From contig OY282494.1 in assembly GCA_958296385.1 (NCBI GenBank), forward strand, positions 1,773,537 to 1,837,536: a stretch of 64,000 bases of DNA, read 5' to 3'. Below are positions 1 to 64,000 of the stretch, piece by piece. Origin of the DNA: an uncultured Dehalococcoidia bacterium. GTDB lineage: Bacteria > Chloroflexota > Dehalococcoidia > Lucifugimonadales > UBA3495. Position 1 is the stretch's first letter, and each line of letters begins with the position of its first letter. The translations under genes were made by a program, and so were the position numbers. Below the pieces are notes generated by a model. That model had not been told where the DNA came from. It worked only from the letters and a program-made list of their open reading frames with translations, and ran no database searches.

Positions 1-852
1 GACCACTATTGACGCTACCAGCGGAACATCCCTCATCATGAGCAGTTCCGGCGATTCCGCGTCCTTGCTGTGGTTCAGCAGGTACAGGTAGCGGAACAGG
101 CCGAAAATTACCATCGGCGCCGTCAGCAGCATCGCGTCGTTGTCCGGCAGGTTGTCCGCCTCCACCGTGTACAGGGTATAGCACACCAGCGCCGCCGTTG
201 CCGCCAGCGTCAGCAGCTGGCCGCCCAGCGGCGGCCCGTAGTGCCGCAGCGTAGCCCGCTGTTCCAGCCCGTCGCCGTCACTCAGCCGCGCCTCAGCGTA
301 CCGCCGTCCAATCACGATAAACAGCGCGCCGGCGGCCGTTACCGCGTACAGCCACGGCGACGGCGCCGCCCCCACTGCAACCGCGCCGGCCACCGCCCGC
401 AGCACGTACCCGCTGGCCACCAGCAGCACGTCCACCAGCGCCATCCGTTTCAGCCCCGCCGAGTACCCCGCGTTGATACTCAAGTAGATGACGCCCACCG
501 CCAGCAGCGCCCAGCCCAGCAGGTACATAATCGCCAGCGCCCCCGCCGCCAGCACGATGCCGGCCCCGGCCGCCAGCCCGACGGAAACCTGCCCCGACGC
601 CACCGGCCGCCGCCGCTTGACCGGATGCGTCCGGTCCGCCTCCCGGTCCGCCAGGTCGTTCAGCAGGTACACCGCCGATGCTGCGGCGCAAAAAGCCCCC
701 AGCAGCGCCGCCAGCCGCCCCGCGTGCCCCCACAGCGCGCCCAATTCGTCCGGCGACCAGACCAGCCCCACCGCAAACAGCAGCGGCAGAAACACCAGCA
801 GGTTTTTGACCCACTGCCGGGGCCGCAGCGCGCGCAGCAGCCCGCTCAGCAC
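1..852 (-). CDS. UbiA-family prenyltransferase, decaprenyl-phosphate phosphoribosyltransferase-like (3' end beyond window)
   Basis: This gene probably encodes an integral membrane enzyme that transfers a polar group to a polyprenyl phosphate, as decaprenyl-phosphate phosphoribosyltransferases do in cell-envelope glycan synthesis. The reading frame is open to the window edge (284 codons seen). The N-terminus reads LRALRPRQWVKNLLVF. The first Asp-rich motif NDLADREADRTHPVKRRRP starts at residue 65, and YSAGLKRMALVDV near residues 130-142 marks the second half. These are family signatures, and several hydrophobic helices follow. I chose a GTG start that overlaps the stop of the flippase-like gene upstream by 7 bases, so translation is probably coupled. 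The exact substrate is inferred from the family. Confidence 0.85.
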   Translation of the reverse strand, partial: MLSGLLRALRPRQWVKNLLVFLPLLFAVGLVWSPDELGALWGHAGRLAALLGAFCAAASAVYLLNDLADREADRTHPVKRRRPVASGQVSVGLAAGAGIVLAAGALAIMYLLGWALLAVGVIYLSINAGYSAGLKRMALVDVLLVASGYVLRAVAGAVAVGAAPSPWLYAVTAAGALFIVIGRRYAEARLSDGDGLEQRATLRHYGPPLGGQLLTLAATAALVCYTLYTVEADNLPDNDAMLLTAPMVIFGLFRYLYLLNHSKDAESPELLMMRDVPLVASIVV

Positions 853-1832
853 GCTGCCCTCTCCACGGCGTCAGCGTCCGCCTCAACCCCGGCGTCCGTT
901 TTAGCCGCAACGCCAGCGTCCGTCCGCCCCATCCGGCTCAGCCACAGCCACGCCAGCAGGCCCACCAGCACCGCCAGCCACAGGGTTGCCAGGCGGGTCA
1001 GCAGTGTCGCCGCCGCCGCCGCTGCTGCCATCATCCCCGCCTGTTGCAGCAGCGCAACCATACTCCCCTCAAACCCAATCAGGCCGCCCGGCAGCGCGGT
1101 AACCGCCCCCACCAGAGCCGCAATCGCCGAAATCGGCACCGCCAGCCCCAGCGACAGCGACTCATCCAGCCCCACTGCGATGACCCACAGCGCAACCCCC
1201 TCCGCGGCCCAGGCCAGCCCGCCCAATACCACCGCCGCCGCCAGCATCCGCACAGACATCAGACGGCGCAACCCGGCCTGAGATTGCCCCAGCGGTTCCC
1301 GCCAGCGGCGCAGCACCGGCAGTCGCAGCACGGCCGTCCCGTAGCGCGATGCCGCCAGCAGCCCGACGATGAGCAGAGCGGCCAGCGCTCCGCCAATCAG
1401 CGCGCCCACCGCCGGCGGCAGCAGCGCCAGCCCCGCCAGCGCCAGCAAAGCGACGGCAATCGCATCGGTCAGCCGTTCCATCACCACCGCCGGCGCCGAC
1501 TGCGCCACCGGCACCCCCGCCCGCTGACTCAGCCAAACGCTTTTGAGCATCTCCCCCACCTTGCCCGGCGTAATCGACAGCGCCAGCCCCGCCATAAACA
1601 CCGGCAAACTTACCGAGTGCGGCACGTGAGCATCCAGCGCGCGCAGGTACAGCCACCAGCGGACGTAGCGCAGCGCGTAGTTCAGCAGCGCCAGCCCCGC
1701 CGCCGCCGCAAACCACCCCGGCGGAAACCCCGCCAGCAGTGCCCCAATCTGCCCCACGTCCCCATAAGCCAGCAGCCCCGCAAACACCGCCAGCACCAAA
1801 AACCCCACCAAAAACCACCCCCGCCCCCTCAT
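846..1832 (-). CDS. Lysylphosphatidylglycerol synthase TM-domain / UPF0104 flippase-like membrane protein
   Basis: A 328-residue polytopic membrane protein with roughly eight hydrophobic segments. It carries family hallmarks: PGKVGEMLKS followed by a VMERLTDA segment, and a later PGGLIGFEG loop. These occur in the MprF/AglD-type membrane domain family, which is linked to moving or modifying lipid-linked envelope precursors. No soluble lysyl-transferase domain is present, so it is not a full MprF. It overlaps larB upstream by ATGA and the prenyltransferase downstream by 7 bases. The partnership with a prenyltransferase suggests a role in polyprenyl-linked glycan assembly, which is inference. 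The C-terminal tail is rich in Asp-Ala-Gly repeats. Confidence 0.8.
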   Translation of the reverse strand: MRGRGWFLVGFLVLAVFAGLLAYGDVGQIGALLAGFPPGWFAAAAGLALLNYALRYVRWWLYLRALDAHVPHSVSLPVFMAGLALSITPGKVGEMLKSVWLSQRAGVPVAQSAPAVVMERLTDAIAVALLALAGLALLPPAVGALIGGALAALLIVGLLAASRYGTAVLRLPVLRRWREPLGQSQAGLRRLMSVRMLAAAVVLGGLAWAAEGVALWVIAVGLDESLSLGLAVPISAIAALVGAVTALPGGLIGFEGSMVALLQQAGMMAAAAAAATLLTRLATLWLAVLVGLLAWLWLSRMGRTDAGVAAKTDAGVEADADAVERAAC

Positions 1833-2692
1833 ATCCCCCCCCCGCCACCGTCAGCCGGGATGCCATCGGATGCGATGCTATCCGACGGGATGCTATCCGA
1901 TGCGATACCACTGCCCGTCGGATTGGTCGCCATCGCGTTAATCTGCGCCGCCAGATAGCCCGCCCCGAAACCGTTGTCAATGTTGACCACCGACACGCCC
2001 GGAGCGCAGGCGTTCAGCATCCCCAGCAGCGCGGCCACGCCGCCAAAACTGGCCCCGTAGCCCACACTCGTCGGCACGGCGATAACCGGCGCCGACACCA
2101 GCCCGGCCACCACGCTGGCCAAAGCCGCCTCCATCCCGGCCGCAACTACAATGACCCGCGCCCGCCGCAGCGTATCCAGCTGGCCCAGCAGCCGGTGCAG
2201 CCCGGCCACGCCAACGTCGTTCAGCCGCGCCACCCGGCACCCCATCAACCCGGCGGTAACGGCCGCCTCCTCCGCAACCGGCAAATCGGCAGTGCCGCCC
2301 GTAACCACCAGCACGCCATCGGCCAACGGCGGCGGTTCCGCATCCGATACCCCCGGTTCCGCCGGCACCACAATACAGCGGGCCAGAGGATGATACACCG
2401 CCCCCGGCACGGCGGCCGACACCGCATCCCACGCCGCCGCCGCTGCCCGCGTAGCCAGCACCGGATGCCCTCGTCCGGCCATTGCCGACACGATACCCGC
2501 AACCTGCTCCGGCGTCTTGCCCTCCCCCAGCACCACCTCCGGCCAGCCCGTCCGCAAAGGCCGGTGATGGTCCAGCCGGGCATACCCCAAATCCTGATAA
2601 GGCAAATCGGACAACGCAGCTGCGGCCTCGCCCACCGACGCCCCCCCGTCGCGCACCCGCTCCAGCAGCCGGCGCAATCCGGCAGCATCCAC
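1829..2692 (-). CDS. larB: Nickel-pincer cofactor biosynthesis protein LarB
   Basis: LarB carboxylates and hydrolyses nicotinic acid adenine dinucleotide, the first step of the nickel-pincer cofactor used by lactate racemase and related enzymes. The N-terminal segment LPYQDLGYARLDHHR and the PurE-like C-terminal half, ending in VGYGASFGGVAALLGMLN and VVNIDNGFGAGY, match the family well. At 287 residues it is slightly long. The extra C-terminal tail (last ~30 residues, nt 1830-1915) is a Ser/Asp/Gly/Ile low-complexity stretch made from short degenerate repeats of the type GATGCTATCC. No larC or larE is visible nearby. It ends in an ATGA overlap with the flippase-like gene. Confidence 0.88.
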   Translation of the reverse strand: MDAAGLRRLLERVRDGGASVGEAAAALSDLPYQDLGYARLDHHRPLRTGWPEVVLGEGKTPEQVAGIVSAMAGRGHPVLATRAAAAAWDAVSAAVPGAVYHPLARCIVVPAEPGVSDAEPPPLADGVLVVTGGTADLPVAEEAAVTAGLMGCRVARLNDVGVAGLHRLLGQLDTLRRARVIVVAAGMEAALASVVAGLVSAPVIAVPTSVGYGASFGGVAALLGMLNACAPGVSVVNIDNGFGAGYLAAQINAMATNPTGSGIASDSIPSDSIASDGIPADGGGGGI

Positions 2693-2694
2693 GA

Positions 2695-3120
2695 CTAACC
2701 GGCCTCCGACGGAGCAGCCGCATCAGGATTCACGCCATCGCCAGCCCCAGCATCGCCAGCCCTGGCATCGGCAGTCTGCTGTTTCATCAAACGGTACATC
2801 GCCCCCAGCGTTCCCATCCCGGCGACGTAGCACGCAAAGACGGCAACCGCAATCCAGGTCAAAGCCACAAACCGCCCCGGCAAATCCAAAGCAAAAGTCA
2901 AAACCACCGCAATGCCCACCAGAATAACCGCCGACACCGCGCCCAGCGCCACGCCAAACCGAGTCGCCGCCAGCAAAGGCTTGGCATCCCCGGTATCAAC
3001 GTACCGCATCCCGAAATAAGCCCCGAGAAACGGCCCAAAAGGCGCCAGCAAAAATTGCGCAACGGGTATCACCGTGCAAACCAGCATAACCCCCAAAGCC
3101 GTGCCTAAACCCCTGCGCAT
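2695..3120 (-). CDS. Small multi-pass membrane protein of unknown function
   Basis: A 141-residue protein with three to four hydrophobic segments. The first lies at residues ~5-28, with two or three more at ~48-110. A low-complexity Ala/Gly/Asp C-terminal tail follows. I do not recognise a family. It is the first gene of the minus-strand run that continues into larB, whose start lies only two bases beyond this stop, so they are probably cotranscribed. The ATG at 3120 is the natural start. Intergenic repeat sequence lies immediately upstream. Confidence 0.6.
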   Translation of the reverse strand: MRRGLGTALGVMLVCTVIPVAQFLLAPFGPFLGAYFGMRYVDTGDAKPLLAATRFGVALGAVSAVILVGIAVVLTFALDLPGRFVALTWIAVAVFACYVAGMGTLGAMYRLMKQQTADARAGDAGAGDGVNPDAAAPSEAG

Positions 3121-3280
3121 CTCAAATCACACATCCCAACAAGCTAACCGGATTCCGGCAGACGGAACCGCCAAACGCCCCGCTCAAAATGCCGGCAAGA
3201 CAGTATAGCCCCCGCCTGCCCCAATGTCATTCGGCTCCATCCCAACGTCGCTACCCCAATGTCATTCGGCCATTCCTACT

Positions 3281-3380
3281 GTCATTCTGAGCGCAGCGAA
3301 GAATCTCGAAAGCGTAGCAGCGACGTTGCCCCCAAAGTGGCCCCTACGCCGTCGAGATTCTTCGCTGCGCTCAGAATGAC
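3281..3380. repeat. MITE-like palindromic repeat, copy 1
   Basis: Perfect 29 bp inverted arms (3281-3309 and 3352-3380), each containing GAGCGCAGCGAAGAATCTCG or its complement, surround a ~42 bp centre. Two broken pieces of the outer end (CCAATGTCATTCGG type) lie at about 3224-3237 and 3254-3268, which suggests repeated insertion or decay at this site. The family recurs at 7275, 12629, 40588, 44614 and 59266. It encodes nothing visible. Confidence 0.9.
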
Positions 3381-3401
3381 ATTGGGGTAGTTGACGAAAC
3401 G

Positions 3402-3809
3402 CTACCCCGTCCGCTTCCCGCTCCGCAGCAGCGATATGCCCTCAATCGCCAGAAAGATGACCGTCGGCGGTATGATAAAGTGCCAAATCCAAACGTTGGC
3501 AACGTCAACCCCCTGTATCACCTTGACCAGATAGTTGTGCAGATAGAACATCGCAGTAGCCGCCACCAGCGCCGTAACGACGTCCCGCGGCAGCTGCCCC
3601 AAATGCCCGCCGCCCGCGTCGCGCACCCGCAGCGAGTCGGCAACGTTCAGCAGCGTAGCAACGGCCAGCACAATGATTATCAGCGGGTCAATGATGTTCC
3701 AGATGGCCTGGCCCCCCGGCCCGTTGGCGATGAAAAAGTAGTAGTTGAGCAGCACCGCCAGCCCAACCAGCAAAGCAATGCCGCCCAGCCCTTTGCGCGC
3801 CATGTCCAT
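3402..3809 (-). CDS. Small membrane protein, tandem paralogue A
   Basis: A 135-residue protein with about four transmembrane segments, the first being GLGGIALLVGLAVLLNYYFF near the N-terminus. It is strikingly similar along its whole length to the next gene (3899-4309): both start MDM(A/L)RKGLGGIALLVGLAVL and share a central HLGQLPRDVVTAL motif and a C-terminal LAIEGISLxRSG. I do not recognise a named family. A clear GAGGAGG ribosome site precedes the ATG. The pair probably arose by local duplication. Function unknown. Confidence 0.65.
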   Translation of the reverse strand: MDMARKGLGGIALLVGLAVLLNYYFFIANGPGGQAIWNIIDPLIIIVLAVATLLNVADSLRVRDAGGGHLGQLPRDVVTALVAATAMFYLHNYLVKVIQGVDVANVWIWHFIIPPTVIFLAIEGISLLRSGKRTG

Positions 3810-3898
3810 AGCAATTCACCTCCTCTAATCTGTGTCCTGTTGGCCGGAGCGCATCCGCCCTCAGCCCGTCCAATCCGGCGCCGGCGTCATACCCGATG

Positions 3899-4309
3899 CT
3901 ATCCCGTCCCCCGACTCCCGCTCCGCCACAGTGAGATGCCCTCAATCGCCAGCAAGATGACTGCCGCCGGCACGATAAAGTGCCAGATCCACTGCTCAGC
4001 GGCGTCAACGCCAACTATTAGCTGGAGCAGGTAGTTGTGCAGATAAAACAGCGCAGTCGCCGCCGCCAGCGCCGTAACCACGTCGCGCGGCAGCTGCCCC
4101 AAATGCCTGCCGGACACGCCCCGAATCCGCAGCGAATCGGCAACATTCAGCAGCGTAGCAACGCCCAGCACAATAACAACCAGCGGGTCAAGGACATTCC
4201 AGATGACCTGCCCAACAGCCTCGTTGGCCAGGAAAAAGTAGTAATTCAACAAAACCGCCAGCCCAACCAGCAAAGCAATCCCGCCCAACCCCTTGCGCAG
4301 CATATCCAT
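3899..4309 (-). CDS. Small membrane protein, tandem paralogue B
   Basis: A 136-residue paralogue of the neighbouring 3402-3809 gene, with the same four-segment hydrophobic profile and the same conserved HLGQLPRDVVTAL and LAIEGISLWRSG motifs. The frame stays open further upstream, but the start at 4309 matches the paralogue's N-terminus and has an AGGGGG ribosome site. The product is most likely a cytoplasmic-membrane protein of unknown role. The two copies differ mainly in the loops. Confidence 0.65.
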   Translation of the reverse strand: MDMLRKGLGGIALLVGLAVLLNYYFFLANEAVGQVIWNVLDPLVVIVLGVATLLNVADSLRIRGVSGRHLGQLPRDVVTALAAATALFYLHNYLLQLIVGVDAAEQWIWHFIVPAAVILLAIEGISLWRSGSRGTG

Positions 4310-4517
4310 AGCAGCCAACCCCCTGTACATCGTGATAGCAAGGGCCATAACCCCGTCAGCCCGCACAAATCTAGCACCTTTCACCACCACAAGCCTAGCG
4401 CAGCAAACCCACCTTTCAGCCAATCCGGGCGCCATCCCCCTCCCCCAACGCCAGCCCAACGCCCCCCCAATGTCATATGGAGTGAGCAGAATGACAGCGG
4501 TAGCGGCGGCGCTCGGT

Positions 4518-4548
4518 ATGACAGCGCGGGGCATAACCTCTGTATAAT
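4518..4548 (+). promoter_or_regulatory. Putative sigma70-type promoter of the thioesterase gene
   Basis: A perfect TATAAT at 4543-4548 lies 19 bases after ATGACA (4518-4523) and 40 bases before the ATG at 4588. Spacing is a little long, so the -35 is the weaker part. A decayed piece of the MITE-like repeat end (4463-4493) sits just upstream. Confidence 0.4.
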
Positions 4549-4587
4549 TCCCCCTGCGCCGGCGATTTGCCGTATGGAGAAACTACG

Positions 4588-5016
4588 ATGAGCGTTCCAG
4601 AACAACCGCCCGGGCAGGATGGCCCCTTTGCCGACCTGCTGGGCATCCGGCCCGGCCAGTCGGCCAACGGCGTCGGCACGGCGTTTATGACCGTTGCGGA
4701 CAAGCATCGCCAGCGTGCCGGCGTAGTGCAGGGCGGCATCCTGGTGGCCCTGGCCGACTACGCGTTCTTTCGCGCCTGCCGCTCCGTGCTCAACGCGGGC
4801 GAACACGCCGTAACCATCGAGCTAAAGCTCAACTTCATCGCCCCCGCCCGCGACGGCGAACTCACCGCCCGCAGTGCCATCAAAAGCCGGGGCGGCCGCA
4901 TCATCGTCGGCGATATGGAGATATTCGGCGCCGACGGCCAGCTAATCGCCACCGGCATCGGCACCTACATGACAGTTTTCGCCCGGAGCAATACCCCGCC
5001 GACCGATTCAGCCTGA
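4588..5016 (+). CDS. PaaI-type hotdog-fold thioesterase
   Basis: A 142-residue protein of the PaaI/hotdog acyl-CoA thioesterase superfamily, which hydrolyses small or aromatic acyl-CoA esters in the cytoplasm. The central VVQGGILVALADYAFF helix segment is the typical HGG(x)ALAD-like signature, here with Gln-Gly-Gly. The strand pattern ELKLNFIAPARDGELTARS and a GDMEIFGADGQLIATGIGTY ending also match. I chose the ATG at 4588 because GGAGAA lies seven bases upstream. An in-frame TTG at 4567 is less likely. Substrate cannot be told. Confidence 0.8.
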   Translation: MSVPEQPPGQDGPFADLLGIRPGQSANGVGTAFMTVADKHRQRAGVVQGGILVALADYAFFRACRSVLNAGEHAVTIELKLNFIAPARDGELTARSAIKSRGGRIIVGDMEIFGADGQLIATGIGTYMTVFARSNTPPTDSA

Positions 5017-5063
5017 TGCCGTCGCTATCCCGTCGCTTTGCAATCGGAATGATTGGCCGACGG

Positions 5064-5092
5064 TTGGCATACGATGGCGCAGCGGTTATAAT
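5064..5092 (+). promoter_or_regulatory. Sigma70-type promoter of the Rrf2 regulator
   Basis: TTGGCA (5064-5069), 17 bases, then a perfect TATAAT (5087-5092). The transcript would start near 5099, directly before the GGAGGTG ribosome site, giving a very short leader. Confidence 0.65.
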
Positions 5093-5115
5093 CGGTTCAT
5101 TACGGAGGTGTCGGT

Positions 5116-5586
5116 TTGCGCATCCCCATGAAAGTTGACTACGGCGTCCGCGCCCTGGTAGAGCTGGCCATGCACTACGGCAGCGGCCCGGTGCAAACGG
5201 CGGCCATCGCCTACCGGCAGGGCATACCCGAACCCTACCTGGAGCGCCTGATGTCCGCCCTCAACAAAAGCGGTTTCGTCCACAGCCGCCGCGGCCCGCA
5301 AGGCGGCCACCTGCTGGCCCGCGCCCCCTCTGAAATCAACCTCTACGACATAATGCAAGAGCTGGACGGCAACGCATCCCCCCTGGACTGCCTGACCCTG
5401 CCCACCGACTGTATGTTCGTCGACTCCTGCGCCCAAAAAGAAATCTGGCAAACGGTAGAGGATTCCATCCAGCAAGTACTGGAATCCACAACCCTGAGCC
5501 ACCTGGCCCAAAGACAAGCCACCCTAATCCACCAAGCCGACCGCCGCGCCGCCCCCGAGACCACAGAACAGCCGGTCACCGTGTAA
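5116..5586 (+). CDS. Rrf2-family Fe-S transcriptional regulator
   Basis: A 156-residue winged-helix regulator. The N-terminal MKVDYGVRALVELAMHYG and GFVHSRRGPQGGHLLAR segments are typical of Rrf2/IscR/NsrR/RsrR proteins. Three cysteines at about 92, 99 and 105 sit where IscR-type proteins bind an iron-sulfur cluster, so it may sense iron-sulfur status or nitrosative/redox stress. Which ligand is inference. I favour the TTG start at 5116, five bases after GGAGGTG and giving the usual MRIP(M) beginning; the ATG at 5128 is the alternative. No obvious target operon is adjacent. Confidence 0.85.
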   Translation: MRIPMKVDYGVRALVELAMHYGSGPVQTAAIAYRQGIPEPYLERLMSALNKSGFVHSRRGPQGGHLLARAPSEINLYDIMQELDGNASPLDCLTLPTDCMFVDSCAQKEIWQTVEDSIQQVLESTTLSHLAQRQATLIHQADRRAAPETTEQPVTV

Positions 5587-5633
5587 CCGCCGCCGGGCGT
5601 ACCCCGGTCATTACGACGCGCGAGTTGCTGCGA

Positions 5634-6362
5634 TTAGTCCTCCGGCCGCGGCTCCCGGTCATCCAGTTCGTACCAGTACACCTGCCCGCTGTCGATGTCC
5701 GCTTGAATATCGCGGTCGTTGCGGATGCTGGCGACGGCAGCGTGCGCGGGACACCCGGTGAACCGGGTCAGGTAGCCGGCGTTGCGGATTGCGCGACTGG
5801 TATCACGCACATCCGCCGTGTAGGACACTTCCATAGCGATGTAGTGGGTATTCCCATCATCGTCGGCGGCTTCGATTACCAGGTCAGCGCGGCGGAAACT
5901 GCGCAGCTCATTGAGCCCAATGCCGGAGGTATCCGCAGCTACGTGCATTTCCAGCAGGTCATTCTGGGTAAGGGTACGAACTGACCGGAAGCCCATATCG
6001 AAAGCAATGCTGGTGGCCTCACTGGCCGTTGCGTTACGGGCATGGGTCCCTTTCATATTGGAGATGTCCCCCCTCAGCCGCTCAATTGCCCGGTCAGTCC
6101 GGGTCATAAAGCCACTCGCTGTAGCGTTGAATTGAATCTGATCTTTGTTGAACTGGCGTTGCTCGACGATGAACTGCTCGGTTTTCACGATAAACTGATC
6201 AGTTTTTGCCATGAACTGCTCGGTTTTCGCCACGAATTGGTCGAACCGGGCGGGCAGATTGATTAGTTCCTCAGTGAGGATTTCACGCCGCACGGCCGCT
6301 TTCCAGTCCGGGTTCTCGGACAGGGCGCGCAGCAGGTCGTCGGTTGTACTTATAGTGACCAT
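5634..6362 (-). CDS. Heptad-repeat coiled-coil protein with a nuclease-like C-terminal domain
   Basis: A 242-residue protein. Residues ~38-75 are near-perfect heptads of the form (T/F)(E/D)QF(V/I/M)xK, forecasting a coiled coil and oligomerisation. The C-terminal half has ADLVIEA and YIAMEVSYTADVRDTSRAI, reminiscent of the D...ExK-like core of the PD-(D/E)XK nuclease fold. The lysine is replaced by Ser/Tyr, so catalysis is uncertain. I chose the ATG at 6362 because GAGGG precedes it. A TATAAT at 6384-6389 on this strand could be its -10 box and argues against the longer TTG-started form. Function unknown. Confidence 0.6.
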   Translation of the reverse strand: MVTISTTDDLLRALSENPDWKAAVRREILTEELINLPARFDQFVAKTEQFMAKTDQFIVKTEQFIVEQRQFNKDQIQFNATASGFMTRTDRAIERLRGDISNMKGTHARNATASEATSIAFDMGFRSVRTLTQNDLLEMHVAADTSGIGLNELRSFRRADLVIEAADDDGNTHYIAMEVSYTADVRDTSRAIRNAGYLTRFTGCPAHAAVASIRNDRDIQADIDSGQVYWYELDDREPRPED

Positions 6363-6407
6363 CAACAATCCCTCGCTGCATCCATTATACGCCAAACTAG
6401 CCCGCCG

Positions 6408-7220
6408 CTAGCGGTTCAGCAGCCACCATTCTGCGCTGCCGAGGTTGAACTCGATGCGGCGGAAGCCTTCGGCGTATTCTACTCCGCAGCGCTGGCCCTG
6501 GTTGCGGCAGCCTTCGGTGAAACGCTCCAGGCGGTGGGCGGGGGTGCGGGCTCCCATTTGCGACTCGTGGGCGCTCAGGGATTCGGCTTTCAGGCGGATG
6601 TGTTCCTCGGTTAGTTCGATGAACGTGTCGGGCCGCTCGGAACCCCACAGCAGGGCCTCCCGCACCTGGTGCGGTTCCAGTCCTTCATCTCTGATTTGCT
6701 CCGGGTAGTCCAGATAGCTCCAGGCGTAGGAGAACGCGGCGTCTAATGCCGCCTGGCCGCTTTTGCGGTGGTCGCGGTGCGTGTGGGAGGTTACGCGGTA
6801 GGGGTCGATGCCGAAAATTACTTCGGGTTTGTGCCGTCGGATTTGGCGCACTACTTCGCCGCGATACCTGGCCGTATCCTCCAGCTCGCCGTCGCCGTAG
6901 CGCAGGAATACTACTTCGGCTACGCCCAGCAGGTTGGCGGCGTTTTGCTGTTCTATCTCGCGGGTGGCGGCCAGCCTTTCGGGGGTCATAGCCCGGTCTC
7001 CGGTGCCCTTGTTGCCGTTGGTGGACATCAGCACGACTACTTTGGTGCCGGCCTCGGCAATCCAGCGGGCCATAGTGGCGCCGCAGCCGCCCTCGGCGTC
7101 GTCGGGGTGCGGCGTCACCACCAGGGCGCTGGCCGGCGGTTCCGTCATCAAGCGCGGCGTGGGGGCGTATTCCTGGTCGGGGAATCCCCAGCCGTCAATC
7201 CCGTGCGGTCTGCTGGTCAT
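6408..7220 (-). CDS. PIG-L family (LmbE-like) deacetylase 1
   Basis: A 270-residue zinc-dependent N-acetylglucosamine-type deacetylase. The metal motif HPDDAE is at residues 38-43 and the second metal region THRDHR lies mid-protein. GGGCGATM-type packing follows the first motif. Relatives act on acetylglucosaminyl lipids, mycothiol or bacillithiol precursors, or antibiotics; the substrate here is unknown. GGGAGG lies six bases before the ATG. A second, divergent PIG-L protein is at 26903-27754. Confidence 0.85.
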   Translation of the reverse strand: MTSRPHGIDGWGFPDQEYAPTPRLMTEPPASALVVTPHPDDAEGGCGATMARWIAEAGTKVVVLMSTNGNKGTGDRAMTPERLAATREIEQQNAANLLGVAEVVFLRYGDGELEDTARYRGEVVRQIRRHKPEVIFGIDPYRVTSHTHRDHRKSGQAALDAAFSYAWSYLDYPEQIRDEGLEPHQVREALLWGSERPDTFIELTEEHIRLKAESLSAHESQMGARTPAHRLERFTEGCRNQGQRCGVEYAEGFRRIEFNLGSAEWWLLNR

Positions 7221-7274
7221 TGCGCGCCTCCCTGGCCGGTCATGTCCGTAGCCGATTAATCCTCTAACATCACC

Positions 7275-7380
7275 AATGTCATTCTGAGCGTAGCGAAGAA
7301 TCTCGACGGCGTAAGGGACGCTTTGAGGGAAACGCCGCTGCTACGCTATCGAGATTCTTCGCTGCGCTCAGAATGACATT
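7275..7380. repeat. MITE-like palindromic repeat, copy 2
   Basis: Inverted arms of 32 bp (7275-7306 and 7349-7380) differ by one base (GAGCGTAGCG against GAGCGCAGCG). The 42 bp centre includes a short GTAAGGGACGCTTTGAGGGAA segment related to the other copies. It occupies the gap between the aldehyde dehydrogenase stop and the PIG-L start. Confidence 0.9.
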
Positions 7381-7445
7381 ATTGAAAGGTCAGGTAAGGG
7401 CGGGTCGGGTTTGCGGCCCGCCCCTACGGTTAGGTTGGGTTGCGG

Positions 7446-8864
7446 TTAGCCGCCCATGTGGAAGACTACCATTTTGAGTTCGGTCATTTCCTCGATGGCG
7501 TAGGCCGGGCCTTCCTTGCCCATGCCGCTGTCTTTGAGGCCGCCGTAGGGCATCAGGTCGGCGCGCCACTGGGGGGAGGAGTTGATGTGGAGGTTGCCGG
7601 AGTGTACTTCCTGGGCAAAGCGCATCGCCCAGTCCACGTTCTGGGTAAAGATGCCGGCCGACAGGCCGAACCGGGTGTCGTTGGCTTTGGCGATGGCGTC
7701 GTCGATGTCCTCAAAGGCGCTGACGGCGATGGCCGGGCCGAACAGTTCCTCGCGGGAAATCAGCATATCGGGCCGGGCGTCGGCGATGACGGTTGCCGTG
7801 TGCAGCGTGCCTTGCCGGTCACCGCCGGCGATGACCCGGGCGCCCTGTCCGACGGCCTCGGCAATCCAGCTTTCCACACGTTCCGCATCGGTCTGGCGAA
7901 TCATCGGCCCCATCTTAACGTCCTCGTCAAAGGGGTTGCCGGCGCTAAACTCGCGGGTGGGCTGCACCAGGGCGTCCAGCAGGTCGGCGTAGATGGTGCG
8001 GGCGGCGAATACGCGCTGGGTGGAGATGCACACCTGGCCGGCGTTGGCAAAGCCGCTGGCGACGGTGGCCGCTGCCACTTTCTCGATGTCGGCGTCGGAC
8101 ATGATAATCAGCGGGCTGTTGGAGCCCAGCTCCATAGTGACCTTTTTGATGCCGGCGTTGCGGCAGATGCGGTCGCCGACTTCCATGCTGCCGGTGAAAG
8201 TGATTTTGCGGACGTCGGATGAGCCGGTGATGGCGTCGCCAATCTCCGCGCCGGAGCCGGTGATGGTCTGGATGGCCTCCTCCGGCAAGCCGGCTTCCAG
8301 CAGAATCTCGGTGAGTTTCAGGGCCGACAGGGGGGTATCGCCGGCGGGCTTGAGGATGACGGCGTTGCCGCCGGCCAGGGCGGGGCCGACTTTGTGGCAG
8401 ACGAGGTTGAGGGGAAAGTTGAACGGGGCGATGGCGGCCACCACGCCCACCGGCACGCGGATGGTGAACCCGAACTGGCTGACGATGCCCGGAGCGGCGT
8501 CCAGCGGCACCGTTTCGCCGTGCAGCCGCTTGGCTTCCTCGGCGGACGTCGTGATGGTCTGGATGGCCCGCTGCACTTCGGCGCGCCCCTCTGCGATGAC
8601 TTTGCCCTCCTCGCGGGTGACCGTTTCGGCGAGGTCGTCGGCCCGTTCGGCCATCAGGTCGGCGGCGCGTTTCAGGATGGCATAGCGGCGGTGTGCGGGC
8701 AGTTTGCCCATGATGCCGGCGCCGCGCACCGCGCTGGCGATGGCCGCCTGCACGTCGGCGGCGGAACCCCGGGGCACCGTGTCAAAGGCGGACTGGTCGA
8801 ACGGATTGATTACCGGCATCTTGTCATCGCGGTCAACCCACTCGCCGCAAATGTACATCTTCAT
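7446..8864 (-). CDS. NAD(P)-dependent aldehyde dehydrogenase
   Basis: A 472-residue member of the aldehyde dehydrogenase superfamily, oxidising an aldehyde to its acid in the cytoplasm. The key residues are present: Asn149 in APFNFP, Glu245 in VTMELGSNSP, and catalytic Cys279 in FANAGQVCIS. LPYGGLKDSGMGKEG-type closing motif is present as MPYGGLKDSGMGKEG. Overall it looks most like the lactaldehyde/succinate-semialdehyde/GapN-like group, but the substrate cannot be set from sequence. GAGGAGGG precedes the ATG. It stands alone between repeat copy 2 and a gap. Confidence 0.9.
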   Translation of the reverse strand: MKMYICGEWVDRDDKMPVINPFDQSAFDTVPRGSAADVQAAIASAVRGAGIMGKLPAHRRYAILKRAADLMAERADDLAETVTREEGKVIAEGRAEVQRAIQTITTSAEEAKRLHGETVPLDAAPGIVSQFGFTIRVPVGVVAAIAPFNFPLNLVCHKVGPALAGGNAVILKPAGDTPLSALKLTEILLEAGLPEEAIQTITGSGAEIGDAITGSSDVRKITFTGSMEVGDRICRNAGIKKVTMELGSNSPLIIMSDADIEKVAAATVASGFANAGQVCISTQRVFAARTIYADLLDALVQPTREFSAGNPFDEDVKMGPMIRQTDAERVESWIAEAVGQGARVIAGGDRQGTLHTATVIADARPDMLISREELFGPAIAVSAFEDIDDAIAKANDTRFGLSAGIFTQNVDWAMRFAQEVHSGNLHINSSPQWRADLMPYGGLKDSGMGKEGPAYAIEEMTELKMVVFHMGG

Positions 8865-8987
8865 CGTGTGCCCTCCTCAAAGTCAGGACGTGTCGTCGAA
8901 CCGCAGTAACCCCGCAGAACGCATCAGATTGTACTACTCCGTACCCGATGCGGCTAGACGCAGCGGTCACCCCGGCGCAGCGGCGGC

Positions 8988-9016
8988 CCGGGCCCGTTTA
9001 TCGTGGCCGGGCCCGG
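8988..9016 (-). terminator. GC-rich hairpin after the Asn-Gly-rich protein gene
   Basis: Nine-base perfect stem CCGGGCCCG (8988-8996) and CGGGCCCGG (9008-9016) with an 11-base loop. It begins 13 bases past the stop of the minus-strand gene at 9029. There is no T-run, so it may be a weak or Rho-assisted terminator. Confidence 0.4.
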
Positions 9017-9028
9017 TTTGCGGTGCGG

Positions 9029-9994
9029 TCAGTCAGAGTCCGGGGTGGGGGGTTGGGCGCGTGTGGGCTGGATTGCGGGTTGGGTTGTTTCGCCCAGCAC
9101 GATGCTGCGGCCGGTGCCGGTTACGCGGTAGTGGCCGGATTGTCCGGGGATGCGTTCCAGCCAGCGGAACTTGGTGCGCGCGGCGTTGCGCAGGGTTTGC
9201 ACGAAACTGTGCGGCAGCGGCCAGCCGGCCAGCGTGAACAGCTGCGCTAACGCATCCGGGTCCACGCTTTTTACGGAGAGGAAACGGTCGGCGGCCTCGG
9301 CGGCCACCACCACCCGCCGCATATCGCCCAGCGGACTGACCTTCTGGCAAAAGGCGATGTACTCGTGTTCCTCAGGCGTCGTTGCTACCGCCGTCATCAC
9401 CGCCACCGCCCCGGCTGGATTGGCCACGGTTTGACTGGGCCTGGTTTGATTTGGCCTGGTTCGTTCCGGCCCGGAAACGCCGGCCGGGGTTGGTGCCTGG
9501 GCCGGCTGCGTGATGCTCTGCGGCGTCGGGACGGCCGGCCGGGCCGGGGGCGTATGCTCAATCGCGAAACCGGCCGGCGTTGGCGGGGCGTAGCCCGCCG
9601 CGCCGTTGCCCGTGGCGCCGTTCGTATCCGAACCGTTGCCCATCGGACCGTTGCCCATCGGGTGAATGGCGCCGTTGCCGTTGGGAATCGTTAGCCCGTT
9701 GCCCGGATGTCCGTTGTCCTGATGTCCGTTGCCAAAATGCGTGCCATCCGGATTGGGCGGCGCAACGGGGGGGTGATGCGCGGCGCCGTTGCTGCTGCCG
9801 TTGCCATTGCCGTTGGAGTAGGGCGCCGATTCGCCGTTGGCGGCGCTGAGCGGCGGCGCGGCGCTGCCGTTTGACAGCTGCGGCAGCGCCGAGTACAGCA
9901 GCTCACGCACCAACTCCCGGTCGTCGGATTCCAACGAAACCTGCGCTCCGGAGGGCAGCGTTATGCTCAGTTTGTTTAGCCCCAACGTCCCCAT
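9029..9994 (-). CDS. Asn-Gly-rich linker protein with a conserved C-terminal domain
   Basis: A 321-residue protein I do not recognise. Residues ~1-30 form a short ordered start (LNKLSITLPSGAQVSLESDD). About 150 residues of Asn/Gly/Pro low complexity follow (repeats such as GNG, NGNGA, GNGPMGNG), then a folded-looking C-terminal ~100 residues (EEHEYIAFCQKVSPLGDMRRVVVAAEAADRF onward) containing AGWPLPHSFVQTLRNAAR and ending in YRVTGTGRSIVLG. The last part could be a winged-helix-like domain, which is inference. I chose the ATG at 9994 with GAGGGG upstream rather than a TTG at 10057. The linker suggests a tethered adaptor or DNA/RNA-binding protein. Confidence 0.55.
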   Translation of the reverse strand: MGTLGLNKLSITLPSGAQVSLESDDRELVRELLYSALPQLSNGSAAPPLSAANGESAPYSNGNGNGSSNGAAHHPPVAPPNPDGTHFGNGHQDNGHPGNGLTIPNGNGAIHPMGNGPMGNGSDTNGATGNGAAGYAPPTPAGFAIEHTPPARPAVPTPQSITQPAQAPTPAGVSGPERTRPNQTRPSQTVANPAGAVAVMTAVATTPEEHEYIAFCQKVSPLGDMRRVVVAAEAADRFLSVKSVDPDALAQLFTLAGWPLPHSFVQTLRNAARTKFRWLERIPGQSGHYRVTGTGRSIVLGETTQPAIQPTRAQPPTPDSD

Positions 9995-10125
9995 GCCGCA
10001 CCCCTCATCACTGGTGGTCTCACAATCATAGTAAAGCCCCGCCGCCGTTGTTGGCAAGGCAATATGCGCCCCTTATTGGCCGATTTCCCGGATGCCGGCG
10101 GCCCGATGCAGCGGGGCGGCACGCC

Positions 10126-11982
10126 CTAGATGGTTTGTTTCAGCCGTTGGGCCAGGGAGTTGGTCATGCCCGGTACGGCGGCGATGTCTTCTACGCTGGC
10201 CTCTTTGATTCCTTGCAGCGAACCGAAACGGCGCAGCAGCATCCGCTTGCGTTTGGGGCCGATTCCGGTGACCATGTCGATGGGCGATTTCAGGCTGCTT
10301 TTGGAGCGCAGGTTCCGATGGTAGCTGATGGCGAAACGGTGGGCTTCGTCGCGGATGCGCTGCATCAGGTATAGCGCCTGGGAGTTCCGGGGCAGCACGA
10401 TGGGTTCCGGGGTGTGCGGCACGAACAGCTCTTCGCGCTCTTTGGCCAGCGCGCACAGCGGAATTTGCTCCAATCCTAAATGCAGCATCACTTCCCGGGC
10501 CGCCGTGAGATGGCCTTTGCCGCCGTCAATGATTACCAGGTCGGGCATCACGCCCCAGGTGTCCACCTTGCCGTCGGGGTCGGGGTTGCTGATGGCCTGG
10601 CTCAGGCGCTTGAACCGGCGGGTTAGCATCTCTTTCATGCTGGCGTAGTCGTCCACGCCCTCCACCGCCTTGATTTTAAAGCGGCGGTAATCGCGGGTGT
10701 AGGGCTTGCCGTCGTCAAACACCACCATACTGCCGACGAGATTGCTGCCCTGGATGTGGGAGATGTCGTAGCACTCCATCCGGCGGGGCAGGGTGGGCAG
10801 GCTCAGCTCCTCCTCCAGTTCGGCCAGCGCGCCCTGGATGGCGTCGGAGCGGTTCAGCCACTTGACCCGGTGCTGGGCCAGCCCCTCGACGGCGTTCTCG
10901 GCAACGACCTGCATCAGCTTGCGGTTATCGCCCCGCTGGGGCCGGATGAGCCGCACGGCGCCGCCGCGTTTGTGCTTCAGAAAGCCCACCAGCACATCGG
11001 CGTCCTCCGGCGGCGGGTCGTGCTGCACCAGGATGGTGGGCGGCACCTCCAGCGCGTTGGCGTAGAACTGCTGCACGAACTGGGCGATGATGGCGTTGGG
11101 TTCGTCGTCCTGGGGGCCTTCCATAAAGAAATGGTCGCGCCCAATCAGCTTGCCCCGGCGCACGAAAAATATCTCAACCCACGTTTCGTTGGCGGCGCCG
11201 GACATGGCGATGGCGTCCAGGTCGGTCAGCTTGCCGGAGTCAACCTTTACGGTGCGTTCCTCCTCAAACTTCTGGATGGCGGCCACCTGGTCGCGCAGGG
11301 CGGCGGCCCGCTCGAACTCCAGCTCGTCCGATGCCTCGTGCATCTTGCCCCGCAACTGGCCCGTAACCGCCTCGGTGTTGCCCTCCAGAAAGAGGATGAC
11401 CTGCTTGACGACGGCGGCGTATTCGTCCTGCGTGGCCAGGCCGGCGCAGGGGCCAACGCAGCGGTGGATGTAGTATTCCAGGCACGGCCTGGGGTCGGCG
11501 CCGGTTATCTTTTTGGTGCAGGAACGGTAAGGAAACAGCTTTTTGACCAAATCCATTGACTGGCGCACGCTGCCGGCGCTGGCGAACGGCCCGAAATAGC
11601 GGGCGCCGTCCTGATGCACGCCCCGGGTGATGTACACCCTGGGGAAATCATCGGCCAGGTCAACTTTCAGATAGGGGTAGGTTTTGTCGTCTTTCAGCCG
11701 GACGTTGAAATAGGGGCGGTGCCGCTTGATTAGCGTGTTCTCCAGGATCAGCGCCTCGGCCTCGGTGTCGGTGACGATGTACTCGAAGTCGGTCAGCTCG
11801 CTGACCAGGCGGCGGGTTTTGCGGTCAAGGCCGGCCGGCGAGCCGAAGTACGACCGCAGGCGGTTGCGGAGCACGGCGGCCTTGCCCACGTAGATAACCA
11901 CGCCGTCGGCGTTTTTCATCAGATAGACGCCGGGACGCTCCGGCGTAACCAGCAGGCGATGCTCAAATTCAGGGCGGCTCAT
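10126..11982 (-). CDS. uvrC: Excinuclease ABC subunit C
   Basis: UvrC makes the 3' and 5' incisions around DNA lesions in nucleotide excision repair. This 618-residue copy is full length. It has an N-terminal GIY-YIG nuclease (PGVYLMKNADGVVIYVGKA, residues ~18-36), the four-cysteine region typical of UvrC (about 154-178, CTKK...PCLEYYIHRCVGPC), a UVR segment (LRGKMHEASDELEFERAAALRDQ), the RNase H-like C-terminal nuclease with ECYDISHIQG and VIDGGKGHL, and closing helix-hairpin-helix motifs. No other uvr gene lies in the window. Confidence 0.97.
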   Translation of the reverse strand: MSRPEFEHRLLVTPERPGVYLMKNADGVVIYVGKAAVLRNRLRSYFGSPAGLDRKTRRLVSELTDFEYIVTDTEAEALILENTLIKRHRPYFNVRLKDDKTYPYLKVDLADDFPRVYITRGVHQDGARYFGPFASAGSVRQSMDLVKKLFPYRSCTKKITGADPRPCLEYYIHRCVGPCAGLATQDEYAAVVKQVILFLEGNTEAVTGQLRGKMHEASDELEFERAAALRDQVAAIQKFEEERTVKVDSGKLTDLDAIAMSGAANETWVEIFFVRRGKLIGRDHFFMEGPQDDEPNAIIAQFVQQFYANALEVPPTILVQHDPPPEDADVLVGFLKHKRGGAVRLIRPQRGDNRKLMQVVAENAVEGLAQHRVKWLNRSDAIQGALAELEEELSLPTLPRRMECYDISHIQGSNLVGSMVVFDDGKPYTRDYRRFKIKAVEGVDDYASMKEMLTRRFKRLSQAISNPDPDGKVDTWGVMPDLVIIDGGKGHLTAAREVMLHLGLEQIPLCALAKEREELFVPHTPEPIVLPRNSQALYLMQRIRDEAHRFAISYHRNLRSKSSLKSPIDMVTGIGPKRKRMLLRRFGSLQGIKEASVEDIAAVPGMTNSLAQRLKQTI

Positions 11983-12038
11983 GGCCCGAAACCAACCCGG
12001 CTAGCGCCGAATCACGGCGGCTAAACTACGCACGGCGG

Positions 12039-12401
12039 CTAAACTACAAAGGACACCGCAATCAGCGCGGCCAGTAGAACCCCGGAGAATATGCCGATGC
12101 GGATTAGCTCCGGCCCGGCGTAGCTGTAAGCCGCCGGCCGGTCGTACCGGCGGCCCCGGGGCGGCCCGACGGCACGAGCAGCAGCGCCGGCGGCGGCCCG
12201 GTTGTCGCCGGCCGCCGGACTGCCGGCGGATGCGCCGTTTGCCACCGCCGTTGCCGTGCCAGCCGATGCCATCGGCTCCGACGCATCCCCGGCCGGAGCA
12301 GCCATCGCGCCAACTCCGGCGCCGGCCGTGCGGCTGCCGGAACTGCGCCGGCGACGCAGGTTGTTTTGACGAGCTGCTACCCGTTTGCCCTTGCTCGGCA
12401 T
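12039..12401 (-). CDS. Small basic protein with one C-terminal transmembrane helix
   Basis: A 120-residue protein. The N-terminus is strongly basic (KGKRVAARQNNLRRRR), the middle is Ala/Gly-rich low complexity, and the last ~22 residues form a single hydrophobic helix (IGIFSGVLLAALIAVSFVV). This looks like a tail-anchored or small membrane protein of unknown role. GGAGG lies six bases before the ATG. It shares the minus strand with uvrC downstream (57 bases between the stop and the uvrC start). A 17 bp direct repeat, CACGGCGGCTAAACTAC, lies across its stop region (12013-12046). Confidence 0.5.
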   Translation of the reverse strand: MPSKGKRVAARQNNLRRRRSSGSRTAGAGVGAMAAPAGDASEPMASAGTATAVANGASAGSPAAGDNRAAAGAAARAVGPPRGRRYDRPAAYSYAGPELIRIGIFSGVLLAALIAVSFVV

Positions 12402-12628
12402 TATCGGCCTCCGGGCGCCGACACCGCAGCGACTCGGCGCGCTACTGTAACATTCAGTCTGTTGGCGGAACCCGTATCGCAGAGCGATGGATTTCCGCCG
12501 TTACATCATACCAGCAAAAGCCGGGGGAATTGGCGCCGCACCGCCGCAATTTTATGTCAATAATTGGAACGCTAGGCCCCGCAATTGGAACGCTATCCCC
12601 ACTAATCGGAGCGCCGCCCCCCTCCCTC

Positions 12629-12735
12629 AATGTCATTCTGAGCGCAGCGAAGAATCTCGACGGGGTAGCGCACACTTTGGGGGGAAACGCCGCTGCTACG
12701 CTATCGAGATTCTTCGCTGCGCTCAGAATGACATT
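12629..12735. repeat. MITE-like palindromic repeat, copy 3
   Basis: Inverted arms of ~32 bp at 12629-12660 and 12704-12735, extended outside by C-rich and G-rich ends, with a ~43 bp centre. A detached right-end piece (AGAATGACATTGGGGGGA) repeats at about 12764-12781. This and the short flanks fill the 389-base gap 12402-12790, where I see no gene. Confidence 0.9.
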
Positions 12736-12790
12736 GGGGGGAGTGCTTAGAGCGACGGGGACTAGAATGACATTGGGGGGAGGGATGCGG

Positions 12791-13702
12791 CTACGCCCGG
12801 GGGTGGCTGCGCTGGTATTCTTCGCGCACGTGGGAGTCGGTGAGGTGGGTATAGACCTGGGTGGTGGATATGCTGGAGTGGCCCAGCAATTCCTGGACGT
12901 GGCGCAGGGATGCTCCGTTCTGGAGCAGGTGCGTGGCGAAGCTGTGCCGCAGGGTGTGAGGGGTGATTTTGCCGTCAATGCCGGCTTTCTTGGCGCTGGA
13001 TTTCAGGATGTTCCAGACCCATTGCCGGGTGAGGCGCTCGCCCCGCTGGTTGACGTACAGGGCAGTTTCGCCGTTTTTCTGCCCCAGCAGCGACACCCGG
13101 GCCCCACCGATGTAGCCGCGCAGATTGGTCAGGGCCTCCGGGTACAGATAGACGATGCGCTCTTTGGAGCCTTTGCCCATCGCGCGGATGTAGCCCTCCT
13201 CAAAGTCGATGTCCTGCACGTTCAGGCCCACCATCTCGCTGACGCGCAGGCCGGTGGCGTACAGCAACTCGAGGATGCTGGCGTCGCGGCGGCCTTCGGG
13301 GGTGCCGGTGTCGGCGGCGGTGGTCAGCAGCCGCTTGACTTCATCCTCGGTGATGAACTTGGGCACGATGCGCCCGACGCGGGGGGCGCCCAGGTTCTCC
13401 GTCGGGTCGGTAGTGATTACCCCGTTGCGGCTGAGGTAGCCAAAGAACGACCGCACGGCAGCCACCTTGCGGGCCGTGGTCGTCTCCCGGTAACCCCGGT
13501 TGTCGCGCAATTCGGTGATGTACGCGTTCAGCAGGTTGATGTCCACCAACCGCCAAACCTCCGGCTCTGCCGACGAATCCAGGTTGTCCCTGATGAACTC
13601 CTTGAACTGATTGAGGTCGCTGCTGTAAGCATCCAGCGTGTTCTGCGCGAAACCCCGCTCCACCACCAGATGCTGCAAGAATGAATTGACTGTCCGCTCC
13701 AT
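12791..13702 (-). CDS. Tyrosine recombinase of the XerC/XerD type
   Basis: A 303-residue site-specific recombinase, most likely the chromosome-dimer-resolving Xer protein. It has an N-terminal SAM-like domain (FLQHLVVERGFAQNTLDAYSSDLNQF) and the C-terminal catalytic residues: Arg in YATGLRVSE (~152), HTLRHSFATHLL (~249-260), the LGHSSISTTQ His region, and the Tyr nucleophile in TQVYTH (~283). No phage or integron context is present, which supports a housekeeping role. I prefer the ATG at 13702 with GGTGG upstream over the GTG/TTG codons at 13711/13714. XerC versus XerD cannot be decided here. Confidence 0.9.
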   Translation of the reverse strand: MERTVNSFLQHLVVERGFAQNTLDAYSSDLNQFKEFIRDNLDSSAEPEVWRLVDINLLNAYITELRDNRGYRETTTARKVAAVRSFFGYLSRNGVITTDPTENLGAPRVGRIVPKFITEDEVKRLLTTAADTGTPEGRRDASILELLYATGLRVSEMVGLNVQDIDFEEGYIRAMGKGSKERIVYLYPEALTNLRGYIGGARVSLLGQKNGETALYVNQRGERLTRQWVWNILKSSAKKAGIDGKITPHTLRHSFATHLLQNGASLRHVQELLGHSSISTTQVYTHLTDSHVREEYQRSHPRA

Positions 13703-13900
13703 ATTTGCCACCAAAATACCCCGCCGATTTTGACGCAGCCGAAAGGCGTTTAATCGTGATACGGCGGGAATTGCGTTAAGGATTTAGGCGTATTTTTATA
13801 TTAACTACATAAATTGGCACGGATAGACGGCTGCGAGATTTCGGGTTTTGGACGGGTCACGCCGGATGCCGCGCGCCATCGCTTTGCGCCGGCATTGCGG

Positions 13901-14368
13901 CTAGAACAGTCGGAATATCCCGGCGGCAATCAGCGCGCAGACGGCGGCGTGGAGGGCCAGGCTGGCGGCGATGGACGCCAGCAGCCGGGTGCGGCGCATC
14001 CCGATGGCCTCCAGCGTCAGCGTGGTGGCGTACACTCCGGCCCAGGGGGTTACCAGCAGCACGCCCCAGACGCCCCAGCGGTCCAGCGCGCCCACCAGAC
14101 GCCGGCTGCGGCGCCGGAGCATCCAAACCGCCGCCGCCCGCAAACGCCCCGACCGCAGTTTCAGCAAGACCCTGATGATGCGGGTTCCCTTGCCGGCGCG
14201 CCAGAACAACCCGGAAATCACCAGGGCGGGCAGCATATTGAAACCGGCCGACACCAGGGCCACGGTAACCGCGTCCAGCCCCAGCCCGATGCCCAGAGGT
14301 ATGGATACCAGCTCCTCGCCGATTGGCGACATTGCGGTAAGCGCAACCAGTACGTACTTTGCCAGCAA
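13901..14368 (-). CDS. Small multidrug export protein family (COG2426-like) membrane protein
   Basis: About 155 residues with four or five hydrophobic segments. The opening YVLVALTAMSPIGEELVSIPLGIGLGL is characteristic of the small multidrug exporter family (PF06695), and a TPWAGVYATTLTLEAIGM segment follows. The family's transport role is weakly established. I favour the TTG start at 14368, which has GAGGGG five bases upstream and puts the conserved block at the N-terminus. The ATG at 14434 would add an unusual Arg-rich 22-residue leader. Confidence 0.65.
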   Translation of the reverse strand: MLAKYVLVALTAMSPIGEELVSIPLGIGLGLDAVTVALVSAGFNMLPALVISGLFWRAGKGTRIIRVLLKLRSGRLRAAAVWMLRRRSRRLVGALDRWGVWGVLLVTPWAGVYATTLTLEAIGMRRTRLLASIAASLALHAAVCALIAAGIFRLF

Positions 14369-14480
14369 ATCCGCCCCTCGCGCTCTAATTTGGACGGCCC
14401 GCCGAATGTCAACGGGCCGCCTGAAATGATACATTGGGCCATGCCAGAACCCGCCGAACCCGCCCTACCGGATTGCGCCC

Positions 14481-14720
14481 ATGCCTACGCCAATTACCCT
14501 ATCCATAGCCGCACAGGGAGCCGGCAGCTCCGCCGGCCCAACCTTCCTGGCCTACCTGGACACGTGGATAATCGGCGGCCTGGTGCTGCTGGTCGTCGTA
14601 GTAGTAACCCTGAAATGGGCCTGGGGCCGCATCCGCTCCGCCCGGCAGCCGCGCGACGATTACGATTACTACTATTACGATGACGATTACGACGACGACG
14701 ATTATCGCGCTAGCCGCTGA
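14481..14720 (+). CDS. Single-pass membrane protein with an Asp/Tyr-rich tail
   Basis: A 79-residue protein: a short N-terminal segment, one strong transmembrane helix (WIIGGLVLLVVVVVTLKWAW, ~29-48), a basic stop-transfer (RIRSARQPR), then a tail of almost only Asp and Tyr (residues ~59-75). The tail is encoded by GAY/TAY repeats (14657-14703). No family recognised. Such a tail could bind metal or calcium or a basic partner, which is speculation. The divergent neighbour is the exporter-like gene. Confidence 0.55.
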   Translation: MPTPITLSIAAQGAGSSAGPTFLAYLDTWIIGGLVLLVVVVVTLKWAWGRIRSARQPRDDYDYYYYDDDYDDDDYRASR

Positions 14721-14728
14721 GTACCGCT

Positions 14729-14850
14729 CCGGCCCGGCAGCAGGCTTTGGAGACGTATGCCGAGTGCGGCAATCTGAGCGCGGCGAGCGGTTGTTTCAGG
14801 TGAGCACGCAGACGGTGAGCGTGTGGGTCAAGACAAGAGAGGATGGATAT
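14729..14850 (+). pseudogene. Relic of an IS-type transposase helix-turn-helix
   Basis: One frame reads RQQALETYAECGNLSAASG before a stop. A neighbouring frame then reads LFQVSTQTVSVWVKTRE. Joined with a one-step frame change they resemble the N-terminal helix-turn-helix of IS1 InsA-like or IS630-like proteins (AL..Y...SA..R.f.VS..TV..WVK). No start, catalytic part or terminal repeats remain. It is read from similarity of pattern only. Confidence 0.35.
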
Positions 14851-14855
14851 TACCG

Positions 14856-15644
14856 TCAACCAAGCATTCCCATCGCCGTTGCCAGGTAATCTGCCGCTGC
14901 TGCCACGTTCAGCCGGTCGTTGTCGTCGCGCAGTTGGCCTTCGGCGTCGATGCTTACGTGTCCCCACTCGGGCAGTATCGGGGATAGCAGGGTTGGCAGG
15001 TTGTTGGCTTGTAGGCCGCCGGCTGTGGCCAGGGCCAAGGTGGGGGCGGCGTTGGCGATGGCGGTTAGGTAGCGGGCGGTGGTGGTGGGGTTGAGGGGGC
15101 GGCCCAGGCCCTCTGAGGCATCTATCAGGATGTCGGTTGCGATTCCGGCGTAGTTGGCGCAGCGTTGGGCCAGTTCGTCGGGGTTGTTGCTTACTGATGC
15201 CATTGCTTCCCGGCCGGCTTGCAGGACGATGCGGCGGGGGTGGGCGCGGCGGCGGTATTCGTCCAGGGACGCCGGTTCGGGCCAGGGGGCGCCTCTGGTG
15301 GCGTTGATTTGGACGCCGTGGCAGTTGGGGCCGCCGCTGGCGGTGGCTTGGGTCAGGGCGTCGGCCAGGTTTGCGCCGGCGCGGGGGCGGTAGTGCACCA
15401 GGTTGAGGCAGCGGGGGTCGTTGGAGAATATGCCGGCGATGGCGTCGGGCGGCGGGCAGCGCGTGGGGGCGCCGCTGGGCTGGCCGGCCAGCAGGGCGTT
15501 GCTCAGCAGGACGCCGCACATCAGCAGCCGGGGTGGATGCTCCGGCAGCGTTGCGACGACGGCGGCGATTTCATCCGCAGCGGTAAAGCCGGTGATGCCT
15601 ACGTAGGGCGTTGTCGTCAGCGTCAGCGTCGTCAGCGTCATCAT
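14856..15644 (-). CDS. TIM-barrel protein resembling phosphoribosylanthranilate isomerase
   Basis: A 262-residue protein. It opens with a strand-like YVGITGFTAADEI and later has TDILIDASEGLGRPLNP and LALATAGGLQANNLPTLL, which fit the phosphate-binding end of TrpF-like barrels (D.S.G.G / AGGL...N). It is longer and more divergent than typical TrpF (~200 residues), and no other trp gene is near, so a different isomerase-type activity is possible. Its start overlaps the stop of the acyl-CoA ligase gene by ATGA, implying coupled expression. Confidence 0.5.
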   Translation of the reverse strand: MMTLTTLTLTTTPYVGITGFTAADEIAAVVATLPEHPPRLLMCGVLLSNALLAGQPSGAPTRCPPPDAIAGIFSNDPRCLNLVHYRPRAGANLADALTQATASGGPNCHGVQINATRGAPWPEPASLDEYRRRAHPRRIVLQAGREAMASVSNNPDELAQRCANYAGIATDILIDASEGLGRPLNPTTTARYLTAIANAAPTLALATAGGLQANNLPTLLSPILPEWGHVSIDAEGQLRDDNDRLNVAAAADYLATAMGMLG

Positions 15645-17281
15645 CAGGCGCCGGCCAGTCCCAGCGCGGCGGCGGCCTGCTGGCGCAGCAGGTACTTTTG
15701 CACCTTGCCGCTGGACGTCATCGGGTAGTCGTCCACGATGACCAGATGACGCGGGATTTTAAAGCTGGCCATCTTACCCCGGCAGAAACCGTCCAGGTCG
15801 GCGTCGGTAATGGACTGGCCGGGCTCGACGACGATGCAGGCGCAGGCGACTTCGGTCAGGCGCGCGTCCGGCACGCCTACTACCTGCGCCTTGTTGACCG
15901 CCGGATGCGTTAAGAGGAACGCCTCCACCTCGGTGGGGTCAACGTTCTCGCCGCCCACTTTCAGCAGGTCTTTGTAGCGGCCCAGGAACCGCACGCTGCC
16001 GTCGTCGCGGAGGGTGGCCACGTCGCCGGTGTGAAACCAGCCGGCGCCGTCAATGGCCTCGGCGGTAGCCTCCGGCCGCTTGTAGTAGCCCTGCATGATG
16101 GCGTAGCCGCGCACGCACAGCTCGCCCATGGTGGACGGCGGCAGCGTGGCGCCGGTGTCGGGGTCGATGACCTTGAACTCGTAGCCGGGCAGGGGATGCC
16201 CGCTTTCGATGCAGCGGTCGTCGGTGGGGGCGTCAAGGAAGGTGCGGGTTGCGCCGACGCCGACTTCGGTCATGCCCCAGGCGGACAGGCTGGGACAGAG
16301 CTTGCGCTGGGTGGCGCGGGCCACCGGCTCGCTGCTGGCCATGCCCACCGCCAGCAGGACGGTGCGCAGGCTGCTCCGGTCAATCCGGTCAATGTCGGGA
16401 TGGTTGGTCAGGTCGAAAAAGTGGGAGTCAAAGCCGTTCAGCACCGTAGCCCGCTCCGATTCCAGCAGGGCCAGCGTTTCGCCGGCGTCAAACAGCGTGG
16501 TCAGAACCATCCGGGCGCCGGTTACCCAGGACATTAGCGGCCCCTCGTACAGGCCGAAGCAGTGAAACAGGGGGAGGTACATCAGGATGACGTCGCGGGA
16601 CGACATGGCCATGCGGTTGGCGGCGTCGGTGATGGTGCGGATGGGGTTGTGGCCGTGCATTACGCCTTTGGGAAAGCCGGTGGTGCCGGACGTGTACATT
16701 AAAAGGAAAGTGTCGTCCGGGCTGACGGCGGCCTCCCGACGGGACAGCTCGGCGGGGGAGGTTTCGCCGGCGCCGGCCAGCAGCGCGTCCCAGCCGATGA
16801 CGCCCGGCGGCAGGTCAGCGCCGAACATAACGATGTTGCGCAGGGCGGGGAAAGCGGCCGGGCGCAGGTCGGCGGGGTTGCCATCGTCAACCTCCGGCGC
16901 AACCTCCCGCAGCATCGCCAGATAGTCAATGGGGCCGGAGCGGGACATCAGCACCAGCACGGCGGAATCGGAGTGGTTGACCAGGTACTCCATATCGGCG
17001 GTGCGAAAGCGGGTGTTGACGGGAACCAGCACGGCGCCGATTTTGGCCACCGCGCCCAGCAAAAACAGCCACTCCGCCCGATTGGGCATCCAGATGGACA
17101 CCTTGTCCCCCGGCTGCACGCCCAGGTTAATCAGCGCCCGGGCCACCCGGTCAATCTCAGCGCGATACTCGTCAAAGGACCAGCGGCGCCCCTCATAAAC
17201 CAGCGCCTCCCGCGCCCCAAAACGGCGGGCCGCCTGATTAATAAGGTCGCCAACAGTCTGCTTCTCAAACCAGTCGGGCAT
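15644..17281 (-). CDS. Acyl-CoA synthetase / AMP-dependent ligase
   Basis: A 545-residue class I adenylate-forming enzyme that activates a carboxylic acid as acyl-AMP and then acyl-CoA. It has the phosphate loop LLMYTSGTTGFPKGVMHGH, the A5-like AWGMTEVGVG, the hinge GWFHTGDVATLRDDG...FLGRYKDLLKVGGENV, and the C-terminal catalytic lysine region MTSSGKVQKYLLR. It resembles FadD-type and cyclohexanecarboxylate-CoA ligases; substrate unknown. I chose the ATG at 17281 because GGAGG precedes it, although the frame is open further upstream. It is coupled to the TrpF-like gene. Confidence 0.9.
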   Translation of the reverse strand: MPDWFEKQTVGDLINQAARRFGAREALVYEGRRWSFDEYRAEIDRVARALINLGVQPGDKVSIWMPNRAEWLFLLGAVAKIGAVLVPVNTRFRTADMEYLVNHSDSAVLVLMSRSGPIDYLAMLREVAPEVDDGNPADLRPAAFPALRNIVMFGADLPPGVIGWDALLAGAGETSPAELSRREAAVSPDDTFLLMYTSGTTGFPKGVMHGHNPIRTITDAANRMAMSSRDVILMYLPLFHCFGLYEGPLMSWVTGARMVLTTLFDAGETLALLESERATVLNGFDSHFFDLTNHPDIDRIDRSSLRTVLLAVGMASSEPVARATQRKLCPSLSAWGMTEVGVGATRTFLDAPTDDRCIESGHPLPGYEFKVIDPDTGATLPPSTMGELCVRGYAIMQGYYKRPEATAEAIDGAGWFHTGDVATLRDDGSVRFLGRYKDLLKVGGENVDPTEVEAFLLTHPAVNKAQVVGVPDARLTEVACACIVVEPGQSITDADLDGFCRGKMASFKIPRHLVIVDDYPMTSSGKVQKYLLRQQAAAALGLAGA

Positions 17282-17331
17282 AGCCAGAGCCTCCGGTATT
17301 GGCGCGGATGAACGGGATAGATTGGGTTTGG

Positions 17332-18060
17332 CTAGACTGTACCGGGCGGTTGCGATTCTTGCAATTGGCGCAGTTGTTCCCGGAGCATCTGGACTTCGGC
17401 TTCGGCGGCTTCCCGCGCTGCTATTTCGTCGTCGTAGCTTCGCAGCCATTCCCCGGTGGACGGGTTGTAAAAGCGGAGGCGGCCGTTGTCCCAGACGAAA
17501 TCGAGGCCCAAGGTGGGGCTGTGGGCGCGGGGGCGGCCGGCGGCGTCGGGGGCGATGGGCAGGCGTTGGTACTCGCCGTTGACCAGATGCTCGCCGACCA
17601 GCGGCTCGCCGTAGTGTTCGCTGTTGTCGGTGGGGTCGTAGCGCCAGTATTCGCCGACGCCGATTTGGGCGTAGAGGGTACGCTTGGCGTTGCGGTCGCG
17701 GGCGGCGGTGCTTTTGGAACCGATTTCCAGCACGAAGTCGGGCGGCTTGCCGACGGCCCAGATGCGATAGGTGTTGTGGTGCAAGATGATGTCAACGTCC
17801 ACGTCAAAGGCCACGTAGCAGTCCGGCGAAACGCTGCGCTGGGGGTTGCCGCGCTCGTAGTAAATGAAGGTGTTGCCGTTGACCCTGGTGCGGGGCTGGC
17901 CGGCGTGATAGGCGCGCAGGGTAGGCACCAGCTCCTGGAACGCGGGGCCCTGGGTTTCTCCATCGGGCAAGGGAACACCATCCTCATCGGGGTAAAAAAC
18001 GCCGTCCTCGTAAAGATAGGCCAGCCCAGGGTCAATGGCCGGCGCCGGCTTGGTAGTCAT
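17332..18060 (-). CDS. Uma2-family (DUF820) putative nuclease-fold protein with C-terminal coiled coil
   Basis: About 242 residues. The central PDFVLEIGSKSTAARDRNAKRTLYAQIGVGEYWRYDP matches the Uma2/DUF820 family, a PD-(D/E)XK-like fold common in Chloroflexota and cyanobacteria. Asp, Glu and Lys of the core are present (PDFVLEI...K). The last ~45 residues (YDDEIAAREAAEAEVQMLREQLRQLQESQ) form a coiled coil, frequent in the family. Biological role is unknown. I prefer the ATG at 18060 (GAGGA upstream) to a TTG at 18066. A DUF104-like gene lies just upstream on the same strand. Confidence 0.8.
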   Translation of the reverse strand: MTTKPAPAIDPGLAYLYEDGVFYPDEDGVPLPDGETQGPAFQELVPTLRAYHAGQPRTRVNGNTFIYYERGNPQRSVSPDCYVAFDVDVDIILHHNTYRIWAVGKPPDFVLEIGSKSTAARDRNAKRTLYAQIGVGEYWRYDPTDNSEHYGEPLVGEHLVNGEYQRLPIAPDAAGRPRAHSPTLGLDFVWDNGRLRFYNPSTGEWLRSYDDEIAAREAAEAEVQMLREQLRQLQESQPPGTV

Positions 18061-18161
18061 AAGCAAGTATCCTCAAAGTTGTGCCAGGCGGTTAGCGATG
18101 ACGGTGCGATGGATTATAGTAGTTGATGACCCAATCCGTGTCGGCCAGGTACTGCATTTGG

Positions 18162-18398
18162 CTACTGTTCCGGCGGGGTGCGCGAACCGGCGCGGCGGGC
18201 TTCGTAAATCCGGTGCAGCGTTTCCTCCCAATAAGCGCCGTCCTGCCGCCACGCGCCGGCGGAGGATGGGGGCGGGTTGGCGCCGGGCGGCGGCGGCAAA
18301 TTGAGGGTTATCAGGTACTCGGCGCCCTCGTCCAGGTCAAGCGGCTCCAGCGGCGCAAGGGCGCCATTTACGCAACGGACTTTTACCGTTTTGAGCAT
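18162..18398 (-). CDS. DUF104 / AF2212-like antitoxin-type small protein
   Basis: A 78-residue protein. The N-terminal LKTVKVRCVNGALAPLEPLDLDEGAEYLITL has the short beta-rich pattern of the DUF104 (AF2212-like) family, usually the antitoxin of a VapC-type pair. No PIN-domain toxin follows; the next gene on the strand is the Uma2 protein at 17332-18060. The C-terminal ~40 residues are Pro/Ala-rich then helical (AYWEETLHRIYEARR). The assignment rests on motif pattern only. Confidence 0.6.
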   Translation of the reverse strand: MLKTVKVRCVNGALAPLEPLDLDEGAEYLITLNLPPPPGANPPPSSAGAWRQDGAYWEETLHRIYEARRAGSRTPPEQ

Positions 18399-18449
18399 TG
18401 CCGGCCTCCTTGTTGCCGATTATAGGTAAGCGTTGTGCAGTATAAGTGA

Positions 18450-18540
18450 ACTGCCCCTGCTGCGTCTGCGTAACCATAACCTGCCCTCCGGGGTAGCGGT
18501 GCCAGGGCCATTGTACCAAGCCACCAGCGCGGCGGCATCA
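18450..18540 (-). pseudogene. Remnant of a third copy of the adaptor-module gene
   Basis: The segment with CGTAACCATAACCTGCC (ATG at 18477 on the minus strand, reading MVTQTQ) and the following GCCATTGTACCAAGCCACC stretch closely repeats the junction between the two full paralogues (19440-19515). After six residues the similarity stops, so only the start region and upstream spacer of a former tandem copy remain. Confidence 0.5.
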
Positions 18541-19455
18541 GCGCAGTTGGACGTAGAACCGTGCTGGGTCAACTCCAAACTTCTCCAGCAATTCTCTGCC
18601 GAGTCTGGGCAAGTCTTTGGAGCTATACCCGGCGTCCATAAACATACCGTTTGCCAAATTACGTGAAAATCTCATTTTCCTGCCATCCGGATAATGAGGT
18701 GTAGTGTTGATGAGGCATCTTTTGGAGCGCCCCATATGTAGCGGGCAATCGTGCGGCAAAAGTCGTTTTTCCTGTATCAGCCAGTTAGCAACCGTTGTGA
18801 GAACTTCGTACCAACGACCGAGTGTCTTTACCGTGCCGTCGGGACATTGCATTGCGTTGGGCGGATACGGATTGTCGCTCATATTAGGATACAATTCTGA
18901 CAGCGACAGCCATTCGCCACTATTGTTGTCGGCCGGTGCGGGCTGGTGGTTTAACAAAGTTCGGGGCACGAAGTTGGGAGTACGGGGCCGGCGGTTCCTT
19001 TCTGCCGGCACATCGCCGGCCCGGTAATTGTCCCCCATTAGACCGGCCGATTGCGCTGAACGCCGCAACAGGTGTAACGCCTTGCTTTGTGCGCTGTTGA
19101 ATATCGCCGCATTGTCAACCGGCCTGTTTTCCAGTTCGGCCAGTTCAGCTTGCCAGCCCGCCAGTTCAGACCGCAGATTGCCTTCCCAATCTGCAATCAT
19201 ACGGCCTTCCTGAATACGGTTCTCCGGTCGTTCCGACTCCGGCAGTGCGGCGATGTGTTTGCTGAACAGCGTTTCCAACTCGCGGTCGTTGCCCAACTCT
19301 GCCTTGCGCCTTGCAACGTCTAGACGCAGTTTGTTGCGCCGCTCATCGTCGGCGCCGGCAATGCTGCGCCGTTCTGCTTCCAGCAGTTCTCTGAACAACA
19401 CCGACAGTCGGTTGGCGAGGTCGTCGTCAATCTCAAATTGCGTCTGTGTAACCAT
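18538..19455 (-). CDS. Adaptor-module protein, tandem paralogue 1 (unknown C-terminal domain)
   Basis: A 305-residue protein. Residues ~1-135 are a highly charged helical module (EIDDDLANRLSVLFRELLEAE, PESERPENRIQEGRMIADWEG, LAELENRPVD) shared at high identity with the next gene and with the helicase at 20513-22783. A variable Pro/Asn linker follows. The C-terminal ~110 residues hold QCPDGTVKTLGRWYEVLTTVANWL, a Cys/His-containing stretch, and NLANGMFMDAGYSSKDLPRLGRELLEKFGVDP, which I do not recognise by name. I chose the start MVTQTQFEIDD to match its paralogue. It probably acts with the helicase, which is inference from the shared module. Confidence 0.65.
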   Translation of the reverse strand: MVTQTQFEIDDDLANRLSVLFRELLEAERRSIAGADDERRNKLRLDVARRKAELGNDRELETLFSKHIAALPESERPENRIQEGRMIADWEGNLRSELAGWQAELAELENRPVDNAAIFNSAQSKALHLLRRSAQSAGLMGDNYRAGDVPAERNRRPRTPNFVPRTLLNHQPAPADNNSGEWLSLSELYPNMSDNPYPPNAMQCPDGTVKTLGRWYEVLTTVANWLIQEKRLLPHDCPLHMGRSKRCLINTTPHYPDGRKMRFSRNLANGMFMDAGYSSKDLPRLGRELLEKFGVDPARFYVQLR

Positions 19456-19515
19456 AACCTGCCATCCCAAGTGGTGGAGGGGCCATTGTACCAAGCCACC
19501 AGTGCGGCGGCGGCA

Positions 19516-20433
19516 TCAGCGCAGTTGGACGTTGAACCATGCCGGGTCGATTTTAAAATTCATAAGCAATGCTCTGCTGTATCTGGCCACGTTAGTGGAG
19601 CTATGGCCGGATTCCATGAACATACCATTTGCCAAATCCTGGGGTACCCTCATTCTCCTGCCGTCTTGGTAATGAGGTTCAGTATTGATGATGCAGTTTT
19701 GAGAGCGCCCCAGATGCAGCGGGCAATGCTGTGGCAAAAGTAGATTTTCCTGTATCAGCCAGTTAGCAACCGTGATGAGAACTTCGTACCAACGACCGAG
19801 GGCCTTTACCGTGCCGTCGGGACATTGCATTGCGTTGGGCGGATACGGATTGTCTCTGAAATTAGGCTGCAATTCTGACAGCGGCAACCATTCACCACTA
19901 TTGTAATCCAGCGGTGCGGATTGATAGCTTGACGGAACTGTCGATATGGCGTCGGGATTGCGAAAACGGTTGTTATTTTCGGCCGGCGATGCGCCAGCCG
20001 GGTAATTGCCCGCCACTAGACCGGCCGATTGCGCTGCGCGCTGCAACAGGTGTAACGCCTTGTTTTGTGCGCTGCTGAATATCGCCGGCTTGTCAAGCGG
20101 CCGGTTTTCCAGTTCGGCCAGTTCAGCTTGCCAGCGGGCCAGTTCCGACCGCAAAATGCCTTCCCAATCTGCAATCATACGGCCTTCCTGAATACGGTTC
20201 TCCGGTCGTTCCGACTCCGGCAGTGCGGCGATGTGTTTGCTGAACAGTGTCTCCAACTCGCGGTCATTGCCCAATTTTGCCTTGCGCCTTGCAACGTCTA
20301 GACGCAGTTTATTGCGCCGAGCATCGTCGGCGCCGGCAATGCTGCGCCGTTCTGCTTCCAGCAGTTCTCTGAACAACGTCAACAGTCGGTTGGCGAGGTC
20401 GTCGTCAATCTCAAATTGCGTCTGCGGAACCAT
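19516..20433 (-). CDS. Adaptor-module protein, tandem paralogue 2
   Basis: A 305-residue near-duplicate of 18538-19455: the same helical N-terminal module, a divergent linker (~140-190), and the same C-terminal domain (QCPDGTVKALGRWYEVLITVANWL ... NGMFMESGHSSTNVARYSRALL). The linkers differ far more than the two ends, suggesting that both terminal domains are under constraint. It lies 79 bases past the helicase stop on the same strand, so the three genes may be one transcript. Function unknown; adaptor or effector of the helicase is a hypothesis. Confidence 0.65.
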   Translation of the reverse strand: MVPQTQFEIDDDLANRLLTLFRELLEAERRSIAGADDARRNKLRLDVARRKAKLGNDRELETLFSKHIAALPESERPENRIQEGRMIADWEGILRSELARWQAELAELENRPLDKPAIFSSAQNKALHLLQRAAQSAGLVAGNYPAGASPAENNNRFRNPDAISTVPSSYQSAPLDYNSGEWLPLSELQPNFRDNPYPPNAMQCPDGTVKALGRWYEVLITVANWLIQENLLLPQHCPLHLGRSQNCIINTEPHYQDGRRMRVPQDLANGMFMESGHSSTNVARYSRALLMNFKIDPAWFNVQLR

Positions 20434-20512
20434 TGCCTGTCCTCCCGTATGATGGCGCCGGGGCGCATTGTATCAAGCACCGTTGCTGATTGTAGCGCAT
20501 ACGGCTTGCCAA

Positions 20513-22783
20513 CTAGGGGTAGTACGAGCCGAAAGGGATGCCGTTGTCGTCTTTCAGGTTGCGCCGTGCGTTGGTGGCGCTGCCCGTTATGACCATTTGG
20601 GCGGCGGTGGGGGCGGTGAACGCGTGGTCTTGTGCAAACTGGTACAGGTGACCGTTGTCAACCAGTATGCCCTCTGCGATTAGCCGCGCTTTCAATTCTA
20701 TGTAGTTTGGATACCAGTGCAGGATTTCGCGTCTGGTGGCGGTGGAGCCGGCCAGAACTACGATCCGGTTCCTGGCGTACACGTCGCACTGCGCGAATAT
20801 GCCATCGCGCCGCGACTCAATGTAAAAGCGTCTGGGTTCCGACGCGGTTGATTCAATAGCGTTCTGCGGCGTATTCCGTTCACTGGATGGCAGGCCGTAG
20901 GTTTGCGCCGGTGGGAAGCCGGGGCCGGCAGCGGGCAGTAAGTCGGCGGCTTGGGCCGTGCGTTGCAATAGGTGAAACGCCTTGTTTCGTGCGCTGTTGA
21001 ATATCGCCGGCTTGTCAACCGGCCGGTTTTCCAGTTCGGCCAGTTCAGATTGCCAGCCGGCCAGTTCCGACCGCAAAATGCCTTCCCAATCTGCAATCAT
21101 ACGGCCTTCCTGAACCCGGTTCTCCGGGCGCTCCGTTTCCGGCAGTCCGGCGATATATTTGTCGAACAACGTACTCAACTCGTGGTCATCGCCCAATTCC
21201 GCCTGGCGCATTTCAATGTACAGACGCAGTTCGCGGCGCCGCTCATCATCGGCGCCCGCAACGCTGCGCCGTTCTGCCTCCAGCAGTTCGCTGAATAGCT
21301 CCGACAGCCGGCCCGCAAGTTCGTCGTCAATCTCAACGTCGCTGTCGCCGTCGCTGGGCGTCGTCATTTCGTCCTCCGGGTCATATTGGCCGAGCAGTTC
21401 GTCCAGCGGGGGGGCTACTGGTAGGTGGGCTTGGATGTGGGCGTCGATGTGGCAGAGGTCGCAGACTAGTTGGTGGGCGTTGTTGCAGTGGGTTTCGTGT
21501 TGCCAGCGCGGCCAGGGGCGCCATCGGCCGCAGCGGGCGCAGGGTTTGCCGAACTCGTGGCCGCAGGCCGGGCAGCGGTGGCTGGACGCCGCCGCCGCCG
21601 TGCCGCACCCTGCGGTGGGACACCAGACTACCGGGGCATCGCCCTCGCTGCGCTTGCCGCGGGGTTGCAGCGACCATTCCCGGTACTCCTCCGGCAGGCC
21701 GTGGGTTACCGAGTTGGCGGCCAGGTCCAGAATCAGGCAGTTGCCGCCGTCGTCTTTGGGGCGCAGGCCCCGGCCGGCCATCTGCAAGTACAGGGCCAGG
21801 CTCATGGTGGGGCGGGCGATGATGATGCAGGAGGCGTCGGGCAGGTCAAACCCCTCGGTGGCGACGGCTACGTTGACCAGCGTTTTGATGCTGCCGTCCC
21901 GGAAACCGGCGATGGCCGCATCCCGCTCCTCCCGGCCGGTGTCGCCGAGGATGACCGCCGACGGGATGCCGGCCTCGTTGAACACGGACGCCAGGTTGTG
22001 GGCGTGGCTGACCGACACGGCGTAGGCGATAGTGGGCCGGCCGTTGGCGCGCTTTTGCCAGAACTCCAAAGCGCCGGCGGTCATAATGCCGGCGCGGTCG
22101 CGGTTGGCCTGCTCAATGCCGGCCTCGGTAAAGTCGCCGGTGCGGTCAACGGCGCCGCCGCTGATGCGCTGTTCCGGGGGCGGCATCAGCACCTGCGCAT
22201 CGCACAGCGAACCGAGGGCCTGCAAGTCGGCAACCTGCGGGCCGCAGCACAGTTCGTCAAAGAGATGGCTGAACCCCTCGACTTCGGACAGGCGCCAGGG
22301 GGTAGCGGTCATGCCGACGATGGGGCCGGGCCACTGGCGGATGGCCCGGGTCCAGCCGTCGGCGGCGGCGTGGTGGGCTTCGTCAATTACCAGCAGGTCG
22401 CTGGAGTTGTAGCGGTTCCAGATTTCCCGGCGGGCGGTGCGGCGGCTGACGGTTTGCGCCATCAGGATGACGGCGCCGCCGCTCATGGCCGGGGCGTCGG
22501 CGCCGGGTATCCAGTTCACGTCGGTTATCGCCGAGACGTTGGCCTCGTTGAGCATCGCCCGCGTCTGCTCGGCCAGCTCTTTGCGGTGGGTGAGCCAGAC
22601 GGCTTTGCGGTCGGCGGTGAGCCATTCGGACAGCAACGCGCCGGCGATGACGGTTTTGCCGCCGCCGGTGGGCAGTTGCAGCAGCACCGGGGCTTTGGGG
22701 GCGCCGGCCAGCGCCGCCTGCACCTGCCGGAGCAAATCCTGCTGGTAGGGGCGGAGTTCAATCAAGGGGCGGAGTTCAATCAT
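20513..22783 (-). CDS. DEAH-box superfamily 2 helicase with adaptor module and C-terminal DUF4357
   Basis: A 756-residue multidomain protein. Residues 1-~400 are an SF2 helicase: PYQQDLLRQV (Q-like motif), LPTGGGKT (Walker A ~38-44), DEAH at 134-137, MTATPWR, and a C-terminal helicase half with NVAVATEGFDLPDASCII and QMAGRGLRPK. A Cys-rich zinc-binding stretch follows (CPTAGCG...CPACGHEF...CARCGRW...CDLCH, ~410-465). Residues ~481-615 are the helical module shared with the two downstream paralogues. Residues ~651-756 match DUF4357 (PTAAQMVITGSATNARRNLKDDNG), often found in restriction-linked proteins. It overlaps the oxidoreductase gene upstream by ATGA. A defence or DNA-processing role is inference. 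Confidence 0.85.
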   Translation of the reverse strand: MIELRPLIELRPYQQDLLRQVQAALAGAPKAPVLLQLPTGGGKTVIAGALLSEWLTADRKAVWLTHRKELAEQTRAMLNEANVSAITDVNWIPGADAPAMSGGAVILMAQTVSRRTARREIWNRYNSSDLLVIDEAHHAAADGWTRAIRQWPGPIVGMTATPWRLSEVEGFSHLFDELCCGPQVADLQALGSLCDAQVLMPPPEQRISGGAVDRTGDFTEAGIEQANRDRAGIMTAGALEFWQKRANGRPTIAYAVSVSHAHNLASVFNEAGIPSAVILGDTGREERDAAIAGFRDGSIKTLVNVAVATEGFDLPDASCIIIARPTMSLALYLQMAGRGLRPKDDGGNCLILDLAANSVTHGLPEEYREWSLQPRGKRSEGDAPVVWCPTAGCGTAAAASSHRCPACGHEFGKPCARCGRWRPWPRWQHETHCNNAHQLVCDLCHIDAHIQAHLPVAPPLDELLGQYDPEDEMTTPSDGDSDVEIDDELAGRLSELFSELLEAERRSVAGADDERRRELRLYIEMRQAELGDDHELSTLFDKYIAGLPETERPENRVQEGRMIADWEGILRSELAGWQSELAELENRPVDKPAIFNSARNKAFHLLQRTAQAADLLPAAGPGFPPAQTYGLPSSERNTPQNAIESTASEPRRFYIESRRDGIFAQCDVYARNRIVVLAGSTATRREILHWYPNYIELKARLIAEGILVDNGHLYQFAQDHAFTAPTAAQMVITGSATNARRNLKDDNGIPFGSYYP

Positions 22784-23868
22784 AGGGCATCCGGCATCCC
22801 GGCGGGGGCCAGGGCTTGCAGTTCGGGCATTACTGCGGCGGCGAACAGGCGCATACTGGCCTCGGCGGCGTCGTAGGGCATTGCGGCGTAGCTGAACGCG
22901 CCTACGTAGGTGTCGTGGCCGGTGCGCTCCCGGATTTGCAGTATCTTGTCGTAGCACTGCTCCGGCGTGCCCCAGACTTGCAGGTTGACGAAAAAGTCCA
23001 CTACTTCATCGTCGCCGTAGTCAAACATTTTCTCGGCAACTTTGCCGTAGTATTCGTAGCCCTTGATGTCTTTGTGATGGTCGGCTTTGAACTGGTAGTG
23101 TTCCATCACCGTCTGCCAGTAGCCGCCGATGTAGCGGCGGGCCATCTCGCGGGCGTAGTCGGCGTCGGGATGGCAGAACGTCCAGCAGGCGACGACGGGG
23201 GCCGGCGGGTTGCCGGTGTTGTGCTCCTGGTAGGCGGCGCGGTAGTTGGACAGGTCGCGCTCCACCTCGTCCCAGGGCTTTTGCGGAATGACCAGCATCC
23301 CCACGCCCAGCTGCGCCATGATGCGGCTGCTCTCCGGCGAGATGGCGGCGGCAAAGGTGCGGCCCTGGAACGAGCGGAACGGGTTGGGGCGAATCTCCCG
23401 CCGGGGCTGCTTGATGTACTCGCCGTCAAAATCGCAGTAGCCGCTCTCCAGCCCGGCCAGCAGGCACTCGGCGGACTCGATAAAGCGGGTGCGGGATTCG
23501 TTCATATCGATGCGAAAGCCGTCGTACTCCACCTTGGCCAGCCCGCGCCCCACGCCCAGAATAAACCGCCCGTCGCTGAGGTTGTCCAGCATGGCCACCT
23601 GCTCGGCAACGCGCATGGGGTCGTGCCAGGGCAGCACGCAAACCATACTGCCCAGCCGCAGGCCGGTAGTGCGCCCCGCCATGTAGGTGAGAAACTGCAA
23701 CACGTCGGGGCACATGGTGTAGTCGGTAAAGTGATGCTCCACGCCCCAGATGGACTCAAAGCCCAGCGGCTCCGCCAGGTCAGCCAGACGCAATTCGTCC
23801 CGATAAACCTGGTAGTCGCTGAGAAACTTCCCGGGGTTCTGAAAGATAGTAGCGGTTCCAACGTGCAT
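22780..23868 (-). CDS. LLM-class flavin-dependent oxidoreductase (luciferase-like)
   Basis: A 362-residue bacterial-luciferase-superfamily protein using FMN or F420. It has the ESIWGVEHHF segment after the first barrel strands, GLRLGSMVCVLPWHDPMRVAEQVAMLDNLSDGRFILGVGRGLAKVEYDGF, and the late VWGTPEQCYDKILQIRERTG, all standard. Typical reactions are oxygenation or F420-dependent hydride transfer. An npdG gene at 28385 shows that F420 chemistry is likely in this organism. GGGAGG lies six bases before the ATG. It runs into the helicase gene by an ATGA overlap, an odd functional neighbour. Confidence 0.88.
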   Translation of the reverse strand: MHVGTATIFQNPGKFLSDYQVYRDELRLADLAEPLGFESIWGVEHHFTDYTMCPDVLQFLTYMAGRTTGLRLGSMVCVLPWHDPMRVAEQVAMLDNLSDGRFILGVGRGLAKVEYDGFRIDMNESRTRFIESAECLLAGLESGYCDFDGEYIKQPRREIRPNPFRSFQGRTFAAAISPESSRIMAQLGVGMLVIPQKPWDEVERDLSNYRAAYQEHNTGNPPAPVVACWTFCHPDADYAREMARRYIGGYWQTVMEHYQFKADHHKDIKGYEYYGKVAEKMFDYGDDEVVDFFVNLQVWGTPEQCYDKILQIRERTGHDTYVGAFSYAAMPYDAAEASMRLFAAAVMPELQALAPAGMPDAL

Positions 23869-24038
23869 TTTGGACCTCCCGGTCGGGGTGATGCGGATGC
23901 CCCTATTTTAGAACACTTTGCGCTGCGGCGGGCCGTTCCGGCGGGCCGTTTAGACTGAAAGGCACTGTTGGCGGGTTGGCAAATCGGGTAGAATGGCGCA
24001 AAGTATGACGGCTGTACAGCCTGGAGGAGCCTAACTTA

Positions 24039-24902
24039 ATGGATTACACCAAGCGACGGGAAAATTATCGGGCCGTGCTGGCCGGCAGCGCGTGCGTGCA
24101 CCCCGGTTCAGTATTTGACCCCATTTCGGCGCGCATCGCCGAGGACTTGGGCTTTGAGGTGGGGATGTTCGCCGGTTCAATTGCCAGCGGCACGGTGCTG
24201 GGCGCGCCGGACTACGTGGTGCTGACGCTCAGCGAATTCGCCGAGCAGATTTACCGCATCTGCCGGGCCGGTGAGCTGAGCCTGATGGTGGACGCCGACC
24301 ACGGCTACGGCAACGCGCTCAACGTCAAGCGCACGGTGGAGGAACTGGAGGCGTCGGGCGTGGCGGCGCTCACGATAGAGGATACGCTGCTGCCCATGGC
24401 CTTTGGCGGCGGCGACAGCGAAACCAACCTGATCTCGCTGGACGAGGGCATCGGCAAGATGAAAGCCGCGCTGTCCGGGCGCACCGACCCCAACCTGGTG
24501 GTGGCCGGCCGCACCAGCAGCATCCGGGTGAGCGTGGACGAGTGCATCCGGCGGGTGAAAGCGTACCAGGCGGCTGGCGTTGACGCCGTGTTTCTGGCCG
24601 GCGCCAGCACCAAAGCGGAGGTCGAGGCGGTCAACAGCGAGGTGGACATCCCCCTGCTGCTGGGCGGCGGCGGCGGCGAACTGACCGACAAGGAATGGCT
24701 GGGCGCCCACGGCGTGCGCGTGGCCCTGCAAGGGCATCTGCCGTTCCAGGCCGCCATCAAAGCGGTTTATGATACGCTGAAAGCCCTGCGCGACGGCGTT
24801 GCTCCCGCCGACCTGCGGGAACAGCTGGCATCGCCGGAGCTAATCGCCCAGGTAACCCGCAAAGCCGAATACGACCGGCAGATTGCCGACTATCTGGGGT
24901 AA
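24039..24902 (+). CDS. Oxaloacetate decarboxylase-like enzyme of the isocitrate lyase/PEP mutase family
   Basis: A 287-residue cytoplasmic TIM-barrel enzyme. GSVFDPISARIAEDLGFEVGMFAGSIASG, LSLMVDADHGYGNALNVKRTVEELE and ALTIEDTLLP closely match the PA4872-type oxaloacetate decarboxylase group, which has the same length (287) and lacks the catalytic Cys motif of true isocitrate lyases. The predicted reaction is oxaloacetate to pyruvate and CO2 with Mg2+ (DADH, 85-88). GGAGGAG precedes the ATG. It is followed by a VOC protein on the same strand. Confidence 0.85.
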   Translation: MDYTKRRENYRAVLAGSACVHPGSVFDPISARIAEDLGFEVGMFAGSIASGTVLGAPDYVVLTLSEFAEQIYRICRAGELSLMVDADHGYGNALNVKRTVEELEASGVAALTIEDTLLPMAFGGGDSETNLISLDEGIGKMKAALSGRTDPNLVVAGRTSSIRVSVDECIRRVKAYQAAGVDAVFLAGASTKAEVEAVNSEVDIPLLLGGGGGELTDKEWLGAHGVRVALQGHLPFQAAIKAVYDTLKALRDGVAPADLREQLASPELIAQVTRKAEYDRQIADYLG

Positions 24903-24974
24903 TCCAACGACAACCGCAACCACTATCACGACACGACTACAATCACGACCACGACTACAAGGGAGGAACTCATT

Positions 24975-25364
24975 ATGGGCTTTGTTTGCAATCATCTGCA
25001 TCTGCGCAGCGAGGATCCGGACAACGCGGCCAAGTTCTACGTGGACAACTTCGGCGCCGTCATCGCCCAATCGCGCCCGCTGTCAACGACGGTGTCGCAC
25101 ACGCTGGAACTGAACGGCCAGCCGCTGCTCACGGTGTCGGGTGAGGCCGAGGGCGAGAATGCGGTGCCCGGCTCCACGGAGCCGCGCTTCGGGCTGGACC
25201 ACTTCGGCTTTGAGACCGACGACATCCAGGCGGCGTTCCAGCAGTTCCAGTCCACCGGGGCCAACATCATCTGCGAGCCGTGGACGATGCCGTCGGGCAG
25301 CCAGGTAATGTTCGTAGAGGCGCCGGACAAGGTAAGCCTGGAAATTATCCAGCGGCCGGCGTAG
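24975..25364 (+). CDS. VOC-family (glyoxalase-like) protein 1
   Basis: A 129-residue vicinal-oxygen-chelate protein. It shows the usual start CNHLHLRSEDPDNAAKFYVDNFGA, a second half FGLDHFGFETDDIQAAFQQFQSTGANI, and the end VMFVEAPDKVSLEIIQRP. The His and Glu positions fit metal binding. Substrate unknown. GGGAGG lies about seven bases before the ATG. The 24905-24960 spacer is a CACGAC/ACTACAA-type simple repeat. It may be cotranscribed with the lyase gene. Confidence 0.85.
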   Translation: MGFVCNHLHLRSEDPDNAAKFYVDNFGAVIAQSRPLSTTVSHTLELNGQPLLTVSGEAEGENAVPGSTEPRFGLDHFGFETDDIQAAFQQFQSTGANIICEPWTMPSGSQVMFVEAPDKVSLEIIQRPA

Positions 25365-25492
25365 CAGCGCAGCGCAGCGCATCCGGCCAATCCGCAGGGG
25401 CGTCCCAAGTGGGCGCCCTTGCCTATGCCAGTGCTATAATCGCTGCAATATCGCACCCTGCCCAACCAACCTGCCCAGCGCCGAGGATGACT

Positions 25493-26179
25493 ATGGCAAC
25501 GCAGACGGCCGCCGGAGCACGCCGCCGGTTCAGCGTGGACGACTGCCGGGCGATGGTCAAGGCCGGCATACTGTCCCCCGACGAACGGATTGAACTGCGC
25601 GACGGGCAACCGTTCCGCAAGGACAAGGGCCTACGCCGCCGGTTCAGCGTGGATGAATACTACGCCATGGCCCAAGCGGGCATACTGGCCCCGGACGAAC
25701 GGGTTGAACTGCTGGCGGGGGAGATAATCACGATGGCGCCAATTGGCGCCTGGCACGCCGCTTGCGTTGCCGACTTTGACGAACTGTTACAGGAATCAGT
25801 CGGGCGGCGGGCCAACAAACAGGTGCAAAGCCCCCTGCGATTGACCGACGAATACGTGCCGGAACCTGACCTTATGCTGCTGCGCCGGCGCGCCGATTCG
25901 TACCGGACCAGCACCCCGCGCCCCGCCGACGTGCTGCTTTTGATTGAAGTAGCCGACTCTACGATAAGCACTGACCGCCAACGCAAACTGTCCGCCTACG
26001 CCCGCGCCGGAATCCCCGAAGTGTGGCTGGCCAACCGGACGGCGCGCAACGTTGAGGTACACGCTGAGCCGGTGAACGGGGTTTATACCCGCGTGGCAAT
26101 AGTCGGCAGCGACGGCAGTCTAACCCCGCAGGTATTCCCGGACGTAATTATTCCGGTCAGCGCGGTTATGCCGGACTGA
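25493..26179 (+). CDS. Uma2-family protein, tandem copy 1, with duplicated N-terminal motif
   Basis: A 228-residue Uma2/DUF820 protein: EPDLMLLRRR, DVLLLIEVADSTISTDRQRKLSAYARAGIPEVWLAN is the core. The first ~65 residues contain two successive versions of the family's N-terminal motif, RRRFSVDDCRAMVKAGILSPDERIELRDG and RRRFSVDEYYAMAQAGILAPDERVELLAG, so the motif has been duplicated inside the gene. I chose the ATG at 25493, six bases after GAGG and giving the same MATQTAAG start as its twin. It is followed at once by a near copy (26208-26894). Confidence 0.8.
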   Translation: MATQTAAGARRRFSVDDCRAMVKAGILSPDERIELRDGQPFRKDKGLRRRFSVDEYYAMAQAGILAPDERVELLAGEIITMAPIGAWHAACVADFDELLQESVGRRANKQVQSPLRLTDEYVPEPDLMLLRRRADSYRTSTPRPADVLLLIEVADSTISTDRQRKLSAYARAGIPEVWLANRTARNVEVHAEPVNGVYTRVAIVGSDGSLTPQVFPDVIIPVSAVMPD

Positions 26180-26207
26180 GCGTAGAAAGACATCAAGGGT
26201 GATGATT

Positions 26208-26894
26208 ATGGCAACGCAGACGGCCGCCGGAGCACGCCGCCGGTTCAGCGTGGACGACTGTCGGGCGATGGTCAAGGCCGGCATACTGTCCCCCGACGAA
26301 CGGATTGAGCTGCGCGACGGGCAGCCCTTCCGCAAGGACAAGGGCCGCCGCCGGCGGTTCAGCGTGGATGAGTATTACGCAATGGCCGAGGCGGGCATAC
26401 TGGCCCCGGACGAACGGGTTGAACTGCTGGCGGGGGAGATAATCACGATGGCGGCGATCGGCAGCCACCACGCTTTTTGCGTCACCCAGCTTACCGAACT
26501 GTTCTATGAATCCCTGGGACGGCGGGTAACTTTGCGCGTCCAAAACCCGGTGCGGCTGGCAATCGGCAACGAGCCGGAGCCGGACGTTGCGCTAGTGCAC
26601 CGGCGCAGCGACAACTACGCCTCCGCACACCCCGGCCCGGACGACATCATCCTGCTCATTGAGGTAGCCGATGCCAGCGCCGGGTTCGACCGCCGCCACA
26701 AACTGCCAATGTATGCGCTGTACGGGATTCCCGAAACGTGGCTGTTTGACATCAACGCCCGTCAAGTCGAGATTTACGACGAACCGATGGCCGGCGGCTA
26801 TGCGCGCGTGCGGGTAGTTGGCAGGGATGGCAGCCTTACCCCGCAGGCGTTTCCGGACGTAACCATCCCGGTCAGCGCGGTTATGCCGGACTAA
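26208..26894 (+). CDS. Uma2-family protein, tandem copy 2, with duplicated N-terminal motif
   Basis: A 228-residue twin of the upstream gene. The first ~85 residues are almost identical, including the internal motif duplication. The central part (NEPEPDVALVHRRSDNYASAHPGPDDIILLIEVADASAGFD) has diverged, and the ends (GSLTPQAFPDVTIPVSAVMPD) are again nearly identical. This pattern suggests recent gene conversion of the ends or selection for a variable middle. The catalytic-type Asp, Glu and Lys of the Uma2 core are kept. Role unknown. Confidence 0.8.
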   Translation: MATQTAAGARRRFSVDDCRAMVKAGILSPDERIELRDGQPFRKDKGRRRRFSVDEYYAMAEAGILAPDERVELLAGEIITMAAIGSHHAFCVTQLTELFYESLGRRVTLRVQNPVRLAIGNEPEPDVALVHRRSDNYASAHPGPDDIILLIEVADASAGFDRRHKLPMYALYGIPETWLFDINARQVEIYDEPMAGGYARVRVVGRDGSLTPQAFPDVTIPVSAVMPD

Positions 26895-26902
26895 ACGGGG
26901 AA

Positions 26903-27754
26903 TTACAGCCCGTCAAAGAAATCCGGCGGCACCGTTTCGCCAGGGGCAACGGCGGGCCACGCCCGGATGTAGTGTTCAATGCCCATCACCGCCTCAGCGA
27001 CGGAACGGGGGACGCGTTCGTAGGGCCAATCGGGCTGGAGCTGGGTGAAATGCTGCTTGATGCAGGCAAACTTGGCGTCCAGTCCGGCGGCAACGTCCAT
27101 CGTGATGTGGACGTCGGCCGGGTCGCAGCCGTCGTCGGCCCGGTCGGCCGGCGGCATCGGGAAATCAACGCCGGCGTCGCGCAGGGACTGGGCCATCCGG
27201 ACGCGAAAGCCCTTGGGCCGCCCGCTGTAAAACAGCCGCTCAGTCTGATGGGGCTGTATCCCGATGGCCGTGTGGTGGGGGAACGCCGTAGCGTCCGCCG
27301 CCAGGCGAAAGGCGGTGGTGGCGTGGTTGCAGATGGCGATGTGGTCGGGGTGGCCGTAAAGCCCGCCCGGCTCAAAGGTCAGGATGACCTGCGGACGGAA
27401 ACGGCGGATTTCAAAGACCAGCCGGGCAACTACTTCGTGTTCGTCGGCCTGCACGAACGCCCGGGGATGGTGGTTGTCATCCCAGCCGGCCATGCCGGAA
27501 TCGCGGTAGTTCAGCACGTCGTGGGATTCAATACCCAGCTCAACAACCGCCTTTTCCAGCTCCGCGCGACGCACTTCGCCAATGGTTTCTCGGGTGGCCG
27601 AGCCGGGCTGCCGAATCTCGCCCAGCTCACCGGAGGTTGCGGTGACCAGGCGGGTGCGGACGCCCCGCGCGGTGTGCATCGCAATAGCGCCCCCCATCGG
27701 AAACGCCTCGTCGTCGGGGTGGGCCAGCAAGGCCAACATTCGGTGTTCGGGCAT
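26903..27754 (-). CDS. PIG-L family deacetylase 2 (MshB/LmbE-like)
   Basis: A 283-residue zinc deacetylase. The metal motif AHPDDEAFPMGG starts at residue 11 and GLYGHPDHIAICN supplies the third ligand near 138. Length and motifs match the MshB/Mca/LmbE group, which deacetylates GlcNAc-inositol or hydrolyses thiol conjugates. Thiol-related function is possible but cannot be shown here. It converges with the Uma2 pair, only eight bases between stops. It is quite different from the PIG-L protein at 6408-7220. Confidence 0.87.
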   Translation of the reverse strand: MPEHRMLALLAHPDDEAFPMGGAIAMHTARGVRTRLVTATSGELGEIRQPGSATRETIGEVRRAELEKAVVELGIESHDVLNYRDSGMAGWDDNHHPRAFVQADEHEVVARLVFEIRRFRPQVILTFEPGGLYGHPDHIAICNHATTAFRLAADATAFPHHTAIGIQPHQTERLFYSGRPKGFRVRMAQSLRDAGVDFPMPPADRADDGCDPADVHITMDVAAGLDAKFACIKQHFTQLQPDWPYERVPRSVAEAVMGIEHYIRAWPAVAPGETVPPDFFDGL

Positions 27755-27857
27755 TGTTACCCTCTTGCCATCGCCGGATAAAAGCGTGGGGGCGAATGAC
27801 TATCCGCCCCGGTCTATGGGCCGATGGCGTTCGTGCGCCGGCGTCCGGTTGGAGCTG

Positions 27858-28217
27858 CTACTCGACTACTTCGAGGACTTCCAGGATGATGCCCTGGGGG
27901 CCTTCAAAGAACATCACGCGCCGGCCGCCGCCAACGGTGGTTTCCTCCAACACGGTGGCGCCGCCGTTTTTCAGGTCGGCAATGGTGGCGTCAATGTCGG
28001 TGGTGTCAATGGCGATGTGCTCAAAGCCGTAGTTCTGCGGGTGGGTCTGCGTGGCAATGTGGTCGGTAACGTTGAGGGGCAGGCCGTGCAGGTCAAGCCG
28101 AAAGCCGCCGTTGGCCGTTTCAGCGGTAACGGTAGCGCCCAGGTTCGCCACGTACCAATCGGCGGTGGACTTGGGATCGGGGGTCTTGAGGTGAACGTGA
28201 TTGAGCGAGAAAGCCAT
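27858..28217 (-). CDS. VOC-family (glyoxalase-like) protein 2
   Basis: A 119-residue vicinal-oxygen-chelate protein: FSLNHVHLKTPDPKSTADWYVANLGA, YGFEHIAIDTTDIDATIADLKNGGA and GGRRVMFFEGPQGIILEVLEVVE. The two beta-alpha-beta-beta-beta halves are complete, with His and Glu in metal-binding positions. Substrate unknown. I chose the ATG at 28217 with AAGGAG eight bases upstream, although the frame runs open to 28394. Confidence 0.85.
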   Translation of the reverse strand: MAFSLNHVHLKTPDPKSTADWYVANLGATVTAETANGGFRLDLHGLPLNVTDHIATQTHPQNYGFEHIAIDTTDIDATIADLKNGGATVLEETTVGGGRRVMFFEGPQGIILEVLEVVE

Positions 28218-28384
28218 GATTGCTGCTCCTTGCATACGTCGTGCGGTGTCGGAGGCGATTGTAAGATGATTGTAACATAACGCACCGGCAATCTTGCGTG
28301 GGCAGAACGGCGGGGAAAGCCGGGCCGCCGGTGCGGTGCTATACTGGCGCCGCGCATACATTACATATTGGAGGCGGGCAGCGA

Positions 28385-29032
28385 ATGTTGGCATTTTTGG
28401 GCGGAACCGGGCCGGAGGGCAAAGGGCTGGCGTTGCGATTGGCGATGGCCGGCGAATCAGTTGTTATTGGATCAAGGGACGCTGGCCGGGCGCAGGAGGC
28501 GGCTGACGAACTGCTGGCCCTGGCCCCGGGCGCGCGCATCGCCGGGGCGGTGAATCCGGAGGCGGCGGCGCAAAGCGACGTCGTTTTTCTGACCATGCCC
28601 TATGGCGGGATGTCGCCCACCATCGCCGGCGTGGGCGACGCACTGGCCGGCAAGACGGTGGTGACGGTGATTGCGCCGATGCGGTTCGAGCGGGGCGTGG
28701 GCGCCATTGCCGAGGACGTAGCGGCCGGCTCGGCGGCGCAAGAGGCGCAAGCCGCCGCTCCCGACGCCAGCGTGATTGCCGCATTCCAGAACGTGTCGGC
28801 AGAGGAACTGCTCAAGCCCGGCGTTACGCTGGACGAGGACGTGGTTATCTGCGGCGACGACGCCGACGCCAAATCCCTCGTCTTTGACCTCACGCGCCAG
28901 ATTCCCAACCTGCGCCCGGTGGACGCCGGCGCCCTGTACAACGCCCGCTACGTGGAGCAGATAACGCCGCTGCTGGTGAACATAAACCGCATCCACCGGG
29001 CGCACTCCGGGATACGGATTACCGGGGTGTAG
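28385..29032 (+). CDS. npdG: NADPH-dependent F420 reductase
   Basis: A 215-residue Rossmann protein that moves hydride between NADPH and coenzyme F420. The nucleotide loop FLGGTGPEGKGLALRLAMAG at the N-terminus, VVIGSRDAGRA, VVFLTMPYGGM, and the late DAGALYNARYVEQITPLLVNIN are all family signatures. Length is normal. I chose the ATG at 28385 with GGAGG about ten bases upstream. Its presence implies the cell makes or takes up F420 and supports an F420 role for the luciferase-like protein at 22780. Confidence 0.88.
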   Translation: MLAFLGGTGPEGKGLALRLAMAGESVVIGSRDAGRAQEAADELLALAPGARIAGAVNPEAAAQSDVVFLTMPYGGMSPTIAGVGDALAGKTVVTVIAPMRFERGVGAIAEDVAAGSAAQEAQAAAPDASVIAAFQNVSAEELLKPGVTLDEDVVICGDDADAKSLVFDLTRQIPNLRPVDAGALYNARYVEQITPLLVNINRIHRAHSGIRITGV

Positions 29033-29105
29033 CGTTCCGCAATTCGCCGGTCAAACGCCGACGCTTGGCAGGCAACCTGGGCTATGATAAAAGAGGAGCA
29101 GGCAA

Positions 29106-29675
29106 ATGGCCGTTCAGCGTGATGCGCTGGTTGGCGTCTTGCGGATACCGCTGGACAGCATATCCCACCGTTGGGCAGCATCAGGTCTGGCGGCGCACGC
29201 CACCTTGACGCTGGCCGGGTTAGGATGGTCCATCCAGCACGAAATCACCACCGGCGCACACGAAACGGCATACGGACTGGCCAGCGCAATCGGCATAGGT
29301 CTGCTATGGTCATTCGGAGTATCCACCGCCACCGTCGTAACAACAGCGGAGGTCATTGACACGGTTATGGTTATCGCACATTTTGTAGGCAAGAAAATGA
29401 AGGCCGAAGGCATTGCCCAGGGGCGTGACGAGGGCATTGTTCTGGGTCGTGACGAAGGCATTGCCCAGGGTCGTGACGAAGGCATTGCCCAGGGTCGTGA
29501 CGAAGGCATTGCCCAGGGTCGTGACGAAGGCATTGCCCAGGGTCGTGACGAAGGCCGGGCCGAAACGGTCGCCGAAATGAACGCCAAGATTATCCAGCTG
29601 ATGGAAGCTCATCCGGAACTGAAGGATACCCTGAGGCTTTTGCTAGTCCGCGATGAGCAGCAGAGCGCGGACTGA
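29106..29675 (+). CDS. Membrane protein with octapeptide repeats (EGIAQGRD)
   Basis: A 189-residue protein. The N-terminal ~100 residues contain one or two hydrophobic segments (AAHATLTLAGLGWSI; YGLASAIGIGLLWSFGVSTATVV). Six tandem octapeptides of the type EGIAQGRD follow (residues 101-148), then a charged helical end (AEMNAKIIQLMEAHPELKDTLRLLL). The repeat is typical of coiled-coil tails on Rpn/PD-(D/E)XK-type proteins, but no such domain is present. The next small gene repeats the last third. GAGGAG precedes the ATG. Function unknown. Confidence 0.6.
   Translation: MAVQRDALVGVLRIPLDSISHRWAASGLAAHATLTLAGLGWSIQHEITTGAHETAYGLASAIGIGLLWSFGVSTATVVTTAEVIDTVMVIAHFVGKKMKAEGIAQGRDEGIVLGRDEGIAQGRDEGIAQGRDEGIAQGRDEGIAQGRDEGRAETVAEMNAKIIQLMEAHPELKDTLRLLLVRDEQQSAD
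29406..29549 (+). repeat. 24-bp in-frame tandem repeat, six units
   Basis: Six consecutive 24-base units, each encoding EGIAQGRD (one unit reads EGIVLGRD). Units three to six are identical at the DNA level (GAAGGCATTGCCCAGGGTCG core), so copy number has probably changed recently by slippage. A seventh degenerate unit follows. Confidence 0.9.
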
Positions 29676-29688
29676 CCGCGATAACGCT

Positions 29689-29901
29689 ATGATTATCGCA
29701 CGTTTTGTCGGCCTGAAAATGAAGGCCGAAGGCTTTGCCCAAGGGTATGCCGAAGGCTATGCTCAAAGTTATGCCGAGGGCTTGGCCCAAGGCAGGGCTG
29801 AAATGAACGCTAAGGTTAGCCAGTTGATGGAAGCCCATCCGGAATTCCGGGACCTCCTGGAGACTTTGCTAATCCGGGATGAGCAGCCGAGCACGGGCTA
29901 A
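29689..29901 (+). CDS. Truncated paralogue of the octapeptide-repeat protein
   Basis: About 70 residues: MIIARFVGLKMKAEGFAQGYAEGYAQSYAEGLAQGRAEMNAKVSQLMEAHPEF. It matches the repeat region and tail of the preceding protein (VIAHFVGKKMKAEGIAQG ... AEMNAKIIQLMEAHPEL) but lacks the membrane part. It has its own degenerate 4-residue repeats (YAEG/YAQS). No clear ribosome site precedes the ATG, so it may be a dying duplicate or be translated by coupling with the gene ending at 29675. Confidence 0.45.
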   Translation: MIIARFVGLKMKAEGFAQGYAEGYAQSYAEGLAQGRAEMNAKVSQLMEAHPEFRDLLETLLIRDEQPSTG

Positions 29902-29966
29902 CTACTGTACTTAACGACACCCCGGCGCCGTCAGTTGTGCCGGCCGAACTAACCGGAGGAATGACT

Positions 29967-30491
29967 ATGCCCCGAGCAACTTTGGATTTGCAGAACGCCG
30001 CCGACCTGTCCGCTGTGGGCGGGCAGTGGCGTGTCGCTCATGGCTTTGTGCCCGGCCAGCCCAATGAGGGCGTTGAGAGCGAGGCCGAAGGGTCGCCTTG
30101 CCGGCTGCCCGGCTTTGATGACTCCGGTTGGGACGTTTGCGACGACTTGGTGGCCTGGCGGCGGCGCGGCGTGTCGTTCGTGTGGTATCGCATCACCGCC
30201 ACGCTGCCGGAGACGGTGGGCGGGCGTTCGCTGGACGGCGCGCGCTGTCTGTTTGAGTCGTGCATCGACGACTACGGCGAAATCTGGATTAACGGCGAGT
30301 GCGACCGGGAGCGGGCCACGGTGCAGGGGTTCAACGTGCCGCAGCGCGTGGTCGTTTCTACTGAGCCTAAGGCGGGCGATGCGGTTACTATCGCGATACT
30401 GGCGATGAACGGGCCGCTGGCCGCGCCGGGGGGCGCCGTGTTCGTGCGCTACGCAACCCTGGCCTTTGAGTGGCGGGAACCGGGGTACTAG
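29967..30491 (+). CDS. Jelly-roll sugar-binding-like domain protein
   Basis: A 174-residue protein. WRVAHGFVPGQPNEG, LPGFDDSGWDVCDDLVAWRRRGVSFVWYRITATLPE, LFESCIDDYGEIWINGECDR and VVVSTEPKAGDAVTIAILAMNGPL follow the galactose-binding/jelly-roll sugar-binding domain of family 2 glycoside hydrolases. The catalytic domain of those enzymes is absent, so this is a stand-alone binding module. I chose the ATG at 29967, six bases after GGAGGA; the ATG at 29961 abuts the ribosome site. Ligand unknown. Confidence 0.55.
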   Translation: MPRATLDLQNAADLSAVGGQWRVAHGFVPGQPNEGVESEAEGSPCRLPGFDDSGWDVCDDLVAWRRRGVSFVWYRITATLPETVGGRSLDGARCLFESCIDDYGEIWINGECDRERATVQGFNVPQRVVVSTEPKAGDAVTIAILAMNGPLAAPGGAVFVRYATLAFEWREPGY

Positions 30492-30506
30492 GCCGCCAGC
30501 GCGCCG

Positions 30507-30824
30507 TCAGGCCAGCCAGTCGTCCCCATCGTCAGCGTCGCCGTCATCCGCAGCAGCGCCGTCGTTGGAGACGACTTGGCCGGGGTTGGGTGAGTAGCCG
30601 AGGGCCTCTAATCCGGTCTGGATGGCGGGGGCGAATTCGGCCGGGGACTGGCTGGCCGGCAGGGTGATTTCAACAACGCCCCGGCCATTGACGTCCACGC
30701 TGCCGGGGTCCTCGCGGGCCAGCTCTACGCTGACTGATTCCCGGTGGATGCCAAAGGCATCGGTTACCTCAAAAACAACGGCCATGTCGTCCATAGTGAT
30801 GATGGTGATTTCGTTGTCGGGCAT
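30507..30824 (-). CDS. Small acidic protein of unknown function
   Basis: A 105-residue acidic protein. The first ~80 residues look like a compact beta-rich fold (EITIITMDDMAVVFEVTDAFG, RGVVEITLPASQ). The C-terminus is an Asp/Gly/Ala tail (DGAAADDGDADDGDDWLA). No family recognised. GGGAGG six bases before the ATG supports translation. It precedes and may be unrelated to the converging sugar-binding-like gene. Confidence 0.5.
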   Translation of the reverse strand: MPDNEITIITMDDMAVVFEVTDAFGIHRESVSVELAREDPGSVDVNGRGVVEITLPASQSPAEFAPAIQTGLEALGYSPNPGQVVSNDGAAADDGDADDGDDWLA

Positions 30825-30876
30825 CCGATGCCTCCCGGCGTTGCGATTATTGCGGGGTGATGGTGATGGGCAGGGG

Positions 30877-31506
30877 TTAGTCCTGCGGCGGCCATTGGGT
30901 GCCGCCTTCGGCGGGGCGTTGGTTGGCGGGGCGGGACAGGCCGTCGGCTACCACCTGTTGGAACTCGTTTAGGATGACGGCGCTCCATTCTCCGGCTTTG
31001 CTGACGCGGTGGGCGGTGCGTCGTCCGCGGGCCAGTTGGCGTCCGGCTGCCTCGTCGGTGGCGGCGGCGGCGGCTTGGGCTACCATGTCGTCCATTGCGT
31101 CGATGGCGGGCACCAGCGAGCGGGCCGTTTCGATGAAACGGGCGACTTCGGCCATGTTTTCGTCTAGTACCACGAACACGGGTACGGTGCCGGCCCGGTG
31201 TTCGGGCAGGAAACTGTTGGTCAGTTCCAGTTCGTCGTCCCGGCTGAATACGCTGAGCCGGATGTTGTCGGAGGCATCCGCCAGGCGGAGGATGGCCGGG
31301 GTGGTGGACATGGCGTCGCCGCACCAGTCGGACGTGAACACGGCCAGGCTGACCGGGTTGTTGAGTCCGTTGAAGTAGTCCAGCACCGCAGCGGGTATCT
31401 CGGTGTTGTCGTGAATCTGAACGAAGGGGTCTTTGTTGACCTTGATGCAGTCAATGTACTGTTCGGTGGTCATGCCCTGAGCGAACTTGTCGGCGGTTAG
31501 TCCCAT
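30877..31506 (-). CDS. Thioredoxin-fold protein with CGDA site
   Basis: A 209-residue protein of a thioredoxin-like family: SLAVFTSDWCGDAMSTTPAILRLADAS, then IRLSVFSRDDELELTNSFLPEHRAGTVPVFVVLDENM. The active site reads Cys-Gly-Asp-Ala, lacking the second cysteine of ordinary thioredoxins (TGC GGC GAC GCC in the DNA). CGDA variants are also known in related small redox proteins, so it may act as a monothiol or binding protein. The cis-Pro (GTVPVF) is kept. The ATG at 31506 fits GAGG better than the adjacent ATG at 31509. Confidence 0.7.
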   Translation of the reverse strand: MGLTADKFAQGMTTEQYIDCIKVNKDPFVQIHDNTEIPAAVLDYFNGLNNPVSLAVFTSDWCGDAMSTTPAILRLADASDNIRLSVFSRDDELELTNSFLPEHRAGTVPVFVVLDENMAEVARFIETARSLVPAIDAMDDMVAQAAAAATDEAAGRQLARGRRTAHRVSKAGEWSAVILNEFQQVVADGLSRPANQRPAEGGTQWPPQD

Positions 31507-31623
31507 CATTGCACCTCGCGGTTCGGGTTTTGCCAGCGGTGCCGGCCAGTGCTAAAATCGCCGCTGGATACTTGATACCGGATACTACCACCCGCCGGGG
31601 ATGCGGGCTAGGGGGGCGGCCTG

Positions 31624-32046
31624 TTGACTAGTGAACGTTCGGGAGTGTACCTGAAATACGCGCTGTTTTGCCGCGCAACGGCGGAGGATGCGGGCGATGA
31701 GTTGAGCTGCGCCGGGATTATCGACCTGGTGGACATCGAGATGCCGTCCGAACCGCCCAGCGGCAGCGGCCCGCGGGTGCTGGCCAACGTGGACGTGCAG
31801 CTGGTGTTCTGCATCGCCGGCGCCAATCCGGGGGAGCATACGCTGGAAGTGAACATCCGCGCGCCCGGCGCCAGCCTGTCCAGCCCGCCGCCGCAGCAAA
31901 CGGAGTGGGAGGATGGGATATTCTTTCAGCGGTGGATAAAGCCGTTCCGAATCCCGGTAACCCGCCTGGGCCGCCACGTAGCCGCCATCGCCTTTGACGG
32001 GATGCCGCTGGGCGAGGCCAGCTTTCTGGTGCGGCTGAAGCCGTAG
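31624..32046 (+). CDS. Conserved protein resembling DUF6941
   Basis: About 140 residues starting at TTG 31624. It has a beta-rich pattern: VYLKYALFCRATAEDAGDELSCAGIIDLVDIEMPSEPPSGSG, ANVDVQLVFCIAGANPGEHTLEVNIRAPG, and PFRIPVTRLGRHVAAIAFDGMPLGEASFLVRL. This resembles small DUF6941-type proteins found in Chloroflexota and actinobacteria, but I am not certain of the family. No catalytic motif is visible. The polytopic membrane protein starts 20 bases downstream. Confidence 0.5.
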   Translation: MTSERSGVYLKYALFCRATAEDAGDELSCAGIIDLVDIEMPSEPPSGSGPRVLANVDVQLVFCIAGANPGEHTLEVNIRAPGASLSSPPPQQTEWEDGIFFQRWIKPFRIPVTRLGRHVAAIAFDGMPLGEASFLVRLKP

Positions 32047-32065
32047 CGGGCGCGCTCAATCGGAG

Positions 32066-33877
32066 ATGACGCATAACGGGCACTCCCCACGGCAGTACGC
32101 TGCCCTGATGGTGGGATGGCTGCGGGGCCGGCTGGCGTTTTTGACGCAACCGGGGGCGTTGCCGCTGGTTCTGTTGCTGTTGGCGATGGCCACGGTGTTT
32201 CTGTTCGGTAACGACCGGGGGCATTTTTACCGGGACGGTCATCATGACTGGATAACGTCACAGCACTTGGCACAGGCGGTGAATCTGTCGCCGGGGCATA
32301 ATTTCCTGCCGTTCGTTAACCGAACCCTGACTGCTGGCGGGGAGCCTTCCTATATCACCTACTCGAGTTGGCCCGTAGGGAGCTACGCGCTGGTCAAGCT
32401 GGCCATCCTGCCTTTCGGGGATGACTTTGCGGCGCGTCTTTATGCGGCCCGCATTTTGCTGCTGCTGCTTTTTGCCGGCAGCGCGGTGCTGTCCTATCTG
32501 GCAATGGCCCGGCTCACGAGAGATAGCTGGGTTGCGTTGACCGCAACGCTGCTGGCGTTTGCGTCGTATTACTGTCTGTACTATAACGACTCTTACGCCC
32601 CGGACGCGATACCGGGGTTTTTCGGGTTCGTGCTGGCCTTTCACGGGATGGTTCTTTTCGTCCAGGAGGGGCGGTTCCGGCAACTGCTGGTGAAATCCGG
32701 CATAGCGCTGCTGCTTTGCTGGCAGGTTTATGCGCTGCTGCTGCCGTTCATCTTAATCGGCCTGGCGATAGAGCTGTTCAAGGCCCGTGCTGGCGGTTCT
32801 ACCCCTCCGAGTTTATCCGGTGGGCCGGCAGCGCGGCCCCGCCGCCGCCGGGGCCGCGCTGCCGGTTCTACCGACCCGAGTCTGGCCGGTCAAATCAAGC
32901 ATTATGGCGGCACGTTGCTGTTCAGCCGCTATGTGATGCTGGGCGTGGTTGCGCTGTGCATTGGCCTCGCGGCGCTGTCTCTCAACGTTGCCAACGAATA
33001 CTTGGCCTATGACGGCAGAGTTCCAGTGACTGAACTGGGGCCGCTATATTCCGCGAGTAAGCGCCTTGGACTGAACGATGCGTTTGTTGCAATGCACGCC
33101 GATTCGTTGGAGTGGTGGGCTTTTCTGGAGAACCAGTTCTACCGCATCGGTAGAATGATGCTGCCGTTCTTTATAAGTCCGTATGACGGTGAATACATCT
33201 ATGACCACTGGGGCGGAGTTCAGCCCGGTGATTTTCTGGGCGTGATTGTCGGGATATTGGCGCTAGTCGCCAGCTGCATTGGGTTGGTGTTCGCCCGCAT
33301 TGACCACAAAATGCTGCTGGCAACCTTGCTGCTGGCGGGTTTCTGCTGGGCGCTGCCGCTGCGGATTTTTACGGCTTTTCACGATTTTCAGGCCCTGTTC
33401 TACATCGGCATACCATTGACGGCGTTCTCTTTGCTGATGCTGTACGTGCGCAAATCATCCGGCCCGCAACTCGTTTCCGTCTTTGCCGTTGCCGCCCTGC
33501 TGGTATTCGTCCTTTCCAGCGCGGCGATGGCCAACGTCGGACACAGCGCGGGCGAGGCCGCGACAGATGATGCGATAACGCAGGACTTTGCCGCGATACA
33601 CCGGATAGCGGACGGGGCGAGGGTTGTTATACCCAACGCTTATATTGACCAGGAGTTTGGCGGGGCGCCGGTGGGGTTAAGTTACTTTCTGACCGGAAGC
33701 CTTATCGGATACGAGGCCGGCGACGTAGTTCCCAACGCAAATCCGTTCATTGTGCCAATGAACCGGGAACACGCCGACTTTATCCTGATGCCGCAGTACG
33801 AACCCGGCCCGGCCCTGCTGACGCCGGGCAACCGACTGGTTTTCTTGTATGACCGCGCGCTTTACGACGGTCAGTAG
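32066..33877 (+). CDS. Large polytopic membrane protein, GT-C glycosyltransferase-like
   Basis: A 603-residue protein with about ten to twelve transmembrane helices and a C-terminal soluble part. The early large loop begins HFYRDGHHDWITSQHLAQAV, which fits the first extracytoplasmic loop of GT-C/ArnT-like mannosyl- or arabinosyltransferases, though the usual DD/DE pair is not clear. A 42-residue Pro/Arg/Gly insertion (~240-280) is encoded by a perfect DNA palindrome (32825-32865) and looks like inserted sequence. Substrate unknown. It probably follows the DUF6941-like gene in one transcript. Confidence 0.55.
   Translation: MTHNGHSPRQYAALMVGWLRGRLAFLTQPGALPLVLLLLAMATVFLFGNDRGHFYRDGHHDWITSQHLAQAVNLSPGHNFLPFVNRTLTAGGEPSYITYSSWPVGSYALVKLAILPFGDDFAARLYAARILLLLLFAGSAVLSYLAMARLTRDSWVALTATLLAFASYYCLYYNDSYAPDAIPGFFGFVLAFHGMVLFVQEGRFRQLLVKSGIALLLCWQVYALLLPFILIGLAIELFKARAGGSTPPSLSGGPAARPRRRRGRAAGSTDPSLAGQIKHYGGTLLFSRYVMLGVVALCIGLAALSLNVANEYLAYDGRVPVTELGPLYSASKRLGLNDAFVAMHADSLEWWAFLENQFYRIGRMMLPFFISPYDGEYIYDHWGGVQPGDFLGVIVGILALVASCIGLVFARIDHKMLLATLLLAGFCWALPLRIFTAFHDFQALFYIGIPLTAFSLLMLYVRKSSGPQLVSVFAVAALLVFVLSSAAMANVGHSAGEAATDDAITQDFAAIHRIADGARVVIPNAYIDQEFGGAPVGLSYFLTGSLIGYEAGDVVPNANPFIVPMNREHADFILMPQYEPGPALLTPGNRLVFLYDRALYDGQ
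32825..32865. repeat. Palindromic insertion inside the membrane protein gene
   Basis: A perfect 17 bp stem (CCGGCAGCGCGGCCCCG at 32825-32841 and its complement at 32849-32865) with a 7-base loop. It is flanked by imperfect direct repeats containing GGTTCTACC and CCGAGT at about 32794-32812 and 32863-32881. It is in frame and adds an Arg/Pro/Gly stretch between membrane segments. Confidence 0.8.
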
Positions 33878-33931
33878 GACGGGACGTTCCGGGATGGCGA
33901 ATCCCGTTTTGAGTGATAGGGGACGGAACAG

Positions 33932-33967
33932 CCCCCGGTCATTCCGAGCGCTGCGTTCAGAATGACA
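33932..33967. repeat. Collapsed remnant of the MITE-like repeat
   Basis: The two arm ends (GGTCATTCCGAGCGC and GCGTTCAGAATGAC) are joined with almost no centre. This lies in the 210-base gap before the oxidase operon, about 30 bases upstream of its -35 box. Confidence 0.6.
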
Positions 33968-33994
33968 AACCCAAAATTGGTGTCCGTCCCAAAT

Positions 33995-34023
33995 TGACAG
34001 GCTTTTGCGCTTGTGCTATTGTT
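33995..34023 (+). promoter_or_regulatory. Sigma70-type promoter of the cytochrome oxidase operon
   Basis: A perfect TTGACA (33995-34000), 17 bases, then TATGTT (34018-34023), 64 bases before the subunit II start. It is the best-matching -35 box in the window and drives the five-gene respiratory operon. Confidence 0.6.
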
Positions 34024-34087
34024 ACCGCCGCTAGTGAAATTTTGCACATACTATGGCCGGCCGCAGCCGTAGTCTGGGGGGTTCACG

Positions 34088-35410
34088 ATGGGGCTGATGC
34101 CCTTCTCTGAGGAAGATTCACCTGTCAATATCCGCGAGGGCTCCGGCCCGGCAACCAGTCCCCGTTGCACGGTGAACAGTGCCTCCGACTCTCCGCCCCG
34201 GCCCCGCCGTTCCTGGCGTCCTCTGGCGATTCTCGCGGTACTTGGCGGCGTTCTGCTGCTGGCCGCGCTGGGTTGCGACCCCGACGCTCCGCAGTCCACC
34301 TTTGGCGTCAACGGCCCGGTGGCCCGGGAGCAGCTGCTCCTCTTTAACGTGCTGCTGTGGACGATGGTGGCGGTGTTCGTGCTGGTGGAGGGGGCGCTGC
34401 TGTATGCCGCCATCCGTTTCCGCCGCCGGCCGGGCGACCCGCTGCCGCCGCAAACCCACGGCCATACCCCGCTGGAAATCGCCTGGACTATCATCCCCAC
34501 CATTCTCATCCTGGCGCTGGGCATCTGGTCCGTGTTCGTCCTGTTCAAGCTGGAGCCGGGCGAGGCCATCGCTCAGGCGCAGGCCCGGGGCACCGAACCG
34601 CTGTACGTTGAGGCGGTCGGGCATCAGTGGTGGTGGGAGTTCCGCTATCCCGACGCCGATGGCAGCGGCAAGCTGGTTACCACCGCCAACGAGATGCGGA
34701 TTCCCGTTAACCGCCCCATCATTATGACGCTCAAGAGCGACGACGTTATCCATAGTTTCTGGATTCCCAAACTGGCCGGCAAGCAGGACGTAGTGCCGAC
34801 GCGGGCCAATCAGATGTGGTTCCTTGCCGAAGACGTCGGTATGTACTACGGCCAATGCGCCGAGTTCTGCGGCGTCGCCCACGCGCAGATGAAGTTCCGC
34901 GTCCACGCTATGGAGGATCCCGAGTACCTGGCCTGGGTAGCGGGCTTTGGCCAGCCCAACGAGCTGTCGGCGCAGGCGGCGCGGGGCCAGCTGGTGTTCC
35001 TGGGCGACGGGCAGTGCGTTACCTGCCACACGGTGGGCGCATCCGATACCGTCAACGAAGTTGGCGACGGCGTGCAGCAGGGGCGGATGAATACCTACCT
35101 GGCTTATAACAAGTGGCTCAACAAGCCCGCTGAGGAACGATTGGAGGACGTGCGTACCGGCAACGAACCGCCGGCCGCCTTTGCCGCGCCCAACCTGACC
35201 GACCTGGGCCTGCGTACCACCATCGGCTCCGGCCTGCTTGACCTGAACCGGGAAACGCTGCGCCAGTGGATTCGCGACCCGGATGACATCAAACCTGGCA
35301 ACCGGATGTCGGAACTGGCGGCCATCTACCAGACCCGCACCGACCACCGGGCCGACCTGTCCGAGGACCAGTTGACCGACCTGGTTGCCTATCTTATGGA
35401 GCAGAGGTAA
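34088..35410 (+). CDS. ctaC: Cytochrome c oxidase subunit II fused to cytochrome c (caa3 type)
   Basis: A 440-residue membrane-anchored subunit that takes electrons from cytochrome c and passes them through CuA to heme a. A lipobox-like LAALGC occurs near residue 60, then two transmembrane helices. The CuA site is intact: H...CAEFCGVAHAQM, with Cys257, Cys261, His265 and Met268. VGHQWWWEFRYP is the usual aromatic entry patch. A C-terminal cytochrome c with CVTCH (Cys310, Cys313, His314) makes it a caa3-type subunit. It is first in the operon, with 124 bases before subunit I. Confidence 0.95.
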   Translation: MGLMPFSEEDSPVNIREGSGPATSPRCTVNSASDSPPRPRRSWRPLAILAVLGGVLLLAALGCDPDAPQSTFGVNGPVAREQLLLFNVLLWTMVAVFVLVEGALLYAAIRFRRRPGDPLPPQTHGHTPLEIAWTIIPTILILALGIWSVFVLFKLEPGEAIAQAQARGTEPLYVEAVGHQWWWEFRYPDADGSGKLVTTANEMRIPVNRPIIMTLKSDDVIHSFWIPKLAGKQDVVPTRANQMWFLAEDVGMYYGQCAEFCGVAHAQMKFRVHAMEDPEYLAWVAGFGQPNELSAQAARGQLVFLGDGQCVTCHTVGASDTVNEVGDGVQQGRMNTYLAYNKWLNKPAEERLEDVRTGNEPPAAFAAPNLTDLGLRTTIGSGLLDLNRETLRQWIRDPDDIKPGNRMSELAAIYQTRTDHRADLSEDQLTDLVAYLMEQR

Positions 35411-35534
35411 GCGCGCGCCGCCGGCCTCGCCACGACCGACTGCCGCTTTTGTTTGCAATGACACACCACAGACGCATCGCCGCTAACGCAGCCCCGCCGG
35501 CCTACCGGAGGGGCGGCAGCGGAGGACCGGAGCA

Positions 35535-37403
35535 ATGGTAACCATCACCGGCGTAATCCCCAGGCCCACCACCTACAGCGGGTTGTGGGGCTGGCTCACC
35601 ACAGTTGACCACAAGCGCATCGGCGCCCTGTACGGCGTAACCGCCTTCTTCTTCTTTATGGTGGGCGGCATCGAGGCCGGCATCATGCGGCTGCAACTGG
35701 CGCAGGCCGACTCGGACCTCGTTTCCGCCGAGTGGTTCAACGCCATGTTCACCATGCACGGCACCACCATGATTTTCCTGGTGATAATGCCGTTTGGCGC
35801 AACGTTCTTCAACTTTCTGATACCGCTGATGATTGGCGCGCGGGACGTAGCCTTCCCCCGCCTGAACGCCTTTTCCTACTGGACGTTCCTGTTCGGCGCG
35901 CTTTTGATGCACGTCGGCTTTATCATCGGGCAGGTTCCCGATGCCGGCTGGTTCTCCTACGCCAACCTGACCGCCGCACCGTTCAGCGTGGGCAAGGGGC
36001 TGGACATCTGGGCGCTGAGCTTGCAGGTCTTGGGCGTAGCATCCCTGGCCGCCGGCTTCAACTTCGTCGTTACCATCATCAATATGCGCGCGCCGGGTAT
36101 GACGCTGATGCGGATGCCGGTGTTCGTGTGGATGACGCTGGTAACCAGCATCCTGCTGGTGCTGGCCTTCCCCATCATTACCGTCGCCCTGATTGAACTC
36201 ACCGCCGACCGGCAGTTTGGCGCCAACTTCTTCAACGTGGCCGCCGGCGGCGACCCCATCCTGTGGCAGCATCTCTTCTGGCTCTTCGGCCATCCGGAGG
36301 TGTACATCCTGATTCTGCCGGCGATGGGGATCGTTTCCGAGGTGATACCCACCTTCAGCCGCAAGCCGCTGTTCGGCTATCCGGTGATCATATTCTCCGG
36401 CATCGTCATCGCCATCATGAGCTGGGCGGTGTGGAGCCACCATATGTTCACCGTCGGCCTGGGCCCCATCGCCAACTCGGTGTTCACCATCACCACCATG
36501 CTTATTGCGGTGCCCACCGGCGTCAAGATTTTCAACTGGATTGGCACCATGTGGCAGGGTTCCATCGACTTGCGGACGCCCATGCTCATGGCCATCGGTT
36601 TCGTGGCGCTGTTTATCGTGGGCGGGCTGTCCGGCGTCTCCCACGCCGTATCGCCCTCCGACTTTCAGCAGCAGGACACCTACTACATCGTCGCCCACAT
36701 TCACTACGTGCTGTTCGGCGGGGCGATTTTCGGCATCTTCGCCGGCATCTACTACTGGTATCCCAAGATAACCGGGCGGATGTACAACGAGCTGCTGGGC
36801 AAGATTCACTTCTGGCTGATGTTCGTTGGGATGAACCTGACTTTCTTCCCGATGCACTACGCCGGCCTGAACGGTATGCCCCGGCGCATTTACACGTACT
36901 CCGAGGGTTTCGGCTGGGAGGGGATGAACCTGCTGGCCACCGCCGGGTTCTTCGTTCTCGTCATCGGCACCCTGGTCTTCATGCACAACTTCCTGCGCAG
37001 CGTCAAAAAGGGCGAGCCCGCCGGGCACGACCCGTGGGACGCGCCGACGCTGGAATGGAGCATCTCTTCGCCGCCGCCGGTGTACAACTTTGCCGAGGTT
37101 CCGCAGGTGAAGGGGCAGGATGACTACTGGATTACCAAGCGCCAGGCCGCCGCGCGGGGCGAGACCGTGCCGGCCGAGCCGCACATTGACCCCAGCACGG
37201 TTCACCTGCCCAGCCCGTCCTACTGGCCGCTGGTAGCAGCCTTTGGCACGGTCTGGATTGCCGGCGGCCTGCTGATTGACTTCGGCTGGGATTACATCCG
37301 GTTCCCCCTCAGCTTTGTGGGCGGGCTAATCGCCATCATCGGCGTCATCGGCTGGTCAAACGAACCGCCGGCCGCCGAGCATGACGACGCCGGGCATCAC
37401 TGA
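35535..37403 (+). CDS. ctaD: Cytochrome c oxidase subunit I
   Basis: A 622-residue catalytic subunit with 12 or more transmembrane helices that reduces O2 to water and pumps protons. Key features are present: the heme a ligand in FTMHGTTMIFLVIMPFG, HPEVYILILPAMG (CuB His, cross-linked Tyr, and the D-channel Glu of A1-type oxidases), the double His VWSHHMFTVG, and HIHYVLFGGAIFG. The long C-terminal part carries extra helices as in caa3 enzymes. GGAGGACCGGAGCA leads to the ATG. Confidence 0.97.
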   Translation: MVTITGVIPRPTTYSGLWGWLTTVDHKRIGALYGVTAFFFFMVGGIEAGIMRLQLAQADSDLVSAEWFNAMFTMHGTTMIFLVIMPFGATFFNFLIPLMIGARDVAFPRLNAFSYWTFLFGALLMHVGFIIGQVPDAGWFSYANLTAAPFSVGKGLDIWALSLQVLGVASLAAGFNFVVTIINMRAPGMTLMRMPVFVWMTLVTSILLVLAFPIITVALIELTADRQFGANFFNVAAGGDPILWQHLFWLFGHPEVYILILPAMGIVSEVIPTFSRKPLFGYPVIIFSGIVIAIMSWAVWSHHMFTVGLGPIANSVFTITTMLIAVPTGVKIFNWIGTMWQGSIDLRTPMLMAIGFVALFIVGGLSGVSHAVSPSDFQQQDTYYIVAHIHYVLFGGAIFGIFAGIYYWYPKITGRMYNELLGKIHFWLMFVGMNLTFFPMHYAGLNGMPRRIYTYSEGFGWEGMNLLATAGFFVLVIGTLVFMHNFLRSVKKGEPAGHDPWDAPTLEWSISSPPPVYNFAEVPQVKGQDDYWITKRQAAARGETVPAEPHIDPSTVHLPSPSYWPLVAAFGTVWIAGGLLIDFGWDYIRFPLSFVGGLIAIIGVIGWSNEPPAAEHDDAGHH

Positions 37404-37479
37404 TTGACTCCGGCCCCGCCACTTACTTTGTTCACCGAATACGCACTGATTACGCACTGACCTGACCAGGAGGCGCGCG

Positions 37480-38160
37480 TTGGCCCACGCAGAAACCGCC
37501 CACGCCCCGCCGGTGGAAGTGGAGGAAGCAACCACTACCGGCATAAATCACCGGAAACTCCTGATGTGGGTGTTTCTCGGCTCCGACTGCCTGTTCTTCG
37601 GCTCCCTCATCGCCACCTACATGGTGTACCGGGGCCAGAGCATCGTCGGCCCGTACCCGGCCGACATCGTGGACGTTCCGATAACCACCATCAGCACCTT
37701 CGTGCTCCTGATGAGCTCGTTCTCAATGGTGATGGCGGTGGCCGCCGCGCGCAGCGGCAACCAGAAACGCCTGATTCAATGGCTGCTGGTGACCATAGTG
37801 ATGGGCTGCGGGTTCATCGGCTTTCAGGTCTATGAGTTCAACGCCTTCCGCGTGGAGGGGCTGCGCTACGAAACCAACCTGTTTAGCAGTTCCTTCTACA
37901 CGCTGACCGGGTTCCACGGCGCCCACGTTACGCTGGGCATCTTCTGGCTGATTTGCATTACCATCATCGCCGCCCGCAATCCGGCCGGCCGGCCATCCGG
38001 CCTGGACGTGGACATCGCCGGTTTGTACTGGCACTTCGTGGACATTGTCTGGATTGTGATTTTCACCCTGCTGTACCTCATCGGCGGCTTTGACGCCGGG
38101 CCGGACGCGGGCCACGCCGCCGTGCAGGGATGGAACTGGGTAACCGGACTGGTCAGTTAG
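37480..38160 (+). CDS. ctaE: Cytochrome c oxidase subunit III
   Basis: A 226-residue subunit III with about six to seven helices: LLMWVFLGSDCLFFGSLIATYM, FYTLTGFHGAHVTLGIFWL and YWHFVDIVWIVIFTLLYLIGG are family signatures. It stabilises proton uptake in subunit I. The start is TTG at 37480, set by GGAGG eight bases upstream; no ATG fits. It continues directly into the subunit IV fusion. Confidence 0.95.
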   Translation: MAHAETAHAPPVEVEEATTTGINHRKLLMWVFLGSDCLFFGSLIATYMVYRGQSIVGPYPADIVDVPITTISTFVLLMSSFSMVMAVAAARSGNQKRLIQWLLVTIVMGCGFIGFQVYEFNAFRVEGLRYETNLFSSSFYTLTGFHGAHVTLGIFWLICITIIAARNPAGRPSGLDVDIAGLYWHFVDIVWIVIFTLLYLIGGFDAGPDAGHAAVQGWNWVTGLVS

Positions 38161-38203
38161 GTTTCCCGGATTGTCAGTCAGGTTTCGAGGAGGCAACCAC
38201 CCG

Positions 38204-39064
38204 ATGAGCAGCAACCCCGGGCAGGAGGGCGCAGTGGCCCACCACGAGCACGAATCCCGCGAACACGCATCCCACGAGGACGCCGGGATTGGGCGGTTCT
38301 TCTTCGGCCACGTGCCGGAGGGCGTCCACGGCGGCCTCAAGCAGTACGGCTTGCTGGCGATTTTCCTGGCCATCATAACGTTCGTCGAATTCGTCATCAT
38401 CCTGCCCGAGGACTTGCGCGGCAGCAGCATCGTCATCGCCCCGCTGGTCATCCTGTCGGTCATCAAGTTCTTTTGCGTCGTCGCCTTCTTTATGCACCTG
38501 AAGTTTGAGCACGGGCTGCTCTGGCAGATATTCGTCGCCGGCCTGGTGCTGGGATTGATAGTCGCCATCGCCCTGGTGCTGCTCTTCGGCGTGTTCCGCC
38601 CGACGCCCCGCGCGTTCTCCGAGGGACGGCAGCAGCCCTTCGTGCATCACGTTGAGGAAGCGCCCCACTACGAACCGCTGGTAGTGCCAACTCCGGCCCC
38701 CCTCGGCGCCATCGCCCCGGCCCCCGCCGCCGGCGCGGCGGCCGGCGCATCGCCCGGCCAGCAGATTTTCATGGGCGCCGGCGGCTGCTCCGCCTGCCAT
38801 GCCATTGAGGGCCTGGCAGTCGGCGCTCTGGGGCCTGACCTTACGCACATTGCGACGGTAGCGGAGAGCCGCGTGCCGGGCCAATCAGCCGAGGATTACA
38901 TCCGCGAGTCCATCGTCGAACCGGACGCCTACACCGTTACCGCCGCCGACGAGGGCATCGACCAGGATTTCCAGCAAGGGTTGATGGTGGCGACCACCAG
39001 TTCGCTGGGCCTCACGGATGAGGACGTGGACGAACTGGTTGAATACCTGATGACGCTCCGGTAA
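38204..39064 (+). CDS. Cytochrome oxidase subunit IV fused to a cytochrome c domain
   Basis: A 286-residue hybrid. After a His/Glu-rich N-terminus, residues ~45-130 are a subunit IV-like (CyoD/COX4) three-helix membrane domain (AIITFVEFVIILPEDL, FCVVAFFMHLKFEHGLLW). An Ala/Pro linker leads to a cytochrome c domain (~185-286) with GCSACHAIEGLAVGALGPDLTH and a distal Met in QGLMVATT. The same cytochrome domain recurs in the next gene. Subunit IV carrying its own cytochrome c is unusual. Electron entry through several c domains is inferred. I chose the ATG at 38204 after GAGGAGG. Confidence 0.88.
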   Translation: MSSNPGQEGAVAHHEHESREHASHEDAGIGRFFFGHVPEGVHGGLKQYGLLAIFLAIITFVEFVIILPEDLRGSSIVIAPLVILSVIKFFCVVAFFMHLKFEHGLLWQIFVAGLVLGLIVAIALVLLFGVFRPTPRAFSEGRQQPFVHHVEEAPHYEPLVVPTPAPLGAIAPAPAAGAAAGASPGQQIFMGAGGCSACHAIEGLAVGALGPDLTHIATVAESRVPGQSAEDYIRESIVEPDAYTVTAADEGIDQDFQQGLMVATTSSLGLTDEDVDELVEYLMTLR

Positions 39065-39065
39065 C

Positions 39066-39611
39066 GTGGCCATCCAACCGACGCTGATTCTGCGCAGCAC
39101 GCTCGCCCTGGGCGTGCTGTTTCTTGGATTACTGGTCATCGCCTGCGGCGGCGCTGCGCCCCCGGCCGCCGTTGCGCCCGCCTTGACTGAGCCACCGCCG
39201 ACGGCGATTGCCGCCGCAACCAGCCCGGCCCAACTGCCCGCCGCTACGCTTGCCGGCGCGGCCCCGGATGCTAGTTTGCCGGATGCCAGCCTGATTGACG
39301 CCGGCCGTGCGCTGTTCGCCGGCGGTGGCGGCTGTTCGGCGTGCCACAGCATCGCCGGATTGGGGCAAGGCGTGCTCGGCCCGGACCAAACCCACGTCGG
39401 CACGTGGGCGGCCAGCCGCATCGCCGGCTACACCGCCGAGCAGTACATCCGCGAATCCATCGTGGAACCCTGCGCCTACACCGTCGGCCCGGCGGACGAG
39501 GGCATCAACGCCGAATACCAGTGCGCCCTGATGGAGGCAACGCTGGCCGGCATCGCGCTTTCGGATGCGGACGTGGACGCGCTGGTAGCCTTTATGCTCG
39601 CCCAGAAGTAG
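39066..39611 (+). CDS. Cytochrome c lipoprotein
   Basis: A 181-residue secreted, lipid-anchored cytochrome c. The signal peptide ends in the lipobox LLVIAC (Cys ~27), a Pro/Ala linker follows, and one class I-like heme site reads CSACHSIAGLGQGVLGPDQTH, with the distal Met in CALMEAT. Sequence from the heme site to the end is clearly homologous to the cytochrome domain of the preceding gene, so one is a duplicate of the other. It starts at GTG 39066, two bases after the preceding stop, so it is probably coupled. Likely electron donor to the oxidase. Confidence 0.87.
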   Translation: MAIQPTLILRSTLALGVLFLGLLVIACGGAAPPAAVAPALTEPPPTAIAAATSPAQLPAATLAGAAPDASLPDASLIDAGRALFAGGGGCSACHSIAGLGQGVLGPDQTHVGTWAASRIAGYTAEQYIRESIVEPCAYTVGPADEGINAEYQCALMEATLAGIALSDADVDALVAFMLAQK

Positions 39612-39617
39612 CGCCGC

Positions 39618-40574
39618 CTAAAATCCGAGCCCATCCCGCAGGGCCGCCGCGGCCGCCGGGCCCAACCGCTGGCCCACCATAGCCGCGCCCTCCGCGGCAA
39701 ACCGCCAGTCCCGCGACTGAATCTCGGCCGCCGATTGCCGGGCCAGTCGCCGGCCATACTCGTTGACGAACCCGGCCAGTGCGCCGTCCCCGGAATCTCC
39801 GGACATCTGACGGAACAGCCGGAACATTGGGTCGGTGCGGGCGGCGTTGCAGGCGTCCTCAAAAGTCAGCCCGGACGGATGCTCCCGGAGCAGCAGCGCT
39901 ACGCCAAAGTCGATTAGCCGGAGCGACTCGTCCGGCAGTACCAGCAGGTGCGAGCGTCCATCCGGGTCTGCTAAGGTGGCGTCGTTATAGCAGATGCCGG
40001 CATCGTGCAGACGGTTGATGACGTCGCGCAGCCCGACGCCAACCCGTCGCATCCGTTCCGCATCGGTTTGGCCGGCCGGCAACTCGGTCAGGAACGTGCC
40101 GGCTACGTATTCCTCGCTGATAAAGCCGGCGATGGTGGGCAACTGCTGCGGGCCTACGCCCAGCTCGCCGGCGATGCGGGCGATTTCCGATTCGCCCCGG
40201 CTCTGGCAAGGCTTGATTACTACTTGCACCGTCTGACCGGCGCGCCGGCCGCTGATGATAGCCACCCGCCCGCGAGTACGCCCGTCGTAACGGATGGCCG
40301 CCGCGCCGCCTTGCGGGCCATACACCAAGTCGTAAGCGGCGGGAAACAGGCCGTACACCGAAAACCCCGCAATGCGCTCATCCCGGATGATGACGTCCCA
40401 TAGCTCCGGGTTGGCCTGCGCCAGGGGCCAGAGGGGCCATAAGTGTAAAGAACACCGGCCATCGGCTACCGCAGCATCCCGGATGGCAACCTCATCCGGC
40501 GTAAGCGACGGCAGGCCGGCGATGACGGCGCGCAACGCAGCTAGTTGGCCGCCGCTGTATTGAAAATCAGTCAT
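39618..40574 (-). CDS. Divergent protein-kinase-fold phosphotransferase
   Basis: A 318-residue protein. VVIKPC (Lys121), a Glu in ESEIARIAGELGV (~128-130), LHDAGICYNDATL (Asp198 in the catalytic-loop position, HRD replaced by YND) and LRLIDFGVA (Asp222 of DFG) trace a protein-kinase-like fold of the lipopolysaccharide-kinase/RIO type. The first ~90 residues are a separate N-terminal region. Substrate unknown: a protein, lipid or small molecule are all possible. It converges with the cytochrome lipoprotein gene. Confidence 0.55.
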   Translation of the reverse strand: MTDFQYSGGQLAALRAVIAGLPSLTPDEVAIRDAAVADGRCSLHLWPLWPLAQANPELWDVIIRDERIAGFSVYGLFPAAYDLVYGPQGGAAAIRYDGRTRGRVAIISGRRAGQTVQVVIKPCQSRGESEIARIAGELGVGPQQLPTIAGFISEEYVAGTFLTELPAGQTDAERMRRVGVGLRDVINRLHDAGICYNDATLADPDGRSHLLVLPDESLRLIDFGVALLLREHPSGLTFEDACNAARTDPMFRLFRQMSGDSGDGALAGFVNEYGRRLARQSAAEIQSRDWRFAAEGAAMVGQRLGPAAAAALRDGLGF

Positions 40575-40587
40575 CCCTCTTTACCCC

Positions 40588-40694
40588 AATGTCATTCTGA
40601 GCGCAGCGAAGAATCTCGGCAGCGTAGCACACATTTTGGAGGGCAACGCAGCAGCTACGTCATCGAGATTCTTCGCTGCGCTCAGAATGACATT
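40588..40694. repeat. MITE-like palindromic repeat, copy 4
   Basis: Inverted arms at 40588-40619 and 40663-40694, with one mismatch (CTCGGC against CTCGATG), and a ~43 bp centre. A second right-end fragment (GCTCAGAATGACACTGG) repeats at about 40711-40727, inside the 3' end of the DUF952 gene. Confidence 0.9.
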
Positions 40695-40712
40695 AGAATT
40701 AAGCAGGGGCGC

Positions 40713-41075
40713 TCAGAATGACACTGGAGGGGATAGGGTGAACGCCGCTGGGGACGCGGCGTTGGGGATGAGCGCCCGCACCCGCACAACGGCGTCGGGG
40801 TTGATGGGGCCGTACACGTGGGGGTAGATTTCCCCGGAGCGGGACGGTTCCCGGATTACCGGCGAATCCTCTGGCAGCCGCGCGGTGTCCACATCCAGCA
40901 CCAGCAAGTCGGTGCGGCCGGCGAACAGCCGAGCCGCCACCCGCAGCATCTGCGCCTCATCGCCGCTGGCGTGAATGAACCCCTCATCGGCTAACGACGG
41001 CGCCCGATACTCGTTGGCGGACAGGCCGGCCGCCCAATCGGAACGAAAGGCCAGGTGATAAATCATGGTGCCCAT
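40713..41075 (-). CDS. DUF952 domain protein
   Basis: A 120-residue DUF952 protein: MIYHLAFRSDWAAGLSANEYRAPSLADEGFIHASGDEAQ, then DLLVLDVDTARLPEDSPVIRE and IYPHVYGPINPDAVV. The domain is a predicted small enzyme or ADP-ribosyltransferase-like fold; its activity is not established. Its ATG at 41075 directly abuts the TGA of the protease gene, so translation is probably coupled; an internal ATG at 41066 would also fit. The 3' end runs into repeat-derived sequence, which may have changed the C-terminus. Confidence 0.85.
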   Translation of the reverse strand: MGTMIYHLAFRSDWAAGLSANEYRAPSLADEGFIHASGDEAQMLRVAARLFAGRTDLLVLDVDTARLPEDSPVIREPSRSGEIYPHVYGPINPDAVVRVRALIPNAASPAAFTLSPPVSF

Positions 41076-42488
41076 TCAGTAATCAAACTCCATTGCGCGA
41101 ATTTCATCAAATTCCGACTTTGGCATGAAGCTGCACATACCGGCGTTCAAGACCAATATTTTGTAGAAATAGCTCGATTCAACTACCCAATCTAGACCAT
41201 TTGAAATGCAGCCTGCATCGGTTTCTTGCCAAATATAGTCCATGATATACCCATCGTGGGTATCAAGTTTCTCGAACGAACTCAGCTCAAAAATTTCCCA
41301 GTTACGTGCTAGTTCAATACTCTCGTCGCGCCACCATTCATAAAAATCATGCAAGGTTTCTCCCGTGTCCAACTCATATACCCAAACGTTGACGGCGCCT
41401 ACCAGGTCATTCCCGTCATACCGCTCAAAATGAGCGTCACACACATCGGATTCATCGGCCAGTATCCATTTGGGATGTATCAGGAGGCTATACCGGCAGT
41501 CCTCGTTTTCGTATGTCCACCACTCGCCGCCAGCATCCGCCAGTACGTTGCCGCCGGACGCCAGAAAGTCCAGGTTCTCCTTGACTTCGGAAACCGATAT
41601 GGCGAATGATATACCTTGATAGTAGGTGTATGAGGAAGTGTTCACGCCGATGACGCGTCCGTTACGGTTGACCAGCGGGCCGCCGCTGTTGCCGGGGTTG
41701 ATGGCCGCGTCGGTCTGAATCCGCTCCACCGCGCCATCAGTCCGTCGGGATGAAACTACGCCGGTCGTAACCGTGTAATCCCGGCCCAACTCGTCGCCCA
41801 GCGGAAAACCGAGGGCGATTACTTCGTCGCCCACGCCGATGCTGCTGGCGTCGCCCAGCGTCATCGGATGCAACGGTTGGCGTGATTCTACCTTGACCAC
41901 TGCCAGGTCTATTGTTTCATCACGCCCCAGCACCTGCCCGGTGTAAGACCGCCCGTTCACAAAGCGAACGGTTACTGATGTATGTTGTTCTACTACGTGA
42001 GCGTTGGTGACTATCAGGCCATCCTCAGAGACTACAAAACCGGAGCCGTCGCCGGTGGGAGTGGCGATTTGTACCAGGCCGCCGTCAATACTTTTTACGA
42101 TGTCCGAAACGGAGCGCGCAGCTTTGACCGGCGTCGGGGTTGGTGCAGGGGCAACCCTGGTCAGTTCGGCGGCTACGGTAGCCGGAATATCCACGGTAGG
42201 CGGCGGCGGCGTTGTCGGCGTAGGATGCGGAGTATCAGTAGGATGCGGCGTAGCAGTAGGGTGGGGCGTAGCAGTGGGAGTCGGCTGGGCGGTGGCAATC
42301 ATCGCCGCTACCGTTGCCTCCAGGTTGGGCGTCGGCTCGGGGGTAACTACTATCAACACTACTTCCGGCGTCGGTGTTGGTATGGCTGTTGGCGGGGCGG
42401 CATCGGGCGCGCAGGCGGTAAGCAGGAATGCCGCACTGAACAGCAGCACCAGCATAGTGCCGGCTTTGGGCCACATTACACACGTCAC
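41076..42488 (-). CDS. HtrA-like (S1C) trypsin-type serine protease lipoprotein without PDZ
   Basis: A 470-residue secreted lipoprotein. Signal peptide and lipobox LLTAC (Cys26) are followed by a Thr/Pro/His-rich linker of short repeats (TPHPTATPHPTDTPHPT, ~70-92). The trypsin fold has His164 (TNAHVV), Asp194 (IDLAVVK) and Ser268 (NPGNSGGPL). Instead of PDZ it ends in a ~140-residue domain (EDCRYSLLIHPKWILADESD...) that looks PsbP/Mog1-like, which is inference. The coding DNA of that last domain (41080-41640) is visibly more AT-rich than its surroundings. Confidence 0.87.
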   Translation of the reverse strand: MTCVMWPKAGTMLVLLFSAAFLLTACAPDAAPPTAIPTPTPEVVLIVVTPEPTPNLEATVAAMIATAQPTPTATPHPTATPHPTDTPHPTPTTPPPPTVDIPATVAAELTRVAPAPTPTPVKAARSVSDIVKSIDGGLVQIATPTGDGSGFVVSEDGLIVTNAHVVEQHTSVTVRFVNGRSYTGQVLGRDETIDLAVVKVESRQPLHPMTLGDASSIGVGDEVIALGFPLGDELGRDYTVTTGVVSSRRTDGAVERIQTDAAINPGNSGGPLVNRNGRVIGVNTSSYTYYQGISFAISVSEVKENLDFLASGGNVLADAGGEWWTYENEDCRYSLLIHPKWILADESDVCDAHFERYDGNDLVGAVNVWVYELDTGETLHDFYEWWRDESIELARNWEIFELSSFEKLDTHDGYIMDYIWQETDAGCISNGLDWVVESSYFYKILVLNAGMCSFMPKSEFDEIRAMEFDY

Positions 42489-42522
42489 GCTGATTGAGCC
42501 GCTGCCGCAACTGCGCGCCGGC

Positions 42523-43629
42523 TTATTCGCAGGCGGCCCGGATGGCTTTGGAGATTGCGGAGAGGCGGGGGTTGTTGGTGGCGCTGGCGCGGAAGCCGTT
42601 GGTGATGTAGGCGGCGGCCAGTCCCTGCGACGGGTCGGCCCAGCCTACTGAGGTGCCGGCGCCGCCGTGGCCGAAGGTGCCGGCGCCGCTGGTCGGGCTG
42701 GCCCCCATGCGGCTGTCCTCGAGTACCAGGCCCAGGGAGCGTCGCATCCGCAGCCCCAGCGAGAAGTCGTTGGCCTCTACTTGCAGGCGGGTGGCTTCGG
42801 CTACCGTTTCCGGGTTGAGGATGCGTATGCCGTCCAGCTCGCCGCCGTTGCCGAGCATGGCGTAGAAACGGGCCAGGTCGCGGGCGGTAAAGATGCCGCC
42901 GCCGGCCGGATGCACCGCCTGGTGCACCTCCGGGCGGTTGTAGGGGCGAATCATGCCGGGGCGGTCGCAGTCCTCCATGGCGTGGATGCGGGAGACGCGT
43001 TCCTCCAGTTCCGGCGGCAGGCCGACGTAGCCGTCCACCAGGCCCAGCGGGTCCAGTATCTCATCGCGCAGGAATGTGCCGATATGCCGGCCGTCAATGC
43101 GGCGCACCAGTTCGCCGATGACCCACCCGAAGTTGCGGGGGTGGTAGGCCATCACCTGCCCGGCGGGGTAGTCGGGGATGATGTTCTCCATGCACTCGAC
43201 CACGTAGTCCCAATCCTGCCAGCGATCCCAGGACAGCTCCGGCGGCGTTTCCGGGAAACCGCCCCGGTGGGTCAGCACGTGCCGGATGGTGACCGTATCC
43301 TTGCGGTGTTTGGCGAAGCCGGGCCAGTAGTCCGCAACCTTGTCGTCCCAATTCAGTTGGCCGCGCTCCCACAGGATGTGCAGGCAGGCGGCGGCCAGGG
43401 GTTTGGTGGACGAGTAGAGGATGAACATGGTGCCGGCGTCCACCGGCTTGCCGCTGGCGTCGTCGGCGCGCCCGCCCCACAGGTCAACGGCCAGCTGGCC
43501 GTGGCGGTACACGGCCAGGCCGGCGCCGGGGTGCCGGCCGTCGGCAATCTGGCGGTGGAACAGGGCTTCCAGCGCCTGCACCGCTGCGGGGTTCATTCCT
43601 ACTTCGTCAAGAACTGCGGTCGTGGTCAT
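42523..43629 (-). CDS. Class C beta-lactamase-fold serine hydrolase (esterase-like)
   Basis: A 368-residue member of the penicillin-binding-protein/class C beta-lactamase fold. The nucleophile motif SSTK is at 73-76, and a Tyr-x-Asn-like YHPRN and late GHGGAGTS are present. Relatives include EstB-type esterases and D-amino-acid hydrolases; true beta-lactamase activity is unlikely because no signal peptide is seen. I chose the ATG at 43629 after GAGGA rather than the TTG next to it. Confidence 0.85.
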   Translation of the reverse strand: MTTTAVLDEVGMNPAAVQALEALFHRQIADGRHPGAGLAVYRHGQLAVDLWGGRADDASGKPVDAGTMFILYSSTKPLAAACLHILWERGQLNWDDKVADYWPGFAKHRKDTVTIRHVLTHRGGFPETPPELSWDRWQDWDYVVECMENIIPDYPAGQVMAYHPRNFGWVIGELVRRIDGRHIGTFLRDEILDPLGLVDGYVGLPPELEERVSRIHAMEDCDRPGMIRPYNRPEVHQAVHPAGGGIFTARDLARFYAMLGNGGELDGIRILNPETVAEATRLQVEANDFSLGLRMRRSLGLVLEDSRMGASPTSGAGTFGHGGAGTSVGWADPSQGLAAAYITNGFRASATNNPRLSAISKAIRAACE

Positions 43630-43645
43630 CAAGCATCCTCGCGGG

Positions 43646-44083
43646 TCAGTCGGCGTACACCGTGTTCAGGTTGGCGGACAGGTCAAAGAAATGTTGCAGG
43701 CTCTGGTTGTAGCGAAAGAACATATCGGCCCGCAGCTGGTCGCCGGTGGCGTTGTTGGAAATCTCGTGGATCATGTCCAGGCTGACCAGAGTTTGGCCGG
43801 CGCCGGCGCCGCCGTTGGCCTTGATGTCGTCCAGCATGGCGCGCCACGCGGACGGCGCCATCTCCAGAAAGAAGTCCACGTTAATCAAGTCGTAGTCGGT
43901 GCCGGCGCGCACGCCCTGGCAGGCAAACGCCTCAAACGCCACGATGTAGATGCTGTCGCCGACCTTGACGCCCATTTGAGCGTCAACGGTGCCGAATTGC
44001 CGGTAGCTGGCGTCCTCGTTCACCATGCGTTGCAGCGACTCAAACCACTCGAGGGACGGGAATACAATCGGGGCATCATTCAT
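43646..44083 (-). CDS. SCP2 sterol-carrier-like small protein
   Basis: A 145-residue protein: FPSLEWFESLQRMVNEDASYRQFGTVDAQMGVKVGD, YDLINVDFFLEMAPSAWRAMLDDI and a C-terminal helix with ATGDQLRADMFFRYNQSLQHFFDLSA. The layout resembles single-domain SCP2-type lipid-binding proteins. This assignment is by pattern only. AGGAGG precedes the ATG. It is in line with the serine hydrolase gene, 16 bases upstream of that start. Confidence 0.5.
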   Translation of the reverse strand: MNDAPIVFPSLEWFESLQRMVNEDASYRQFGTVDAQMGVKVGDSIYIVAFEAFACQGVRAGTDYDLINVDFFLEMAPSAWRAMLDDIKANGGAGAGQTLVSLDMIHEISNNATGDQLRADMFFRYNQSLQHFFDLSANLNTVYAD

Positions 44084-44189
44084 CCGGCGTGGGCCTCCTG
44101 GCGTGTTGATTGGGCAGCGTGTTGATTTGACGGGATGTGCCGCCGGCGATGCGACTGCCGGCGCTGGGGCGGCTATTCGTTAAAGGCGG

Positions 44190-44504
44190 CTATTCGTTAA
44201 AGTAGGGATCGCCCGTACTTTTGGCCGCTGAGAACGGGGCCATCCGTTTCAGGTAGTGTTCCGGGTCTGACGCCGGGGGCGCTTTGCCCAGCGTGTCGTC
44301 AACCATCTTGTAATAGCGAGGGTCGAGGTCGCGCAGCTGGTCGCCGTCGGTGCGGCCCCGGGAGAATGAGGACATGATGCGCTCCGGTTCGGCGGCGCCG
44401 CAGTGCTGGCAGTTGACGCCGGCGCCGGCCACCGCCGCGGCAACCTTGAAGAAGTAGCTGCTAATCAGATGGCACGACTGGCATCGGTACTCGTAAATGG
44501 GCAT
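44190..44504 (-). CDS. FmdB-family zinc-ribbon protein
   Basis: A 104-residue protein: MPIYEYRCQSCHLISSYFF with a second pair CQHCGAAEPERIMSSFSRG, together forming a CxxC...CxxC zinc ribbon of the FmdB regulatory family, found next to diverse genes. The rest is a short helical tail with no motif. I chose the ATG at 44504 giving the canonical MPIYEY start, rather than an upstream in-frame ATG at 44519. Confidence 0.85.
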   Translation of the reverse strand: MPIYEYRCQSCHLISSYFFKVAAAVAGAGVNCQHCGAAEPERIMSSFSRGRTDGDQLRDLDPRYYKMVDDTLGKAPPASDPEHYLKRMAPFSAAKSTGDPYFNE

Positions 44505-44613
44505 AACTGGCCTCGGCAACGCTCCGCAGGGATGGTATAGGAATCAAGGCGCCGGTGTCAAAACGCCGGCATAAATCGGGTAGCGTTCAGTTTCAGGTGG
44601 TTTAGTTTCCCTC

Positions 44614-44719
44614 AATGTCATTCTGAGCGCAGCGAAGAATCTCGATGACGTAGGACACACTTTGAGGGCAACGCCGTTGCTACGCTTTCGAGATTCTTCG
44701 CTGCGCTCAGAATGACATT
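44614..44719. repeat. MITE-like palindromic repeat, copy 5
   Basis: Arms of ~32 bp at 44614-44645 and 44688-44719, with outer CCCT/AGGG extension. It fills most of the 363-base gap 44505-44867; the rest of that gap holds only the promoter region described next. Confidence 0.9.
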
Positions 44720-44783
44720 AGGGAGGAGGAGTGATTAAACCACCCAAAACGAAACGCTACCGCGTAAATCGTGCGGCAATGGC

Positions 44784-44823
44784 GCCCGGCGGGTTGCAAT
44801 GCCGCCGGGCAGTGCCCTATATT
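44784..44823 (+). promoter_or_regulatory. Promoter of the DUF1330 gene overlapped by a hairpin
   Basis: TTGCAA (44794-44799), 18 bases, then TATATT (44818-44823), 45 bases before the ATG at 44868. The -35 lies in the loop of a 9 bp hairpin (GCCCGGCGG 44784-44792, CCGCCGGGC 44802-44810), which could be an operator-like site or a terminator of an older transcript. Confidence 0.5.
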
Positions 44824-44867
44824 CTGCCCTGGACAATCATCATCCGAACTATTGCGAGGTGCCGGCT

Positions 44868-45155
44868 ATGGCCGCTTACGTTATTGCTACCATTGAGGTT
44901 ACCGACCCGGAGACGTTTGAGACGTACCGGGGGCAGGTGCCGGCGACTATTGAGAAGTACCGGGGCAAGTATCTGGCCCGCGGCGGGGACGTGGAGATTG
45001 TGGAGGGCGAGCAGCCGGCCCGGCGCACCGTCGTGCTGGAGTTTGACAGCCTGGAGCAGGCCCGCGGCTGGTACTACTCGGACGACTATGCCGGGCCTAA
45101 GGAACTGCGCATCAAGTCCACCATCTCCAACGTGATGATTGTGGACGGGGTGTGA
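44868..45155 (+). CDS. DUF1330 domain protein
   Basis: A 95-residue DUF1330 protein (dimeric ferredoxin-like alpha+beta fold): AYVIATIEVTDPETFETYRGQVPATIEKYRGKYLARGGDVEIVEG, then RTVVLEFDSLEQARGWYYSDDYAG. Function of the family is unclear. A GCGAGG stretch lies 6-7 bases upstream of the ATG. It has its own promoter and is transcribed against its neighbours. Confidence 0.87.
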   Translation: MAAYVIATIEVTDPETFETYRGQVPATIEKYRGKYLARGGDVEIVEGEQPARRTVVLEFDSLEQARGWYYSDDYAGPKELRIKSTISNVMIVDGV

Positions 45156-45179
45156 AAGACGCGCGCCGCACGAAACGGT

Positions 45180-45629
45180 TTAAGCCTCAAAATCCACGCC
45201 GACGCCGACGATTTCCACCTGCATAGAGCGGATGTCGGGGGCGCCGGCGTCAAAGGTTACGCCGACGACTACGTTGATGCCCCGGTCAACTTCCGGGGCG
45301 GCGGGAATCTCAAAGCGGCCGTCCAGATGGTCGCCTTTCAGGGCCAGGCCCAGATGCTCGGCGATGATTTTCTCGCCGTCGTACACCAGCACTTCCGCAA
45401 CGTTGGCGTGGGAGCGGGCGCGGAATGAGATGGACACCGACTCGGCTTTGGTGCGGGCGCCGTTGTGGACGGTGGGCGTGGGGATGGCGAAATGCAACCA
45501 GGTGTTTTGCCCCTCGCTGCCCTCGATGCGGACGAAAGGCCCGCAATGGCGCACTGCGGTGATGCGGTTGAGGTACTCTCCGGTCATTGCGGAGCCGTGT
45601 ACCCAGGACGTGAACTTTTGACCTGCCAT
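45180..45629 (-). CDS. Conserved beta-rich protein of unknown function
   Basis: A 149-residue protein with an all-beta look: FTSWVHGSAMTGEYL, WLHFAIPTPTVHNGARTKAESVSISFRAR, VAEVLVYDGEKIIAEHLGLALKGDH and INVVVGVTFDAGAPDIRSMQVEIVGVGVDF. No signal peptide and no catalytic motif. I cannot name a family with confidence; a small lectin-like or tail-fibre-like sandwich is one guess. GGAGG eight bases before the ATG. Confidence 0.5.
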   Translation of the reverse strand: MAGQKFTSWVHGSAMTGEYLNRITAVRHCGPFVRIEGSEGQNTWLHFAIPTPTVHNGARTKAESVSISFRARSHANVAEVLVYDGEKIIAEHLGLALKGDHLDGRFEIPAAPEVDRGINVVVGVTFDAGAPDIRSMQVEIVGVGVDFEA

Positions 45630-45681
45630 AATTGCTGCCTCCGGCCCGGTGATAGTTTCGGTGGTGTCGGCTTGGGTTAGG

Positions 45682-46269
45682 TTAGGATGCCGCCATTATA
45701 GCCGACAGCGACGGCTGGCGCGCTCCCGCCGGCTCCGGGATGTTAGCAGCCTGGCGCTCCATAGCCAGCAGCCACGACTTGACGTCCAGTCCGCCGGCGC
45801 CGTAGCCGTGCAAACCGCCGCCGCTGCCGATGACCCGGTGGCACGGCACCACCAAAGGCAGCGGGTTTTTAGCCATCGCCTGCCCCGCCGCGCGGGAGGC
45901 CCGGGGATTGCCGGCGGCCTCGGCCAACCACTGGTAGGAACGCGTTTCGCCGGGCGGAATAGCGCGGCAAGCCTGCCACGCCGCCCCAAAAAACGACGGC
46001 GCGTTGGACAGGTCAACGGGAATCCGGGCCAGGGCTTGCATATCCCCGGCGAAGTAGTCGTCAAAAGCGGCCAAAGCAGCGGAGAATACCGCCGGGTTTT
46101 CCGAGGCAGTTTCCAGCGCCGGGCCTAACCCGTCCAAAGCATCCTGGCGATCCGGCTGCAAGCTGACACGATGCAGCGCGCCGGCCGTGCCAAGCAGCGC
46201 CAGCCAGCCGACGGGGCACTCTTGGATATGATAGTAGAGGTCGAGAGCATCGGTTTTACGGGCGGCCAT
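45682..46269 (-). CDS. ogt: Methylated-DNA-protein cysteine methyltransferase (O6-alkylguanine repair)
   Basis: A 195-residue suicide repair enzyme that moves alkyl groups from O6-guanine to its own cysteine. The active site LPLVVPCHRVIGSGGGLHGYGAG (Cys143) and the helix-turn-helix region (GETRSYQWLAEAAGNPRASRAAGQA) are intact, with the N-terminal domain FDDYFAGDMQALARIPVDL. I chose the ATG at 46269 with GAGGA eight bases upstream, giving normal length. Confidence 0.93.
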   Translation of the reverse strand: MAARKTDALDLYYHIQECPVGWLALLGTAGALHRVSLQPDRQDALDGLGPALETASENPAVFSAALAAFDDYFAGDMQALARIPVDLSNAPSFFGAAWQACRAIPPGETRSYQWLAEAAGNPRASRAAGQAMAKNPLPLVVPCHRVIGSGGGLHGYGAGGLDVKSWLLAMERQAANIPEPAGARQPSLSAIMAAS

Positions 46270-46394
46270 AAAATCATTCCTCAGCCGGCGTTGGATAGCG
46301 ACGCGCACATACCGGCCAGCCATCATAGCCCCCGGTATCGGTACGGCGTCAACCGGCGAACGACGGCGGAGCGGCGTTGTTCAGATGGATTGGT

Positions 46395-46880
46395 CAAGTC
46401 ATGATGGGTCATCCTTTGGGAGTGGGATTGGAGTTGGCTGGTATCGGGCGTTTATCGGGCGGTGGGTTCGGTTTGGTTTGGATGTTGCCGGAGATTCAAG
46501 TCGTTGTCAGCCCTACGGCCGGAGGTTGGTACGCAACTATTTTGGACCTTCATTTTACGTGTCCTGCCCTAATGAGAGGCAGCACGCGGGCTGAAGCTCG
46601 ATACCCTGCGGAGGCAGCCCGCGCCGTGAAAGCGGGGTCGGGACTACCCTTGCCGATTGCGATTTTTTGCTGACTGGCCGTGTTGACTTGAATCTCCGAC
46701 GATGTTGATGCGGTGTCCCCGATTTCCCAGGTGCGCCCTCTATATGAGAAACGGCTGGTAGCGGGGTTGGTTGGTTGATTTGCCCGATAGATGTAATCCT
46801 ACACGAACTGATGTGCGGTTGCAAGTAGCGGGGTGTCATTGATTTTTTGGATTTGGCGGGGGATTTTGACGGGGGGAGGG
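46395..46880 (+). repeat. Left arm of a ~0.5 kb inverted repeat around the MoxR/DUF58/transglutaminase operon
   Basis: This segment, read forward, matches the complement of 51940-52440 nearly throughout: GTTGGCTGGTATCGG and ATCGGGCGGTGGGTTCGG on the outside, a 210 bp element in the middle (46489-46698), GATTTGCCCGATA, and GTGTCATTGATTTTTTGG with ATTTGGCGGGGGATTTT on the inside. Similarity appears about 75-85% by eye, higher inside the 210 bp element. With the short flanks it fills the ~700-base gap 46270-46976, where I see no gene. Confidence 0.8.
46489..46698 (+). repeat. 210 bp element with 14 bp terminal inverted repeats, copy 1
   Basis: It begins CGGAGATTCAAGTC (46489-46502) and ends with the exact complement, GACTTGAATCTCCG (46685-46698). 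The inside contains CTTCATTTTACGTGTCCTGC and GGGCTGAAGCTCGATACCCT, shared with the copy at 52116-52332. It looks like a non-autonomous mobile element. No coding frame is convincing. Confidence 0.75.
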
Positions 46881-46907
46881 GCGTGCGCTTGGGGAGTAGG
46901 GGGGACG

Positions 46908-46930
46908 CTGGGGGAAATGATTTCCCCCAG
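46908..46930 (-). terminator. Hairpin downstream of the transglutaminase operon
   Basis: A perfect 11 bp inverted repeat CTGGGGGAAAT / ATTTCCCCCAG around one G, about 47 bases past the operon's last stop. It has an internal A/T step but no long T-run on the minus strand. Confidence 0.45.
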
Positions 46931-46976
46931 ACCCCCTCGGGGTATTATTGGGGGACGCTCAGAGCGGCGGGCGGCC

Positions 46977-49538
46977 TTACGTTTCCCGGCGGCGCAGGGC
47001 GTGGAGTAGGAGGGGGGTGCGGAGGGCGGCCCAGGCTTGGGCTATGGTGGCGGTTTGGCTGGGGGGCGCGGGGCGGTGGGCGGCGTAGGCGTGGCGGGCG
47101 TAGGCGTCCACGATGGTGAATATGGCGGCGCGCTGTTCCGGCAGCGCCGCGCTGATGGCGGCGCCCCATTGGTGCGGCGTTTGGTGCTGTCGGGGGGCCA
47201 GCGATGCCGGGCTGCTGAGCCGGCGAAGCCGTCGGTAGGCGGTTGGCACGTCGCGCGGGGTTGCCAGCAGCGCGCGCCATGCTGTCAGGGCGGCAATCAG
47301 GATGATGAGTACGGCGGCGGCGCCCCCGGCCAGCCAGGGCAGCGCGCTTTGGGCCTGCTGGGCCCAAGTGGCGGCGATGCCCTCCGGCGGGATGGATTCG
47401 TTGGCGTCAATCAAATCCTCAAGTTCCTCGCAGTCCTCCTCAAAGTCGCAGGGCAATTGGCCCGTCGCATCGCCGCTCAAATCGCCAGCGTCCGGCCGGG
47501 GGGCGGCTTCGGGGGGCAAGGCGACGGGAATGGCCCGGCCGGGCGTGGGCTCAAAGGGAATCCAGCCGAACCCGTTGAAATAGACTTCCGACCAGCCGTG
47601 GCTGTGATGGTCGGCGACGAGGTACACCTGGGAGCCGTCAATGGGGTTGCCGGCGGTGTAGCCGGTGGCCATCCGGGCCGGGATGCCAACGCTGCGGGCC
47701 AGCACCGTCATCGCCGAGCCGAAGTATTCGCTGTATCCCTCACGGCTGTCGAACAGGAAATAATCTACGCCGTCGGCGCCAAAGGGCGGCGGCTCAATTT
47801 CCAGATTGTAGGCGTAGTTGTTTTTCAGGTACTGCTCAATCGCCTTGGCCCGGTCGTAAGGGGTTGCGGCGCCGGCGGTGACGTTGCGGGCCAGGACGGC
47901 GACGCGTTCCGGCAGATCCGGGGGCAGCTCGGTGTAGCGGGCCCACACCCAGGGAGGGTACTCGTCGCCGGCGGTGCGCAAGTCGTCGGGCTGGGCGGAG
48001 GATACCGCCGTGGTTACCTGATAGGGGTTGCCGGATGCGGCGTTGCCGCGGGCGGTGCGGACGGACAGCACGTCGGGCTGCGCCGGCACGGTTTCGGCGA
48101 CTACGGCGCGGGTAACGGCGCCGGTTTCGTCGCGCTCCACCGATTCCAGCAGGAACGCCGTCGGCAGCCCGGCGGCGATGTCCGGCGCGGCGACGGCGGC
48201 GTCCTGGGCTACCGCCGTCCGTATGCCGTCCACGGCCTGGGCCAGCGCGGGCGGCAGACGGTCGGTGGGGCTGGCGGCGCGCGGGTCGATGACGTAGCGG
48301 GGGGAGTCAAACGTTTCAATCCGCACGTCCCGGTTGGCGCCGATGACCTGGCCGCCGGCGAACACGCTGCGGCTGTCGTAGTTGGGAATGACCTCAAAGG
48401 TTACGTTGAACCGTTCCCGGTCCGGGCTGGGGGCGCTGTATTCAGGCTGCCAGCCGGGTTCTTTCAGCGTGGTGCCCTCGGAAATCCAGCCCTCGTGGGT
48501 GTAGGTGGCGTAGGAACGGGCTTTCCAGTACATCGGCACCGGCGAGTTGACCTGCAACACCGGCGTATCGGTGGGGTTGATGGTGCCCTGAAAGGCCAGG
48601 GCATCGCCCCAGATGCGGTAGGGCAGAGGACGGCGGGCCGGCAGTCCGGCGAACAGCCGGTTGAAATCCTCCTCCCAGCTGACCAGGGGGGAGCGGGTGG
48701 TGTTGTAGATGGCGTTGGCCGGCCCCCACTGGCCGCCGATGGGCAGCAGGAACGCGATGACCAGCGCCACCAGGGCCACCACCGCCGTATCGCTCATGGT
48801 AAGGATGCCCAGATGCCCGTCGTAGATGCGGCCTACCCGATCCCAGCGCTGGCGGGCGCGTACCGATTGCACGCAGCCGACCAACAGCAGGCCGGAGAAC
48901 AGGTAGATGCCGAGATAGATGCTGGCGTTGTCGGGCAGGAAGGTGAGGTTGGACAGCAGGCCGGCGGTGCCGAGCGCGAATACGCCCCAGAAGTTGCGGT
49001 AGCGGAAAAAGGCCCAGCCCGCCAGGTAGCCGGACACCCACGAGGCCAGCATCAAGCCGACGGCGAAAGGCAGCGGGTCAACGCTGATGCCCTCGTTGCG
49101 CGCGGCCGACAGCCACAGTCCCAGGCGTTGGAACAAGTCGGCGGCGGTGGCGATTTGCAGGGCGTCCGGCGCGGCGGCAACCATCAGCCAGACGATGATG
49201 CCGATGCCGGCCAACATTCCCAGCGGCAGCAGCAGGGCCGTCCATAGTGGAATCCGGCACAGCAGCAGGGCGGTCAGAAGGGACAGCAGCATCACCGACA
49301 CCAGCGGCGGCGTGGGGGCCCAATCGGCGACTTCTACCGACCAGACGACGACAATCATGTTGAACGCCAGCAGGCCGGCGCTCAGCCAGCCGTCCGGCGG
49401 GCGCAGCGCAACCAGCAGCGCCCACAGCCGGGCCGCCCACAGCCGGTCGGATGCGGAACCCCCCGCCGTCTCCGGGCGGCTGCCGGGTTCACGCCGGGCC
49501 ATGGGGGTGGCGCGGGCCGTTGTCGGCGCCGTTGTCAT
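46977..49538 (-). CDS. TgpA-like membrane protein with transglutaminase domain (catalytic Cys replaced)
   Basis: An 853-residue membrane protein: six or more N-terminal helices (residues ~40-290, DUF3488-like), an extracytoplasmic region, a transglutaminase-like core (~545-680), one more helix (~755-775) and a cytoplasmic DUF4129-like tail. The core has the fold signatures YDRAKAIEQYLKNNYAYN, SVGIPARMATGYTAG, HSHGWSEVYFNGFGW (His647) and FEPTPG. The expected cysteine in the GYC-type motif is Ser603 (EGYSEYFGSA; codon AGC at 47730-47732). It ends the MoxR-DUF58 operon. Such operons act in envelope or proteolytic surface functions; loss of protease-type activity is possible. Confidence 0.87.
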   Translation of the reverse strand: MTTAPTTARATPMARREPGSRPETAGGSASDRLWAARLWALLVALRPPDGWLSAGLLAFNMIVVVWSVEVADWAPTPPLVSVMLLSLLTALLLCRIPLWTALLLPLGMLAGIGIIVWLMVAAAPDALQIATAADLFQRLGLWLSAARNEGISVDPLPFAVGLMLASWVSGYLAGWAFFRYRNFWGVFALGTAGLLSNLTFLPDNASIYLGIYLFSGLLLVGCVQSVRARQRWDRVGRIYDGHLGILTMSDTAVVALVALVIAFLLPIGGQWGPANAIYNTTRSPLVSWEEDFNRLFAGLPARRPLPYRIWGDALAFQGTINPTDTPVLQVNSPVPMYWKARSYATYTHEGWISEGTTLKEPGWQPEYSAPSPDRERFNVTFEVIPNYDSRSVFAGGQVIGANRDVRIETFDSPRYVIDPRAASPTDRLPPALAQAVDGIRTAVAQDAAVAAPDIAAGLPTAFLLESVERDETGAVTRAVVAETVPAQPDVLSVRTARGNAASGNPYQVTTAVSSAQPDDLRTAGDEYPPWVWARYTELPPDLPERVAVLARNVTAGAATPYDRAKAIEQYLKNNYAYNLEIEPPPFGADGVDYFLFDSREGYSEYFGSAMTVLARSVGIPARMATGYTAGNPIDGSQVYLVADHHSHGWSEVYFNGFGWIPFEPTPGRAIPVALPPEAAPRPDAGDLSGDATGQLPCDFEEDCEELEDLIDANESIPPEGIAATWAQQAQSALPWLAGGAAAVLIILIAALTAWRALLATPRDVPTAYRRLRRLSSPASLAPRQHQTPHQWGAAISAALPEQRAAIFTIVDAYARHAYAAHRPAPPSQTATIAQAWAALRTPLLLHALRRRET

Positions 49539-49539
49539 A

Positions 49540-50814
49540 TCACACCGGACTTGCGCCGTCGGCCCGCGGCGTCGTTCCGGCGATTACCGGGGTGGACAGG
49601 GCTTGATTGACGTCGCCGCCGCGCGCGACTACGTAGGTGGGGATGCCGTGCTGGGCGAGATAATCGACGGCAACGCGGGCGGTTATGCCGGGGGCGGCGC
49701 CGGGCGCGGTGGGGGTGAACGTGGTGCGGTCGATGTAGCAGACGGTTACGTTGATGCCCTGGCGCCGGATGCTCACCAGCGCCGGCGCCCAGTCGGGCTG
49801 CTGCGACGACGTGATGACCATCAGCGTGTTGAATCCGCTCAAGTAGGGCCGCAAGTCGTAGATGAAACGCTCCAGCGACAAGGCGCCGTCGGCGTTGAGT
49901 CCGGCCAGCGTTTCCATCAGCGAGCCGAGCTGCGCCGGGCGGCGGTCGGGGGGCAGCATCCACCGGCTGGAACCGTTGGCGGCCAGACCGACGGGAACGT
50001 CCTGCTCATCCCAATGCTGTATCAGCGAGGCGGCGATGGTGACGGCCAGCTCCTCGGTGTTGTCGGGCGGCGCGCCGACGTGGGAGCGGCGTTCCATGTC
50101 CAGCAGCACCCAGGCTTGGGCGGATACGCCGATGTCAAACTCTTTGACCATCAGGCGGTTCATCCGGGCGGTGTAGGGCCAGTGGATGCGGCGCAGGCTG
50201 TCGCCGTGGGCGTACTCCCGCACCGCCGACGATTCGGGCGTGATGGCCGGCGTGCGGCGGGATAACGCGCTGTCGCTGGGCAGGTTGGCGAACCGGCGAT
50301 CCAAGTCGGGCAGCGGGACGGTGGAGGGCAGCACGGTGTAGGGCTGGTCGTTCAGGAAAGTGCGTTCCAGGCGAAACAGGCCGAAAGGGTCGCGGGCGGT
50401 TACCCGCACCCGGCCGGTGCGGTAGATGCCGCGTCGTTCCAGGTAGGTTGCGATGCGAAAGGCGCGCCGCTGGCCGCGCACGAGGGCAACGGTGCGTCCG
50501 CCGGGGTCGGCCAGGTCGGTATCCTCTACAACTTCCAGCCACGACTTGGGCAGGCGGGAGCGGTTGACCAGATGGATTTGCCCCTCCAGATAATCGCCAA
50601 CCCGCCCGCGCGTGTCCAGCCGGGTGAGGCGAACTTCCAGCCCGCGCAGGTTGAGCCAGGCCCAGACGTAGCCGATGCCGATGACCAGAACCAGCGTGAA
50701 AAGCAGGCGGTAGAAAAAGCTGAACCCCGTTCCCAGGGCATAGAACAATGCCGCCAGAATCAGCAGGCCCAGCAGGATTTGACTCCGATGCTGGCTGATG
50801 AATTGCCTGACCAT
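49540..50814 (-). CDS. DUF58 domain membrane protein
   Basis: A 424-residue protein with two N-terminal helices (ILLGLLILAALFYALGTGFSFFYRLLFTLVLVIGI), a beta-rich middle, and the C-terminal DUF58/vWA-like part with SSAVREYAHGDSLRRIHWPYTARMNRLMVKEFD. That motif is the family hallmark. DUF58 proteins work with MoxR ATPases and transglutaminase-like proteins in membrane-linked chaperone or envelope functions. It lies between those two partners, one base before the transglutaminase start. Confidence 0.9.
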   Translation of the reverse strand: MVRQFISQHRSQILLGLLILAALFYALGTGFSFFYRLLFTLVLVIGIGYVWAWLNLRGLEVRLTRLDTRGRVGDYLEGQIHLVNRSRLPKSWLEVVEDTDLADPGGRTVALVRGQRRAFRIATYLERRGIYRTGRVRVTARDPFGLFRLERTFLNDQPYTVLPSTVPLPDLDRRFANLPSDSALSRRTPAITPESSAVREYAHGDSLRRIHWPYTARMNRLMVKEFDIGVSAQAWVLLDMERRSHVGAPPDNTEELAVTIAASLIQHWDEQDVPVGLAANGSSRWMLPPDRRPAQLGSLMETLAGLNADGALSLERFIYDLRPYLSGFNTLMVITSSQQPDWAPALVSIRRQGINVTVCYIDRTTFTPTAPGAAPGITARVAVDYLAQHGIPTYVVARGGDVNQALSTPVIAGTTPRADGASPV

Positions 50815-50859
50815 CTGTCACCACGGCCTATCTTATTCTGACGGGAACCCGGCGGCAGA

Positions 50860-51846
50860 CTAGGCGGCGCCCGGCACCGGCACGCTGTCCAGCAGGTCGT
50901 GCACCATTTGCTCGGAACGCACGCCGCGCATCCGGGCGGCCGGGGTTAGCACGATGCGATGGGACAGGACGGCCGGCGCCAGCTCTTTTACGTCATCGGG
51001 CAGCACGTAATCGCGGCCCCGTACCAGGGCCAGGGCCCGGCTGGCCCGGAACAGGCCCAGGGAGGCGCGGGGGGATGCGCCCAGGGCGGCGTCGTGGTGC
51101 TGGCGGGTGGCCTCGGACAGGGCAACGACGTACTCCCGCACCAGGCCGTCAACGTACACGCTTTGCGCCGCACGCTGCATATCAAGCACCTGCGCCGGCG
51201 TCGCCACCGCGCCCAGGTCGGCGATGGGGTGGGTGTGTTCCTGCTGGGCGATGATGGTCAGCTCCTCGTCAAACCGGGGGTAGCCGATGTTGATTCGCAT
51301 TAGAAACCTGTCCAGCTGCGCCTCGGGCAGTGGGAAGGTTCCCTCGTATTCGATGGAGTTCTGCGTTGCGATTACCAGAAACGGCAGCGACAGGGGGTGG
51401 GTTACGCCGTCCACGGTGACCTGGCGTTCCTCCATCGCCTCCAGCAGGGCGGATTGCGTCTTGGGCGTGGCCCGGTTGATTTCGTCGGCGAGGACTAATT
51501 GGGCGGCGATGGGCCCGGAGCGGAAAGTGAACTCGCCGCTGGACTGGTTGTACACGGACACGCCGGTAACGTCGCTGGGCAGCAGGTCGGGGGTGAACTG
51601 GATGCGGGAGAAGGTGCCGCCGATGGAGGTTGCCAGCGAGCGGGCCAGCATGGTTTTGCCCACGCCGGGCACGTCCTCAACCAGAATGTGCCCCTCGGCC
51701 ACCAGCGCGGACAGGGCCTGCTCAATCACGCCGTCCTTGCCCACGATGACGGTGGCAACGTTATGGGCGATGCGCTGCGCGACGGCGGCGGCGTCGGTGA
51801 TGTCGGCCGGCACGCCGGCGGGCGCGGTAGCTACCATATCTTGCAC
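50860..51846 (-). CDS. MoxR-family AAA+ ATPase
   Basis: A 328-residue AAA+ ATPase of the MoxR group. Walker [18 protein letters not shown], Walker [32 protein letters not shown], sensor [29 protein letters not shown] and the C-terminal lid ([29 protein letters not shown]) are complete. It is the usual first gene of MoxR-DUF58-TgpA operons and probably acts as an ATP-driven chaperone on its partners. GTG 51846 (AGGA upstream) or ATG 51837 may be the start. Confidence 0.93.
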
Positions 51847-51939
51847 TGCCTAATCCTGATAAACCCCGATTGCGTAGCGCGCAGTTTAGCACATCCCCGC
51901 CACAACAGCGGCCGGGCCTTGATGCGCCGCCTCCGCCAA

Positions 51940-52440
51940 AATCCCCCGCCAAATCCAAAAAATCAATGACACCGCCCCTCTTGCTAAATGTACATTCGTT
52001 CGCCATAATAAGCATATCGGGCAAATCGGTCAACCCCCACTGCCAGCCCGCTCTCCGGAGAGCGACCACTGGCAACCGGGGCCAGCACACCAAATCAAAC
52101 CGCTAGCACAACCGCCGGAGATTCAAGTCACCACGGCCACCCCGTCAGCATCCAAATCGCAATCGGCCAGGCCGACCCATCGACGCATCCACGGCGTGGG
52201 CGGTACTCCGCAGGGTATCGAGCTTCAGCCCGCGCGCTGCTCCCCCAAAGGGCAGGACACGTAAAATGAAGGTCCGTAATAGTTGCGTAAAAACCTTCCG
52301 GCCGTAAGGGCTGACAACGACTTGAATCTCCGACAACCAACACCACACCAAACCCAACCGAACCCACCGCCCGATAGACGATAGTCCGATACGGCACCCG
52401 ACCGATGCCAGCCAACCGCAAAGCGCTGAGGAGGACAGAT
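51940..52440 (-). repeat. Right arm of the ~0.5 kb inverted repeat
   Basis: This is the complement of 46395-46880, with the 210 bp element at 52116-52332 inside it and the operon's MoxR gene just inside the inner end. The outer part continues with slight extra sequence (TCGGGTGCCGTATCGGAC). It occupies most of the 769-base gap 51847-52615. The rest of that gap (52441-52615) holds no gene; a weak TACAAT at 52551 may be part of the next gene's promoter. Confidence 0.8.
52116..52332 (-). repeat. 210 bp element with 14 bp terminal inverted repeats, copy 2
   Basis: CGGAGATTCAAGTC at 52116-52129 and GACTTGAATCTCCG at 52319-52332 bound a 217 bp copy that is the complement of 46489-46698. Both copies have the same terminal repeat, supporting a defined mobile unit. 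Confidence 0.75.
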
Positions 52441-52615
52441 GATGCAATAGCCAGACCACCTTGAAACGGAACGCCGCCGTTCCGACATTCCCCCCGTCGG
52501 TATCCCGGCGGGGGCGCAAAGCAAACCGATAGGCCGGCGCAAGCGTAGGATACAATAGGGCCAGCCCGCCGCATCGCTGGCGGGGCCGTCCATTCCATCT
52601 TGCCGGGAGTATTGT

Positions 52616-53944
52616 ATGACTACCTCATCCCGCCGGGCGTTCGCTATGATTTTGCCGCTGCTGCTGCTGGCCGTTGCGGCCCTGGCGTGCAGCGCCGCCG
52701 CTGCTCCGGAAGCCGCCGCGCCCGCCTCATCCAACCCGACTGCCCTGCCGGCGGCAGCGGCGTCAGCAACGGATGCTGATTCGTCTGCCACTAATGCGCC
52801 GGCGTCTCCGGCTACTGAACCGGCGCAGCCTACGGCGGCCGCGCCCGTTGAGGCGAAGGCGCGGGTTATGCCGGATATTCCCCAAATCTCCGGCATTGAC
52901 GCCTGGCTTAATACCGACGTTGAGCTGCAAATTGCCGAGTTGACGGCGCAGGGCAACGTGGTGCTGGTTGATTTCTGGACTTACACCTGCATCAACTGCA
53001 TCCGCACGCTGCCCTACCTGCGGGACTGGTGGAGCCAGTATGAGGATGACGGGCTGGTCATTCTGGGCATCCACGCGCCGGAGTTTGAGTTTGAGAAGGA
53101 TTACGACAACGTGGCCAACGCCATCGCAACCCACGACATCGGCTGGCCGGTGGCGCAGGACAACAGTATGGTTACGTGGTCAAACTTCAACAACCGATTC
53201 TGGCCGGCCAAGTATCTGTTCAACAGCCGGGGCGAGCAGATTTACAGTCATTTTGGCGAGGGCGCTTACGGCGAAACCGAGCAGAAAATCCGCAGCGCAC
53301 TGGTAGAGGCCGGCGCCGATTTGTCCGATGACCCGCTGAGTTTGCCGACCGACCAGGTGCGCGACCCGGCGTATCAGGACGCCAGGTCATCCGGCAACGC
53401 TCCGGTAACCCGCGAACTCTACGCCGGCTGGCATCGCAACGTGCTGACGGCGCGGGCCGGGCGGGCGCCCTACGTGGCTCAGCAAGAGTATTTTGAGTCC
53501 ATCGCCAACGGCACTTCCGACGCCGCCGGGCTGATTGACGTTACCATTCCCCAGGACGTGGAACCGCACGCGCTGTACTTTCAAGGCCAGTGGTCGGTAG
53601 AGCCGGAACGCGTGCGACACGCCCGGACTACCGAAAGTCTGGAGGATTATCTGGCGCTGAACTACGCCGCCAAGAGCGTTAACGTGGTGCTGACTTCCGA
53701 TTCCGGCGAACCGTACCGGGTGATTATCACGCAGGACGGGGCGATGCTGGACGCTACCAACGCCGGCGACGACGTGCAGTGGGACGAGAACGGCTATTCC
53801 TACATACTGGTTGACGAACCGCGGATGTACGCCATCGTTGACAACGAAAGCTACCGCCGGCAGGCCATCCTGACGATGCGCTCCGACTCCGCTGACTTTG
53901 GCATCTTTGCCTTTACCTTTGGGGTGTACGAGGAGGGGCCGTAA
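52616..53944 (+). CDS. Thioredoxin-fold lipoprotein with DipZ-like C-terminal domain
   Basis: A 442-residue exported redox protein. Signal peptide ends in AALAC (lipobox, Cys ~25), and a long Ala/Pro/Thr linker follows. The redox domain has VVLVDFWTYTCINCIRTLPYL (CxxC as CINC), LVILGIHAPEFEFEKDYDNV and WPAKYLFNSRG. This WTYTCINC form is typical of the DipZ/TlpA-like group. The C-terminal ~170 residues (LYFQGQWSVEPERVRHA...YTDE-like beta domain) match the DipZ C-terminal region. Likely outside-membrane thiol-disulfide chemistry. It overlaps the next gene by one base (TAATG). Confidence 0.88.
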   Translation: MTTSSRRAFAMILPLLLLAVAALACSAAAAPEAAAPASSNPTALPAAAASATDADSSATNAPASPATEPAQPTAAAPVEAKARVMPDIPQISGIDAWLNTDVELQIAELTAQGNVVLVDFWTYTCINCIRTLPYLRDWWSQYEDDGLVILGIHAPEFEFEKDYDNVANAIATHDIGWPVAQDNSMVTWSNFNNRFWPAKYLFNSRGEQIYSHFGEGAYGETEQKIRSALVEAGADLSDDPLSLPTDQVRDPAYQDARSSGNAPVTRELYAGWHRNVLTARAGRAPYVAQQEYFESIANGTSDAAGLIDVTIPQDVEPHALYFQGQWSVEPERVRHARTTESLEDYLALNYAAKSVNVVLTSDSGEPYRVIITQDGAMLDATNAGDDVQWDENGYSYILVDEPRMYAIVDNESYRRQAILTMRSDSADFGIFAFTFGVYEEGP

Positions 53945-54918
53945 TGCGAAAGTTTCTGGCCGCAGCACTGGCCGGCGTCCTGCTGGCCGCAATGCTGGGC
54001 TGCGGCGCGTCAACATCGTCAACAGAATCGGATGGCGGCCCGGCGGCGGGCACGGCGCCGGCCGGTTCCGGCGGCCAGCCCACCGAGCCGGCCGTCATTC
54101 AGGTGCCATCGCCGGAACCGGCGGATGATGGGCTAAAGGCCCATCTGGCGACGACCGTTCTGGACGTGGGCGAGCAGCGCGTGGCGTTCGTGCTGGTTAC
54201 TCAAAAGGCGTTGGTCAATGCGCCCAGCGTGCAGGTTGCCGTGGCGCCGGAGGGCGGGGCTGCGCCGGCCCCCGCGATAACGGCGCATTTCAACGAGTGG
54301 CCCTACGGGGTGCGGGGTTCTTACGCCGCTACCGTTGACTTTCCCAGCGCGGGGCAATATCTGTTGACCGCAACGGTGGACGATGCGGCGGTGATGGGGT
54401 CGGTGGACATTCCGGTAGAGATTCTGGCCGATTCGCCGGTGCCGTCGCTGGGCGAGCCGGCGCTGGCCACCGACACCAAAACGCTGTCGGACGAGGTGGA
54501 CTTGCCCCAGCTGACGACGGCCTACACGCCGGACCCGGAGCTGTACCGAACGTCCATTGCCGACGCGGTAGCCGCCGGCCGGCCGGCCGTCATCGTCTTT
54601 GCAACCCCGGCGTTCTGCACCAGCCCAACGTGCGGCCCCCAAGTGGACACCGTATCGGAACTGCGGGCCGCCTACCCCGACACTGCCAACTACATCCACG
54701 TGGAGCTGTACGACAATCCGCTGGAAATTCAGGGCAACCTGGACAACGCCAAACTGGTAAGCGCCGCCGACGAGTGGGGGTTCACGCAGCTACCGCACTG
54801 GACTAACGAGTCGTGGGTATTCGTGGTGGACGGCAACGGCATAATCCGCCACCGCTTCGAGGGGTTCGCCAGCCTCAGCGAACTGGAAACGGCGTTAGCG
54901 GACGCAGCGGGGTTGTAG
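53944..54918 (+). CDS. Thioredoxin-like lipoprotein with CxxxxC motif
   Basis: A 324-residue exported lipoprotein: signal peptide with lipobox LLAAMLGC (Cys ~20), a beta-rich middle domain (~65-165, ITAHFNEWPYGVRGSYAATVDFPSAGQYLLTATV), and a C-terminal thioredoxin-like domain with VIVFATPAFCTSPTCGPQVDTVSEL. The two cysteines are four residues apart rather than two, as in SCO-like or peroxiredoxin-like relatives, and SWVFVVDGNGIIRHRFEG follows. It is coupled to the preceding redox lipoprotein, so they probably work together. Copper handling for the oxidase is one possibility, unproven. Confidence 0.75.
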   Translation: MRKFLAAALAGVLLAAMLGCGASTSSTESDGGPAAGTAPAGSGGQPTEPAVIQVPSPEPADDGLKAHLATTVLDVGEQRVAFVLVTQKALVNAPSVQVAVAPEGGAAPAPAITAHFNEWPYGVRGSYAATVDFPSAGQYLLTATVDDAAVMGSVDIPVEILADSPVPSLGEPALATDTKTLSDEVDLPQLTTAYTPDPELYRTSIADAVAAGRPAVIVFATPAFCTSPTCGPQVDTVSELRAAYPDTANYIHVELYDNPLEIQGNLDNAKLVSAADEWGFTQLPHWTNESWVFVVDGNGIIRHRFEGFASLSELETALADAAGL

Positions 54919-54939
54919 AACGCCGGGGGTACGGCCTTG

Positions 54940-54972
54940 CCCCCCAATGTCATTCTGAATGACATTGGGGGG
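54940..54972. terminator. Bidirectional hairpin derived from the MITE-like repeat
   Basis: A perfect 16 bp inverted repeat, CCCCCCAATGTCATTC, T, and its complement (54940-54955, 54957-54972). It is the repeat family's two outer ends fused with no centre. It sits between two convergent genes (54918 and 54994), where it may act as a terminator for both. Confidence 0.6.
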
Positions 54973-54993
54973 TGGTCGGGGGTTACGGGCCGC

Positions 54994-55986
54994 TTACAGG
55001 ATGTGATACATCAGGTGGTGGTCGCGCAGCACGTCCTGGGCAAAGTCGTTATCTACTTCGCGCCACACCGAATGGATGTGGTTGGCCTCGTTCTGAATGT
55101 TGTCAAACTCGACGATGAACTGACCACCGTGGATGCGGTAGTAGTGGTCGCGGCCCCGGTCTAAACCGCCGGCCCAGACCAGCCGGTAGTCGTCCAGGCC
55201 GGTGTCCCGGATTTTGGCGAGGCGGTCGGCGGCGATGGGGGCGGGGGCGCCGTTCACGTATTCGGAGATCAGGGTTAGCAGCATTTCCTGCTGCGTGCCG
55301 TTCATAGCGCGCCCGGCCAGCCCCTCGTCGTTGTGGATGGGCTGCTTGCTGCTGTTGTAGCCCAGGATGTCCCAGGGCGCTTTGTCGTGAATGACGGCCT
55401 TGCCACGCTGCCCGGCGTCCAGCGACGCCATCAGCTCAATGGCCACGTCCTCACGCTGGGACAGGATGCGCAAGCCCTCTTTCGGCCCCTTGCGAACTTC
55501 GGCGGGATTGGCGCCCAGAAAGAACGGCGTTACCGCCAGAACCTGCTCGCCCCAAACGCTGTAATGGACGGACAGATGATGGCCCTCAACCCGCCAGCCC
55601 CAGGGGTCGGCGCCGGCCGGGTCGCCGAACACCGTCCAGTAGTACAGCTCCGGGTTTCGGGGCCAGGTAACCTGCCCCCATTCGGCCTCCAGCGGGCCAA
55701 GCACCAGCTCGTGCTCAATGATGAGATTGGCCTGCCGGTTGGTCTCGTCGGTAAGGCCGGTTGCCAGCAGGGCCAGCGCCAGCTGGCGTTGACTTTCGTT
55801 CATATCCCGCAGCGGCAAACCGTGCCGGTTCAGAGGCGGGTAATACCAGAAAATCCGCTCACCGTCCATATAATGGTAGGTAGCCTTAGCGCGCTGCGCC
55901 CCGTCCAAGCTATCCAGCCAAGCCTGCGCCGCCTCCGCCATACCGGACGCTACCGGAGCATGGGGATGAGTATGTTGAGCTGTCAT
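54994..55986 (-). CDS. DUF3500 domain protein
   Basis: A 330-residue protein matching the DUF3500 family: AQAWLDSLDGAQRAKATYHYMDGERIFWYYPPLNRHGLPLRDMNESQR, then WRVEGHHLSVHYSVWGEQVLAVTPFFLGANPAEV and VWAGGLDRGRDHYYRIHGGQFIVEFDNIQNEANHIHSVWREVDNDFAQDVLRDHH. The many His/Asp residues suggest metal binding, but the activity of the family is unknown. GGAGG lies nine bases before the ATG and a good promoter at 56030-56059. Confidence 0.85.
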   Translation of the reverse strand: MTAQHTHPHAPVASGMAEAAQAWLDSLDGAQRAKATYHYMDGERIFWYYPPLNRHGLPLRDMNESQRQLALALLATGLTDETNRQANLIIEHELVLGPLEAEWGQVTWPRNPELYYWTVFGDPAGADPWGWRVEGHHLSVHYSVWGEQVLAVTPFFLGANPAEVRKGPKEGLRILSQREDVAIELMASLDAGQRGKAVIHDKAPWDILGYNSSKQPIHNDEGLAGRAMNGTQQEMLLTLISEYVNGAPAPIAADRLAKIRDTGLDDYRLVWAGGLDRGRDHYYRIHGGQFIVEFDNIQNEANHIHSVWREVDNDFAQDVLRDHHLMYHIL

Positions 55987-56004
55987 CGCAGATGACCTCC
56001 TGTT

Positions 56005-56070
56005 GTCAAGATAATTGGGGAACGGCGGCAGTGTATGAGCGGGCGCGCCGGCGTGTCAAGAATACCGGCG
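56005..56070 (-). promoter_or_regulatory. Duplicated promoter region 1 (DUF3500 gene)
   Basis: A 66-base segment almost identical to 57017-57082. On the minus strand it gives TTGACA (56054-56059), 18 bases, TACACT (56030-56035), ~44 bases before the DUF3500 ATG. A second TTGAC near the start side (56005-56010) lies in the leader. Confidence 0.65.
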
Positions 56071-56104
56071 CTGCCAAGCCGGGCCGGTTTGCGGAGGGAC
56101 TTTA

Positions 56105-56644
56105 TTACCCTTGAAACATACCCTGGTAACCCACCCCGGCCGGGTGTCCCAGCCGTTCCACGAGCAGGGTACATATTGTCATTCCGCTGGTCAGTTTTAC
56201 CTTGCTTTTGCCCAGGTGGAATATCTCCAGCGTTATCTGATTGTGAAAACCGGGGTCTATTTTGGGCGCGGTGATGTGGACTCCGATGCCCAGGCGGGCC
56301 AGACTGCTCCGGCCTTCAACCCGTCCGGACAGACGGTTGCTCAAGCCTACCCACTCCACGGTTTTGCCGATGATGAAATCGCCCGGGCTGAACTCCAGGC
56401 CGCCTTGCTGCGCAATGTCGACCGTATCCGTGTTGTCCTTGAGATATTGATTGACGTCCAGCCTTACGATGTCAACGGTGATGGCATCCCGGTTGACGCT
56501 ATCTTTGGGCAGCGTAATCTCGGCGTTCAGCGTCAAGTCTATGGACGCCGGCTGCAACCGCTTATCGCCGTCGAGCAGTGGCGGGTCAATGATAAGTTCG
56601 CCGTTAGCGATGGCAAGGTGGATTTCTCCATCGGACAAGAGCAT
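56105..56644 (-). CDS. dcd: dCTP deaminase
   Basis: A 179-residue enzyme that deaminates dCTP to dUTP (or to dUMP in bifunctional forms) for thymidylate synthesis. The signature RVEGRSSLARLGIGVHITAPKIDPGFHNQITLE is complete, including the catalytic Glu and the trimer-forming arginine/serine residues; LQPASIDLTL is also present. Length is normal. It lies 39 bases after the small upstream gene on the same strand and probably shares its promoter. Confidence 0.95.
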   Translation of the reverse strand: MLLSDGEIHLAIANGELIIDPPLLDGDKRLQPASIDLTLNAEITLPKDSVNRDAITVDIVRLDVNQYLKDNTDTVDIAQQGGLEFSPGDFIIGKTVEWVGLSNRLSGRVEGRSSLARLGIGVHITAPKIDPGFHNQITLEIFHLGKSKVKLTSGMTICTLLVERLGHPAGVGYQGMFQG

Positions 56645-56683
56645 ATCGGTTACCTGCGTTGCGGCTACGCCGGTGGGCCAAAT

Positions 56684-56998
56684 CTATTTAACCAGGATGG
56701 CGTCCAGTTCTTTTTCGGGAATTACCCAAGTGGGGCGGCCTTCGTTGCTGGTGGGCAGATACAGGATGACCTTGCCATCGGTTTTGCCGGCATATGCGGC
56801 GGGGACCGAGCTCTGATTTTCGCCCAGAGTATGCGTCGGCACCAGCCCCTCAAAGCGCTCGCCGCCGATGTCTTTGCTAATGAACGCGTCGTGCCCCAAC
56901 GGGGTGATGTGCACTTCGCCGGGCAACAGCTTGATTTTCCAATGGCCGGGCCGGTAATACCAGAGATCCAGATGCGGCGCGGTGGGTATTGTCGGCAT
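56684..56998 (-). CDS. Small conserved protein of unknown function upstream of dcd
   Basis: A 104-residue protein: HLDLWYYRPGHWKIKLLPGEVHITPLGHDAFISKDIGGERFEGLVPTHTLGENQSSVPAAYAGKTDGKVILYLPTSNEGRPTWVIPEKELDAIL. It looks like a compact beta-rich protein with no named motif. GGGAGG lies six bases before the ATG and the 57042-57071 promoter drives it. Its pairing with dcd, both inside a promoter duplication, hints at a nucleotide-linked role, but nothing in the sequence proves this. Confidence 0.55.
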   Translation of the reverse strand: MPTIPTAPHLDLWYYRPGHWKIKLLPGEVHITPLGHDAFISKDIGGERFEGLVPTHTLGENQSSVPAAYAGKTDGKVILYLPTSNEGRPTWVIPEKELDAILVK

Positions 56999-57016
56999 TG
57001 TTGAATCCTCCCGATC

Positions 57017-57082
57017 GTCAAGATAATTGGAAACCGCCGGCAGTGTATGAGCGGGTGCGTTGGCGTGTCAAGAATACCGGCG
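57017..57082 (-). promoter_or_regulatory. Duplicated promoter region 2 (small gene plus dcd)
   Basis: This 66-base segment matches 56005-56070 with six to eight differences. It gives TTGACA (57066-57071), 18 bases, TACACT (57042-57047) on the minus strand, before the ATG at 56998. It directly abuts the stop of the MFS gene (57083). Confidence 0.65.
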
Positions 57083-58360
57083 TCACTGGATTAATTGGGG
57101 CCACTGGGTGAGCCGGGGGCGGCGGGCGGTGGTTAGCAGGGCGGCGGCGGCGATGGCGGCTATGGCCAGGGTTAGGAAGGCGCCCTGGTAGGTTCCCGTG
57201 CGGTCGAATACGATGGCGGAGCCTAACGGGCCCAGGGCAAAGCCGGCTACCTGGGCGGCGCGGCTGATGCCGAATATGCTGCCCAGCGTGCGGCGTCCGT
57301 AGTAGCTGGCCCACATTATCGGGGCCAGGGTGTTCACCCCGCTGCCGGCCAGTCCTTGCAGGATGGCGAACAGGTAGGTTTTGGGCAGGTCGTCGGCGCG
57401 CATCAGCGCCCAGATGCCGGCTGCGCCGGCCAGATATACCGTAATCAGCAGCAGCCGGGGCGGGATTCGCTCTGCGATGACGCCCAACGCCAGCGCGCCC
57501 AACGCGCCGGCTATGGACATTATGCTGACGGCTGCCACCGCCGCCGTTGGGGTCAAACCCTGCTGGGACAGGTGCGGCACCAGATGCAGGCCGATGCCCG
57601 ACGTTGCGATGCTGACTAGGAACAGGGACGCCAGGATTAGCCAGAATTGGGGCGTCCGGATTACGGCGCGCAGTGGGGCGGGCCGGTCGTCGTTGCGCAA
57701 GTCGGGGCTGCTGGACGACGGAGTTGGCACGGGGGCGCCGTCAATGGCCAATCCCAAGTCCTCCGGCTGTCGTCGGATAATCAGCGCGGCGGGAATCAGG
57801 CCGACGCAGAGCATCACCACGGCCAGCAGTCCCCACGCGGCGCGCCAGTCCCAATGGGTGATGGCCAGCTGGACGAGGGGCGCCAGCACGATTATTCCGC
57901 CGGAGCCGCCGAACAGCACCAGGCCGGTGGCGCGGCCCCGGTATCTGAGAAACCACTTGCCGGCCGTAACCGATGCGCCAACCTGGATGAGCCCCTGGTC
58001 GGCGATTCTGATGGCGGTGAAAGCGATGTAAAACCCCAGCAGGGCTTGGGCCGTGGCCAGGTACAGACAGCCCACGATGACGATGCACCCGCCGGCGGCC
58101 AGTATCAGTCGGGCGCCGCAGCGGTCAATCAGGCGGCCGCTGAAAGGGGCCAGGGCTGCTCCCAGTATGGCGCCCAGGCTGGTAGCGCCGGCCATCTCGG
58201 TGCGGTTCCAGCCGAACTCCTGGCTCATCGGAATGACGAACACCGAGAGGATGCCAATTGCGGTGGCGGCGTTGGCGAATGAGATGCCAGAGGCGGCGGC
58301 GGCAACCCACCATCCGTAATAAATACGCCCGTGATAAAGACGCCGGAGCGGGGCAATCAT
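57083..58360 (-). CDS. Major facilitator superfamily transporter
   Basis: A 425-residue transporter with about twelve hydrophobic segments in two halves. It opens with IYYGWWVAAAASGISFANAA and has the loop GALAPFSGRLIDRCGARLILAAGG, typical of monocarboxylate/oxalate-formate-like MFS members. The central loop (~190-220) is charged. Substrate unknown. Its ATG overlaps the stop of 58357-59187 by ATGA, so it is coupled to that gene. Confidence 0.87.
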   Translation of the reverse strand: MIAPLRRLYHGRIYYGWWVAAAASGISFANAATAIGILSVFVIPMSQEFGWNRTEMAGATSLGAILGAALAPFSGRLIDRCGARLILAAGGCIVIVGCLYLATAQALLGFYIAFTAIRIADQGLIQVGASVTAGKWFLRYRGRATGLVLFGGSGGIIVLAPLVQLAITHWDWRAAWGLLAVVMLCVGLIPAALIIRRQPEDLGLAIDGAPVPTPSSSSPDLRNDDRPAPLRAVIRTPQFWLILASLFLVSIATSGIGLHLVPHLSQQGLTPTAAVAAVSIMSIAGALGALALGVIAERIPPRLLLITVYLAGAAGIWALMRADDLPKTYLFAILQGLAGSGVNTLAPIMWASYYGRRTLGSIFGISRAAQVAGFALGPLGSAIVFDRTGTYQGAFLTLAIAAIAAAALLTTARRPRLTQWPQLIQ

Positions 58361-59187
58361 CCGGTTTCTAGCGAACCGTCAATCTCAACGTCCAGGCGTC
58401 GCACCTGCTCGGCGTCTCCGGCGGAGAGGCCGTAGCAGCGATCCAGGTAGAGCTGGGCCAGCCTTGCGCCCCGGCTGCTGGCGTCGGAGGCGGCGGCGAG
58501 GAGCGCGCCGATGTTGAACTCGGCGGGGAATTGGCGGCCCAGGGCGGTCATCTCGGCGGTGATGTCGGAGATGTCGGATGCGTCGCTGCCCTCCTGGGCG
58601 AACCGCAGGCGTCCTACCAGACGGGCCATCTCGGCGAGGCGGTCGCCCTCGCTCATAAAGCTCCACAGCACTTCGTTCACGCCCATCCCGTCCGACTCGG
58701 CGGCGGCGTCGGCCGGGGCGGCAACGGCGGCCGTGGTGGTGCTGACGGAACCGGCGGGGGCAGCATCGCCGGCCGGGCCTGGCGTGGGCCTGGCGCCCTC
58801 GGATTGCGCCCAGGCGTCGGCGTAGGCTTGGACGGCTTCCGACACGGATTCCATCATCCGCATTAAGTCGAAGGAGAACATACTGCCGCCGTACACCAGG
58901 TCATCGCTGCGCAGGTTCGCCAGCCGGACGAAATGGTCGTAGCCGCCCTCAACCAGCGTCGGCACCGGCGGCATCGCAAACTCGGAGAAATTGGTCAACT
59001 GCTGATTGCCGGCGCTGCCCAGCTGAGAGGCGAGGAAAGGCGGCACGTACTTCGTCAAATCTACCGTAATCGGCCAGGTGACGATGTAGGTGCCGTACAG
59101 GTTATCGGGTTCGGTATCCACCCGGAAGTACAAAAGGGCGTGGCCGCGGGGCCGCCTGGGGTCGCCAATCTCAAACTGAATGTCCAT
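58357..59187 (-). CDS. Conserved protein of unknown function coupled to an MFS transporter
   Basis: A 276-residue protein. The N-terminal ~120 residues start DIQFEIGDPRRPRGHALLYFRVDTEPDNLYGTYIVTWPITVDLTKYVPPFL, a beta-rich pattern. A Pro/Ala/Thr linker (~130-165) follows, then a helical C-terminus (LAEMARLVGRLRFAQEGSDASDISDITAEM). I do not recognise the family. I chose the ATG at 59187 to match the MDIQFEIGDP start. ATGA overlap with the transporter suggests a joint function. Confidence 0.55.
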   Translation of the reverse strand: MDIQFEIGDPRRPRGHALLYFRVDTEPDNLYGTYIVTWPITVDLTKYVPPFLASQLGSAGNQQLTNFSEFAMPPVPTLVEGGYDHFVRLANLRSDDLVYGGSMFSFDLMRMMESVSEAVQAYADAWAQSEGARPTPGPAGDAAPAGSVSTTTAAVAAPADAAAESDGMGVNEVLWSFMSEGDRLAEMARLVGRLRFAQEGSDASDISDITAEMTALGRQFPAEFNIGALLAAASDASSRGARLAQLYLDRCYGLSAGDAEQVRRLDVEIDGSLETG

Positions 59188-59265
59188 AACCGTAACCGTC
59201 CGCTCCCGGTGGAATTGCATCCAGTATAGATTAGCCCGTTGGCGCTGGCAAAGCATAGCGCCCCC

Positions 59266-59371
59266 AATGTCATTCTGAGCGTAGCGAAGAATCTCGATGA
59301 CGTAGCGCACACTTTGGATGAAACGCCGCTGCTACGCTTTCGAGATTCTTCGCTGCGCTCAGAATGACATT
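59266..59371. repeat. MITE-like palindromic repeat, copy 6
   Basis: Arms at 59266-59297 and 59340-59371, one mismatch (GAGCGTAGCG), with CCCCC/GGGGG outer ends. It fills much of the 325-base gap 59188-59512; the remainder holds the ComM promoter candidate. Confidence 0.9.
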
Positions 59372-59436
59372 GGGGGAGGGGCACTCGTAGCGACAGCGGG
59401 TTTCAGCAATTTCTAAAATTGGTGACGGATTGCCTG

Positions 59437-59466
59437 TTGCGTACCGATGTTCTATTGGGGTATGGT
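59437..59466 (+). promoter_or_regulatory. Possible promoter of the ComM-like gene
   Basis: TTGCGT (59437-59442), 18 bases, TATGGT (59461-59466), 47 bases before the ATG. Matches are moderate (four of six in each box). Confidence 0.35.
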
Positions 59467-59512
59467 GTAGCCGCGCCGCAATACGAAACTTTGGCGGTGA
59501 TGGAGGATTGGG

Positions 59513-61063
59513 ATGCTGGCTACTGCACAGACGTGCGCCGTTGTTGGGCTGGACGGGCAAATTATACAGGCGGAAACCGACATATCGCCGGGTTTGCCGG
59601 CTTTTCACATCGTGGGGCTGCCGGATACCGCCGTGCAGGAATCCAAGGAACGAGTGCGGGCGGCGGTGCGCAACAGCGGCTGCGAGTTTCCGATGCGCCG
59701 CATTACGGTGAATCTGGCGCCGGCCGACTTAAAGAAAGCCGGGCCAGCGTATGACTTGCCCATCGCGGTTGGCATCCTGTACAGCACCGGGCAGGCGCAG
59801 CCGACGCTGGAACCGGCAATCTTTCTGGGGGAGCTGTCGCTGGACGGCGGGTTGCGGCACACGGCCGGCATCCTGCCGATGGTGTGGGTGGCCCGGGAGC
59901 AGGGCATCCGGGCCGCCTACGTTCCGGCGGTGGACGCTGCGGAGGCCGCGCTGGTCGAGGGCGTTAAGGTGTATCCGGTGGACACGCTGGCCCAGTTGGT
60001 TAGCCATCTGGACGGCGGCTTGCCGATTGAGCCGTTTCCGCACAGCGGCGTCCATCTGAACGGCAACCGCAACCCGTCGGACAGCACCGACCTGGCGCAT
60101 ATCCGGGGGCAGGAACACGCCAAGCGCGCGCTGGAGGTTGCGGCGGCCGGGTTTCACAACATTTTGTTCAGCGGGCCGCCCGGCTCCGGCAAGACGCTGC
60201 TGGCCCGGGCGCTGCCGGGCATCCTGCCCTATCTGACGCCGGACGAGGCGCTGGAGGTGACCAAGATTTACAGCGTGAGCGGCAACCTGCCGCCCGACAG
60301 CCCGTTGATTGCCCAACGCCCCTTTCGCGCGCCGCACTACACCATCTCCAACGCCGGGCTGGTGGGCGGCGGGCGGATGCTGCGGCCCGGCGAAATCACG
60401 CTCAGCCATCGGGGGGTGCTGTTTCTGGACGAGCTGCCGGAGTTTGGGCACGCCATTCTGGAATCGCTGCGGCAGCCGCTGGAGGACAAAACCGTAACCA
60501 TCACCCGCGTGAGCGGCACGGTTACCTACCCGGCCAGTTTTATGCTGGTGGCGGCGATGAACCCGTGTCCCTGCGGCTACGCCTCGCACCCCCGGAAAGA
60601 CTGCGTTTGCACCCCGTCGGCGGTGGCGCGCTACCAGCGCCGCATCAGCGGGCCGCTGCTGGAGCGCATTGACATATTCGTGGAAGTGCCGCCGGTGGAG
60701 TACGACAACCTGCTGGATGACGTTAAGGGGGAGCTTTCGGAGTCGGTGCGGGAGCGGGTGTTGGGGGCCCGCGCCGTGCAGCAGCAGCGGTTTGCCCAGG
60801 CCGACGCTGACGCCGGCGCCGGCGCAAGCGCAATGATGGCCAACGCGGAGATAACCGGCGCGCGGGTTTGGGATTTCTGCAACCTGCAAGACGACGCCGG
60901 CGCCCTGCTCCAACGGGCCGCCCACCAGCTGGATTTGTCGGCGCGGGCCTTGCACCGGGTGCTAAAGGTAGCCCGTACCGTTGCGGATTTGGCCGGCGCA
61001 GAGCAAATCGGGCCGGCCCACCTGGCCGAGGCTTTGCAGTACCGGGCGCGGGCTATCTTGTAG
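59513..61063 (+). CDS. comM: ComM/YifB-type Mg-chelatase-like AAA+ ATPase
   Basis: A 516-residue AAA+ helicase-like protein that promotes branch migration during natural transformation in other bacteria. An N-terminal Lon-substrate-like ChlI domain (VVGLDGQIIQAETDISPGLPAFHIVGLPDTAVQESKERVRAA) is followed by the AAA+ core: GPPGSGKTLLARALPGILP (Walker A ~222), LFLDELPEFGHAILESLRQPLED, and the zinc-binding MNPCPCGYASHPRKDCVC. The C-terminal helical domain has LHRVLKVARTVADLAGAEQIGPAHLAEALQYR. GGAGG lies six bases before the ATG. Confidence 0.95.
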   Translation: MLATAQTCAVVGLDGQIIQAETDISPGLPAFHIVGLPDTAVQESKERVRAAVRNSGCEFPMRRITVNLAPADLKKAGPAYDLPIAVGILYSTGQAQPTLEPAIFLGELSLDGGLRHTAGILPMVWVAREQGIRAAYVPAVDAAEAALVEGVKVYPVDTLAQLVSHLDGGLPIEPFPHSGVHLNGNRNPSDSTDLAHIRGQEHAKRALEVAAAGFHNILFSGPPGSGKTLLARALPGILPYLTPDEALEVTKIYSVSGNLPPDSPLIAQRPFRAPHYTISNAGLVGGGRMLRPGEITLSHRGVLFLDELPEFGHAILESLRQPLEDKTVTITRVSGTVTYPASFMLVAAMNPCPCGYASHPRKDCVCTPSAVARYQRRISGPLLERIDIFVEVPPVEYDNLLDDVKGELSESVRERVLGARAVQQQRFAQADADAGAGASAMMANAEITGARVWDFCNLQDDAGALLQRAAHQLDLSARALHRVLKVARTVADLAGAEQIGPAHLAEALQYRARAIL

Positions 61064-61173
61064 TGAACGGCGGGCGGCGTCCGGAATGACGGTGGAGGGG
61101 CAAGGCAGCGTCTTGCAATTTTCAGCGGGGCAAAAGCCTTGCCAGCCTCATCTTTGCCGACTATTATGTTGCT

Positions 61174-61707
61174 ATGGCAGAGCGTGCAGTCAGGTACAAT
61201 CTCGGCGCGGCGCAGTCCGTGGTTGCTGAGGCTTTCGGGCAGCCGGGTCGTCGCACTTTCCGGCTGGTGGCTGAGGCCGGGCGGGCGCAGTCGTTCATCT
61301 GGCTGGAGAAGGAACAGCTTTTGCAGCTGGGCGTTTATCTGAAGCAGGCCGTTGAGCAGATTGGGGAAGTTGCGGGCCGGGCGTCCGGTTCGCCCAGCGA
61401 GGCGCCTTGGGCCGGGGAGGCGATGGAGCAGGATTTTCGCGTCCGGGCCATGCAGTTGCAGTACGACCGGGAGGCGAACTGTTTCCTTTTGCAGGCGTTT
61501 GAGGGCGATGAGGATGACCCGGACGCCGGCGCGCAAACGTCGGTTAGTTTCTGGATGACTATTGCCCAATGCTCGGCTTTGGCGGAGGAGGCGCTGCGTA
61601 TCTGCGCTTCCGGCCGGCCGCCGTGTTTCCTGTGCGGGCTGCCCATCGACCCCCGTGGGCATAAGTGCGTCCGGGCCAACGGGCACGCCATCTTTGAGAC
61701 CGGCTGA
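61174..61707 (+). CDS. DUF3090 family protein
   Basis: A 177-residue protein: VRYNLGAAQSVVAEAFGQPGRRTFRLVAEAGRAQSFIWLEKEQLLQLG, FRVRAMQLQYDREANCFLLQAFEGDED, and the end CFLCGLPIDPRGHKCVRANGH with three Cys and one His, a probable metal site. DUF3090 genes regularly stand beside SCO1664-type kinase-fold genes, as here (next gene). The system's function is unknown. No strong ribosome site precedes the ATG. Confidence 0.85.
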   Translation: MAERAVRYNLGAAQSVVAEAFGQPGRRTFRLVAEAGRAQSFIWLEKEQLLQLGVYLKQAVEQIGEVAGRASGSPSEAPWAGEAMEQDFRVRAMQLQYDREANCFLLQAFEGDEDDPDAGAQTSVSFWMTIAQCSALAEEALRICASGRPPCFLCGLPIDPRGHKCVRANGHAIFETG

Positions 61708-61745
61708 CCGGGACGCCGGATTCGACCCGCCGCCCGCCCTGGGCA

Positions 61746-62501
61746 TTGGCAACGCCGGGTGCACCCGTGACCGCTATCGAGCCTGCCGACTTTGACCTGC
61801 TCCGCTATGGTGAGTTTCTCAGCTGCGACCTCACGCCGGCCGGCTCAAACTACACCTTTCTGGCAGAGCTGGCTCTGAATGGCCGGGCCGGGCGGGCCAT
61901 CTACAAACCCGTCAAGGGCGAAATACCGCTGTGGGATTTCCCTACCGGCACCCTCTACAAGCGGGAGTACGCCGCCTATCTGCTGAGCAAGGCGCTGGGG
62001 TGGGATTTCATTCCGCTCACCATCATTCGCGATGGGCCTTACGGCATCGGTTCGGCGCAGCTTTTCGTGGAGCATGACCCACGGGAGAATTACTACACCA
62101 TCTCCAAAGAGCTGGACGATGCGGAGGCGGACCAGCTGCGCGCGATCTGCTGCTTTGACCTGGTGGCTAACAATACCGACCGCAAGGCCAATCACGTGCT
62201 GCGGGGGTATGATGGCAAACTTTGGGGGATTGACCAGGGGTTGACTTTTCACGCCGATACCAAGATACGCACCGTCATTTGGGATTTTGGCGAGGAGGCG
62301 ATTCCCGAACCGCTGCTGGAGCCGCTGCGCCGGTTGTGCGGTGAAATACTGGCGCCCGTTGGCGACGTTGCCGAACTGATGTCGCTGCTGGATTCCGGGG
62401 AGGCGGCGGCGCTGCTGCAAAGGTTGCAGTGGGTGTTGCAGGAGGGCGTGTTCCCCGGCGTGCCGGGCTTGCGACGGCGACGGCGGCGGCGGGATGACTA
62501 G
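61746..62501 (+). CDS. SCO1664-family (PI3/4-kinase-like fold) protein
   Basis: A 251-residue protein: YTFLAELALNGRAGRAIYKPVKGEIPLWDFPTGTLYKREYAAYLLSKALGWDFIPLTI, then CCFDLVANNTDRKANHVLRGYDGKLWGIDQGLTFH. The KP(V/E), DLxxNNxDRK and WGIDQG stretches fit the PI3/4-kinase-like superfamily seen in the SCO1664 group. It pairs with the DUF3090 gene 38 bases upstream. TTG 61746 is taken as the start, with GTG 61767 as alternative. Its TAG stop lies inside a CTAG shared with the opposite-strand HAD gene. Confidence 0.82.
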   Translation: MATPGAPVTAIEPADFDLLRYGEFLSCDLTPAGSNYTFLAELALNGRAGRAIYKPVKGEIPLWDFPTGTLYKREYAAYLLSKALGWDFIPLTIIRDGPYGIGSAQLFVEHDPRENYYTISKELDDAEADQLRAICCFDLVANNTDRKANHVLRGYDGKLWGIDQGLTFHADTKIRTVIWDFGEEAIPEPLLEPLRRLCGEILAPVGDVAELMSLLDSGEAAALLQRLQWVLQEGVFPGVPGLRRRRRRRDD

Positions 62502-63157
62502 CCGTTGGCCAGCAGGCCGTAGTCGAAACTTTCCAGATTCTCGATGATGACGTCGGCATCGGACAGGTCGAGATGGCGGGTTGAGTCGGTCAAGGTGCAA
62601 ATCGTGTAGGCGCCGGAGGCGGATGCGGCGGCCAGTCCGATGGGGGAATCCTCGATGGCGATGCACTGGGCCGGTTCCAGTCCGAGCAGGCGGGCGGCTT
62701 TAACGTAGATGTCGGGAGCCGGCTTGCCGTGCTCAATGTCATCGCCGCCCAGCCGGACGGGGAAAGCGTCGGTTAAGCCGATGACGGCCAGCTTGAGCTC
62801 GACCCACTCGCGCAGGGAGGATGATGCGACGGCGATGGGCAGGCGGCGGCGCTGGGCTTCGGCAATCAGCGCGCGGACGCCGGGGCGCGGCACCAGGTCG
62901 GAGCGCAGCACTTCTTTGACCACTTCGTTGTAGCCGGAAAGTAACTCCTCCGGCGTCTGCGGGATGTCCCGCAGCTCTTTGACCCTGGCCCAGGTTTGCC
63001 CAACCGTCGTACCAAGCAGATGGCGGTTGTTTTCCTCCTCGGTGATGGGCGCTGCCCCGCAACGCTCAACCATCACGTTCACGGCTTTGTGAAACAGCGG
63101 CTCGCTGTCCACCAACACGCCGTCCATGTCAAACAAAATGCCCCGGTAACCTGCCAT
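62498..63157 (-). CDS. HAD-superfamily phosphatase/phosphoglucomutase-like (subclass IA)
   Basis: A 219-residue HAD protein. Motif I GILFDMDGVLVDSEPLFHKAV, motif II IAVASSSLREWVELKL, motif III lysine in GDDIEHGKPAPDIYVKAARLLG, and motif IV IAIEDSPIGLAAASASG are all present. The four-helix cap is of the beta-phosphoglucomutase type. Substrate could be a sugar phosphate or phosphoglycolate-like. AGGAG lies eight bases before the ATG. It converges with the SCO1664 gene, sharing four bases. Confidence 0.9.
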   Translation of the reverse strand: MAGYRGILFDMDGVLVDSEPLFHKAVNVMVERCGAAPITEEENNRHLLGTTVGQTWARVKELRDIPQTPEELLSGYNEVVKEVLRSDLVPRPGVRALIAEAQRRRLPIAVASSSLREWVELKLAVIGLTDAFPVRLGGDDIEHGKPAPDIYVKAARLLGLEPAQCIAIEDSPIGLAAASASGAYTICTLTDSTRHLDLSDADVIIENLESFDYGLLANG

Positions 63158-63213
63158 GTGATTCGCTCCTTTGCTGTATCGGGTGGCGTTGCATCGTGAA
63201 GCGCCGGCTTGGA

Positions 63214-64000
63214 TTATAGCGGTGGCGATTGGCCGGCTGCATCCGCAATATCGTTCAATAGGAAGCAGGATGATGCCTTGAAGATGGCCCAGAATGAGCG
63301 GCCCGGCGCTACGCCCAAAGCCTCCAGCGACGTGCCGGTGATGTGGCAGCGCAGGGTTATGCCGTTGCAGTCCAGGGCTACCTGGTAGCCGGGGGGACGC
63401 AGTTGGACGCCGGTTACGATGCCGGGCCAGGTGTTGCGGGCTGATGATTGGGGCAGCGGCCCGGCGGCCAGGATGATGTCGGAGGCGCGGATGCCGACGG
63501 TTACCGGGTCGCCCGCGGACAGGCCGTCGGCCAGCGGGGTTTCCAGGGAGTGTTCTCCGGTGCGGCAAACCATCGTGCCATCCTGCGGCCAGCGGGTGGC
63601 AACGCGCATCTGCAACTGGTTCTCTACTCCGACCAGACGGGCGACGCGTCCCTGTCCGGGCTGCTCGAGAACCGACAATGGGGGGCCGCTGGCTACCGTG
63701 CGGCCCTGGTCGATGACCTGCACGGTGTCGCCTAATGCTAACGCTTCCTCGCGGCTGTGGGTTACGAGGATGACGGGGGTTTGGAGGCGGGATACCATCG
63801 CGCGCAGCTCGGCGGCCAACTGCTGGCGCAGTTCCATGTCCAGCGATGCGAAGGGTTCGTCAAGCAGCAGCAGCGATGGGGACGGGGCCAATGCACGGGC
63901 CAGGGCCGTGCGCTGCTGCTGGCCGCCGGACAATTCCCAGACGCGCCGGGATTCTAACCCGTCCAGCCGCAGGCTGCCAATGAGGTCGGCAACACGCTGC
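63214..64000 (-). CDS. ABC transporter ATP-binding protein with TOBE-like domain, ModC-like (5' end beyond window)
   Basis: The visible part starts after the Walker A region, which lies past the window end. It has the signature ELSGGQQQRTALARALA, Walker B LLLLDEPFASLD, and the H-loop VTHSREEAL. The C-terminal ~130 residues, with VGIRASDIILA and the late GVQLRPPGYQVALDCNGITLRCHITGTSLEALGVAPG, resemble the molybdate-binding (Mop/TOBE) domain of ModC, so molybdate or a similar oxyanion import is likely. Substrate proof would need the permease and binding protein, which lie outside. The frame is open at 63999. Confidence 0.9.
   Translation of the reverse strand, partial: QRVADLIGSLRLDGLESRRVWELSGGQQQRTALARALAPSPSLLLLDEPFASLDMELRQQLAAELRAMVSRLQTPVILVTHSREEALALGDTVQVIDQGRTVASGPPLSVLEQPGQGRVARLVGVENQLQMRVATRWPQDGTMVCRTGEHSLETPLADGLSAGDPVTVGIRASDIILAAGPLPQSSARNTWPGIVTGVQLRPPGYQVALDCNGITLRCHITGTSLEALGVAPGRSFWAIFKASSCFLLNDIADAAGQSPPL

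Follow-up and report, generated by a model that had tools for sequence, protein, structure and literature searches.

A serine in place of the catalytic cysteine in TgpA-like membrane proteins of SAR202-type Chloroflexota: a probable Ser-His-Glu variant of the transglutaminase core

The window analysed here, a stretch of 64,000 nucleotides from an uncultured Dehalococcoidia bacterium, encodes a TgpA-like membrane protein (Table 1) with a serine where the transglutaminase core should carry its catalytic cysteine, which raises the question of whether the active site has been abandoned or operates with a different nucleophile. By homology, the protein is a member of the Transglut_core superfamily: its open reading frame scores 90.5 bits against the Pfam profile PF01841 (cut-off 23), and TgpA of Pseudomonas aeruginosa (6g49) is the sole family matched in the PDB by phmmer. 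The motifs occur in the order EGYSEYFGSAM...GIPARM...DHHSHGWSEVYF...FEPTPG, with Ser603 followed by His647 and Glu663, and Ser603 is aligned with the cysteine of GFCAHYAGAM in TgpA. The missing cysteine reported in the initial annotation is thus real (the AGC codon lies opposite the nucleophile of TgpA), and so are the histidine and the FEPTPG glutamate that it described as retained. His647 and Glu663 represent the catalytic His and Asp/Glu of Transglut_core domains; because Ser603 occupies the N-cap position of the catalytic Cys in the core helix, we do not call the protein a transglutaminase. A search of the NCBIfam profiles with the open reading frame yielded no match, and the TgpA_N/DUF3488 domain (PF11992) was not detected at E 1e-3, despite the presence of an N-terminal helical bundle. 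The source genome (a single contig of 3.3 Mb) contains two Transglut_core genes, the second of which encodes a protein with an apparently normal cysteine site (SGVCQDKTH...ETHAW).

Table 1. Location of the TgpA-like gene, its active-site codons and the adjoining genes in the window.
Feature	Position	Strand	Basis or remark
TgpA-like membrane protein, 853 aa	46977..49538	-	N-terminal helical membrane part, extracytoplasmic Transglut_core, C-terminal helix and tail
Transglut_core domain (residues 549-664)	47547..47894	-	Pfam PF01841, E 1e-25
Ser603 codon AGC, nucleophile position	47730..47732	-	Aligned to Cys of 6g49; opens helix 603-616
His647 codon, second triad residue, strand 646-654	47598..47600	-	Sequence, alignments and AlphaFold model
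Glu663 codon, third triad residue, directly after strand 658-662	47550..47552	-	Sequence, alignments and model
N-terminal helices, presumably embedded in the membrane (residues 29-264)	48747..49454	-	AlphaFold helices
Acidic stalk closed by Cys pair C697...C703	47430..47450	-	Alignment of Ser- and Cys-type proteins
DUF58 protein, 424 aa, separated by one base from the downstream TgpA-like gene	49540..50814	-	Pfam PF01882, E 5.8e-16
MoxR-type AAA ATPase, 328 aa, first gene of the MoxR-DUF58-TgpA cluster	50860..51846	-	Pfam AAA_3, E 1.1e-63

The AlphaFold model, which was built on an alignment of 57 proteins, has a mean pLDDT of 88.7 (about 98 in the core of the domain). Ser603 is the first residue (N-cap) of its helix, and His647 lies in the neighbouring sheet. 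In the canonical papain/transglutaminase layout, the core helix starts with the nucleophile (PMC10318531), and in the model the placement of Ser603, His647 and Glu663 is that of this layout. The best fold matches in the PDB (Foldseek) are the TgpA structures 6g49 and 6g4h, with E-values of about 1e-14; the match to 6g49 (E 4.5e-14, prob 1.00, TMt 0.69) has an rmsd of 8.0 over the aligned length. TgpA (PA2873; PMC3507681) is therefore the closest structurally characterized relative by both sequence and fold, and shares the membrane anchor, the extracytoplasmic Transglut_core, the histidine, and an acidic residue that is likewise a glutamate. It differs in its catalytic cysteine and in the membrane part, which in the protein studied here lacks a match to TgpA_N/DUF3488. 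Moreover, transglutaminase activity has been measured for TgpA (PMC3507681).

Relatives were sought in 147 genomes of the order represented by the window and 400 genomes of the phylum, to which 120 further fetched stretches and 80 loci from named genomes were added; removal of near copies left a non-redundant set of 228 domain sequences. The triad reads Ser-His-Glu in 105 of them, Cys-His-Glu in 101, and Cys-His-Asp in 11; nine carry Phe, Pro, Val, or Tyr at the nucleophile site, and two carry Ala or Gly. The closest named relatives belong to the SAR202 cluster, Dehalococcoidia, and unclassified Chloroflexi MAGs. Serine is present in all six genomes of the same genus and, among the genomes whose domain was fetched, in 79 of 92 within the order (27 of 32 families, including that of the window), in 3 of 14 from elsewhere in the class, and in 2 of 58 from elsewhere in the phylum (55 of the 58 have Cys), counts that represent biased frequencies because sampling followed similarity to the Ser protein. 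The Cys-type TgpA-like proteins from the remaining Chloroflexota, from Actinomycetota, and from Armatimonadota share the same domain, with full-length alignment in the Chloroflexota. Outside that phylum, Cys occupies the nucleophile site in every sampled top match that could be read there. This applies to the best 30 matches among 296 genomes from the phylum of a Rubrobacteraceae MAG and to 24 matches among 43 genomes from that of an Armatimonadetes MAG. Serine is an old state that has become fixed in most of the order.

The serine is encoded by AGY in 90 and by TCN in 15 of the 105 non-redundant Ser sequences, and the tree requires six switches between these codon classes, with serine retained throughout. 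There is no single-base path from AGY to TCN that avoids another residue, and the usual stepping stones are Cys and Thr; a route via Cys is plausible, since Cys relatives occur in the same family. In a tree of all 228 sequences constructed without the three triad columns, the starred branches cannot be reconciled with fewer than four changes of the Ser label, and a single clade of all Ser sequences is rejected for a 73-row subset (lnL difference 116, p-AU 3.7e-5), which implies that Ser and Cys have interchanged. The trees show repeated origin or reversion of Ser, most clearly, outside the main clade, in a pair of Ser sequences with TCN codons in family f87 (L055 and L168) that falls within a Cys clade and has a neighbour with Ala (L162). 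The residues flanking the histidine (S646 and G648) were considered as partners that the serine might need, but this was rejected: seven Ser sequences outside the main clade (L055, L168, L251, L245, L103, L033, and L037) have Ala or Tyr before and Ala or Ser after the histidine, like the Cys types; both residues are lineage markers.

The distribution of serine bears directly on the trivial explanation, i.e., an error of sequencing or assembly, or a point mutation that arose recently in the source genome alone. This explanation is refuted: all that speaks for it is that TGC and AGC are one base apart, whereas serine is shared by all six same-genus genomes and most of the order, and in two codon classes. 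Because the site is invariant in a 23-row alignment of Ser-type proteins and 105 of the 228 non-redundant homologues carry Ser, Ser603 is neither a chance occurrence nor a base error. The comparison with Chloroflexota relatives that had been proposed as a check therefore bears out the serine, and the one-base change from TGC to AGC holds as the simplest route, albeit not as a local event, since the state is shared across most of the order. It is also very unlikely that the nucleophile has moved, with the thiol coming from another cysteine and Ser603 left as a relic. Although Cys94, Cys222, Cys697, and Cys703 are present, and a pair equivalent to the last two occurs in 20 of 38 Ser-type but in none of 19 Cys-type proteins, no cysteine column persists across the Ser-type proteins, which argues against the refuting condition raised initially, a true nucleophile aligned elsewhere in the domain. 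Moreover, the pair is absent from 18 of the 38 Ser-type proteins and located outside the domain, in a linker (residues 686-720) with a pLDDT under 50.

The main rival to an active enzyme is a retained binding site, a possibility that we regard as less likely. The domain would then be a pseudoenzyme without catalysis that binds a peptide or glycan of the cell envelope, with Ser, His, and Glu forming a hydrogen-bonded putative binding site, and the MoxR-DUF58 cluster would use it as a sensor or scaffold. The replacement of Cys by Ser commonly weakens thiol enzymes, and three relatives that kept the histidine show Ala or Gly in place of the nucleophile (L162, L113, and L127), one of them in family f87 next to Ser members, which indicates that Ser can precede loss. 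Catalytically inactive relatives of the same fold are also on record (EPB42 and FBXO21; PMC10318531). However, the nine relatives from the same class with Phe, Pro, Val, or Tyr at the nucleophile site (L134-L140, L042, and L048), which are apparently true pseudoenzymes of the same family, provide a natural control. Their triads include F-Y-N, F-F-S, P-Y-S, V-M-A, and Y-Y-D. All nine have replaced His by Tyr, Phe, or Met, and eight have lost the acid, whereas both His and Glu are kept in 105 of 105 Ser sequences. Real decay thus looks different from the Ser type, a contrast that is strong in raw numbers but without phylogenetic statistical power because the bulky variants represent only about three independent events (a phylogenetically corrected comparison of His loss with nucleophile type comprises only one to three independent pairs). 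Also the persistence of Ser across switches of codon class argues against a pseudoenzyme. Between the two alternatives offered by the initial annotation, a loss of activity is less likely, because the whole triad is intact throughout the Ser sequences and lost in the bulky-residue relatives, and a serine acting as nucleophile would be the better fit.

We therefore favour the reading that the TgpA-type domain is functional with a Ser-His-Glu triad, its activity being predicted (probability about 0.6). The Ser form looks like a working alternative rather than a broken copy, because the swap and the intact active site have been kept in dozens of Chloroflexota lineages. The protein would most likely be an active extracytoplasmic acyl enzyme, and probably a hydrolase. 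In the proposed mechanism, the triad Ser603-His647-Glu663 would replace the Cys-His-Asp/Glu triad in a membrane-anchored TgpA homologue; His647, positioned by Glu663, would activate Ser603, which would attack the carbonyl group of an amide or ester in a cell-envelope substrate via an acyl-ester intermediate. Hydrolysis (as deamidase, peptidase, or esterase) would be favoured over crosslinking, because an acyl-ester is less open to amine attack than a thioester. Among papain-like enzymes, bleomycin hydrolase and congopain have some activity left when their Cys is mutated to Ser (PMC10318531).

The genes for a MoxR-type ATPase and a DUF58 protein that precede the TgpA-like gene form a cluster that is kept in relatives. 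Every one of the 31 Ser loci whose upstream flank reaches at least 4 kb has DUF58, and 30 of the 31 also have MoxR; among the Cys loci in the same search, DUF58 lies ahead in 13 of 27, 11 of which also have MoxR, although distant DUF58 homologues may have been missed because the queries came from the window. The two partners may assemble or switch the enzyme, acting from the cytoplasmic side. More tentatively, and with slightly less than even confidence, the Ser type may constitute a native Ser-His-Glu class of the transglutaminase fold with repeated origins from Cys within Chloroflexota. This class would have displaced the Cys form from the MoxR-DUF58 cluster in most SAR202-type bacteria and exchanged crosslinking for hydrolysis.

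A replacement of Cys by Ser is already published for other papain-like families. Menin, 2HLY (APC5867), DUF2272, DUF2145, and DUF3750 have a conserved Ser for the papain-fold Cys and retain the two other active-site residues (PMC10318531) but belong to other families of the superfamily. The same combination is present in all 105 Ser sequences; the definition of serine-based papain-like proteins also includes a negatively charged active-site pocket, the activity of such families is considered speculative by the authors, and Transglut_core/TgpA is absent from their list (PMC10318531). In the literature searched, which did not extend to most subscription journals, we found no report of a native Ser-for-Cys replacement in Transglut_core/TgpA and no paper covering both SAR202 and transglutaminase. 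Evolution rarely exchanges a Cys nucleophile for Ser or the reverse, and such exchanges are hard to observe in progress. The coexistence of both forms, several switches, and decayed relatives in a conserved gene cluster of a single phylum represents a natural experiment on whether Ser can function in a transglutaminase fold; it also means that a profile match alone is an unsafe ground for annotating Ser-type proteins as transglutaminases.

In several genomes, a Ser-type copy is accompanied by a Cys-type protein with a transglutaminase domain (L097, L123, and L133 in one genome; L095/L128, L099/L125, and L089/L129), and the Cys-type partners often reside in very long open frames of up to about 2460 aa. 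A general loss of cysteine from Ser-type proteins was considered but rejected; they contain slightly more other cysteines than the Cys type (2.18 vs. 1.53 per protein), and the second Transglut_core protein of the source genome has an apparently normal cysteine site. The stalk between the domain and the C-terminal helix is very acidic (e.g., CEFEDEEDC; L181-L198 and L202), and the stretch with the cysteine pair looks like a disulfide-closed acidic loop. Outside the cluster, similar peptide strings (DLHFTCPAL...RAEARYPAE) are encoded on opposite strands at 46377-46673 (+) and 52128-52598 (-), which suggests an inverted repeated element flanking the cluster.
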